Positions 1 to 38,832 of a stretch of DNA of 38,832 nucleotides are shown piece by piece. The DNA comes from an uncultured Fretibacterium sp. (GTDB taxonomy: Bacteria > Synergistota > Synergistia > Synergistales > Aminobacteriaceae), in the NCBI GenBank assembly GCA_947168585.1, contig CAMVMK010000018.1, forward strand, positions 1-38,832, read 5' to 3'. The notes under the pieces are model-generated. The model saw only the letters and a list, made by a program, of their open reading frames with translations. It was not told where the DNA came from and did not search any database. Each line of letters starts with the position of its first letter. The first letter of the stretch is position 1. A program made the translations under genes and the position numbers.

Positions 1-56
1 ACAGCTCACAGCTCACAGCTCACAGCTCACAGCTCACAGCTCACAGCTCACAGCTA
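1..56. repeat. Heptanucleotide tandem repeat (ACAGCTC)n
   Basis: Seven perfect copies of ACAGCTC are followed by one copy with a changed last base. The array begins at the first base of the window, so it probably extends further left. The period of 7 matches the other intergenic repeats in this window, but the unit sequence is different. No open frame of interest crosses it. Confidence 0.95.
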
Positions 57-254
57 TCACTATGCCTTATTTTCCAAGACTTTGCAATCGCTCAACAAAC
101 TTAAATTATATAACAAAATTAATTTTTGGGGTAGAGGATATAAATTAATCTTCTTGTTTTTTTGTCTGCCTTAGGCAGATTGGAAAGCAGGGGGATTTTT
201 TTGTATAAAAAATTTTTTATGGTTTTCAAAACTAAGAAGGGAGATTTTTAATTC

Positions 255-2210
255 ATGAAGCGAATTAATATATTCGTTTTATCGTGCGTATTCATTTTTA
301 CTATGACTGCGGGCGCATGGGCGGATGATGTTATAACAGCTACAAGTACGAGCGGCACGGTTAAATATGTAGACCTTAGAGCAGCAATTGCAGGCATTAG
401 AGCAGCAAGTAAAGATGTAGTTCTTAAATTTACTGGCGATGATACAACAAGCTTTGCTACAAGTGATAAATTAGTTTTATTAATAGAAAATACAAGTGTT
501 GACTTTACTATAGATGGAGATGGCCGTACCCTTCGAGGTATTACTGATGCCAGTGCAAAGCACGCACTCATATTAAGCGGAGATAAAAATGTAACTATTA
601 AAAATTTAACATTTGATAAATTCGGCGATACTTCAGCTGTAAATATGCAGATTAATCCAATATGGCTTTCTTTGTCATTCAAGAATAGCACACTCACTTT
701 GGATAATGTAACTATCAAAAACTTTAACCGTAGTGCTATTAACGCTAACGCAGGAAAGTTAATCTTGAATGATTGTATTATTTTGGGTAATTCGGCTGGT
801 ACATACCAAAGTTTCCAAGATGGTATTCAGATTCTTAGTGCTGATGTAACTATTAAGGGCAACACGAGTATAAAAGGCATACACGGCGATGGCACATGGG
901 ATGCAGGCTGTGTAGAATTAACTTTCGGTGTAGATACGGGCACTTTTGTTCAAACTAAAGGAAAACTCACCATTGAAAGCGGCACATTTGAAGGTATGTA
1001 TGGCGTAATCGTTGCTAACGGTTCTACTACGAAGAACACTTATGCAATAAACACAGGCGCAGTTACCATTACCGGCGGCACGTTCAAAGGTACGCAAGAT
1101 GTTGATATTCTTATGGAAGATATAGGTACAGAAGCGATTAAAGTTTCCGGCGGAAAGTTCAGTAAGAAAGTTCCTGCGGATTATCTTGCGTCTGGAGCCA
1201 CTATTGCCAAAAATGGCGATTGGTGGGTTGTAAGTTCAGGTTCGTCAACGACAACACCCAAAGAAATAACGGCAACGGTCAGCAACGGCGAACTCAAAGT
1301 TACGGTAACCCCGAGCGGCTCAACGGCAACCCTTGAGGAAGTCTTAAATAAAGTCTCGGCGGAGGATAAAGCGAAAATTACAACGCTCAAGCTCGACAAC
1401 CAAATTTCATCTCTTACCGCTTCAGATTTAGCAAGCCTTACGGGTCTTAAATCGCTCGCGGTCGACAGCGGAAGCAGCGTCTCAACGGTTGACCTTTCAA
1501 GCAACACAACGATAACGGAATTCAAAGCACCCAACGCATCGAAACTCACGAGTTTAAGCGTCAAGGGCAACAAGACCATTCAAACGCTTGACGTTTCCGG
1601 CTCGGGCTTGACAACTTTGGACGCTTCTAACTGCTCAGCTCTCAAAACAGTCAGTGCTAAAGGCGGAAAATTAGAGAGCGTTAATTTCACGGGTACGAAA
1701 TTGACGGATCTCAACGTCAGCGGCAACAAATTAACACAGCTTGACCTCACCGGCCAGACGTTGGCGGCGAGCAAAGCAAATTTCGGCGGCCAGGCGACCA
1801 CGAAGTCTTACACTCTCGCAAAAGAAATGGATTTTGCGCAGTTAATGGGCTTATCGAGTTTGAAAGCAAGAATTAAAGCCATTTACGAGATTTTGAACGG
1901 CATAGAAATTCAATCGGGCTACTACGACCCCGATGACGGCACAGTAACATTTGACGAGACTCCGAAAAACTCTCTGAAATATTACTACGACACGGGCGTT
2001 ACGATCAGCAGCTCAAGCAATAAAGCAGATGAGGCCTCGTTAGCGGCAGGTGAGAGTGCTGCTTACATGGACGTAACAGTATCAGGCGGTACAGCGGCCG
2101 AAGAGAAAGAAGAAGAAGAAGCAACAACCGCCAGCAGCAGTTCTGGATGTGAAGCAGGGCTCGGCTTAGGAGCATTAGCAGCATTGGCAATTTTTGCAAA
2201 AAAACGGTAA
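255..2210 (+). CDS. Secreted beta-helix/LRR-like surface protein with Synergist-CTERM-type tail
   Basis: A 651-aa exported protein of unknown specific role. Residues 1-23 form a signal peptide (basic MKR start, hydrophobic core, likely cut after AWA). Residues of about 30-315 carry short repeats such as VTIKNLTFDK and VTITGGTFKG, typical of right-handed parallel beta-helix (pectate-lyase-like) folds. A Ser/Thr-rich linker leads to about residues 370-510, with LRR-like repeats of the type LTTLDASNCSALKTVSAKGG. After an acidic Glu-rich stretch the protein ends in Ser-rich sequence, CEAGLGLGALAALAIF and the basic tail AKKR. That layout matches the Synergist-CTERM sorting signal, so surface anchoring is inferred. 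An AAGGGAG ribosome site about 11 bases upstream supports the ATG. The gene is monocistronic and ends at a strong terminator. Adhesin or glycan-binding roles are possible but not shown. Confidence 0.85.
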   Translation: MKRINIFVLSCVFIFTMTAGAWADDVITATSTSGTVKYVDLRAAIAGIRAASKDVVLKFTGDDTTSFATSDKLVLLIENTSVDFTIDGDGRTLRGITDASAKHALILSGDKNVTIKNLTFDKFGDTSAVNMQINPIWLSLSFKNSTLTLDNVTIKNFNRSAINANAGKLILNDCIILGNSAGTYQSFQDGIQILSADVTIKGNTSIKGIHGDGTWDAGCVELTFGVDTGTFVQTKGKLTIESGTFEGMYGVIVANGSTTKNTYAINTGAVTITGGTFKGTQDVDILMEDIGTEAIKVSGGKFSKKVPADYLASGATIAKNGDWWVVSSGSSTTTPKEITATVSNGELKVTVTPSGSTATLEEVLNKVSAEDKAKITTLKLDNQISSLTASDLASLTGLKSLAVDSGSSVSTVDLSSNTTITEFKAPNASKLTSLSVKGNKTIQTLDVSGSGLTTLDASNCSALKTVSAKGGKLESVNFTGTKLTDLNVSGNKLTQLDLTGQTLAASKANFGGQATTKSYTLAKEMDFAQLMGLSSLKARIKAIYEILNGIEIQSGYYDPDDGTVTFDETPKNSLKYYYDTGVTISSSSNKADEASLAAGESAAYMDVTVSGGTAAEEKEEEEATTASSSSGCEAGLGLGALAALAIFAKKR

Positions 2211-2250
2211 ACTAAGCAAAACAACAAAACGAAATTTTTTGAAAAATAAA

Positions 2251-2284
2251 CCCGGTCGAAAAAGGCCGGGAATTTTTTTTTATT
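2251..2284 (+). terminator. Rho-independent terminator after the surface protein gene
   Basis: Inverted repeat CCCGGTC - GAAAAA - GGCCGGG (7 bp with one G-T pair), followed by AA and a run of nine T. It lies 40 bases after the stop codon at 2210. Confidence 0.9.
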
Positions 2285-2297
2285 TTTAATTTTTTAA

Positions 2298-2348
2298 TTA
2301 GGGATTAGGGATTAAAAATTCTCACCCCTAACCCCTCACCCCTCACCT
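2298..2348. repeat. Heptad repeat, two opposed arms
   Basis: A purine arm (two TTAGGGA units, 2298-2311) and an A/T spacer are followed by a pyrimidine arm of four units (CTCACCC, CTAACCC, CTCACCC, CTCACCT). The arms are partly complementary. The element lies between two convergent genes. Its last unit contains the stop codon of mraY (TGA on the minus strand, 2343-2345). Confidence 0.9.
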
Positions 2349-3293
2349 TATTAACATTAACGAAATCAATAACGCTCCTACAGCGTGAACGAGCCAAAAT
2401 CTTAAAGTTACGGCCGTCTCGTCAAAGCCTTTTTTCTGGAAATGATGATGAAGCGGTGCCATTAAAAAAATTTTTTTATTTAACTTTCTTATCGTGAAAA
2501 TTTGAATGGCCGAAGAAAGCATTTCGATTATAAAAATAAATCCCGCCGGAATTATAGCGAGTGTCCGCCCGTTCATGACGCAGAGAGCGGCCAAAGCTCC
2601 GCCCAAAAAGTGCGAACCCGTGTCGCCCATGAAAGTTTTAGCGGGTCTTAAATTGAAGAATAAAAATCCTGCGGTCATGAAAAATAATTCGATTAAAATT
2701 TCCGAGTTAAATTCGTTGACGGGAATTAAAATCAGCATTGAAGCAAGCGAAATCAAAAAACTTCCTGCCGCAAGCCCGTCAAGTCCGTCAGTGATATTCA
2801 CGGCGTTAATCGTTCCGGCCGTAATTAAAAATGCTATCGGAATAGCAAGCCACCCGCCCGCGTCCCAAAATCCCGGCCATAAAGCTAAATCTCCGCGCCC
2901 TGTCTGTCCGACAGGCAGAATAAAAACTAAAATTATCCAGACGGCGCAAATTATTAACTGGCATTTTAATTTCGATAAACTTTTGAAGCCCTCGCTGGTG
3001 TGAGTTTTGAATTTCAGCCAGTCGTCTACGAAACCTACGAGGCCGCTCGCAACCGGAAGACTCCAGAAAATTAAAGAGTCAAGCGAAAAATTTAAGGCAA
3101 GCGCGATTATAGACATAGCTAAAAAAATCACGCCGCCCATTGAGGGAGTTTTAGATTTAATTTCAACGTCAATATTAACTCCGTAAGTTTTTTGGGCTTG
3201 GGTAAGATGTTCCCGCCGCTGAAATTTTATCCAGAAATATTGCAGAATTATTGAGAGCGCGAAAAATAAAACCGCGATTAAAAAATTCCTCAC
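2343..3293 (-). CDS. mraY: Phospho-N-acetylmuramoyl-pentapeptide-transferase MraY
   Basis: Integral membrane enzyme that transfers phospho-MurNAc-pentapeptide from UDP to undecaprenyl phosphate, making lipid I. At 316 aa it is slightly short for the family. Visible motifs are KTPSMGG, the acidic pair in FVDDWLKF, NITDGLDGLAAG, FMGDTGSHFLGG and the His-rich LAPLHHHFQKKG, with about ten hydrophobic segments between them. It starts with GTG three bases after the murF stop and in the same frame. The ribosome site AGGAG comes from heptad repeats that overlap the end of murF. The stop codon also lies in a heptad repeat. It is the last gene of the local minus-strand dcw run; murD, ftsW, murG and murC do not follow here. 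Confidence 0.97.
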   Translation of the reverse strand: MRNFLIAVLFFALSIILQYFWIKFQRREHLTQAQKTYGVNIDVEIKSKTPSMGGVIFLAMSIIALALNFSLDSLIFWSLPVASGLVGFVDDWLKFKTHTSEGFKSLSKLKCQLIICAVWIILVFILPVGQTGRGDLALWPGFWDAGGWLAIPIAFLITAGTINAVNITDGLDGLAAGSFLISLASMLILIPVNEFNSEILIELFFMTAGFLFFNLRPAKTFMGDTGSHFLGGALAALCVMNGRTLAIIPAGFIFIIEMLSSAIQIFTIRKLNKKIFLMAPLHHHFQKKGFDETAVTLRFWLVHAVGALLISLMLIR

Positions 3294-3314
3294 TCCTCAT
3301 TCCTCATTCCTAAC
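3287..3314. repeat. Heptad repeat spanning the murF-mraY junction
   Basis: Four tandem units on the plus strand: TCCTCAC, TCCTCAT, TCCTCAT, TCCTAAC. Read on the minus strand they encode the last murF residues (VRNEE), the murF stop TGA, an AGGAG ribosome site and the GTG start of mraY. Confidence 0.9.
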
Positions 3315-4673
3315 TGCTTTAACAACGTTTTCGAGGCCGATACTGTGAGAGCCTTTGACTAAAATTCCGTGCCATTCGTTTTCGTTCATGAATTTTTGAG
3401 CGGCTTCGAGAGCTTCCTGCCAAGTATCAACGAAAATATAATTTTTGCCGTTTAATGCTTCGCGCCAAATTTTGCCGGTTAAGATAACGCAGTCGAGATT
3501 TTCGAGTAAATTATCGAGATCGGCGTGATATTTTGCGGCATCTTCGCCGAGTTCGCGCATTTCGCCTAAAACTGCAATTTTTCCGGGCAGATTAATTTTG
3601 TTGAAAGTTTCGAGAGAAGCGGTCATTGAGGCCGGATTAGCGTTATAAGCGTCATCGACTAAGAATTTATTTTCGTCAAGAATTATAACTCGTCCGCGCC
3701 CCTCAAGAGCCTGGAAATTTTCGAGGCTTTCTGAACATTCAGCGAGGCTCAAACCTAATTCATGGCCGACCGAAGCCGCAAGAGATAAAGGAACGGCGTT
3801 ATGTTTTCCCCAAACATTTACGTTAAATCTTGCAATTTCCTGAGTAGGCCTGTGAGCAAGGACGAAAGACAGGGCGGGTAGTTTATAATCTGAAGTGTCG
3901 TGGCTTATGACGAAATCGGAATCTTTGCTTTCTCCTACGCCCATAGATTTTACGACGTACTTAAAAGCCCCGTTTAATAATTCGTTGTCGTTGTTGTAGA
4001 CGATGCTTGTCATGACGGGCGAGTGAGTAATTTCAATTTTTTCGTTCAAAACGCCCTGAATATCTCCGAAGCCTTCAAGATGAACGGGCGCAATTTCCGT
4101 CAAGACTGACATAGTCGGCGGGAAATAATCTGTAAGTTCGCGGATTTCGCCGGGTTTGTTAGCACCGAACTCAAGAATTAAAATTTCTGTTTCGAGCGGC
4201 ATAGCCAAAACTGTAGCCGTACAGCCGATGAGCGTGTTAAAACTGCGTTCAGGGGCATGGACTTTGAATTTATTTTTCAAAATTAACTGTAAGGCCGCGC
4301 GTGTTGTAGTTTTTCCGACGCTTCCGGTTATGGCTATGACCTCGTGAAGAGTGTCATTTTCTTCATGAAATTTTAATTTTTTTGAGGCCAAAAGGGCTAA
4401 ATCTCTTTCAGGATTTTCGAGTTCAATCACGGGGATATTTAAGCCGCCGGGATTTTTGCCCGTTCTGACGATTACGAGAGCCGCGCCGTTAGCGACAGCT
4501 TGAGGAATAAAATTATGCCCGTCAGTTTTTTCGCCTTCGAGAGCGACAAAGGCCGAGCCTTTTGTAACATCACGGCTGTCAGTAGCGAGGTGGCCGGGAA
4601 ATTCGAGAGATGAAATTTCTTCAGGTATTTCAACGTCAATTAACGCAAATAAATTTTTAAGATTCATATTCAT
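3297..4673 (-). CDS. murF: UDP-N-acetylmuramoyl-tripeptide--D-alanyl-D-alanine ligase MurF
   Basis: Cytoplasmic ATP-dependent ligase that adds D-Ala-D-Ala to the UDP-MurNAc-tripeptide, the last cytoplasmic step of the pentapeptide precursor. At 458 aa it has the usual length. The N-terminal Mur domain has DSRDVTKGSAFVALEGEKTDGH. The ATP P-loop is GSVGKTTTRAAL, followed by EFGANKPGEI. The C-terminal Mur ligase domain has AVLGEMRELGEDAAKYH. ATG at 4673 is preceded by AAGGA about 11 bases upstream; a second in-frame ATG lies two codons later. In standard dcw clusters murF directly follows murE. Here the two are parted by about 2.4 kb carrying five genes on the other strand, so murF must use its own promoter in 4674-4760. 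Confidence 0.97.
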   Translation of the reverse strand: MNMNLKNLFALIDVEIPEEISSLEFPGHLATDSRDVTKGSAFVALEGEKTDGHNFIPQAVANGAALVIVRTGKNPGGLNIPVIELENPERDLALLASKKLKFHEENDTLHEVIAITGSVGKTTTRAALQLILKNKFKVHAPERSFNTLIGCTATVLAMPLETEILILEFGANKPGEIRELTDYFPPTMSVLTEIAPVHLEGFGDIQGVLNEKIEITHSPVMTSIVYNNDNELLNGAFKYVVKSMGVGESKDSDFVISHDTSDYKLPALSFVLAHRPTQEIARFNVNVWGKHNAVPLSLAASVGHELGLSLAECSESLENFQALEGRGRVIILDENKFLVDDAYNANPASMTASLETFNKINLPGKIAVLGEMRELGEDAAKYHADLDNLLENLDCVILTGKIWREALNGKNYIFVDTWQEALEAAQKFMNENEWHGILVKGSHSIGLENVVKAVRNEE

Positions 4674-4709
4674 GTTCTAAAGTTTCCTTATTAAAGATTG
4701 AAAAAATTG

Positions 4710-4715
4710 TATAAT
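4710..4715 (+). promoter_or_regulatory. Possible -10 box before the five-gene array
   Basis: A perfect TATAAT hexamer about 46 bases before the ATG of the first array gene, in the divergent gap with murF. No good -35 box is visible at the usual spacing, so this is a weak assignment. Confidence 0.35.
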
Positions 4716-4760
4716 TAAAAAAAAGTTTTGGCAACTTATATAAAAGGGGAGTGATTTTTT

Positions 4761-5189
4761 ATGATAAAAAAATTTATTCCGGCGTTGTTAATAATTTTTA
4801 TATTTTCGTCAATTTCTTACGGAGCAAATTCTGATGATATTTATGTACGCAAAGATGTTTTTGACGCAAAAATGGAAGCGCAATTTAATAAGCTTCACGG
4901 AGAAATTCAAGCGTTAGAATCTCGAATGGTAGGAATGTTTGATAAGCTGGCTGGACGGCTCGACGGGATTGACAAAAGGCTTGACGGGATGGAAAAGCGC
5001 ATAGACTCGACAAATAATTTTTTATATTATCTGCTCGTGCTTTTAGGAGCGTTATTAATTCTGCCGTCTGTAAATAAATGGCTTGAAGGCCGCAAGGAAG
5101 TTAAAAAATATATGACGCTTGAAGAAGTTCGCCGTCTCATCGAAGAAAATAACATGAAAATAAGACCCGAGTATGCAAGTGCAAAGTAA
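4761..5189 (+). CDS. Array protein 1: exported coiled-coil protein with one membrane anchor
   Basis: First of five tandem paralogues; no family recognised. At 142 aa it has four parts. Residues 1-21 are a signal peptide or first membrane segment ending SYGA. A near-invariant block follows (SDDIYVRKDVFDAKMEAQF). Next is a charged coiled-coil stretch with LDG(I/M)(D/E)KR repeats. A hydrophobic segment (FLYYLLVLLGALLILPSV) then leads to a charged tail with MTLEEVRRLIEENN. If the signal peptide is cleaved, the coiled coil would be periplasmic and the tail cytoplasmic (inference). AAGGGGAG lies 9 bases before the ATG. A structural role at the envelope is possible, since the array sits inside the peptidoglycan cluster, but nothing in the sequence proves it. 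Confidence 0.85.
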   Translation: MIKKFIPALLIIFIFSSISYGANSDDIYVRKDVFDAKMEAQFNKLHGEIQALESRMVGMFDKLAGRLDGIDKRLDGMEKRIDSTNNFLYYLLVLLGALLILPSVNKWLEGRKEVKKYMTLEEVRRLIEENNMKIRPEYASAK

Positions 5190-5200
5190 ATTTTAACTTT

Positions 5201-5220
5201 CTCACTCCTAACCCCTCACT
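5201..5220. repeat. Heptad repeat in array spacer 1
   Basis: Units CTCACTC, CTAACCC and CTCACT lie between array genes 1 and 2. Confidence 0.8.
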
Positions 5221-5246
5221 AAAAATATAAAGGACGCGTGATAATT

Positions 5247-5648
5247 ATGATAAAAAAATTTATTCCGGCGTTGATAATAATTTTTATATTTTCGTCAATT
5301 TCTTACGGAGCAGGTTCTGACGATATTTATGTCCGCAAAGATGTTTTTGACGCAAAAATGGAAGCGTTATTTAACCGGCTTCACGGTGAAATTCAAGCGT
5401 TAGGCAATGAATTAAAAGGCGAAATGAAAGCCTTAGGTGCTCGAATGGACGCGCTTGAAAAACGCATGGGCAGTCTTGAAACGATAGTTACTTGGATTTT
5501 TGCTTTATTAAGTGTTGTTGTTGCGGCGATAGCTTTAACACCATTGATAAGAGAATTTCATAAGCCGAAATTTACTCTTGAAGATGTAAAAAAGCTAATC
5601 GAAGAAAACAACGCGAAATTAAGACTTGAGTATGCAAGCGCAAAGTAA
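5247..5648 (+). CDS. Array protein 2: exported coiled-coil protein, divergent membrane segment
   Basis: Second paralogue, 133 aa from the ATG at 5247. A GTG three codons earlier (5238) is also in frame, but it lies too close to the AAAGGA ribosome site, and the ATG matches the start of array gene 1. The signal peptide and the SDDIYVRKDVFDAKMEA block are almost identical to those of its neighbours. The coiled coil carries an extra LGNELKGEMKALGARMDALE module. The membrane segment is unlike the other four copies (IVTWIFALLSVVVAAIALTP), while the tail (TLEDVKKLIEENNAKLRLEYA) is conserved. That mosaic pattern suggests module exchange or recombination. The function is unknown. Confidence 0.82.
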   Translation: MIKKFIPALIIIFIFSSISYGAGSDDIYVRKDVFDAKMEALFNRLHGEIQALGNELKGEMKALGARMDALEKRMGSLETIVTWIFALLSVVVAAIALTPLIREFHKPKFTLEDVKKLIEENNAKLRLEYASAK

Positions 5649-5652
5649 ATTT

Positions 5653-5666
5653 TAACCCCTAACTCC
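5653..5666. repeat. Heptad repeat in array spacer 2
   Basis: Two units, TAACCCC and TAACTCC, lie just after the stop of array gene 2. Confidence 0.75.
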
Positions 5667-5698
5667 CCGCTAAAAATATAAAAGGAGGCGTGATAATT

Positions 5699-6139
5699 AT
5701 GATAAAAAAATTTATTCCGGCGTTGTTAATAATTTTTATATTTTCGTCAATCTCTTACGGGGCAAGTTCTGATGATATTTATGTACGCAAAGATGTTTTT
5801 GACGCAAAAATGGAGGCTCAATTTAATAAACTTCACGGAGAAATTCAAGCGTTGGGCAATGAGTTAAAAGGCGAAATAAAAGCCTTAGAGTCGCGAATGG
5901 TCGGTATGTTTAACAAGCTTGAGGGACGGCTTGACGGAATGGAAAAGCGCATAGATGCGACAAATAATTTTTTATATTATCTGCTCGTGCTTTTAGGAGC
6001 GTTATTAATTCTGCCGTCTGTAAATAAATGGCTTGAAGCCCGTAAGGAAGCTAAAAAATATATGACGCTTGAAGATGTGCTTAAAATTGTAGAAGAACAC
6101 AACGCGAAATTAAGGCCTGAGTATGCAGCTGTAAAGTAA
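5699..6139 (+). CDS. Array protein 3: exported coiled-coil protein with one membrane anchor
   Basis: Third paralogue, 146 aa from the ATG at 5699, with AAAGGAGG upstream; an in-frame GTG at 5690 is less likely. It is the longest copy: its coiled coil has both the LGNELKGEIKALESRM module of copy 2 and the MVGMFNKLEGRLDGMEKRID module of copy 1. The membrane segment (FLYYLLVLLGALLILPSV) and tail (MTLEDVLKIVEEHNAKLRPEYA) are shared with copy 4, in places base for base. The function is unknown. Confidence 0.82.
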   Translation: MIKKFIPALLIIFIFSSISYGASSDDIYVRKDVFDAKMEAQFNKLHGEIQALGNELKGEIKALESRMVGMFNKLEGRLDGMEKRIDATNNFLYYLLVLLGALLILPSVNKWLEARKEAKKYMTLEDVLKIVEEHNAKLRPEYAAVK

Positions 6140-6143
6140 ATTT

Positions 6144-6157
6144 TAACCTCTAACTCC
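6144..6157. repeat. Heptad repeat in array spacer 3
   Basis: Two units, TAACCTC and TAACTCC, in the same position relative to the stop codon as in the other array spacers. Confidence 0.75.
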
Positions 6158-6188
6158 TCGCTAAAAATATAAAAAGGGCGTGATAATT

Positions 6189-6596
6189 ATGATAAAAAAA
6201 TTTATACCGGCGTTGATAATAATTTTTATATTTTCGTCAATCTCTTACGGGGCAAATTCTGATGATATTTATGTCCGCAAAGATGTTTTTGACGCAAAAA
6301 TGGAGGCTCAATTTAATAAACTTCACGGCGAAATCGCTGAATTAAGGGGCGACATGAAAGCATTAGAGTCGCGAATTATCGGACGGCTTGACGGAATGGA
6401 AAAGCGCATAGACTCGACAAATAATTTTTTATATTATCTGCTCGTGCTTTTAGGAGCGTTATTAATTCTGCCGTCTGTAAATAAATGGCTTGAAGCCCGT
6501 AAGGAAGCTAAAAAATATATGACGCTTGAAGATGTGCTTAAAATTGTAGAAGAACACAACGCGAAATTAAGGCCTGAGTATGCAGCTGTAAAGTAA
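6189..6596 (+). CDS. Array protein 4: exported coiled-coil protein with one membrane anchor
   Basis: Fourth paralogue, 135 aa from the ATG at 6189. The signal peptide and SDDIYVRKDVFDAKMEAQF block are conserved. The coiled coil is shorter (IAELRGDMKALESRIIGRLDGMEKRID). From the membrane segment to the stop it is nearly identical at DNA level to copy 3, and the following spacer is also shared. That points to recent duplication or gene conversion. The function is unknown. Confidence 0.82.
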   Translation: MIKKFIPALIIIFIFSSISYGANSDDIYVRKDVFDAKMEAQFNKLHGEIAELRGDMKALESRIIGRLDGMEKRIDSTNNFLYYLLVLLGALLILPSVNKWLEARKEAKKYMTLEDVLKIVEEHNAKLRPEYAAVK

Positions 6597-6600
6597 ATTT

Positions 6601-6614
6601 TAACCTCTAACTCC
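6601..6614. repeat. Heptad repeat in array spacer 4
   Basis: Two units, TAACCTC and TAACTCC, identical to those in spacer 3. Confidence 0.75.
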
Positions 6615-6645
6615 TCGCTAAAAATATAAAAAGGGCGTGATAATT

Positions 6646-7032
6646 ATGATAAAAAAATTTATAGCGGCGTTGATAATAATTTTTATATTTTCGTCAATTT
6701 CTTACGGGGCAAGTTCTGATGATATTTATGTCCGTAAAGATGTTTTTGACGCAAAAATGGAGGCTCAATTTAATAGACTTCACGGCGAAATTAAAGCATT
6801 AGAGTCGCTAATTGTCGGACGGCTTGACGGGATCGAAAAGCGCATAGACGCGACAAATAATTTTTTATATTATTTGCTTGTGCTTTTAGGAGCGTTATTA
6901 ATTCTGCCGTCTGTAAATAAATGGCTTGAAACCCGCAAGGAAGCTAAAAAATATATTACGCTTGAAGATGTGCTTAAAATTATCGAGGAAAACAACGCGA
7001 AATTAAGACCTGAGTATGCAAGCGCAAAGTAA
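6646..7032 (+). CDS. Array protein 5: exported coiled-coil protein with one membrane anchor
   Basis: Fifth and shortest paralogue, 128 aa from the ATG at 6646. It has the same signal peptide (one Pro changed to Ala), the YVRKDVFDAKMEAQF block and a reduced coiled coil (IKALESLIVGRLDGIEKRID). The membrane segment and tail are the common type. Across the five copies the two ends stay constant while the coiled coil grows or shrinks by whole modules, which implies that its length is the variable trait. It ends 15 bases from the convergent murE stop. The function is unknown. Confidence 0.82.
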   Translation: MIKKFIAALIIIFIFSSISYGASSDDIYVRKDVFDAKMEAQFNRLHGEIKALESLIVGRLDGIEKRIDATNNFLYYLLVLLGALLILPSVNKWLETRKEAKKYITLEDVLKIIEENNAKLRPEYASAK

Positions 7033-7047
7033 AGCAAGAGTCAGGAT

Positions 7048-8538
7048 TTAAGCCCTAACTCTTAATTTTTTCCAAGCTAAAACTGCTTCAGTGTCGTTAA
7101 ACGGGATTTTTTTGTCTTTAATTAAAATAAATTTCTCAGGGCCTTTGCCTGTGATTACTAAAATATCGCCGGGCTTCAACAAATTTAACGCATAATTTAC
7201 AGCTTCATTTCTATCAAGAATAATTTTATATGGAACAGCCGCGCCTGCCGCTATAGCTTCGGCAATTTTAATAGGCTCTTCGTTTCGGGCGTTGTCGGAA
7301 GTTATTATAATTTCGTCTGCAAATTCGCTTGCTGAACGTGCTAATTCGGGTCTATTCTGCTGATAACGTCCGCCGCCGTGTCCAAAAACTGAAATAATTT
7401 TCCCGGAATTTTTAGAAAGTTTTTTTATTGTACTCAAAACGCTTTTTAATGCCGATGGAGTGTGAGCAAAATCTATGAAGCAGCAGGCGTTATTATCTAA
7501 ATCAATTCTTTCGAGACGGCCGGGAACTTGCGGGACATTTGCAACGCCTTTAATAATTTCCTCATCGCTGACTCTACCGCGAACAGCAGTAACGGCGCAT
7601 AAAGTATTCATAATATTGAAATCGCCGACTAAAGGACTTTTTAATTTTAATGTATCAAAATTTTTAGATTTAATTTCAAATTCTGTGCCGTTCAAGCCCG
7701 TTTTAATATTGACAGCCTGAAAATCAGCGTTTTCACTAAGGCCGAAGCCGCGAAGATTTGAAAATTCTTCTAATAATTTTTTGCCGTAAGGAGAATCAAA
7801 ATTTGCCGCGCCTGTGAAATTTTCTTTGACGTAATTCGTGAATAACAATTTTTTAGCTTCAAAATAACTTTCCATATTCACGTGAAAATCTAAATGTTCG
7901 GGATACAAATTAGTAAATACTGCAACATCGTAACGCGCGCCTTTAATTCTGCCTAAAAATAAGCCGTGCGACGAGGTTTCCATGACGCAGGCTCCGCAAT
8001 TATTTTTTACCATTGAAGCGAGTTGCTTTTGTATTTCACAGCTTTCTGGTGTTGTTCTGTCGGCCTCTTTGTCGTTAATGCCGTCGCTCTCTATGATTGT
8101 GCCTAAAAGCCCCGTGCGGATACCGGCGGCCTGCAAAATACTTCTAATTATGTAAGTCGTTGTAGTTTTGCCGTTTGTGCCTGTAACGCCTATCATTAAT
8201 AATTTACTGCTCGGATTATCATAAACAAAAGCAGCAACTTCGCCTAAAAAATCCCGGACTCTTTCAACAATAATCTGCGGCAGATCTGAATTTATTTCAC
8301 GCTCGCAAAGTAAAGCGGCTGCGCCTTTTTTTTCCGCAATTTTTGCATAATCGTGGCCGTCGGAATTTTCGCCTTTAATGCAGGCAAATAAAGTTCCCGG
8401 CTTAACTTCCCGACTGTCTGAAATTACATCAGAAATTTTATTATAAATATCATCTTGAGATTTTACGAGAGTTTTTATATTTTTATTTTCGCTATTATTA
8501 GCTCTCATGAAGTTTAAGACATCTTGAAAATTTACCAA
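7048..8538 (-). CDS. murE: UDP-MurNAc-L-Ala-D-Glu--diamino acid ligase MurE
   Basis: Cytoplasmic ATP-dependent ligase that adds the third stem-peptide residue (meso-diaminopimelate or lysine) to UDP-MurNAc-L-Ala-D-Glu. Visible parts are DSREVKPGTLFACIKGENSDGH, the P-loop GVTGTNGKTTTTY, ETSSHGLFLGR, NLYPEHLDFH and FGHGGGRYQQNRP. The specificity motif reads DNAR, where DAP-adding enzymes usually have DNPR; DAP is likely but not certain. GKGPE replaces the common GKGHE. The frame opens at a TTG at 8562, but that codon lies before the AAAGGAG site (8556-8550). The TTG at 8538, 11 bases after this site and giving MVNFQDVLNFM, fits the family N-terminus better, for 496 aa. The last codons (RVRA) read through a heptad unit. 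Confidence 0.95.
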   Translation of the reverse strand: MVNFQDVLNFMRANNSENKNIKTLVKSQDDIYNKISDVISDSREVKPGTLFACIKGENSDGHDYAKIAEKKGAAALLCEREINSDLPQIIVERVRDFLGEVAAFVYDNPSSKLLMIGVTGTNGKTTTTYIIRSILQAAGIRTGLLGTIIESDGINDKEADRTTPESCEIQKQLASMVKNNCGACVMETSSHGLFLGRIKGARYDVAVFTNLYPEHLDFHVNMESYFEAKKLLFTNYVKENFTGAANFDSPYGKKLLEEFSNLRGFGLSENADFQAVNIKTGLNGTEFEIKSKNFDTLKLKSPLVGDFNIMNTLCAVTAVRGRVSDEEIIKGVANVPQVPGRLERIDLDNNACCFIDFAHTPSALKSVLSTIKKLSKNSGKIISVFGHGGGRYQQNRPELARSASEFADEIIITSDNARNEEPIKIAEAIAAGAAVPYKIILDRNEAVNYALNLLKPGDILVITGKGPEKFILIKDKKIPFNDTEAVLAWKKLRVRA

Positions 8539-8568
8539 TTTATAAATTACTCCTTTCTGCAAAAATTT

Positions 8569-8901
8569 TCATATTCTTTTCTCCTTTTCGTTTTCGCGTA
8601 ATATCTCAAGAAATTCAGCAGCATCTATGACTTTAATTCCAAATTGCTCTTCTACTCCGCGAAAATCTTTTTTATTAAAAGTTACAATGTGAGAACAATT
8701 TGCGGCTACAGCTAACTCTAAAATATGATCATCTTCAGGGTCAGCGAGAAAAGGCCGCCAGAGATAAAATACTGTTACAATTATTCCTACTTTACAAATA
8801 TAATTTATAATATCATCGATGTCAATTTTGCTAAAGATTGCTTTATCAAGTTTGTTTATAAGTATCTCTTCATATTCCCAAACAAGCGGTACAGATTTCA
8901 T
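8569..8901 (-). CDS. PIN-domain protein, N-terminally truncated remnant
   Basis: A 110-aa protein resembling the C-terminal two thirds of PIN-domain ribonuclease toxins (COG2402-like). It has a WEYEEIL segment like the second conserved region and the block DPEDDHILELAVAANCSHIV with TFNKKDF. The first strand with the DTN catalytic Asp, normally about 35 residues upstream, is missing; the DNA there belongs to ftsI. Its ATG overlaps the ftsI stop (ATGA), and murE follows closely. No antitoxin gene is visible. It is probably an inactive leftover of an inserted toxin gene, kept because it is translationally coupled in the dcw operon. A new use for the truncated domain cannot be excluded. Confidence 0.7.
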   Translation of the reverse strand: MKSVPLVWEYEEILINKLDKAIFSKIDIDDIINYICKVGIIVTVFYLWRPFLADPEDDHILELAVAANCSHIVTFNKKDFRGVEEQFGIKVIDAAEFLEILRENEKEKRI

Positions 8902-10579
8902 GAATAATAATCTAACTCGGCCATTTCTTCAACTATCGACTTAAACGTAGGTGCTGCAAGTTCTCCGCCGTAAATTCTTCCGGTTGTCGGTTCGCCGATT
9001 ACAACGAGCATTAAATATTTTGGTGAATCATACGGCCAAAAACCTATGAATGAAGCTACATAACGGTTTCTTGAATATTTACCGCCTTCAGGAACTTGTG
9101 CCGTGCCGGTCTTGCCTGCAAGTTCAGTTATTTCAGTGTTGGCGCGTTTCCCTGTACCTTCAAGAACTACACGCCTCATAGCCTGTCTTACCCATTCTGT
9201 AGTTTCAGGGGTATAAACTTCACGCATGACTTTGGGCGAACCTCTATAAACTATTTCGCCGCTTGAATTCATAGCTTCTTTTACTATATAAGGGCTCATT
9301 AATTTTCCGCCGTTTACTATTGCGCCCATAGCCGTTATTAATTGCAGCGGAGTTACTGCAAGACCTTGACCTATCGCAATATTCGCCGGAGTAATTCCGC
9401 GCCAATTTTCAGGATAAGGCAGAATTCCTTTTGCTACGCCTGGCAATTCTATATCAGTTTCTTTACCGAAACCCAGTGCTAAAAGACTTTCATAAACTTT
9501 AGTCTTGTCTGCTCGGATACCAATTTGAGCCATGCCCACGTTTGAAGATTTTATAAGCAGTTCCGCCGTTGAAATATCTCCGAACGCTACATTAGAATTA
9601 CTTTCGCGGATAAATCCGTCAGCAACTTTTAATTTTGCGGGACAGAAAAATCTTTCGTCAGGTTTTACCCAGCCGCGTTCAAGAGCTACAGCTAAATATA
9701 TAGGCTTAAACGTTGAGCCCGGTTCATAACCTCGACTTACAACTGAATTTGAAAGAGCATCGAGAGTTATACTTTTTCTATTTTGAGGGTTGTAACTCGG
9801 GTAGCTTGCAGACGCTAAAATTTCGCCGGTGTTGGGGTTCATGCACACGCAGACAGCCCATTTTGCACCGTCATTTACAGCAGCCTGGAATAAATGTTTT
9901 TCTACAACATATTGAATTCTGCTGTCTAAAGTTAGTGTGATTACGGGCGTTACGCGTCTTTCAATTTCGTGTTCAAATAAAGACGCCGGTTGAGTTCCTC
10001 CGCGCCTTACTACGATTTTTTGTCCCGGAGGATCATATAAAGTATTATCCCAAACCTGCTCAATTCCGGCCTGGCCTTTGTTGTCAGCATCGCAGAAGCC
10101 TAAAACATGAGCCATTAAATTATTATTAGTATATTTTCTATAAGGTTCGTCAATTTCGATAAAAGCTCGTGAAAATTTTAACAGCGATTTATATTTTTCG
10201 ATAAGATTTTCATTTAAGACTTTGTGTTCAAGCCACATAAAACGCGATTTTGTTCCCATTGCGTTTTGAATTTTTGTGATTAAATCTGCTGAAAGTACTT
10301 CTGAAATTTCGTTTAGATCATCTTTTTCTAACAATGAAGGATCTACAGCAAAAGACGGGATTTTGTCTGAAATTACGAGGGCATTGCCTTTTACATCTTG
10401 AATTATTCCCCTTGTTGAACGCAAATTAATTTTGCGCCAATATTGATGTTGGGACTGCTGAACTATTCGAGGCTCAGGATAGCAATGGCGTGCTACTAAC
10501 GTTACGCTGATTACAGTAAAAAATAATACAAATAAAATCCACGGATTACCGTGCCGTTTAATTTTTTTTTTGATTTCAT
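8898..10579 (-). CDS. ftsI: Division/elongation transpeptidase FtsI (PBP2/3 family), start out of frame across A10
   Basis: Membrane-anchored class B penicillin-binding protein that cross-links peptidoglycan at the septum. Motifs are RGIIQDVKGN (dimerisation domain), the active-site GSTFKP (SxxK), SSN (SxN) and KTGTAQVPEG (KTG). The frame with these motifs has no ATG or GTG before its N-terminus; a TTG at 10424 would delete the membrane anchor. Upstream in the same frame is a clear anchor (KRHGNPWILFVLFFTVISVT). An ATG at 10579 would begin MKSKKKIKRHGNPW if the A10 run (10562-10571) held eleven A. With that one base the protein is 560 aa, normal for the family. Either slippage restores the frame or the run is miscounted. 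The gene lies 10 bases after ftsL and overlaps the PIN remnant. Confidence 0.92.
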
Positions 10580-10589
10580 GAATTAGTCT

Positions 10590-10976
10590 CTAATCCTTTC
10601 CGAACAGCCATGCCAGACCGCTGCGCCACGAAAATTCCTGTTTTTTATCCCGTCTTAATGCCATAGCTCCGCGGTCATGACGGCCTACAGGTCTTACGGG
10701 TAAAGTTTCGGCTTTGAGAACTTTCTGCATTCCTAAATTTTCTTTGCAATAGCTGTAAATTCTTATCGGCGCAAGAAGCCCGGAAAGTTCTTGACGCAAT
10801 ACTATCTCTTCATCTGTATATTTTTGAATAGATTTATTGACCGTGTCAAGGTAATACGACAGACGCGCCGCGTGAAATCTCAAAAAACCCAGTCCCATCG
10901 TTAAAACAACGATAAGGCTCAGAGCTAAAGCTATCTTAAAAGTAAATTTTATTTTTTCTGAATTATTTTTACGCAC
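10590..10976 (-). CDS. ftsL: Cell-division protein FtsL-like
   Basis: A 128-aa bitopic membrane protein. It has a short basic cytoplasmic end, one membrane helix (residues about 14-32, IALALSLIVVLTMGLGF) and a periplasmic coiled-coil (LSYYLDTVNKSIQKYTDEEIVLRQELSGLL). After this comes a YSYCKENLGM segment, typical of FtsL/DivIC proteins. In the family it forms the FtsQLB-type complex that activates septal peptidoglycan synthesis. Sequence identity in the family is low, so the call rests on architecture and on its place between rsmH and ftsI. The start is GTG, with GGAGG nine bases upstream. The basic C-terminal tail (RPVGRHDRGAMALRRDKK) is longer than usual. Confidence 0.85.
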   Translation of the reverse strand: MRKNNSEKIKFTFKIALALSLIVVLTMGLGFLRFHAARLSYYLDTVNKSIQKYTDEEIVLRQELSGLLAPIRIYSYCKENLGMQKVLKAETLPVRPVGRHDRGAMALRRDKKQEFSWRSGLAWLFGKD

Positions 10977-11099
10977 CTTTGCTCGCCTCCGATTCCCTTG
11001 AAAATTTTTTTTTAATCCGGGTCGTAAAAATTAAAAAAATTAAATTAAAAAATAAAAATTTTTTTGTCTGCGAATAATATCACATTTTGCAGAAATTGC

Positions 11100-12020
11100 C
11101 TACCCCCTAATAATAGAAAATGCCCTTAACTTTGCACTTCTTGCTTTATAATTTTTTTCGATTTCGTTTTCAGCCGGTGTCATAGGGTGTTTCGTCAAAA
11201 TTTTTCCCTTGTCATCGGTCTGCCACTGCCGGAAAGTTTTTTTAATTATTCTGTCTTCGAGCGAGTGATAAGCTACAAAAATTATGAGAGCGTTATTTTT
11301 AATTCCGCCGAGAGATTTCAATAAGTTTTCAAGTTCCTGCATTTCGTTATTCACAAAAATTCTAAGAGCCTGAAAAACTCTACGCGCGGGGTGAGTTCCC
11401 ATTTTTCTTTGGACGGGCTGAGGCAGAGTTTCGCGGATTAAATTTACTAAATCACCGGTAGTTTTTAATTCGGTTTTAGATTTTTTTATAGCGGAAGCAA
11501 TTTGACGCGAGAATTTTTCTTCGCCGTAATCCCAAAAGATTTTTGCTAAAAATTTTTCGTCATAATTTTCGAGAACTTCTCGGGCAGTTAATAAATTTTC
11601 GTCATTGGTGTTCATTCTCATGTCTAAAGGGCCGTCATTTTGAAACGAAAATCCTCGCTCAGGGTCAGAAATCTGCATATTCGAGACGCCTAAGTCGAAC
11701 ACGTAAACATTAAAATCTTCATTATTAATTGCTGCTATTTCGCTGAAATTTGCATGACGTGCCGAAAATCTATCTCCGAAATTTTTGAGCCGTTCGAGTG
11801 AAAAATTTATCGCTCTTTCGTCCCTGTCGAGTCCGATAACACGGCAGTCCGGAAAATTTTTCAAAAATGCTTCTGAATATCCCCCAAGCCCGAGAGTACC
11901 GTCAAGGATATTTAGCCTGTCTGCCGAACATGCAGGGGATGAGAAATTTTTTATTAAGTCTAAGACTTCATTTAACATTACCGGCTCATGTGAAAAAATT
12001 TTTAACTCGCGTCCTTTCAT
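11100..12020 (-). CDS. rsmH: 16S rRNA (cytosine1402-N4)-methyltransferase RsmH (MraW)
   Basis: SAM-dependent enzyme that methylates N4 of C1402 in the ribosomal P site. At 306 aa it has the usual length. Motifs are the SAM-binding DGTLGLGGYSEAF, GLDRDERAI, FDLGVSNMQISDPERGFSF, GPLDMRMN, the HPARRVFQALRIFVNNE block and YHSLEDRIIKKTF. It is the first gene of the dcw run, as in most bacteria. A TG-extended -10 box lies 33 bases upstream. No strong ribosome site precedes the ATG at 12020. rsmI (16539-17339), which modifies the 2'-O of the same nucleotide, lies only 4.5 kb away. Confidence 0.97.
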   Translation of the reverse strand: MKGRELKIFSHEPVMLNEVLDLIKNFSSPACSADRLNILDGTLGLGGYSEAFLKNFPDCRVIGLDRDERAINFSLERLKNFGDRFSARHANFSEIAAINNEDFNVYVFDLGVSNMQISDPERGFSFQNDGPLDMRMNTNDENLLTAREVLENYDEKFLAKIFWDYGEEKFSRQIASAIKKSKTELKTTGDLVNLIRETLPQPVQRKMGTHPARRVFQALRIFVNNEMQELENLLKSLGGIKNNALIIFVAYHSLEDRIIKKTFRQWQTDDKGKILTKHPMTPAENEIEKNYKARSAKLRAFSIIRG

Positions 12021-12052
12021 AAATAAATATAAATCTTAATTTTTGTAAAGAT

Positions 12053-12061
12053 ATTATCACA
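12053..12061 (-). promoter_or_regulatory. Extended -10 promoter for the dcw run
   Basis: On the minus strand TGTGATAAT: the TGn extension plus a hexamer one base off TATAAT, 33 bases before rsmH and after the terminator of the preceding operon. Confidence 0.5.
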
Positions 12062-12067
12062 GATTTT

Positions 12068-12117
12068 TTTATAAAAGACAAAGCTCTCTTGACGCTGTAA
12101 AATCCTGACAAGAGAGC
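12068..12117 (-). terminator. Rho-independent terminator of the envelope operon
   Basis: A perfect 9-bp stem (GCTCTCTTG at 12083-12091 with CAAGAGAGC at 12109-12117) and a 17-base loop. On the minus strand it is followed by TTTGTCTTTT. It sits 44 bases after the stop of the YidC-sulfatase gene and before the dcw promoter. Confidence 0.75.
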
Positions 12118-12160
12118 CTGAATTTATGAAGCAAATTTTTCAAGAAATTGAAGTGAAATT

Positions 12161-15142
12161 TTACTCAATTTTTTTCCAATTTTCTTTATTAAATACTGTG
12201 CCTATTATTTCAAAAGTTCCTTGATCGAGATTAAATTGAGTCGCTGTTTCTCCTTCACCGCGTAAAGGCATTCTGCAATGTGTTCTGACCCTGATTGCTT
12301 CTTGCTGAGGATTACTCATTTTACGAATTTCATTGAGTGTCGGAATACCGTCGGCTCGCGCGATACCGTCCATTAATAAGCTCGGAGTATCTTCAATGGA
12401 CATAAAAGCGTCTGAAATTTTTAACGGCGAATGAGAATTGAAATCTTTGAACATAAGCAGCGAGTTAGGTCTTGCAGTTCCAATCATTGTATTATCGTAA
12501 AATGTAGTATAATTTTGCTGAAGTTTCCAGCTGTCTGCAAAATCATGATCAGAGACTACAACAATGCGGGTATTATCATAAATACCTAATTTTTTCAGAG
12601 ACGCTATAAAATCGGCTAAAAAATATATAATATGTTTTTCCGTATAATAATGTTCAGGAAAAACTCCATTTACTAACACAGTTTGACCATTAGTATCAGG
12701 ATAAGGATCAACAACAGGGAATAAATCATCAGAAGGCATGAACCAGGGCACGTGAGATAAACAAGAATAAATCATCTTGAAAGCCGGAGCATCATCGTCA
12801 ACGTGAGCAAAATCTCCCATAAATTGTATTGCGGCAATATTAGGCAAAAACCAATTTTTCAAGCCGATACTCAAAACACTTTCCATAATTTTAAGTGATA
12901 AAGCTGCTCTATATAAGCGGTATCTTATAGTGAAAGGACTTGCGCGCAACAATGCCATAAAAATAGAAAACCGCGAAATATATTCCTGCTGATCTTGATT
13001 TTGTAAGGAAAATCCTCTTTGCGTTGCCCATTGCAGCCAGTAAGGAACATAGTCATATCCCCATACAGCATCATAAATTAATAAAGCAGAATCTAAATTT
13101 TTGATTTTGTTTTCAAGATATTTTGACTGATCTTTTCTTAAAACAGACATTCCTGCTATAACTGTATCATAATTTTTTTCTGAAAAAACATTCGGATAAA
13201 ACGCAAAAGCATCGGCATATTTTTCTGTAATTAATTTATCAGGCTGAGCTTTATTTAATGTATTTGGCTTATAAGCTGCCCCGCCGTAAATTGAAGCTGT
13301 AGATAAAGCTGTACAAGCACCAGGAGCTACAGTATCCGGGAAATATATAAAACCGTCTAATTTTTCACGTAGAGTAGGGTCATCTTCTAAAATTCTTAAT
13401 AAATGATCTCCTGTGAAAGCATCAAAGAAAAATCCTACAACATTTTGTTTTGTCTTGCTAAATCGCCAAAGTCTATCATGATATTCTGGTAATTTTACTT
13501 TTTCGGAAAGTGCAGTATTTATTATTTTATTTTCAGGCGTTGTAAAATAATAATAACCGAACACAGCGAACATAGCAAAGGATAGAATATAAAAGCCGTT
13601 AATTAAAAATTTTATCCAGCGTTTTTTGATACAAATAATTATTATAATTAATGATAATGTAATGCCGGTCAAATCTTTTAATAATCCCCGCATACCGATT
13701 TGCAATGTATTATCATTTAATTGAAGAGTTTGCAGCTGTCCGTAATCTTCTGTTAAAATAAAAAAGTTTATAAAAGCAACACAACCGCCAAAAGCAGCTA
13801 AAACAGCTAATATATTTTGCACAGGAATTGGAAATATTGTCCACAATAAAATTGACGCTATAAGAAATCCTATACCGTATTTCAAAATACTTATTACAGT
13901 TGAAAGCAATGAAGACGGAAAAAATCCCTGATCTGATGAATACAACAGTGCCGGGTAAAACAGGCAAAATAAAAAAATCATGAACACAAGGACGGCGAAA
14001 AATAAAGAATTTCTATTGCCTCCTGTTAAAGTATCTGTAATTTTTTTTGCTTTTTCATATGGAACTGATAAGAATGCAGCACCTAATAAATAAATTAATT
14101 GTACAGAAAGTAAAAAAGTTATTCGATAACGAGCATATAATCTTAAATCATAATTATTGCCGCGTACAGTAAATATATTGGAAATTATAATTAATAACAG
14201 CGCACCAACAAGAATATAACTTAACCTTACAATAATTTCGGATAACGTAAAATTATATTTTGTAAAATTAAGAAAAAGCATCCATGCAAATATAAAAATG
14301 AACATTAACGTTATCATCATAGAATTTTTATTCATTTCCATTATCATATCTGGTGCAAAATTCAAATATAATTTATAAAAACAGCATGAATAAACCGACC
14401 AAAGAACGCACGGAACAAAGAACATCACGAACTTCAAAAGTTTATTTTCAGGTGAAACTTGGCGGCTTAAAACAAGTGAAATTTTTTCATGAGCACGTCC
14501 GAAAGTCTTTGCGTAAAGATTTTTAAGCAGCATTATAAAATTATTACTCGTCCAATATACCAGCAAAGCTGACGGAGCATTATACAATAATATAAAAAAT
14601 AAAATTGCAATAACAAACGCCTGTATTCTTTCGCGGCGGGTAAATCTTTCAGCCGTCAAAGTAGTAAGAAAATTAATCACCGTCATTGCTATCGGCAATA
14701 AATTTATCCCGAAAATTAATCCGTCAGGTCGCGACAAATCTGAAATTCCCGCGAATGACTGCCCCTGCAAAATAGTGAGTGATGACAACATCACATAAGC
14801 GGCGGATAACGGCAAAAGCTGAATAAATAAATCCATCCCCGAACGAATTGCATACAGCGGATTATAAGCGTAGCGTTTATAAAGTTCACTAAGTTCTGAA
14901 TGTTGTTCAGCACCGTGATATTTGCGCTTTATTTCGGCAATTTGCGGAGCTAAAATTTCCTGAATCCTGCGCTCTTTTTCCTGAATTTTTGATGCCCATG
15001 CTGAAAAAGGACGCAAAAGAATATTAACAACGATTGACATAAGAATTAGCGATAAACCTAATTTCCCTGTCATTGAAAACAACGCTAAATATAAATACTT
15101 GAAAATAGTTACAATAGGTTGAAAAAATAATTCGTAAAGCAT
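12161..15142 (-). CDS. YidC/Oxa1-like insertase fused to a sulfatase/LtaS-like phosphotransferase domain
   Basis: A 993-aa membrane protein of unusual composition. Residues about 1-215 look like the conserved YidC/Oxa1 core: LLRPFSAWASKIQEKERRIQ includes the groove Arg (R44), and a KRKYHG and LYKRYAYNPL segment leads into further membrane helices. Residues about 235-545 form a block of many hydrophobic helices. From about residue 560 a soluble domain resembles the alkaline-phosphatase/sulfatase superfamily (LtaS, OpgB, EptA types): an Asp in NVVGFFFDAF (metal ligand), GACTALSTASIYGG (candidate Thr/Ser nucleophile near 610) and VVVSDHD near 865 (metal-binding Asp-His). Inferred role: transfer of phosphoglycerol or a similar group to a surface polymer. 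It follows the glycerophosphotransferase gene by three bases. A plain hydrolase is an alternative. Confidence 0.75.
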   Translation of the reverse strand: MLYELFFQPIVTIFKYLYLALFSMTGKLGLSLILMSIVVNILLRPFSAWASKIQEKERRIQEILAPQIAEIKRKYHGAEQHSELSELYKRYAYNPLYAIRSGMDLFIQLLPLSAAYVMLSSLTILQGQSFAGISDLSRPDGLIFGINLLPIAMTVINFLTTLTAERFTRRERIQAFVIAILFFILLYNAPSALLVYWTSNNFIMLLKNLYAKTFGRAHEKISLVLSRQVSPENKLLKFVMFFVPCVLWSVYSCCFYKLYLNFAPDMIMEMNKNSMMITLMFIFIFAWMLFLNFTKYNFTLSEIIVRLSYILVGALLLIIISNIFTVRGNNYDLRLYARYRITFLLSVQLIYLLGAAFLSVPYEKAKKITDTLTGGNRNSLFFAVLVFMIFLFCLFYPALLYSSDQGFFPSSLLSTVISILKYGIGFLIASILLWTIFPIPVQNILAVLAAFGGCVAFINFFILTEDYGQLQTLQLNDNTLQIGMRGLLKDLTGITLSLIIIIICIKKRWIKFLINGFYILSFAMFAVFGYYYFTTPENKIINTALSEKVKLPEYHDRLWRFSKTKQNVVGFFFDAFTGDHLLRILEDDPTLREKLDGFIYFPDTVAPGACTALSTASIYGGAAYKPNTLNKAQPDKLITEKYADAFAFYPNVFSEKNYDTVIAGMSVLRKDQSKYLENKIKNLDSALLIYDAVWGYDYVPYWLQWATQRGFSLQNQDQQEYISRFSIFMALLRASPFTIRYRLYRAALSLKIMESVLSIGLKNWFLPNIAAIQFMGDFAHVDDDAPAFKMIYSCLSHVPWFMPSDDLFPVVDPYPDTNGQTVLVNGVFPEHYYTEKHIIYFLADFIASLKKLGIYDNTRIVVVSDHDFADSWKLQQNYTTFYDNTMIGTARPNSLLMFKDFNSHSPLKISDAFMSIEDTPSLLMDGIARADGIPTLNEIRKMSNPQQEAIRVRTHCRMPLRGEGETATQFNLDQGTFEIIGTVFNKENWKKIE

Positions 15143-15145
15143 TGG

Positions 15146-16504
15146 TTAAACCTCTTTAGCTTTCTTAATCAAATAATCCGCGATATGTTCGCCAGCTGAG
15201 CCTAAATTGACGATATTTTTTTCAATAAAATCGTTTGTTTCAGACTTTTTCGCAAGAGCCTGCTTTACAATTTCATTGATATTTTTGACTTCTTCAGGGC
15301 CTATCGATAAAGAAATTTTTTCAACAAGCGATGAACGCATTTCTTCCGGAAGATCGCTATATTCAAATGATGAAAGATTTTCGCCTTTAACTTTGAGAGA
15401 AATTACAGGTTTCTTGTAAATTACGGCATAATCAACCCGTATAGCAGATGTATCGGAGATCATTACGTCGGATTTAGCTAACGACTGTGAAGGATCGGGA
15501 TTTTCGTCCCAAGTTACATTAGAATAATTACCAAGAAGAGTTTTTATTCTGCTTAATAATTCGGGTTCTGATTTCCATGATTGCGGATGAGGACGCAAAA
15601 TTATGTCAAAATCAGGGCTTAAAGCGTCAACGATTGCTTTAACATCGTAAAACGATAAAAATCCTTTATCGCCCCACGACGGTGCAAGCAAAACTATTTT
15701 TCGTTCATGAGGCTCGCTCTCATGATAATTCTTCAGCAAAATATCCCAATACGGCAGGCCTAACGATACTAATTCTTTTTCGGGAAGATTTCGTAATTTT
15801 TCGAGATACCTTATTCGAGGCTTAACGTAGTCGCTGACAGTGCAGACACCGTCATAAAAATCTAATGAATTTTTTTTGTAGTATGCAATTCCCTCGGGAT
15901 CGTGAAAAACGTGCAGTAAAAATTTTGTTTTTGCAGGTTTTTTGATTGGATAGCCTTCAACACCGATGTTAGGCGTTGTAGACAACATAATTTTACATTC
16001 AACTCTGCTTAGTTTTGAGTCAGAAATGTACCCCCCCCCCAAGAATCGATTATGTACCAATTTACTTTTAATTTGTAAACCGGGATCTTCTGCATCCATT
16101 GTATAATAACTGAAAGACTGTCCGCGGCTAATTAAGGCTTGAACAATAGGCTCAAAAGTATTCCAATAATTTTTACCTTCAGAAAATATTACAATATCAT
16201 TGGCAGTTTCGTATTTATTTGTGCTTTTACCCATTAAACGGTAATAAATTCCTTTAAGAGCGTAAGCCGCTACGCTGACCAGAGTCAACGCAACATATAC
16301 TAAAGCATTTCCCGCGCTTGGGTCTAAATACGCTAATGCCGCACTCGGACACATTAACAACACGCAAAAAACTAAAAATAATACATCAAGTTTTATCTTA
16401 ATCACTCCCTTTATAATGCCGAAGCCGAAAGATAACAGCCCCGCAAATTTTCCGCAAAATTTTATCATTCCGTTATAAAAATCACAAATTTTTAAGACCG
16501 TCAA
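15146..16504 (-). CDS. CDP-glycerol glycerophosphotransferase family protein with G10 tract
   Basis: Up to 452 aa, with a TagB/TagF-like C-terminal domain: FLLHVFHDPEGIAYY, LGLPYWDIL, ILLRPHP, a SDVMISDTSAIRVDYAVIYKKP donor-site block and a helical tail. Family members move glycerol phosphate from CDP-glycerol to a growing polymer at the inner face of the membrane. The N-terminus has a signal-like helix, AYLDPSAGNALVYVAL (a YLDP motif seen in envelope-polymer loci) and a second membrane helix. The start is unclear: TTG at 16504 opens the frame and an ATG lies 12 codons later. A strong AAAGGGAG site, however, sits near 16407, just before the KIKLDVLFLVF helix, where no ATG, GTG or TTG is well spaced. 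Ten C at 16031-16040 encode FLGGGY, and any slip there would truncate the catalytic domain. It forms an operon with the YidC-sulfatase fusion. Confidence 0.8.
   Translation of the reverse strand: MTVLKICDFYNGMIKFCGKFAGLLSFGFGIIKGVIKIKLDVLFLVFCVLLMCPSAALAYLDPSAGNALVYVALTLVSVAAYALKGIYYRLMGKSTNKYETANDIVIFSEGKNYWNTFEPIVQALISRGQSFSYYTMDAEDPGLQIKSKLVHNRFLGGGYISDSKLSRVECKIMLSTTPNIGVEGYPIKKPAKTKFLLHVFHDPEGIAYYKKNSLDFYDGVCTVSDYVKPRIRYLEKLRNLPEKELVSLGLPYWDILLKNYHESEPHERKIVLLAPSWGDKGFLSFYDVKAIVDALSPDFDIILRPHPQSWKSEPELLSRIKTLLGNYSNVTWDENPDPSQSLAKSDVMISDTSAIRVDYAVIYKKPVISLKVKGENLSSFEYSDLPEEMRSSLVEKISLSIGPEEVKNINEIVKQALAKKSETNDFIEKNIVNLGSAGEHIADYLIKKAKEV
16031..16040 (-). repeat. G10 homopolymer in coding strand (candidate contingency tract)
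   Basis: Ten consecutive C on the plus strand, inside the glycerophosphotransferase gene. The current length keeps the frame open (Leu-Gly-Gly-Gly-Tyr). It is the longest G/C homopolymer in this AT-rich window. Confidence 0.9.
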
Positions 16505-16505
16505 G

Positions 16506-16511
16506 TATAAT
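16506..16511 (+). promoter_or_regulatory. Possible -10 box for rsmI
   Basis: TATAAT, 27 bases before the rsmI ATG, in the divergent gap. There is no TG extension and no clear -35 box. Confidence 0.4.
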
Positions 16512-16538
16512 TAAGAAAAAATAAAAGGAGAAAAAATT

Positions 16539-17339
16539 ATGCCGTTATATCTTGTCCCTACGCCTATAGGAAATCTTGAAGATATTACTCTGAGGGCTTT
16601 AAGAATTTTGAGTGAAGCTGATTTAATCGCCTGTGAAGATACGCGGACGTCCGGAATTTTGCTGCGTCATTATGAAATTAGCAAGCCTCTGACTTCGTTT
16701 CATGTTCATAACGAAAACGAAAAATTAAATTTTTTATTGGAAAAATTGCGCAATAATGAAAAAATCGCCGTGATTTCAGACGCAGGAACGCCGGGAGTTT
16801 CTGATCCTGGTTGGATTTTACTAAAACGCGCTATTGACGAAAATATTGAAATTGATGTTCTGCCCGGACCTTCTGCAGTATTGCCGGCGGTTTTAATGTC
16901 GGGATTAAATCCTCAACCTTTCGTGTTCATGGGATTTCCGCCCGAAAAGCCCGGAGAACGTGAAAAATTATTTGAAAACTTGAAAAATTTTCCGTTTACA
17001 ATTTGTTTTTATATGTCTCCGCACAAAATAGAGCGTCAAATTTCAGATATTATAAATATTTTCGGCGACAGACAAGCCGCTTTAGTCCGCGAAATTTCTA
17101 AAATTTATCAGGAAAGTATACGCGGAAATCTCTCTGAAATTCTTGAAAAATTAAAAGACGGAATAAAAGGCGAGTTAGTTTTAGTCATCGAAGGCAAAAC
17201 CCAAATTAATAATGAAGAATGGCGAGAAGAAGCTAAAAAAATTTTCGCTGACGGCCTCAGCGTCAAAGATACTGTGAACATCATCAGCGAAAAATATAAA
17301 ATTGCAAAAAATGAAATTAAAAAATTTCTACTAAATTAA
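16539..17339 (+). CDS. rsmI: 16S rRNA (cytidine1402-2'-O)-methyltransferase RsmI
   Basis: A 266-aa SAM-dependent tetrapyrrole-methylase-fold enzyme that adds the 2'-O methyl to C1402 of 16S rRNA. Motifs are LYLVPTPIGNLEDITLRAL at the N-terminus, ACEDTRTSGILLRHY, SDAGTPGVSDPG, VLPGPSAVLPAVLMSGL and YMSPHKIERQI, with the GELVLVIEGK block near the end. AAAGGAG sits eight bases before the ATG. It is transcribed alone, divergent from the envelope operon, and its stop overlaps the convergent gltX stop by four bases. Confidence 0.97.
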   Translation: MPLYLVPTPIGNLEDITLRALRILSEADLIACEDTRTSGILLRHYEISKPLTSFHVHNENEKLNFLLEKLRNNEKIAVISDAGTPGVSDPGWILLKRAIDENIEIDVLPGPSAVLPAVLMSGLNPQPFVFMGFPPEKPGEREKLFENLKNFPFTICFYMSPHKIERQISDIINIFGDRQAALVREISKIYQESIRGNLSEILEKLKDGIKGELVLVIEGKTQINNEEWREEAKKIFADGLSVKDTVNIISEKYKIAKNEIKKFLLN

Positions 17340-18670
17340 TCAAAATAAAATTTAACGCGCTTCTCACATTCGTCTTTGCCCATAAGTTCGGCAACTTCAA
17401 AAATTCCCGGGCTGACTTTCATTCCCGTCAATGCAAATCTCAAAGGCATTGCGTAATCTTTCATTTTTGCGCCTTCGTGTGAAGCTATGAAGTTACGCGC
17501 GATATTTTCAAGGGCTTCGGCTTTCCATTCAGGAGACGCGAATAACTCTTTGAAAAATTCGTTGAGTTTTTCTTTATCAAGACCTTCGGGAGTCCAGCGG
17601 GCTTTTACAGGCTCGAACGAAACGAAATAATCCGAGAACTCCGCCATTTCTTTTGCTGTACGTCCGCGTCCGGCCATTAAAGTTAAAGCGTCTTCAAGAT
17701 ATTTATCGCTGTGAGATTCAACCGGCAGACCTGCTTCGATCCAGAAAGGTTTTATCATTGAAAGTCTTACGTCAGGGGCTAAGGCTTTCAAGTGTTCCTG
17801 ATTGATGTAATTTAATTTATCGAAATCAAAAACCGCAGCTTTTTTCGTAACTCTTGAAAGTTCAAACCACTCAGCAGCCTGTGAGCGCGTGAAAATTTCT
17901 TTGTCATCGCCTGCCGACCAGCCTAAAAGAGCGAGAAAATTAAACATTGAATCAGGCATATAGCCCATATCGCGGTATTCATAAATGCTCGTAGCTCCAT
18001 GACGTTTTGAAAGTTTCTTTTTGTCGCGTCCTAAAATCATAGGAAGATGAGCGAATGTCGGAACTTCCCAGCCTAAAGCACGGTAAATTAAAATCTGTTT
18101 CGGGGTGTTCGAGATATGATCTTCGCCGCGAATAACGTGAGTCATTTTCATTAAATGATCGTCAATAACAACAGCGTAATTATAAGTCGGCATTCCGTCG
18201 CTCTTGATTATAACGATGTCTTTTAATTTATCGCTGTTTTGTTCTTTGAGGCCGTCGCTCATAACGTTAATCTGACCGTAGACAATATCATTAAATGAAA
18301 TATCCTGTCCGGGTTCGACTTTGAAAATTATTGCCTCGCCGTCTTTATAGGCTTTGCCTTCGTTAACGAGTTTATTTGCGTAATCGCGGTAAATATCTAA
18401 TCTTTCTGACTGACGATAGGGGCCGTAATCTCCGCCGATGTCAGGGCCTTCATCCCAGTCAAGCCCGAGCCATTTCATTCCGGACATAATCGTCTGTTCA
18501 TATTCTTTAGTTGAGCGGACTAAATCAGTGTCTTCAATTCTTAAAATAAATTTTCCGTTGTTATGCCGCGCCCAGAGCCAATTAAATAACGCCGTATGAC
18601 CGCCGCCGATGTGTAAAGCTCCTGTAGGACTCGGAGCAAATCTTACGCGGACATTTTTATTATCTGACAT
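17336..18670 (-). CDS. gltX: Glutamyl-tRNA synthetase
   Basis: Class I aminoacyl-tRNA synthetase that charges tRNA-Glu. It is 444 aa. The Rossmann signature is RFAPSPTGALHIGGGHTALF (HIGG form of the HIGH motif). RIEDTDLVRS, GPYRQSERLDIY, HVIRGEDHISNTPKQ and the second ATP signature KKKLSKRHGAT (KLSKR, near residue 220) follow. The C-terminal anticodon-binding half is shorter than in most GluRS, which run nearer 470-490 aa. Whether it is discriminating (Glu only) or also charges tRNA-Gln cannot be read here. AAGGAG lies upstream of the ATG. It converges with rsmI, overlapping it by four bases. Confidence 0.95.
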   Translation of the reverse strand: MSDNKNVRVRFAPSPTGALHIGGGHTALFNWLWARHNNGKFILRIEDTDLVRSTKEYEQTIMSGMKWLGLDWDEGPDIGGDYGPYRQSERLDIYRDYANKLVNEGKAYKDGEAIIFKVEPGQDISFNDIVYGQINVMSDGLKEQNSDKLKDIVIIKSDGMPTYNYAVVIDDHLMKMTHVIRGEDHISNTPKQILIYRALGWEVPTFAHLPMILGRDKKKLSKRHGATSIYEYRDMGYMPDSMFNFLALLGWSAGDDKEIFTRSQAAEWFELSRVTKKAAVFDFDKLNYINQEHLKALAPDVRLSMIKPFWIEAGLPVESHSDKYLEDALTLMAGRGRTAKEMAEFSDYFVSFEPVKARWTPEGLDKEKLNEFFKELFASPEWKAEALENIARNFIASHEGAKMKDYAMPLRFALTGMKVSPGIFEVAELMGKDECEKRVKFYFD

Positions 18671-18744
18671 TAAAAATTTTTCTCCTTAAAAATTCAATTT
18701 TAATTATTAAATCGCCGCAAAGAATTATAACGCAAGAAAAAACA

Positions 18745-18772
18745 ATGAGGAGTTAGGAATTAGGAATGAGGA
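18745..18772. repeat. Heptad repeat, purine arm only
   Basis: Four units in tandem: ATGAGGA, GTTAGGA, ATTAGGA, ATGAGGA. Confidence 0.9.
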
Positions 18773-18942
18773 ATTAAAAAATAAAAAATAATTTCAAATT
18801 TTTAATTTTGATTTTTGCGTGAGAAGCTGCAATGACGAATTAATTTTAAGATTTTTGAGTGGAAAAATGAGTGGAAAAAAATAATTTTCCCCGAATATTT
18901 TCAGAGAAATTATTTTTGAGAATTATATCATAAAAATTTTCC

Positions 18943-18951
18943 TGCTATAAT
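18943..18951 (+). promoter_or_regulatory. Extended -10 promoter of FkbM gene 1
   Basis: TGCTATAAT, a perfect TGn-extended -10 box 46 bases before the ATG. The same nine bases precede FkbM gene 2 and the phosphomutase gene. The stretch from here to the ribosome site is almost identical before both FkbM genes. Confidence 0.65.
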
Positions 18952-18997
18952 TTTCACGTTTTCAAAAAATTTTTTATAGAAAGGACTTTTTAGCGTC

Positions 18998-19902
18998 ATG
19001 AAAAAATTTCCAAGTTTACAGCGCGCTTTTTATGGTCTTGAAACATGGAAAGAACTTGCCTTGCGTATAGCCGCTCGAATTACCAAAAACAGCAAATATC
19101 TTGAACTTTTTGCTGCTTCTCATAACGGACGGCTTGCAAAAAAATTCACAACAAAAGACTGCATAAAAATTAAAGATGTAAAATTGCCGTTACTTAATGA
19201 TAAAGATTATGAATCAGGTCTTTGGGGTTCGGCTTTTTATGATACTTTCGCAGCATATTACTTTTACGATGACCGTTACGATGAAAAAATTTTCAAAATA
19301 CTCAACGATATTCTTGGCGAAGGTCCTTACGGCTGTGTAAACGATAAAGTCAACGTGCAAGTGAATTCAGGTGATGTTGTAATCGACGCAGGCAGCTGGA
19401 TAGGCGACTTTGCGGCTTATTCTGCTTCAAGGGGGGGGTAACTTTTGCTTTTGAACCTTCAGAACGAAATTTCAAATATCTTCAGCAGACAGCACAATTA
19501 AACCCTAATATCTACCCAATTAAAAAAGGTCTTTCCGACAAAACTGCAACTCAAAAAATTTTTCTGCGGAATGACGGCGGTAACAGCGCAGACTCATTAA
19601 TGGATAAAAGTAACGAAGAAAATTTTGACGAGGCTTCTTATCTCGTTGAGACTATAACTCTTGATGATTTTGTAAAAGAAAAAAATCTTGAGCGTGTTGA
19701 CTTCATTAAATCCGACATTGAAGGCTTTGAAAGAAATATGCTGCAGGGAGCGCAGGAAACTTTGAAAAATTTTGCTCCTAAATTAGCTCTTTGCACTTAT
19801 CATTTGCCGGACGATCCTGAAGTAATGACCGATTTAATTATGCAGGCCAACCCGAATTATAAAATCGTTTACGGAAGAAAAAAACTTTTTGCTTCTGTTT
19901 AA
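18998..19902 (+). pseudogene. FkbM-family methyltransferase, frame broken at G8 (phase-OFF copy)
   Basis: Paralogue of the gene at 20008-20934. The frame from the ATG runs to a TAA at 19439-19441 directly after eight G, giving a 147-aa product. One extra G would give ...SRGGVTFAFEPSE and continue to the stop at 19902, for a 301-aa protein. The remainder is intact: motif VIDAGSWIGDFAAYSA, FAFEPSERNFKYL, TLDDFVKEKNLERVDFIKSD, IEGFERNMLQGAQETL. FkbM proteins are SAM-dependent O-methyltransferases, often acting on sugars. The lack of other damage argues for a reversible OFF state rather than decay. The leader and 3' half are nearly identical to those of the second copy. Confidence 0.85.
19431..19438 (+). 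repeat. G8 homopolymer, out of frame
   Basis: Eight G after CTTCAA, where the paralogue has nine. This one-base difference alone breaks the reading frame. Confidence 0.95.
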
Positions 19903-19910
19903 TTTTTAAT

Positions 19911-19953
19911 TGAGGACTGAGGAGTTAAAAATTTTTAATTTCTCATTCCTCAT
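19911..19953. repeat. Heptad repeat, two opposed arms
   Basis: Purine units TGAGGAC and TGAGGAG, spacer TTAAAAATTTTTAA, then pyrimidine units TTCTCAT and TCCTCAT. It can fold into an imperfect hairpin between the two FkbM genes, just before the second promoter. Confidence 0.85.
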
Positions 19954-19954
19954 C

Positions 19955-19963
19955 TGCTATAAT
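19955..19963 (+). promoter_or_regulatory. Extended -10 promoter of FkbM gene 2
   Basis: TGCTATAAT, directly after the heptad repeat, 44 bases before the start codon. The same box is found before FkbM gene 1. Confidence 0.65.
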
Positions 19964-20007
19964 TTTCAAGTTTTCAAAAAATTTTTTATAGAAAGGAGTT
20001 TTTAATA

Positions 20008-20934
20008 ATGAATTATAATAAAAGCTTGCCTAAAGCATTTATTCGTGCACGTTACGGCGTTGACACTTGGGGTGAATTTTTCATGCGTATTCCTCAACGT
20101 GTAGCACGTTTTATTAAAAAATGTAGCAATTATCCCAAATTTTATTCTGATTCCCATGTCCGCCGTCTCTCGAAAAAATTTACAACTAAAGACTGCATAA
20201 AAATTAAAGATGTAAGATTGCCGTTATTGGATGAAGAACACGCACAGTTACTTTGGATTGGAGTATGGGAAGATACTTTTGCATCGTATTATTATTTTGA
20301 TGACCGTTATGACGAAGAAATATTCAAGTTATGTGAAAAATTATTCGGTGAAGGTCTTTACGGCTTAGTAAATGATAAAGTCAGCGTGCAAGTAAATCCG
20401 GGCGATATTGTAATCGATGCAGGCAGCTGGATAGGCGACTTTGCGGCTTATTCTGCAATTAGGGGGGGGGTAACTTTTGCATTTGAACCGTCAGAAGGTA
20501 ATTTCAAATATCTTCAGCAGACAGCAGAATTAAACCCTAATATTTTCCCAATTAAAAAAGGTCTTTCCGACAAAACTACAACCCAAAAATTTTTCTTTAA
20601 TAATTCAGGTAACACAGGCGCAGATTCTTTAATGGATAAGAGTCAAGATAAAAACTTTGAAGCCGCTTCAGATTTAGTTGAGACTATAACTCTCGATGAT
20701 TTTGTAAAAGAAAAAAATCTTGAGCGTGTTGACTTCATTAAATCCGACATTGAAGGCTTTGAAAGAAATATGCTGCAGGGAGCACAGGAAACTTTGAAAA
20801 ATTTTGCGCCGAAATTAGCTTTATGCACTTATCATTTGCCGGACGATCCCGAAGTAATGACCGATTTAATTATGCGGGCTAACCCGAATTATGAAATTGT
20901 TTACGGAAGGAAAAAACTTTACGCTTCTGTTTAA
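20008..20934 (+). CDS. FkbM-family methyltransferase, in frame at G9 (phase-ON copy)
   Basis: A 308-aa SAM-dependent methyltransferase. The N-terminal 120 residues (KAFIRARYGVDTWGEFFMRI, then FTTKDCIKIKDVRLPLL) precede the Rossmann domain. SAM motif I is VIDAGSWIGDFAAYSA, the acidic loop FAFEPSEGNFKYL, and the FkbM block VDFIKSDIEGFERNMLQGAQ. Nine G at 20462-20470 encode RGGV just after motif I; eight or ten would stop the frame. Known relatives methylate sugar hydroxyls in glycans, glycolipids or antibiotics. A surface-glycan target is inferred from the homopolymer and from the similar tract in the glycerophosphotransferase. AAAGGAG lies upstream. It converges with the RND operon. Confidence 0.88.
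   Translation: MNYNKSLPKAFIRARYGVDTWGEFFMRIPQRVARFIKKCSNYPKFYSDSHVRRLSKKFTTKDCIKIKDVRLPLLDEEHAQLLWIGVWEDTFASYYYFDDRYDEEIFKLCEKLFGEGLYGLVNDKVSVQVNPGDIVIDAGSWIGDFAAYSAIRGGVTFAFEPSEGNFKYLQQTAELNPNIFPIKKGLSDKTTTQKFFFNNSGNTGADSLMDKSQDKNFEAASDLVETITLDDFVKEKNLERVDFIKSDIEGFERNMLQGAQETLKNFAPKLALCTYHLPDDPEVMTDLIMRANPNYEIVYGRKKLYASV
20462..20470 (+). repeat. G9 homopolymer, in frame
   Basis: Nine G at the position where the upstream paralogue has eight. The frame is open at this length. Confidence 0.95.
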
Positions 20935-20951
20935 TTTTGCTTTGGCAGGGA

Positions 20952-21001
20952 GTTAGGGGTAAAGAGTTAGGATTTTTTTACTTCCTACTTCCTAACTCCT
21001 C
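20952..21001. repeat. Heptad repeat, two opposed arms between convergent genes
   Basis: Purine units GTTAGGG, GTAAAGA and GTTAGGA, then TTTTTTTA, then CTTCCTA, CTTCCTA and ACTCCTC. On both strands a partly paired stem would be followed by or contain T runs. The last unit overlaps the stop codon of the RND pump gene (21000-21002). Confidence 0.88.
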
Positions 21002-24000
21002 ACTTGTTTTTCACGTTGTAAGCTATTGCAGTCAAAACCGGAATAACAAGCAGCGTCAAAATTGTGCTGACTGTTAAGCCTGCCATTATAGTTACTGCCA
21101 TTGAGCCGAACATTACATCCCAAATTAACGGTATCATTCCTAAAACTGTTGTCCCTGCCGACATAGCTACAGGACGCAAACGCCCTACTCCGTCTTCAAC
21201 GATTGCTTCATATTTATCACGGCCCGCCGCAAAATCCGCGCTGACTTGGTCAAGCAATACTATCGAATTTTTAGCAAGCATACCAACAAGACTTAATAAG
21301 CCGACAGTTGCCATAAAACTTACGTCCATTCCAGCAAGCCATAAACCTCCTACAACGCCGATTAAAATTAAAGGCAGTGAGATAAAAATTATAAATGTCT
21401 GTCTGAATCCGTTGAATAAAAATATCATTATCACGAACATCAGCAAAACAGCGCCCGGGAACATTACCGCCATTCCTTCAATAGATTCATCTGAAAGTTC
21501 ATGCTCTCCGCCCCATTCGAGAGAATAGCCTAACGGAATTTCTATAGCTTCAATTTTAGGCTTTATCCGCGCTAACATTTCGTCAGCGTTACGGCCTAAT
21601 TTTACTTCACTCATAGCTGTAATCATCCGGCTTCTGTCTCTGTGAATTATTATGTTGTCTTCGTAGACAGTTTCAAGATTTGAAAATACCGTGCCTAACG
21701 GAATAGCTTTATTTACCGTCGGCGACCACATAGGCAAAGAGCTCAAAAGTTCTATATTATTGCGTTCTTCGGGAGGAAAAGCCGCTTTAATTTCTAAACT
21801 TTTATCGCCGTCCCTGAAAGCCCCGATTGTTGCGCCGGTCGTTGCGAATTGCACAGCGTAATTAATTAAAGGCCGTCCAAGTCCTAAACTCTGCATCTGG
21901 TCTTTTAATATTCGGGGTCTTATAACTTCAACTCTTTCGCGCCAGTCCGTGCGGACAAATTTACTTGAGGGATCATTTTCCATAATTTTAAGAGCCTGCC
22001 CCGCTAATTTTCTTAAAATTTCAGGGTCAGAGCCGTAAAATCTCACGCCTATTTTTTCACTCATTCCGCTGCCTCTTGCGAACAATCTGCAGTAACCGTC
22101 TACTAAAGGCATTTTCTCATCGATATATTCTTGAACTTTTGATAAAGTAGGGCGAGTAAATTTTCCGTCTTCAGTCTCGACCATTAACTGAGAAAAAGCC
22201 GTGTTATTATCGGGAGGCGAGTAAGTCAGCATAAACCTCAAACCGCCGCCGCCTATAAACTGCGAAATATTTTTAACGCCCGGCAAAGTATTAATATAGT
22301 CTACGAGTTCTTGAGTTGCTTTTTCTTGGCCTTCAATCGATGTTCCCTCTTGGCTGTATAAATCTACATTAAAGTATACCGTCTCAGCGTCAGGAAAAAA
22401 TGAAGTCTTCATTGTCGTAAATAAAAACAACGAGGCCGCAAACATTGCCGCAACTACGAAGACCGTAAAAAATCTATTATGAAGACAGCCCTCAAGAATA
22501 TATCTGTAAGCCCGGAATAAAAATCCTCCGTAAGGGTCGCCCTGTTTTTTCGAGGGTTTTAACATGACTTTGCCAAGAACAGGAGCAATAATTAAAGCCG
22601 CAAACCAGCTCAAAGCCATTGAGATTGCTATAACTTGAAATAAACTCCGCAAAAATTCTCCGGCCTGCATTTTTGAAAGTCCTACGGGAGCAAAGGCCAA
22701 GACCGCTATAAAAGTTCCGCCGAGCATTGCCCATTGAGAGCCGCTGACTGATTCTGACGCAGCATCTTCTAAACTTTGACCGCGTTCAACGCCGACTAAC
22801 ATTCCTTCAGCTACAACTATACCGTTATCAACGAGTGAGCCTAACGCTATAATTAAAGCCGCGAGCGAAACTATCTGCAAAGTTATTCCCATCGAGTTCA
22901 TAATAATAAAAGTTCCGGCAACTGTGATTAATAACACAAGCCCTATTATCAAGCCCGAACGCAAGCCCATGAAAATTAATAAAACTCCCACGACTATAGC
23001 AAGACTTTCAATTAAATTTATAATAAAATCGTTCGTTGATTTTACAACTTGATCCGACTGCATATAAATTTCATTTAATTCAATTCCTACGGGTCTAAAG
23101 GCTTCGAGTTCCTTTAATCTTTTTGAAACGGCCTGACCCATTTCTACAACATTTCCGCCGGTTACTGTTGAAATTCCTATAGCGAGAGCAGGACGGTTAT
23201 TAAATTTTAATTTGAAACTTTGAGGCTCGGCATAAGCGCGTCTGACTGTTGCAATATCTTTGAGGCGCGTTAAATTTCCTCCGGCGTTGCCTATTACAAG
23301 TTCGCTGATGTCGTCAACTGATAAAATTGCTCCGGTCGGGGAAATTCTTATATATCTGTCTTCTAAAGTTATATTGCCGGTTGATGTTAAAGTGTTCTGC
23401 TGAGTTAAAGCCGCAAAAACCGACAAAGGCGAGAGACCTAACGCAGACATTCGGGAGGCTGAAAACTCAATATAAATCGCTTCAGTTTGTTCTCCTAAAA
23501 TTTTTACGCTTGCGACACCGTCAACTAAAACTAAATTTTTTTTGAGAAAATCAGCGTAATCATATAATTCTTTCATTGTGTAGCCGTCGCCGATTAAAGA
23601 ATAATACTGACCGAAAACGTCGCCGAAATCATTATTTACTAAAATCGTTGTCCCTGACGGCATATAAATTTGAGCGTCGTTGACTTTCTGTCTTAATTTA
23701 TCCCAGACTTGAGGAAGTTCCGAGCTTGTGTATTCGTCTTTAATATCTACATAAATTACAGCAAGTCCCGGAGTCGAACGCGAACGGATATGTTTAACTT
23801 CGCCCATTGCCTGCACAGCGTCTTCAATTCTTGCAGTAACTTCCTGCTCAACTTCATAAGCACTTGCGCCGGGATATACGGCACTAATAACGGCGGTTTT
23901 AATTGTAAACGCGGGGTCTTCGAGCTTTCCTATCTCGAAATAAGCAGCAACTCCGCCGATTAAAGTTAATAAGCACAAAAATAAAATTATCGTGTAGCGT

Positions 24001-24026
24001 TTTATGCTCGCTCTTGCAATATCCAT
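21000..24026 (-). CDS. RND-family efflux pump, inner-membrane subunit
   Basis: A 1008-aa proton-driven transporter of the AcrB/HAE1 type. It shows the standard duplicated layout: helix 1 (TIILFLCLLTLIGGVAAYF), a periplasmic porter domain, helices 2-6, a second porter domain and helices 8-12. VYPGASAYEVEQEVTARIED and the GDVFGQYYSLIGDG segment are typical. In helix 4 the proton-relay site reads LVDNGIVVAEGM (Asp-Asn rather than Asp-Asp, as in many family members). Helix 10 has GMLAKNSIVLLDQ with the conserved Lys. It is the last gene of the operon with the adaptor and the EFR1-type protein. No outer-membrane channel gene is in the window. Substrates cannot be told. The stop TGA lies in a heptad unit. 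Confidence 0.95.
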   Translation of the reverse strand: MDIARASIKRYTIILFLCLLTLIGGVAAYFEIGKLEDPAFTIKTAVISAVYPGASAYEVEQEVTARIEDAVQAMGEVKHIRSRSTPGLAVIYVDIKDEYTSSELPQVWDKLRQKVNDAQIYMPSGTTILVNNDFGDVFGQYYSLIGDGYTMKELYDYADFLKKNLVLVDGVASVKILGEQTEAIYIEFSASRMSALGLSPLSVFAALTQQNTLTSTGNITLEDRYIRISPTGAILSVDDISELVIGNAGGNLTRLKDIATVRRAYAEPQSFKLKFNNRPALAIGISTVTGGNVVEMGQAVSKRLKELEAFRPVGIELNEIYMQSDQVVKSTNDFIINLIESLAIVVGVLLIFMGLRSGLIIGLVLLITVAGTFIIMNSMGITLQIVSLAALIIALGSLVDNGIVVAEGMLVGVERGQSLEDAASESVSGSQWAMLGGTFIAVLAFAPVGLSKMQAGEFLRSLFQVIAISMALSWFAALIIAPVLGKVMLKPSKKQGDPYGGFLFRAYRYILEGCLHNRFFTVFVVAAMFAASLFLFTTMKTSFFPDAETVYFNVDLYSQEGTSIEGQEKATQELVDYINTLPGVKNISQFIGGGGLRFMLTYSPPDNNTAFSQLMVETEDGKFTRPTLSKVQEYIDEKMPLVDGYCRLFARGSGMSEKIGVRFYGSDPEILRKLAGQALKIMENDPSSKFVRTDWRERVEVIRPRILKDQMQSLGLGRPLINYAVQFATTGATIGAFRDGDKSLEIKAAFPPEERNNIELLSSLPMWSPTVNKAIPLGTVFSNLETVYEDNIIIHRDRSRMITAMSEVKLGRNADEMLARIKPKIEAIEIPLGYSLEWGGEHELSDESIEGMAVMFPGAVLLMFVIMIFLFNGFRQTFIIFISLPLILIGVVGGLWLAGMDVSFMATVGLLSLVGMLAKNSIVLLDQVSADFAAGRDKYEAIVEDGVGRLRPVAMSAGTTVLGMIPLIWDVMFGSMAVTIMAGLTVSTILTLLVIPVLTAIAYNVKNK

Positions 24027-24048
24027 AAAAATTTCACGCTCCTTTCAC

Positions 24049-24816
24049 TTAAAAATCTACGTTAGGATTTATATATCGTCCGTTCTTGAAAGATTTTCCG
24101 CGATTTATTGCCTGTTTCGGGCATCGGTGAAGACAGGCGAGGCAGCACGCGCAGTTATCGTGAGTCCAAACGGGCCGGTTATTTTCTAATTTAATAATGT
24201 TCATAGGGCAGATTTTTTCACAAAGTCCGCAGCCTATGCAGTTTTCATTGACGGAAAAGCCTTTAACTTTTTTCTGGGACGGTATCATGAATTTTTTTGT
24301 CGCCCACATTAAAATCTTAGGGATTTTATTTTTCCGCGCCGGAGTATCTTTCTTGGCCGCGATGATTTCAGAAATTTCCTTTAATTTTTCGTCAGCTTCA
24401 TCGAGCATTTTATTTTTTGCTTCGGGATTTTTCTGTTTGAACATCAATACATAATTATCCGGCATTATGACAGTAAAAGCGGCGTTGAGTCTTATTCCTT
24501 TACGGCTTAAAATTTCGCGCAAGGTTCCTTCAGTGTTGCCGCTGTTGCTTCCGCAGGTAAAAATTCCGTAAGAATAAATTTCTTTGCCGGGATTTTTAAT
24601 TTCGAGACTTTCTAAAAAATCCGCGACTGTATAAGCTAAATCGAAATCGTAAGTCGGAGCAATTATTCCGAGTCTTTCTTCGCCTTCGCAGTCAAGAACA
24701 CGGACATTATTTTTAATTAAATCATTAAGCGAAATAATTTTATTATCGCTTGTCGCTTTAGCTAAAAATTCGGCGCAGTATTTGCTGTTGCCTGTTGCAG
24801 AGAAATATAAAATCAT
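24049..24816 (-). CDS. EFR1-type flavodoxin/ferredoxin fusion protein
   Basis: A 255-aa cytoplasmic redox protein. Residues 1-150 form a flavodoxin-like domain: ILYFSATGNSKYCAEFLA is the FMN phosphate loop, followed by APTYDFDLAYTVADFL and GIFTCGSNSGNT. Residues about 190-240 bind two 4Fe-4S clusters (CIGCGLCEKICP and CACCLACLHRCP). This layout matches the EFR1 family ferrodoxins. The electron partner is unknown. The ATG follows the adaptor stop by only three bases, and its GGAGG ribosome site lies in the last adaptor codons, so it is co-translated. Its place between the adaptor and pump of an RND system is unusual. Confidence 0.92.
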   Translation of the reverse strand: MILYFSATGNSKYCAEFLAKATSDNKIISLNDLIKNNVRVLDCEGEERLGIIAPTYDFDLAYTVADFLESLEIKNPGKEIYSYGIFTCGSNSGNTEGTLREILSRKGIRLNAAFTVIMPDNYVLMFKQKNPEAKNKMLDEADEKLKEISEIIAAKKDTPARKNKIPKILMWATKKFMIPSQKKVKGFSVNENCIGCGLCEKICPMNIIKLENNRPVWTHDNCACCLACLHRCPKQAINRGKSFKNGRYINPNVDF

Positions 24817-24819
24817 TTT

Positions 24820-25971
24820 TTAATCCTCCGAAAGTCTAACGTTCTGGCCGTCATGAAGGAAATAAACTCCTGCAGTTACGATAATATCTCCGCCGTTGAG
24901 CATTGAGCCTTGAATTTCAACTTTAGCTTCATTATTTACAGCTCCGAGTGTTACAGGAACTTTTGAGACTTTGCCGTCATCGTAACGCCATACGAAATTT
25001 CTTACTCCCTCGTTCAAGATTGCTGTAGTCGGGACAAAATATTTTCGTTCAGCTTTTTGCTGCTCTGACCCGCCCGTTAAATCTGCTTCGACTGTAACAG
25101 CCATGCCGGGCAGAATTCTTGCGTCATTTTTAGGCATAACAGCTGTAATAGGATAAGTGTTTGAACTTGTAGCCTGCGTGCCTATTTCCTTTAATTTTAA
25201 TTCAAAAGTTTGATCGGGAATTGCTTCAAAACGAGCAACTAAATTAAATAAATCCTCGTAGCCTTGAAGCTCGCGTAAATTTTTAACGTTAGGAACGGGC
25301 GCGAGCAAAATATCATTGTCGGGAATATTAAAAACTATTTCGAGTGTCGATAAATCCTGAAGAGAAAAAATAGTCTGCTTGGCCGTAACGTCTTGGAAAT
25401 TTTCGACAGTTCTATTAGCTATAATTCCGTCAAAAGGAGCACGGAGTTCTGTATCGCGCAGGGCATCGCGTGCGGATTTAAGATTAGCATTAGCAGCATT
25501 GACCGCCGATTGTGTTACATCGACTTGAGTTTTATAAGTATCATATTGAGCCTTAGCTATGACTTTCTGCTTATATAAATTTTCGTAGCGTTTGAAATCT
25601 GCTTGAGCATTTCTATATTGAGCCTGAGCCTGTGAAAGCGCGCTTTGAGCCTGCGAAATTTTAGTGTGAAAATCGCGCGGGTCTAAAGTCGCAAGAAGCT
25701 GCCCTGTTTTAACGTCCGAGCCTTTTTCAACGTTAATACTTTTGAGAGTTCCGGGAACTCTAAAGGAAAGGTCTGCACGTTTGCCGCCTTGAACGACACC
25801 GAAATATTTTCGTCTGAAAGTTTCATTGCCGCCGATTAATTTTATAGTCCTGACGGGGCGTATTATTTCGGGTTCGGGCTGTGAAGTTTCTTTTTCTCTG
25901 AAAGTATTAAGACCGTAACAAAATCCGGCGATTATAGCAACGCCGATTAAAATTTTAATAAAAGATTTCAA
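24820..25971 (-). CDS. RND efflux periplasmic adaptor (membrane fusion protein)
   Basis: A 383-aa adaptor that links the inner-membrane pump to an outer-membrane channel. A single N-terminal membrane anchor (KILIGVAIIAGFCYGL) has a Cys but no clear lipobox. A biotinyl-lipoyl half (NVEKGSDVKTGQLLATLDP) leads into a coiled-coil hairpin (about residues 100-175, rich in Ala and Gln). The second lipoyl half (LRAPFDGIIANRTVENFQDV), a beta-barrel and a membrane-proximal domain follow. The start is TTG, supported by AAGGAG ten bases upstream. It is the first gene of the operon. A TATAAT hexamer lies 39 bases before the start. Confidence 0.93.
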   Translation of the reverse strand: MKSFIKILIGVAIIAGFCYGLNTFREKETSQPEPEIIRPVRTIKLIGGNETFRRKYFGVVQGGKRADLSFRVPGTLKSINVEKGSDVKTGQLLATLDPRDFHTKISQAQSALSQAQAQYRNAQADFKRYENLYKQKVIAKAQYDTYKTQVDVTQSAVNAANANLKSARDALRDTELRAPFDGIIANRTVENFQDVTAKQTIFSLQDLSTLEIVFNIPDNDILLAPVPNVKNLRELQGYEDLFNLVARFEAIPDQTFELKLKEIGTQATSSNTYPITAVMPKNDARILPGMAVTVEADLTGGSEQQKAERKYFVPTTAILNEGVRNFVWRYDDGKVSKVPVTLGAVNNEAKVEIQGSMLNGGDIIVTAGVYFLHDGQNVRLSED

Positions 25972-26009
25972 GAGTAAACCACTCCTTAAAGAAAAGTTTT
26001 TTAAGGGAA

Positions 26010-26015
26010 ATTATA
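26010..26015 (-). promoter_or_regulatory. Possible -10 box of the RND operon
   Basis: TATAAT on the minus strand, 39 bases before the adaptor TTG. No clear -35 box. Confidence 0.4.
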
Positions 26016-26107
26016 CTCTATTAATTGCTCCGGACTTTTTAATAATTTTTTTCTTATACTCAAAGCACTTAAAAAATAACATCCGATTTCATAATAAAAA
26101 TTAAAAG

Positions 26108-26179
26108 TTAGGGGTGAGAGGTGAGGGGTGAGAATTTTTCTCATTGTTTTTCCTAACCCCTAACCCCTAACCCCTCACT
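26108..26179. repeat. Heptad repeat, long two-arm element
   Basis: Purine units GTTAGGG, GTGAGAG, GTGAGGG and GTGAGAA are followed by a T-rich spacer. Pyrimidine units CCTAACC (three times) and CCTCACT follow. It lies between divergent genes. Confidence 0.9.
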
Positions 26180-26246
26180 TTCTATGTTAATGTTCATTAT
26201 TCAGTGTTTCTACTATATACATTTTTTAAGTTTTTTAGCTATACGT

Positions 26247-26252
26247 TATAAT
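26247..26252 (+). promoter_or_regulatory. Possible -10 box of the type I R-M locus
   Basis: TATAAT, 33 bases before the ATG of the first gene of the locus. No TG extension. Confidence 0.4.
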
Positions 26253-26284
26253 TATTTTGAATTTAGGAAGGGAGTTGTATTTTA

Positions 26285-26776
26285 ATGGCAGAATTTGTAA
26301 GAGAAATTGACTATGAATATGTCCCGCGCGATTTTTTTAATATTCAAAGAGTTAACGATATGGCAGAAATTGAACGAAAAATTGATAATCTTGACCATAA
26401 ATTAGATGTGCGTACATCGGAAATTAACGGACGTATTGATACGCTTGAAGTTAAAGTTGACGGCGTTAAAACAGAGTTAAAAGGCGACAATCTTGGGAAG
26501 TATAAGATTTTTTGTGTAAATAGAAGCCGAAATTCAGTATTTACAAAGCTAAAATTTTCTAATTACACAAGATTGAGGACAAAACTTAATCTTCCTGACT
26601 CTCTGGCACTTGCAATAGCCGACTTTGAGGATGCTCTGGCTGTCATGAACGACAACTCAAATGCACGCCTCGATGCTTTTAACAAAACCACGAATATTTG
26701 GATTACTCTGTTCTCTGCAGGTCTCGCAGGAATTTTCGGCTTTTTGTGGTATATGCTCGACAAAATTATAAAATAA
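26285..26776 (+). CDS. Coiled-coil protein with C-terminal membrane helix, unknown function
   Basis: 163 aa, no family recognised. Residues about 25-70 are a charged coiled coil (IERKIDNLDHKLDVRTSEINGRIDTLEVKVDG, with heptad spacing). A basic stretch (KYKIFCVNRSRNS) and a helical DFEDALAVMNDNSN region follow. One hydrophobic helix (IWITLFSAGLAGIFGFLWYML) ends in a short basic tail. There is no signal peptide, so the coiled coil is probably cytoplasmic. AAGGGAG precedes the ATG. hsdM begins 27 bases after the stop, so co-transcription with the type I restriction genes is likely. A link to restriction is inferred only from position. Confidence 0.7.
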   Translation: MAEFVREIDYEYVPRDFFNIQRVNDMAEIERKIDNLDHKLDVRTSEINGRIDTLEVKVDGVKTELKGDNLGKYKIFCVNRSRNSVFTKLKFSNYTRLRTKLNLPDSLALAIADFEDALAVMNDNSNARLDAFNKTTNIWITLFSAGLAGIFGFLWYMLDKIIK

Positions 26777-26802
26777 TAAAGTTTTTATAAAGGGGAATTT
26801 TT

Positions 26803-29136
26803 ATGCCGGTAAAAAAATCTGAATTATATTCAAAACTTTGGGAAGCCTGTAATAAACTTCGCGGCGGTGTCGAACCTGCCCGTTATAAAGATTATGTCCT
26901 CGTTCTTTTATTTTTCAAATATGTCTGCGATAAATATAATAATGAGCCTTTTTCAGAATTTATTATTCCTGACGGAGCGTCTTTTAATGAATTAATTAAA
27001 GCTAAAGGTAAAAAAGATGTCGGCGAAATCGTGAATAAAACTATTCAAAAATTTTTAGACGCTAACAAATTACGCGGCTCTTTGCCCGAAGTTAGTTTTG
27101 AAAATACTGACGAATTAGGCGAAGGAAAAGCATTAATTGAAAAAGTATCGGGCTTAATTGGTATCTTTCAAGATGACGCTCTCGATTTCAGCTCAAACCG
27201 GGCAAACGGAGATGATATTATCGGCGATGCTTATGAGTATTTCATGAAAAAATTCGCTCAAGAATCCGGCAAAAGTAAAGGACAATTTTATACTCCCGCT
27301 GAAGTTTCAAGAATAATCGCGCGTTTAATCGGAATTAATAACATTAAAGAAAAAGCAACTATTTATGATCCGGCGGCAGGCAGCGGAAGCCTTTTAATTC
27401 GCGCTGCTGATGAAGCTCCTGTTAATTCTCAAGGCGACTCTATGGCCTCAATATACGCTCAAGAAATTGATTTTGCAACAGCCGGACTCGCTAAAATGAA
27501 TTTCATTCTTCATCAAAAAGGTATGGGAGAAATTTCAAAAGGCAACACTCTTTCAGAACCTAAATATAAAGACAAATTCGGACAATTAAGACGCTTTGAT
27601 TTCGTTGTTATGAATCCTCCTTTTTCTGATAAATCTTGGTCTGACGGGTTAAACGTCAATGAAGATATTTATCATCGCTTTGACGGCTTCGGAACGCCTC
27701 CCGAAAAAAACGGCGATTATGCTTGGCTCCTTCACGTTATTAAATCCCTTGATACTAACGGCAAGGCCGGAATTGTTATGCCTCATGGAATTTTATTCAG
27801 GGGCAACGCTGAAGAAATTATCAGAAAAAATTTACTTAAAACAAGATATATTAAAGGTATTATCAGCCTTCCTCAAAATTTATTTTACGGTACAGGAATC
27901 CCTGCGTGTCTTGTTTTTATTGATAAAGAAAATGCCGAATCACGTGAAAATATTTTTTTCATTGATGCAAGCGGCGGTTTCAAAAAAGACGGCAATAAAA
28001 ATAGATTACGCGAGCAGGATATTGAAAGAATCGTGAGAGTTTACGAAGCTCAACAAGAAATTAGGGGCTATTCGCGTCTTGTTTCTTATTCTGAAATTTT
28101 AGAAGATAACGACGGCAATATGAACGTTCCGCGATACATTCAAAAAATTGACGATACTTTACCGCAAAATATTGAGGCTCATTTACACGGCGGAATCCCT
28201 GAGCATGATGTTGAATCTCTGAATAAAATTTGGAAAATTTCTCCGTCTTTGAAAGAAAAAATTTTTGAACGCATTGACGGAAATAAATTCAGGCTCGTTA
28301 TTGCTCTTGACGAAATTGAAAAAATTTTTGAAGACGACAAGGCTTTACGTGCTCAAAAAATTAAAGAAAGCGCGGGAATTTTTAACGCTTGGAAAAATGA
28401 AGCCCGTGAACTTTTATTAAATATTGATGAAAATACTAATCCGAAAAAATTAATTCGTGATTTAGGCGACATGATTTTACGCGAGTATGAAAATTCTTTG
28501 ATAGTTGATAAATATAGCGTGTTCGACTGCTTAATGAATTATTGGAACGAAATTTTACAGGACGATGTTTATATTATTAAATCTTCCGGTTATGAAGCAG
28601 GCCGGGAAGTTTCTTTTCAATACGACAAAAAAGGAAAAGTTAAAGATTTTGACGGCGAATTAATCCCGCGCGGAATTATTGAACGGAAATATTTCAAAAA
28701 TGATGCTGACGAAATTGAATTATTATTAGGAAAAATTAAAAATCTTGAGGCCGAAATTGAAGATTTATCAGAAGAAGAAAAAGACGAAAATGACGAATTA
28801 TCCCCCGAAGCCTTAAAAATTATACGCAAAAAAGAAAACGAAATTAAAAATTTATCGCAGCAGTCAAGAAAACTTCAGCGCGAACTTGACGAAGCAGTTT
28901 TGAAAAAATATGAAAATTTAAGCGTTGACGAAATTAAAAATCTTTTATTTAACGAAAAATGGACGGCTCGCTTACAACAAGATATTAACAGCGAGGTTGA
29001 CAGCGTATTAAATTCTTCTGTGTCGCGTCTTGTTATGATTGCTGAAAGATATTCGCGGACGCTCAGCGAAATTGAAAACGATACTGAAAAATCACGCGGA
29101 GCCGTTAATTTTGCTTTGAAAGGAATGGGATTTTAA
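26803..29136 (+). CDS. hsdM: Type I restriction-modification system, DNA methyltransferase subunit HsdM
   Basis: A 777-aa N6-adenine methyltransferase that pairs with HsdS to modify the target site. The N-terminal HsdM helical domain (LYSKLWEACNKLRGGVEPAR) is followed by the N6-Mtase domain with GQFYTPAEVSRII. SAM motif I is DPAAGSGSLL (near residue 190) and catalytic motif IV is NPPF (near residue 270). The body of most HsdM proteins ends near residue 500. Here about 280 further residues form a charged, helical and partly coiled-coil extension (LEAEIEDLSEEEKDEN and similar). AAAGGGGAA lies before the ATG. The stop overlaps the hsdS start by one base. Confidence 0.95.
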   Translation: MPVKKSELYSKLWEACNKLRGGVEPARYKDYVLVLLFFKYVCDKYNNEPFSEFIIPDGASFNELIKAKGKKDVGEIVNKTIQKFLDANKLRGSLPEVSFENTDELGEGKALIEKVSGLIGIFQDDALDFSSNRANGDDIIGDAYEYFMKKFAQESGKSKGQFYTPAEVSRIIARLIGINNIKEKATIYDPAAGSGSLLIRAADEAPVNSQGDSMASIYAQEIDFATAGLAKMNFILHQKGMGEISKGNTLSEPKYKDKFGQLRRFDFVVMNPPFSDKSWSDGLNVNEDIYHRFDGFGTPPEKNGDYAWLLHVIKSLDTNGKAGIVMPHGILFRGNAEEIIRKNLLKTRYIKGIISLPQNLFYGTGIPACLVFIDKENAESRENIFFIDASGGFKKDGNKNRLREQDIERIVRVYEAQQEIRGYSRLVSYSEILEDNDGNMNVPRYIQKIDDTLPQNIEAHLHGGIPEHDVESLNKIWKISPSLKEKIFERIDGNKFRLVIALDEIEKIFEDDKALRAQKIKESAGIFNAWKNEARELLLNIDENTNPKKLIRDLGDMILREYENSLIVDKYSVFDCLMNYWNEILQDDVYIIKSSGYEAGREVSFQYDKKGKVKDFDGELIPRGIIERKYFKNDADEIELLLGKIKNLEAEIEDLSEEEKDENDELSPEALKIIRKKENEIKNLSQQSRKLQRELDEAVLKKYENLSVDEIKNLLFNEKWTARLQQDINSEVDSVLNSSVSRLVMIAERYSRTLSEIENDTEKSRGAVNFALKGMGF

Positions 29137-30299
29137 TGGATTATCCGGCGGATTGGGAAGAAGTTAAATTACTTGATCATGTCAAACTTATACAGGGATT
29201 AACTTACACTCCTGAAAATGTAAAAACGCATGGGACTTTGGTATTACGTTCATCGAATATTCAAAATGGACAACTTTCATTAAATAATAATGTATATGTA
29301 AATTCCCAAATTTCTAAAGAAAAGATGATTCAAGATAAAGATATTTTAATATGTGTACGAAATGGAAGTTCTGAGTTAATAGGAAAAAGTTGCGTATTAC
29401 CTTCAATGAATAATACAACATTCGGAGCATTTATGTCTGTTTTAAGAGGAGATTCAACCGGCTATATTGCAAAAATTTTTGAAAATGACATTGTACAAAA
29501 ACAAATTAGAGGACGTAGTAGTGCTACGATTAATCAAATTACAAAAAAAGATTTTGAAAGTATAAAAATCCCTCTTCCTCCGCTTGCCGAACAGAAAGCC
29601 ATAGCCGAAACGCTCGAAACTTTTGACGAGCATATAAAAAATCTTTCGGAATTAATCGAAAAGAAAAAAGCAATCCGCGACGGCGCACTCGAAGATTTAA
29701 TGTCAGGCCGGATAAGATTAAAAAATTTTTCGGGCGATTGGGAAATTAAAAAGCTGGGAGGAGAATATTCAATTATTATGGGACAGTCTCCTTCTTCATC
29801 TTCATATAATCAAGATAAAAAAGGTCTTCCTTTAATTCAGGGTAATGCTGACATAAAAAATGGTATTACATTTACTGAAAGATATACATCACAACCAACA
29901 AAAATTTGTGAGGCTAATACTACAATTTTATCAGTTAGAGCCCCTGTTGGAACTGTAAACCAGTCGGATCAAAAAGTATGTTTAGGGCGAGGTGTTTGCG
30001 CAATAATTGGGGAAATATCAAATTTTATTTACTATCTCATGAAGTATAATGAAAAATCGTGGAAAAAATTAGAGCAAGGAAGCACTTTCACAGCAGTAAG
30101 CAGAAAAGTTATTAACGATTTTGAAATTTTTATTCCAAAAGATAAAACTGAGCAGCAAGCCATAGCCGAAACATTAACGGCCTTTGATGACGAAATAAAA
30201 GCCCTCGAAGCCGAACGCGATAAAATAAAAAAAATCCGGGACGGCGCAATGAACGATTTATTAACGGGAAAGGTACGGTTAAAAAATTATGGAAAGTGA
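29136..30299 (+). CDS. hsdS: Type I restriction-modification system, specificity subunit HsdS
   Basis: A 387-aa target-recognition subunit with the normal two-fold layout: TRD1 (residues about 2-150), conserved helix 1 (LAEQKAIAETLETFDEHIKN), TRD2 (about 205-335) and conserved helix 2 (EQQAIAETLTAFDDEIKALE). Each helix is followed by a similar block (IRDGALEDLMSGRIRLKN, then IRDGAMNDLLTGKVRLKN). These internal repeats set the spacing between the two half-sites. The TRDs do not resemble each other, so a bipartite asymmetric site is expected; its sequence cannot be predicted. It overlaps hsdM by one base and hsdR by 11. Confidence 0.95.
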   Translation: MDYPADWEEVKLLDHVKLIQGLTYTPENVKTHGTLVLRSSNIQNGQLSLNNNVYVNSQISKEKMIQDKDILICVRNGSSELIGKSCVLPSMNNTTFGAFMSVLRGDSTGYIAKIFENDIVQKQIRGRSSATINQITKKDFESIKIPLPPLAEQKAIAETLETFDEHIKNLSELIEKKKAIRDGALEDLMSGRIRLKNFSGDWEIKKLGGEYSIIMGQSPSSSSYNQDKKGLPLIQGNADIKNGITFTERYTSQPTKICEANTTILSVRAPVGTVNQSDQKVCLGRGVCAIIGEISNFIYYLMKYNEKSWKKLEQGSTFTAVSRKVINDFEIFIPKDKTEQQAIAETLTAFDDEIKALEAERDKIKKIRDGAMNDLLTGKVRLKNYGK

Positions 30300-33200
30300 A
30301 AGACAGCTTCAGGAACGAGTCAAACATTGGCTAATTGATGATCTTCATTATAAATTTTTAGGAAATCTTGAAAATCTCGATAATTCGCCCGTCATTGAAG
30401 AACTTTTGAAGAAAAATTTAGCCGCGCGGAATTATTCACGAGAAGTAATTTCAAAAGCCGTTTCAGAACTCGACAGCGCGGTTAAAAATCAAAATCTTTT
30501 TCTCTATCAATCGAACGAAAAAATTTATAATTTGCTCCGTTACGGCGACATTGGCGTAAAAGATAAAAACGGTAATGATGTAACAGTTAACTATATCGAC
30601 TGGAAAAATTTTGAAAAAAATGATTTTTATATCGCCGAAGAAGTTTCGATTTTATGCTCTGACGGACGAACTCACAAACGCCCCGATTTAGTTTTATATG
30701 TCAACGGGATCGCGCTCGGAATGATTGAATTAAAAAATTCCCGTGTATCAGTCGGTGAGGGTATCCGCCAGTTAATTAGAAATCAAAATAAAAACTGTAT
30801 TCAAAATTTTTTTAGCACTGTTCAAATTTTAATGGCCGGAAACGGATCGCAGGGTTTGAGATACGGCGTTATCGAGACTCCAGAAAAATATTTTTTAACG
30901 TGGCATGAAGACGAAAAAGCAAAAGATTCATTATCGTTAAAAATCCGCGAGGAACAAGCAAAAGAAAAAGATATACTGCGGGACGGTTTTATTTCGCTAT
31001 GTCAGCCTGAAAGATTTTTGAATTTAATTCACGATTTTATAATTTTTGATGCCGGTAAAAAGAAAATTGCACGCCATAATCAATACTTCGCCGTAATAGC
31101 TGCCCAAAAAAGAATTTTAGACGGTGAGGGCGGAATAATTTGGAACACTCAAGGCTCTGGAAAATCTTTAATAATGGTATGGCTTGCGAAATGGATTCGT
31201 GAACATATTGACGACAGCAGAGTTGTTATAGTAACTGACCGCGAAGAATTAGATTCCCAAATTGAAAGCGTTTTTCACAACGTCGGAGAAAATCATGTAA
31301 AACGGGCAAAATCCTGCGCGGACTTGCGTAATATTTTGAATAACAACGTTGATTTTATAATCTGCTCATTAATTCATAAGTATGGTCATGATGCCGGGAA
31401 AAATTCAGACATAGAATTATATACGCGGCAGTTATTGGAAAATCTTCCGAAAGATTACGAAGCTAAAGGAAATATTATCGCTTTTATTGACGAGTGTCAT
31501 CGTACAAATTCCGGCAAACTTCATCAGGCAATGAAAAAATTAATGCCGAAAGCTAAGTTAATCGGATTTACGGGAACGCCTTTATTAAAATCCGACAAGC
31601 CTACGAGCCTCGCAACATTCGGAGCATATATTCACACGTATAAATTTAATGAAGCAGTTAATGACGGTGTTGTTGTAGATTTAAGATACGAAGCCCGCGA
31701 CGTTGAGCAATATTTAACGGACAAGAAAAAAATAGATAAATTTTTTGACATTAAAACGCAGGCATTAACCGAACACGCAAAAAATGAATTAAAACGCCGG
31801 TGGGCAACTATAAGCAAGCTGTACAGTTCGAGCGAACGTCTTGAAAGAATTGCCGCCGATATAATTTTCGATATGGCCGTGAAGCCGCGACTCGTGAATG
31901 ACAGAGGCAACGCGATACTTGTGGCCGGAAGTATATACGAAGCGTGCCGATATTGGGAAATTTTCCAAGCTAAAGGTTTCACAAAATGCGCCGTTGTAAC
32001 GTCATATGAACCTACAGAAAAAAGCGTAAGGACTTCGGCTTCAGATACAAACCGGGAAAGCGAAGAAGAATATAAGAAAAAAATTTATGAAAAAATGTTA
32101 AACGGTAAAACTCCCGAAGATTTTGAAAGAGAAGCTAAAAAATTTTTCAAAGAAACTCCGGCTCAAATGAAATTATTAATTGTCGTTGATAAATTATTAA
32201 CCGGCTTTGACGCTCCCCACGCAACATATTTATATATTGATAAGAGCATGAGAGATCATGATTTATTTCAAGCAATATGCAGAGTTAATCGAACAGACGG
32301 TTATGATAAAGATTACGGCTATATTGTTGATTATATGGATTTATTCAGAAATATCGAGTCGGCGATAAAAGATTACACGTCTGAAGCGTTTGATTTATAT
32401 GATAAAAACGATGTCGAGGGATTATTAAAAAGCCGTTATGATGAAGCCTTTGCGGAAATGAACGGAAGTCTTGAGGCATTAAAAGATTTATTATCAGGCG
32501 TAAAAAGTCCCGGCCAAGATTCAAGTTACATTGAATATTTTTGTAACGATGAAAAAAAGCCGGAACGGGAAATCTTGTATAAATTAACATCTTCGATTAT
32601 CCGTTCTTTTTCAAATTGCTGTGATAGATTAGTATCGCATTATAATCTCACAGAAAAAAATGTTGACGGCCTCAGGCAAAAAATTAACGAATACTGCAGA
32701 GTAAAAGATTTAATAAAATATGCCAGCTGCGATTATATAGACTTAAAAGCCTACGAAGCCGACATGCGTTATATACTCGATACTTATATTCATGCTGAAG
32801 AATCAAAAATTATTAATGAAATGGCAGAAATGTCCCTCGTTGAGCTGCTTGTTGACGGAAAAAACTTAACGCCTAACGAAATTTTGAAAGAATTAAATTG
32901 CGATGATTCAGCAAAGCCGGAAATAATCGAAAATAATATCGCTCATGAAATAAAGCTGAGAGAGAACATGAACGAGGAATATTATAAAAAACTCTCGGAA
33001 ATGCTGAACGCTTTAATTAAACGCCGTAAAAACGAAGCACTTGATTACGCTCAATATTTAATTGAAATTGTAGAGTTAGCCAGAAAAGTTTTACATCCTG
33101 AAGAAGATATAAATTATCCTGACTTAATAAGAGAAAGCTCAGCGAGGCGTGCCTTATACGATTATCTTAACCGCGATGAAGAACTTGCATTAACGCTCGA

Positions 33201-33381
33201 TAAAACAATTAAAGACAGCTTAGAGCCTGATTTCAAAGAGAATGAACAAAAAAGCAGAAAAATCTGCAAAAGTATTTTTAATATATTCTTAAAATCAGGT
33301 ATGGACAAGAAAAAAGCTGAAGAAAAAACGAAAGAAATTTTTGATAAAATCGTAAAAATACAACCCGAATATGAAAAATAA
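30289..33381 (+). CDS. hsdR: Type I restriction-modification system, endonuclease/translocase subunit HsdR
   Basis: A 1030-aa ATP-dependent DNA translocase and nuclease. The N-terminal nuclease domain has RPDLVLYVNGIALGMIELK (PD-ExK type, near residues 131-148). Helicase motifs are the Walker A WNTQGSGKS (near 285), the DECH box FIDECHRTNSG (near 401), FTGTPLL, and LLTGFDAPHATYLYIDK with QAICRVNR in the second RecA domain. The C-terminal 250 residues are helical and would contact HsdM. The size is normal. The ATG lies inside the last hsdS codons. The reading frame is intact, so the system looks active. It overlaps the next gene by 11 bases. Confidence 0.96.
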   Translation: MESERQLQERVKHWLIDDLHYKFLGNLENLDNSPVIEELLKKNLAARNYSREVISKAVSELDSAVKNQNLFLYQSNEKIYNLLRYGDIGVKDKNGNDVTVNYIDWKNFEKNDFYIAEEVSILCSDGRTHKRPDLVLYVNGIALGMIELKNSRVSVGEGIRQLIRNQNKNCIQNFFSTVQILMAGNGSQGLRYGVIETPEKYFLTWHEDEKAKDSLSLKIREEQAKEKDILRDGFISLCQPERFLNLIHDFIIFDAGKKKIARHNQYFAVIAAQKRILDGEGGIIWNTQGSGKSLIMVWLAKWIREHIDDSRVVIVTDREELDSQIESVFHNVGENHVKRAKSCADLRNILNNNVDFIICSLIHKYGHDAGKNSDIELYTRQLLENLPKDYEAKGNIIAFIDECHRTNSGKLHQAMKKLMPKAKLIGFTGTPLLKSDKPTSLATFGAYIHTYKFNEAVNDGVVVDLRYEARDVEQYLTDKKKIDKFFDIKTQALTEHAKNELKRRWATISKLYSSSERLERIAADIIFDMAVKPRLVNDRGNAILVAGSIYEACRYWEIFQAKGFTKCAVVTSYEPTEKSVRTSASDTNRESEEEYKKKIYEKMLNGKTPEDFEREAKKFFKETPAQMKLLIVVDKLLTGFDAPHATYLYIDKSMRDHDLFQAICRVNRTDGYDKDYGYIVDYMDLFRNIESAIKDYTSEAFDLYDKNDVEGLLKSRYDEAFAEMNGSLEALKDLLSGVKSPGQDSSYIEYFCNDEKKPEREILYKLTSSIIRSFSNCCDRLVSHYNLTEKNVDGLRQKINEYCRVKDLIKYASCDYIDLKAYEADMRYILDTYIHAEESKIINEMAEMSLVELLVDGKNLTPNEILKELNCDDSAKPEIIENNIAHEIKLRENMNEEYYKKLSEMLNALIKRRKNEALDYAQYLIEIVELARKVLHPEEDINYPDLIRESSARRALYDYLNRDEELALTLDKTIKDSLEPDFKENEQKSRKICKSIFNIFLKSGMDKKKAEEKTKEIFDKIVKIQPEYEK

Positions 33382-34096
33382 AAAAATTACAAAAATAATT
33401 ACAGTCGGAATTTTAGAGATAGAAGTAACTAAACATTCAGGACAAAAAAATTTATATATCAGGGTAAATCCTCCGAACGGCGATGTAACTGCCAGCGTAC
33501 CTGCAAGAACGTCAGATAAAGTTATCAAAAATTTTATCTTGCGAAAAATGCCCGAAATAATAAAAATTCAAGACCGAATGAAAAAACAATTCCGTCAGAC
33601 AAAACGGGAATATATATCGGGCGAGACTTGTTATTATTTAGGAAAACCGTATATGCTTCAAGTTATTTATGAAGGGCGGCGCAGTAAAATTGAAAAAGTT
33701 TCCAATAAAATAATTATGACAGTTCCTGAAGGGGCTTCTTATGAAAAACGCGAAAAATTATTAACAGAATGGTATCGCAAGGAATTAAAAAATATTTTGC
33801 CGATAGTATTAAAGCAATGCGAAAATAAAACGGAATTAAAAATTAACTCCTGCAATATAAGAAACATGAAAACCAGATGGGGGTCTTGCAATATATCCAA
33901 AAGAAATATATTAATAAATCTTCAGCTTATAAAAAAGCCCATAGAGTGCTTGGAATATGTATTAACACACGAGTTTATTCATTTAATTGAAAAAAATCAT
34001 ACAAAACGATTCAAGAGTCTTTTAGATAAATATTACCCGGCTTGGAAAGAAGCTAAACAGATTTTAACAGATATGCCGCTTGATTATACGGAATGA
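33371..34096 (+). CDS. YgjP-like (DUF45) zinc metallopeptidase
   Basis: A 241-aa cytoplasmic protein of the YgjP/SprT-like group. Its C-terminal zinc site is HEFIHLIEKNH (HExxH plus a third His). The family signature MKTRWGSCN stands about 40 residues earlier, then LINLQLIKKPIECLEYVLTHE. The N-terminal half is the beta-rich domain typical of DUF45 (LYIRVNPPNGDVTASVPA). It overlaps hsdR by 11 bases and is clearly part of the restriction operon. Such proteins are often found next to type I systems, but their role there is not settled. A protease acting on HsdR or on stalled complexes is one idea (inference). Confidence 0.88.
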   Translation: MKNKKITKIITVGILEIEVTKHSGQKNLYIRVNPPNGDVTASVPARTSDKVIKNFILRKMPEIIKIQDRMKKQFRQTKREYISGETCYYLGKPYMLQVIYEGRRSKIEKVSNKIIMTVPEGASYEKREKLLTEWYRKELKNILPIVLKQCENKTELKINSCNIRNMKTRWGSCNISKRNILINLQLIKKPIECLEYVLTHEFIHLIEKNHTKRFKSLLDKYYPAWKEAKQILTDMPLDYTE

Positions 34097-34189
34097 TAGA
34101 GTTAATGCTCTTAAAATTTTATCCGTGATTTTTATTTTGAAATTTATCTCTGAAAAAAATTGCGGCTACTAAAAAAATTAAATATTTTT

Positions 34190-34213
34190 GTTGTGGCAAA
34201 TGTTGTGGCAAAA
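34190..34213. repeat. 12-bp perfect tandem duplication
   Basis: TGTTGTGGCAAA occurs twice, head to tail, in the gap after the restriction locus. No second copy was noticed on the left flank of the locus. Confidence 0.85.
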
Positions 34214-34300
34214 AATATTCTTTCATTTTTTATAGACAAGAAATTTTTGTTATTTATTTTATCATAAGTTTTCTATAAAAACTGCGTAACACAAAAATTT

Positions 34301-34334
34301 TTATAAAAATTAAGCCGCTGCTGTAAACAACGGC
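34301..34334 (-). terminator. Rho-independent terminator of the TMEM43-family gene
   Basis: On the minus strand GCCGTTG - TTTACAG - CAGCGGC (7-bp stem with one G-T pair), then TTAATTTTTA. It lies 14 bases after the stop codon. Confidence 0.75.
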
Positions 34335-34347
34335 CTTTCTTAAAAAT

Positions 34348-35535
34348 TTATTTATTTTTGCCTTTAGCACGCAGTAAGAATATCAAAGCTAATGCCGCCG
34401 CAATCATTCCGCCCGCAATTAGAGGCCTGTAACGAAGCCATGCAACAGCGATAACGATTAATGACCACGCAAGACCGAATATAAACGCAAAAAGCCCTGC
34501 GCCTGCTCCGACTATATCGCCCAAAATAGGAATTACATCGAAAACAACTGACAACGGAGAAAATACAATATCTAAACCGAAAATAATTAAAACGGCTCCT
34601 AGAATACGGAAAACCCAAGCCATAAAAGTATTTTCTTTTCTGGCATCGTCAAACATCTCTGACATCGAAACTTTTCCCATTTCAAGCCTGCTGAAAGTAT
34701 AGCCGTTTGAAGCCCTGAAATTTTCAAAAGTATTTTTCATTACCTGAGCAATTATTGAAACTTCAGCCGGAGGAGTCTGTTCAAAAGTTATTCTGACATC
34801 ACCGACTTGAGGCTTTGAAGGTTCGAGGCCGATATAAATCATTGCGCCTGAAACATGAATAAGATTAATATCTCCTGAAGTTTTTGAAGCGTTATATTCG
34901 GCAGGAATTTGAATAATATTTTGGACGGCTTTCTTGTCAATTTCAGTTATTGTCATCGGGACTTCACCGCCGATTTTTCTTACAAGAAAATCTGGGAGAA
35001 CATAAGCTCCGAATTTTACATTAGAAGCTAAAATATCTTGATCCTTGATTGAAGCGAGCGAGAAATTTTTGCCTCTGTAAGCAGGATCATGGAAAGAATT
35101 CGAGTCAACCTGTTCAGAAGTCCATTCGGTTTTATAATTGTAAGTTGTAACAGTTTCTTCACCGCCGCCGAGTTTTTTGCGTGTTTCAGTCTCGGATGAT
35201 TCTTCCCACTGGTAAAATTCAACATTTCGTGAAAGTTTCACAGCCTTTGCTTGAATCCCGAAAAGATCATCTTTCAAAATGTCTTCGGTGTCAGCAAAAG
35301 CCCAAGCATGAATTAATTTCCCTTCGAGAGCCGGATCAAGTTTTGTTATGTCGTCAGCTTCTTGAGTTTGAAGTTCTGCCTCTGCGATTGCTCCTGCGGT
35401 CTTGAAAGTGTCGCCCTCGTTCCACCATAATAAATAAGTTCCTCCGGCAATGAGAAGAAATCCGAAAATTATTCCTCCGACTGATTCTTTGAGGCGCGTG
35501 AACCAGCTTTTATATGTCGTTTCAGTGTAAGCCAT
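34348..35535 (-). CDS. TMEM43-family membrane protein
   Basis: 395 aa. An N-terminal membrane helix (GGIIFGFLLIAGGTYLLWW, directly followed by NEG) leads to a large extracytoplasmic domain of about 240 residues. Three or four hydrophobic segments close the protein (WVFRILGAVLIIFGLDIVF, DIVGAGAGLFAFIFGLAWSL, LIAGGMIAAALALIFLLRA). This is the layout of the TMEM43 family (formerly DUF1625), with the NEG motif after the first helix. The role in bacteria is unknown; an envelope function is inferred. AAGGAAAGGAA lies before the ATG. It is monocistronic. Confidence 0.88.
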   Translation of the reverse strand: MAYTETTYKSWFTRLKESVGGIIFGFLLIAGGTYLLWWNEGDTFKTAGAIAEAELQTQEADDITKLDPALEGKLIHAWAFADTEDILKDDLFGIQAKAVKLSRNVEFYQWEESSETETRKKLGGGEETVTTYNYKTEWTSEQVDSNSFHDPAYRGKNFSLASIKDQDILASNVKFGAYVLPDFLVRKIGGEVPMTITEIDKKAVQNIIQIPAEYNASKTSGDINLIHVSGAMIYIGLEPSKPQVGDVRITFEQTPPAEVSIIAQVMKNTFENFRASNGYTFSRLEMGKVSMSEMFDDARKENTFMAWVFRILGAVLIIFGLDIVFSPLSVVFDVIPILGDIVGAGAGLFAFIFGLAWSLIVIAVAWLRYRPLIAGGMIAAALALIFLLRAKGKNK

Positions 35536-35573
35536 GAGTAAAAAATTCCTTTCCTTAAAAATTTGTAAATAAA

Positions 35574-35579
35574 ATTATA
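35574..35579 (-). promoter_or_regulatory. Possible -10 box of the TMEM43-family gene
   Basis: TATAAT on the minus strand, 38 bases before the ATG. No convincing -35 box. Confidence 0.4.
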
Positions 35580-35598
35580 TACTCAAAACTTAAAGGCA

Positions 35599-35700
35599 AG
35601 TAGGAATTAGGAAGTAGGAAGTAAAAAAACTCCTCATCGGACAAGCCGAATAATTAAATGCAGATTACTGCATTTAATCCCCTAACCCCTAACCCCTCGC
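35599..35700. repeat. Heptad repeat arms flanking a perfect hairpin
   Basis: Purine units AGTAGGA, ATTAGGA and AGTAGGA (35599-35619) lie left, and pyrimidine units CCTAACC, CCTAACC and CCTCGC lie right (35681-35700). Between them is an 11-bp perfect inverted repeat (ATTAAATGCAG, loop ATTA, CTGCATTTAAT; 35653-35678). The region is between divergent genes. Confidence 0.85.
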
Positions 35701-35717
35701 TGTTTTTATAAAGTTTT

Positions 35718-35726
35718 TGCTATAAT
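35718..35726 (+). promoter_or_regulatory. Extended -10 promoter of the phosphomutase-trmB unit
   Basis: TGCTATAAT, identical to the boxes before the two FkbM genes, 51 bases before the ATG. Confidence 0.6.
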
Positions 35727-35777
35727 CAAACTCAAATTAAATTTTATTTTTATTTCAAAGGGGCGGAAAATATCTCA

Positions 35778-37163
35778 ATGACAATTCCAAAAAATATTTT
35801 TAGAGAGTACGATATTCGCGGCAACGCTGAAAAAGAATTAACAGACGAAACTGCAAAATTAATCGGACAGGCTTATGCTACGTGGCTCATTCGCGCAGAA
35901 GTTACAGGAGCTGTAACTATCGGAGGCGATGCAAGACTTTCAACCCCGAGAATTAAAGCAGCCTTGACTGAAGGAATTTTATCGACAGGGCTTAATGTTA
36001 TTGATGTCGGACTTGTAACAACGCCGATGTTATATTGGAGCTTAATTAAATTTAATTTTACCGGCGGCGTTATGATAACAGGCTCTCACAATCCGCCGGA
36101 CATGAACGGCGTTAAATTATGTTTTGAGCACGGAACTTTATGGGGTCAGGACATTCAAAATATCAGACTAATCGCAGAGTCCGGAAATTTTGAAAAAATC
36201 GGGCAGGGAAAATTATCTCAAGCCGATATTAATGACGAATATTTGAAGATGCTCGTGTCTAAATTCGATGTCCCTTTCAGCAAAAAATTCAAGATAATTT
36301 GCGATTGCGGAAACGGCGCGGCAGGCCCTACAGCAAAAAAATATTTCGAGGCACTCGGCTGCGAATGTATTTCGTTATTTGACACTCCTGACGGACATTT
36401 CCCTAATCATCACCCCGACCCTCAGAAACGCGAAAATCTTAAATTTTTAATCGAGCGCGTTAAAGAAGAAAAAGCTGATGCAGGTTTTGCCTTTGACGGC
36501 GATGCAGATAGGCTCGGAGTTGTTGACGATAAGGGCGAAATAATTTTCGGCGACAGATTAATGACTTTATACTGGAAAGAAATTTTAGCAGTTCACAAGG
36601 GCGCGGACGTTATTGTCGAACCGAAATGCAGTTTAGTTTTGCCTGAACTTGCTGAAAGATACGGCGGTAAAGTTTTATATTGGAAATCGGGACATTCTTT
36701 AATTAAAGCTAAAATGCGCGAGATCGGAGCGTTATTTGCCGGAGAATATTCGGGGCATATGTTTTTCGCTGATGAATTTTTCGGCCATGATGACGCTTAT
36801 TATGCCGCCGGAAGAATTTTAAGAATTATGTCGAAGTTCAAAGATTCTTTATCAATGTTAATGCGCGGTGTTCCTGTTTACCCGTCTACTGACGAGATTA
36901 GAATCCCCTGCGATGATAATATAAAATTTGAAATTACCGAACGAATTAAAAACAAAGTTCAAAAAATTCATAAATGCAGCGTAATTGACGGTATAAGAAT
37001 TTTATATCCTGACGGCTGGGGCTTAATCCGAGCTTCAAATACTCAGCCTATGATGGTAATACGCTGTGAGGGGAAAACTAAAGAGGCTTTAACCCGAATT
37101 ATGGACGAAGTCAAAGAAATTTTGATTGAGGAAGGACTGCCGGATTTTTCATGGACTTTCTAA
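35778..37163 (+). CDS. Phosphomannomutase/phosphoglucomutase
   Basis: A 461-aa cytoplasmic enzyme that interconverts hexose 1- and 6-phosphates, feeding nucleotide sugars for surface polysaccharides. It has the four-domain alpha-D-phosphohexomutase layout. FREYDIRG opens the protein; the phosphoserine loop TGSHNPP has Ser near residue 103. The metal loop is FDGDADRLG near 239, the sugar-binding loop GEYSGHMFF near 322 and the phosphate-binding RASNTQPMM near 418. GEYSGH is typical of PMM/PGM enzymes of the AlgC/ManB type with double specificity. A GGGGCGG site stands upstream. The last 13 bases overlap trmB. Confidence 0.94.
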   Translation: MTIPKNIFREYDIRGNAEKELTDETAKLIGQAYATWLIRAEVTGAVTIGGDARLSTPRIKAALTEGILSTGLNVIDVGLVTTPMLYWSLIKFNFTGGVMITGSHNPPDMNGVKLCFEHGTLWGQDIQNIRLIAESGNFEKIGQGKLSQADINDEYLKMLVSKFDVPFSKKFKIICDCGNGAAGPTAKKYFEALGCECISLFDTPDGHFPNHHPDPQKRENLKFLIERVKEEKADAGFAFDGDADRLGVVDDKGEIIFGDRLMTLYWKEILAVHKGADVIVEPKCSLVLPELAERYGGKVLYWKSGHSLIKAKMREIGALFAGEYSGHMFFADEFFGHDDAYYAAGRILRIMSKFKDSLSMLMRGVPVYPSTDEIRIPCDDNIKFEITERIKNKVQKIHKCSVIDGIRILYPDGWGLIRASNTQPMMVIRCEGKTKEALTRIMDEVKEILIEEGLPDFSWTF

Positions 37164-38083
37164 ACTCAAATGTTCAGGCTCGGCCGCAATACGGAGTTAT
37201 ATTAAAGCCCGAGAGCGGTCTTCCTCTTCCTGTTAAAAATCACACTCAGCTTGAAATCGGTTTCGGCAACGGTGAATTTACTGTTCAATATGCTAAGGCT
37301 ACCCCTGAAATTTTTTTATACGGCGTAGAAATTTCTCAGGCTTGTGTTCTGCGCTGTGCGAGGCGTGCTGAAGGATTAAAAAATTTGAAAATCATTAACA
37401 CTGACGCAAGATATATGTTGCGTGAATTATTTGAAGATGAGGCTCTCGAAAAAATTATAATGCAGTTTCCATGTCCTTGGCCGGGTAACGGCAACGCTCA
37501 CAGAAGAGTAACGGCCAAAGATTTTTCAGACGGTCTTGCGGCTGTGCTGAAAGTCGGCGGAGTTTTCGAGATGGTTTCAGATGACGAAGATTATTCGCGG
37601 GAAGTTTGGCGTGTTTTAGGAAATCATGAAGCATTAAACGCCGAAGAATTTTTAATTAATCCGGCACGCTCTATCACGACTAAATATGAAAGAAAATGGC
37701 TCGAACAGGGCAAAAATATTTTTTCTATAACTTTCAGGAAACTAAAAAATTTCACAGTTCAACGGAGAACTTCACAGGAAATGCACATAAAAATTAGAAA
37801 AAAAATCACTCAGGAAAATATAAACTCTCTAAAAAATATTTCAGGAAAAGACGAGAGTAAAAAAGCATTTTGGAAATTCGGAAAAAATTTCACGGACAGC
37901 GAAAAATTTTTGCTTGAAACTTTAACAAGCGATGACGAATTTGAACAGAAATTTTATATTAATATTTCGCCGCGCGATGAGGGATTTTTAATCAGGCTCG
38001 ATAAAACTTCAAGTGCTTTTTTAACTCCGGCAGTCCGGGCAGCACTCAACGATGCCGCAGAAAAACTTTGTAAAAACAGTTAG
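37151..38083 (+). CDS. trmB: tRNA (guanine46-N7)-methyltransferase TrmB with C-terminal extension
   Basis: 310 aa. SAM-dependent methylation of G46 in the tRNA variable loop is the family role. The SAM motif is LEIGFGNGEFTVQYA, followed by YGVEISQACVLRCARRA. The catalytic region reads QFPCPWPGNGNAHRR where the family normally has FPDPWPK, so the conserved Asp is Cys here. The core ends near residue 205; about 100 further residues form an extra domain of unknown role, somewhat as in Thermotoga-type long TrmB. It overlaps the phosphomutase gene by 13 bases. The stop TAG is part of the following heptad repeat. Confidence 0.9.
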   Translation: MDFLNSNVQARPQYGVILKPESGLPLPVKNHTQLEIGFGNGEFTVQYAKATPEIFLYGVEISQACVLRCARRAEGLKNLKIINTDARYMLRELFEDEALEKIIMQFPCPWPGNGNAHRRVTAKDFSDGLAAVLKVGGVFEMVSDDEDYSREVWRVLGNHEALNAEEFLINPARSITTKYERKWLEQGKNIFSITFRKLKNFTVQRRTSQEMHIKIRKKITQENINSLKNISGKDESKKAFWKFGKNFTDSEKFLLETLTSDDEFEQKFYINISPRDEGFLIRLDKTSSAFLTPAVRAALNDAAEKLCKNS

Positions 38084-38159
38084 GGGTGAGGGGTTAGGCG
38101 TGAGGGGTTAGAAGTTAGGAGTGTCTTTTTACTTCCTACTTCCTACTTTCTACTTCCTA
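38079..38159. repeat. Heptad repeat, two-arm element with ten units
   Basis: Six purine units (GTTAGGG, GTGAGGG, GTTAGGC, GTGAGGG, GTTAGAA, GTTAGGA) and a T-rich spacer are followed by four pyrimidine units (CTTCCTA, CTTCCTA, CTTTCTA, CTTCCTA). It fills the trmB-rsmD gap and contains the trmB stop. Confidence 0.92.
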
Positions 38160-38167
38160 CTTGCTTT

Positions 38168-38698
38168 ATGAAAGACGTTAGACCAACTTCAGGAAAAGTT
38201 TTGCAGGCATTATTTAATATTTTAGGGGATATTAACGGAGCAAAATTTTTAGATTTATTCGCCGGTACGGGACACGTAGGACTTGAAGCCTTAAAACGGG
38301 GCGCAGAGTCTTGTGTTTTTGTTGAGAGCGTAAGGCCAAGAGCAGATGATATTCGTAAAGAAGTTGAAAAATATTATCCCGTAGTCGCCCCTGATAAGGG
38401 GAGGGGAACCGCTTGCGGTGGAGGGGTTATTTTGTCGCTTGAAGTCCGGCGTGCTGTCTCGTGGCTTGTAAAACGCGAAATGAAATTCGATATAATTTTT
38501 GCTGACCCTCCTTATAATTCCGGCTGGTGCGAAGAAATTTTGAAAATTCCGGGACTTGAAAAATTATTTGCAGACGAATGCGTTTTTATTTTGGAACATT
38601 CGAGCCGTGAAAAATTTGAAATTAATAACGAAATTTTTGAATTAATTTCCCGGCGTGATTACGGCGAAACATGTTTGAGTTTTGTAAAATTGATATAA
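38168..38698 (+). CDS. rsmD: 16S rRNA (guanine966-N2)-methyltransferase RsmD, short N-terminus
   Basis: A 176-aa SAM-dependent methyltransferase for G966 of 16S rRNA. Motifs are DVRPTSGKVLQALFNIL, FLDLFAGTGHVGLEALKRGA and the catalytic DPPY in FDIIFADPPYNSGW. Two oddities stand out. Family members have about 20 residues more before the RPT motif; here the ATG follows the heptad element almost directly and has no clear ribosome site, so the N-terminus may be lost or translation coupled. Second, residues about 74-92 (VAPDKGRGTACGGG) come from a palindrome-rich GC patch (38388-38419) that looks like an in-frame insertion between the SAM and catalytic motifs. Confidence 0.9.
   Translation: MKDVRPTSGKVLQALFNILGDINGAKFLDLFAGTGHVGLEALKRGAESCVFVESVRPRADDIRKEVEKYYPVVAPDKGRGTACGGGVILSLEVRRAVSWLVKREMKFDIIFADPPYNSGWCEEILKIPGLEKLFADECVFILEHSSREKFEINNEIFELISRRDYGETCLSFVKLI
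38388..38419. repeat. Palindromic GC-rich patch inside rsmD
   Basis: Two adjacent small inverted repeats, CCCC-TGATAA-GGGG and ACCGC-TT-GCGGT, in a much more GC-rich patch than the surrounding gene, in frame. Confidence 0.6.
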
Positions 38699-38720
38699 AA
38701 ATTTTGAGAGGACGATTTTT

Positions 38721-38832
38721 TTGAAAAAAGATTCAAATTCTATACATAGACAAGTAATTTCAAATATAATTCCGGCGATAATCGTCGAGATTATGATTTT
38801 AATTTATAACTTGGCCGACACTTTTTTTATTT
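38721..38832 (+). CDS. MATE-family multidrug/Na+ transporter, N-terminal fragment cut by window end
   Basis: The frame opens with TTG, eight bases after GAGAGGA, and runs to the last base. It reads MKKDSNSIHRQVISNIIPAI, then a hydrophobic helix and NLADTFFI. The (N)xxDTFF(I/V) block at the end of the first helix is typical of MATE (NorM-like) transporters. Only 37 residues are visible, so the family call rests on this motif. It starts 22 bases after the rsmD stop, probably in the same transcript. Confidence 0.65.
   Translation, partial: MKKDSNSIHRQVISNIIPAIIVEIMILIYNLADTFFI

Follow-up and report, generated by a model that had tools for sequence, protein, structure and literature searches.

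Long poly-G tracts as probable phase-variable contingency loci in a Synergistota genome, with one of two neighbouring FkbM methyltransferase genes OFF as assembled

Two neighbouring paralogous genes carry a run of G at the same aligned codon, G8 in gene 1 and G9 in gene 2, and the locus raises the question of whether gene 1, the frame of which is broken at the tract, is a switched-off gene or a decaying one. The window, which is the whole stretch of DNA that was analysed (38,832 nt), belongs to a genome designated G000, a draft of 2.35 Mb in 110 contigs. The features of the locus are as follows:

18998..19441, plus strand: FkbM methyltransferase gene 1, part before the frame break (147 aa; OFF as assembled)
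19431..19438, plus strand: G8 tract of gene 1 (direct sequence reading)
19439..19440, plus strand: TA directly 3' of the G8 tract of gene 1 (genome-wide flank signature)
19441..19902, plus strand: remainder of gene 1 in a shifted frame (153 codons and a stop)
20008..20934, plus strand: FkbM methyltransferase gene 2 (308 aa, in frame; ON as assembled)
20462..20470, plus strand: G9 tract of gene 2 (direct sequence reading)
20471..20472, plus strand: TA directly 3' of the G9 tract of gene 2 (flank signature)

Gene 1 reads TCA AGG GGG GGG TAA at the tract, with the TAA directly behind G8, and gene 2 reads ATT AGG GGG GGG GTA ACT, with the frame open through G9. Both tracts start at the second codon base, directly 3' of the DAGSWIGDFAAYS segment, which we take to be SAM motif I. 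The initial annotation of this DNA had proposed a G homopolymer at the same codon after SAM motif I, an immediate TAA caused by G8 in gene 1, and a gene 2 that is kept open by G9, and direct reading of the sequence bore out these proposals. Behind the tract, gene 1 is open for 153 codons in the shifted frame (19441-19899) up to a stop at 19900-19902, with no other lesion. The combination G8-TA occurs three times in the window, whereas 100 dinucleotide shuffles gave a mean of 0.01.

Regarding the gene products, gene 2 scored 68.8 bits against PF05050 and 88.7 bits against TIGR01444, both above the curated cut-off, and the second part of gene 1 (ATG-started, 19600-19902) scored 55 bits against PF05050. 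The sole solved-structure match was 2py6, an FkbM methyltransferase (E 1.1e-8). By these profile matches, genes 1 and 2 belong to the FkbM methyltransferase family, with methyl transfer as the predicted activity and, judging from the family, a surface glycan or lipid as the likely target.

A comparison of genes 1 and 2 over the 153 aligned codons after the tract gave a dS of 0.37 and a dN of 0.08 (dN/dS 0.21), and, with the homologue of the related genome G007 as the outgroup, three amino acid changes were unique to gene 1 and six to gene 2. These values point to purifying selection on the OFF gene, and the claim that the rest of gene 1 is undamaged agrees with both its open codons and this ratio. 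Given a dN/dS of 0.21 and the few changes that fall on gene 1, this gene is not decaying as a pseudogene would, provided that conversion from gene 2 has not renewed it. Before the tract, the two genes are more diverged (dS 0.82) than in their 3' half, and gene conversion between the two is another process by which the second half of gene 1 may have stayed young (dS 0.37 vs 0.82).

The two tracts are part of a much larger set. G000 contains 60 tracts of G8 or more, 44 of which are G9 or more, against approximately 1.4 G8+ tracts per genome expected by extrapolation from the decay of runs 3 to 5. In 278 kb of G000 (the window, the surroundings of each of the 60 tracts, and one further stretch), the number of G/C runs fell from 2434 (length 3) to 406 (4), 49 (5), 8 (6), and 3 (7), and then rose to 16 (8) and 30 (9), followed by 6 (10), 7 (11), and 1 (13). 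The distribution of G/C runs is bimodal with a second peak at G9; A/T runs fall steadily, the longest being only 10.

The effect of the tracts on reading frames was examined by taking the longest open stretch on each side of a run on the same strand, with a minimum of 200 open bases on each side, and asking whether the two stretches share a frame. G/C runs of 8 or more in G000 gave 13 cases in frame and 15 out of frame; one of the latter (L040) was rejected as a broken gene because a GGDEF gene meets a peptidase gene there, which leaves 14 out of frame and 27 tracts. The control of A/T runs of 8 or more gave 31 in frame and none out. Among shorter runs in G000, the counts in and out of frame were 108 and 7 for A/T 7 (four of the seven lying within approximately 55 bases of a G tract), 4 and 2 for G/C 6-7 (one of the two being a third FkbM paralogue), 21 and 1 for G/C 5, and 191 and 3 for G/C 4. 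Fisher tests of the frame breaks at G/C 8+ returned 2e-6 against A/T 8+ and 2e-12 against G/C 4. G lay on the coding strand in 24 of the 28 two-sided G/C 8+ tracts (L040 junction included), and the two-sided coding test was failed by 32 of the 60 tracts of G000 and by 35 of the 47 examined in the relative G061.

In the relative G017 (42 of 44 tracts examined), the same test placed 10 tracts in frame and 14 out (A/T 8+ control, 6 in and 0 out); for G061 (47 of 50 examined), 9 were in frame and 3 were not (control, 2 in and 0 out). The tracts left out before these counts, two in G017 and three in G061, were all near contig starts, and the counts retain the G16-G21 tracts at contig ends (L160, L181, L187, and L199), which are possible sequencing or assembly artefacts. 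In GC-rich G057 and G088, the test has no power because the G5 and G6 controls were also often out of frame and thus look broken as well.

The window holds a third tract, absent from the initial annotation, which lies on the other strand:

15146..16504, minus strand: CDP-glycerol glycerophosphotransferase-like gene (PF04464, 39.4 bits, cut-off 22.1), in frame through G10
16031..16040, minus strand: G10 tract at codon ~155 of this gene, the third tract of the window
16029..16030, minus strand: TA directly 3' of the G10 tract in the minus-strand reading (flank signature)

The start of this gene is uncertain because its first ~41 codons are not covered by relatives. Of 43 genus genomes, four have a match to it, which is weak in one; the close copies carry G11 in G017 and G13 in G061, both out of frame and approximately 10 codons after the likely start, so that the tract position differs from codon ~155 in G000. 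Next to this gene, 12161-15142 on the minus strand encodes a protein of 993 aa that begins with a YidC/60KD_IMP domain (PF02096, 81 bits) and ends with a weakly matching sulfatase-like region (PF00884, 20.5 bits, below cut-off). This is an unusual domain pairing, and the protein may serve a glycerol-phosphate envelope polymer. The description of paired tracts in the initial annotation needs to be qualified: the pair is real, but not special in view of the third window tract, a paralogue with G6, and the many unrelated genes that carry tracts.

A profile search of the 27 two-sided genes, in which the pieces of broken genes were searched separately and a twin (L063:3350) was left out, gave above-cut-off Pfam matches for 16 of the 27 (a raw count), mostly in glycan-, acyl-, or methyl-transfer classes. 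The glycosyltransferases were GT2 four times, GT11 twice, and GtrII; the methyltransferases comprised two FkbM and three others; and an acyltransferase, a hexapeptide transferase, and a glycerophosphotransferase were also matched. Also among the 16 is an NAD-binding/amine-oxidase protein, the other piece of which has a below-cut-off match to UDP-galactopyranose mutase. Among the remaining two-sided genes are those of a MATE-like and a DUF6056 protein, some with weak matches to AlgX, symporter SDF, or methyltransferase, and pieces without a match.

Several of these loci have features of their own. At L057 (the MATE-like protein) and L069 (a protein that matches a dicarboxylate symporter below the cut-off), the same piece also has a below-cut-off HATPase_c_2 match in each case, and both genes are broken at the poly-G tract. 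Tandem gene copies at L076 (2503 and 3405), 93% identical over 378 bases, carry G10 and G9; a DUF4422 match was found in the first, and two differing bases lie directly before the tract. At L050 (~2499), a G9 lies in what appears by eye to be an anchor-like C-terminal tail of a protein of more than 640 codons. Other tract lengths would cut or swap this tail, and a switch between an anchored and a released protein is possible. The part of the L050 protein before the tract did not match Synergist_CTERM (TIGR04564), a model that by its name is typical of Synergistota and has four above-cut-off matches in G000 and none in 14 control genomes; one window protein scored 19.9 bits against it, below the cut-off of 22.5. 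The window also contains a tandem array of five paralogues (131-149 aa) that share a signal-like start (4761-7032, plus strand) and ORFs that read like the M, S, and R subunits of a type I restriction-modification system, without a long G tract (26803-33381, plus strand).

A search with gene 2 found a match in 27 of 61 genomes, G000 included. The tract site was readable in 20 close homologue copies outside G000, and 18 of the 20 have no run of 6 or more there. G007 carries G10 in frame at the same site, and G015 carries G8 in a copy without the motif I segment; the copy in G021 lacks a tract there and has a G9 at another position in the gene, and the third FkbM paralogue of G000 has G6 at the same site with a broken frame. 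The differing lengths at this site (G10 in G007 and G8 in G015) count in favour of phase variation, for which the initial annotation had suggested a comparison with related genomes.

For G017 and G061, 12 homologous tract pairs were selected, ten matched on both sides and two (L154/L141 and L142/L131) on one side only; the contig-end tracts of G16-G21 occur in none of them. The length differs in 8 of the 12. The register is firmest for three pairs because in several others the best-matching segment is tens to hundreds of bases off the tract; these three have at least 70% ungapped identity in both 45-base flanks and read G11/G10, G11/G13, and G8/G8, so that two of the three differ. The first of the three, a lipoprotein-like gene (L150/L192) with its tract approximately 13 codons after the cysteine, is open through G11 in G017, whereas G10 breaks its frame in G061. 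Three related genes in G061 and G017 (L137, L169, and L214) have G12 (out), G12 (out), and G10 (in frame) at one site.

The tracts are also alike in what surrounds them. The dinucleotide TA stands directly 3' of 58 of the 60 G8+ tracts in G000, and of 43 of the 44 tracts of 9 or more genome-wide; its share after G runs is 4-8% for runs 1-5, 3/8 for G6, 2/3 for G7, and 58/60 for 8+. It follows all 24 two-sided tracts with G on the coding strand (L040 junction included), with 10, 7, and 7 in the three downstream codon phases, all four tracts with C on the coding strand (antisense to the gene), and 30 of the 32 tracts outside the two-sided class. TA is thus not a codon or stop effect, since it is present in all phases, on both coding strands, and outside two-sided genes. 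The design of a stop codon as its reason was rejected on the same counts and because TA is extended to TAA in only 40 of 60 cases. A promoter -10 box was also rejected as the general reason because it fits only eight tracts, all outside the two-sided class, which are flanked by TTGAC and TAAAAT boxes with spacers of 15-21. Within the genus, the TA share of 9+ tracts varied: it was 12/15 in G066, 10/13 in G014, and 11/16 in G009; the bias was weaker in G032 (20/49), G063 (14/35), G017 (15/40), and G061 (17/46); and the share was 0/24 in GC-rich G057.

A different flank was found in G017 and G061, in which a 13-base motif lies upstream of tracts in unrelated genes with log-likelihoods of 113 and 110, compared with 41-59 in six control sets that were run from fewer starting points (12 vs 25). 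Flanks above 6 bits numbered 29/42 in G017 and 31/47 in G061, and the motif ended 2-4 bases before the tract in 24/29 and 0-2 bases before it in 18/31, respectively. We read this motif as part of a putative palindrome, CGTAAWTTACG. GTAW occurs in the 18 bases upstream of 22/42 tracts in G017, 23/47 in G061, 19/28 in G063, and 31/41 in G032, against 11% of random 18-mers from G017 and G061, and is near background in G000 (7/60), G066 (1/13), and G009 (2/15); this upstream view was limited to tracts that fit the search pattern (28/35 in G063, 41/49 in G032, 15/16 in G009, and 13/15 in G066). The distance of the palindrome-like motif is typical of each of the four species, with GTAW 12-16 bases from the tract in G017, G061, and G063 and 16-17 in G032, where an 18-base view may miss longer distances. 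In G000, no upstream motif scored better than the controls.

The tracts share a flank signature at the DNA level. Such flanks are not predicted by plain slippage with selection; they may provide a context for mutation, act as a binding site, or reflect how the tracts originated. The protein length of gene 2 across the tract equals that of most tractless relatives, which suggests a change in place rather than an insertion at this site. An inserted mini-element was rejected on this ground, and two narrow exact-pattern scans of viral contigs gave no match for one; insertion is conceivable in other cases, as G007 and the third paralogue have a few extra codons at the tract site. As a tentative proposal that we regard as rather unlikely, a sequence-directed process may create or keep poly-G, with a factor that grows or protects G runs after recognizing a site in the flank. 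Under this speculative scheme, the candidate sites would be the 3' TA in G000 and similar species and the CGTAAWTTACG-like palindrome ~12-17 bases upstream in G017, G061, G063, and G032. If such a process exists, the cell would have machinery of its own for producing hypermutable switches, and if the flank signature reflects mechanism, the old question of whether cells tolerate slippery tracts or build them becomes testable.

Slipped-strand phase variation, which the initial annotation had put forward, is very probably the best explanation, and the tracts are accordingly regarded as putative contingency loci. Long G tracts occur in reading frames beyond chance with a peak at G9, frame breaks are centred on G tracts and not on A/T 8+ runs and leave the remainder intact, the OFF gene is under purifying selection, tract length varies between homologous loci, including the L076 copies, with one ON/OFF difference between G017 and G061, and many glycan and methyltransferase genes are among the carriers. 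According to this explanation, DNA polymerase would slip on runs of 8 or more G with a presumably high rate of G gain and loss per lineage, and a gene would be in frame only at every third tract length. For genes 1 and 2, G9 would be ON, and G8 would lead through TAA to a 147-aa stub; since this stub ends just past the SAM-binding motif, methyltransferase activity is not expected of it. Varied ON/OFF combinations of the two FkbM methyltransferases, the glycerophosphotransferase, and many other envelope genes would then be expected within a population, with corresponding differences in phenotype, and the eight tracts between promoter-like boxes could adjust transcription by changing the spacer, provided that these boxes act as promoters. 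Phase variation by slippage gives no reason for the strict TA flank.

Two other explanations were weighed against slipped-strand phase variation. Gene 1 may be an ordinary young pseudogene, or its G8 an assembly miscall, with the tract being incidental. One tract alone does not decide the matter, a single missing G could be miscalled in a draft genome of 110 contigs, and real decay occurs in the FkbM family, as seen in the broken frame of the third paralogue at G6 and the G015 homologue without the motif I segment. We nevertheless consider this improbable because 14 of the 27 two-sided G tracts break the frame against none of the 31 A/T runs, gene 1 has neither another lesion nor an excess of amino acid changes, and the same pattern recurs in G017. 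The frame may instead be mended at the level of RNA or the ribosome, where slippage of RNA polymerase or the ribosome would give a full-length protein from either tract length and make the DNA length of minor importance. Homopolymers of eight or more have been described as sites of transcriptional slippage, the runs named being of A or T (PMC3711429), and the constant 3' TA could belong to a slippage context. However, TA follows antisense (4/4) and non-two-sided (30/32) tracts equally, where mending means little, and tract lengths are not conserved between species; we therefore give mending very little credence.

Poly-G phase variation itself is well known, and a description in Synergistota was not found. 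The initial annotation knew of none, and our literature searches, which covered few subscription papers, returned no such description among the matches listed for Synergistota or Synergistetes combined with phase variation, slipped-strand mispairing, or contingency loci. The available part of one paper did not tie Synergistetes to phase variation (PMC3711429), the text of another contained no word starting with Synergist (PMC2831843), and "phase variable" was absent among the matches listed for the genus names. Regarding flank motifs of poly-G tracts, nothing on the subject was found, as judged by titles and the starts of abstracts. The present results would extend contingency-locus biology to a phylum for which we found no description, with a number of switches similar to that of Campylobacter.

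In Campylobacter, the PhasomeIt survey, in the part available, described phasomes of mostly poly-G tracts with G rather than C on the coding strand, a peak at G9, carriers that include SAM-methyltransferases, and, in one C. jejuni genome, 81 putative repeats at a cut-off of 7, 1.8 times the species median (PMC6321876). G000 resembles these phasomes, as far as that part describes them, in its mostly poly-G tracts, G on the coding strand, G9 peak, methyltransferase carriers, and similar number. The genomes of the present study belong to another lineage, and G017 and G061 peak at G12; the near-universal 3' TA of G000 and the upstream motif of four relatives are not mentioned there for Campylobacter (PMC6321876). 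The eight tracts of G000 between promoter-like boxes are a further difference from Campylobacter. MutS domain I is kept in 43 of 43 genus genomes, and loss of MutS was rejected as the cause of instability on this basis; Campylobacter, in contrast, is not known to have canonical MutSL. At the family level (PF05050 and TIGR01444), the domain is the same in the FkbM homologues, 18 of 20 readable close copies of which are tractless at the site, and a Haemophilus paper reportedly mentions FkbM together with phase variation and homopolymeric terms. Homopolymer phase variation in Helicobacter and Neisseria is said to act by translational switching, including, according to a title, C-terminal switching in H. 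canadensis, which the L050 tract in a C-terminal tail resembles as far as that title indicates. The loci described in the present study differ from these homopolymer systems in their flank signature and in the organism that carries them.
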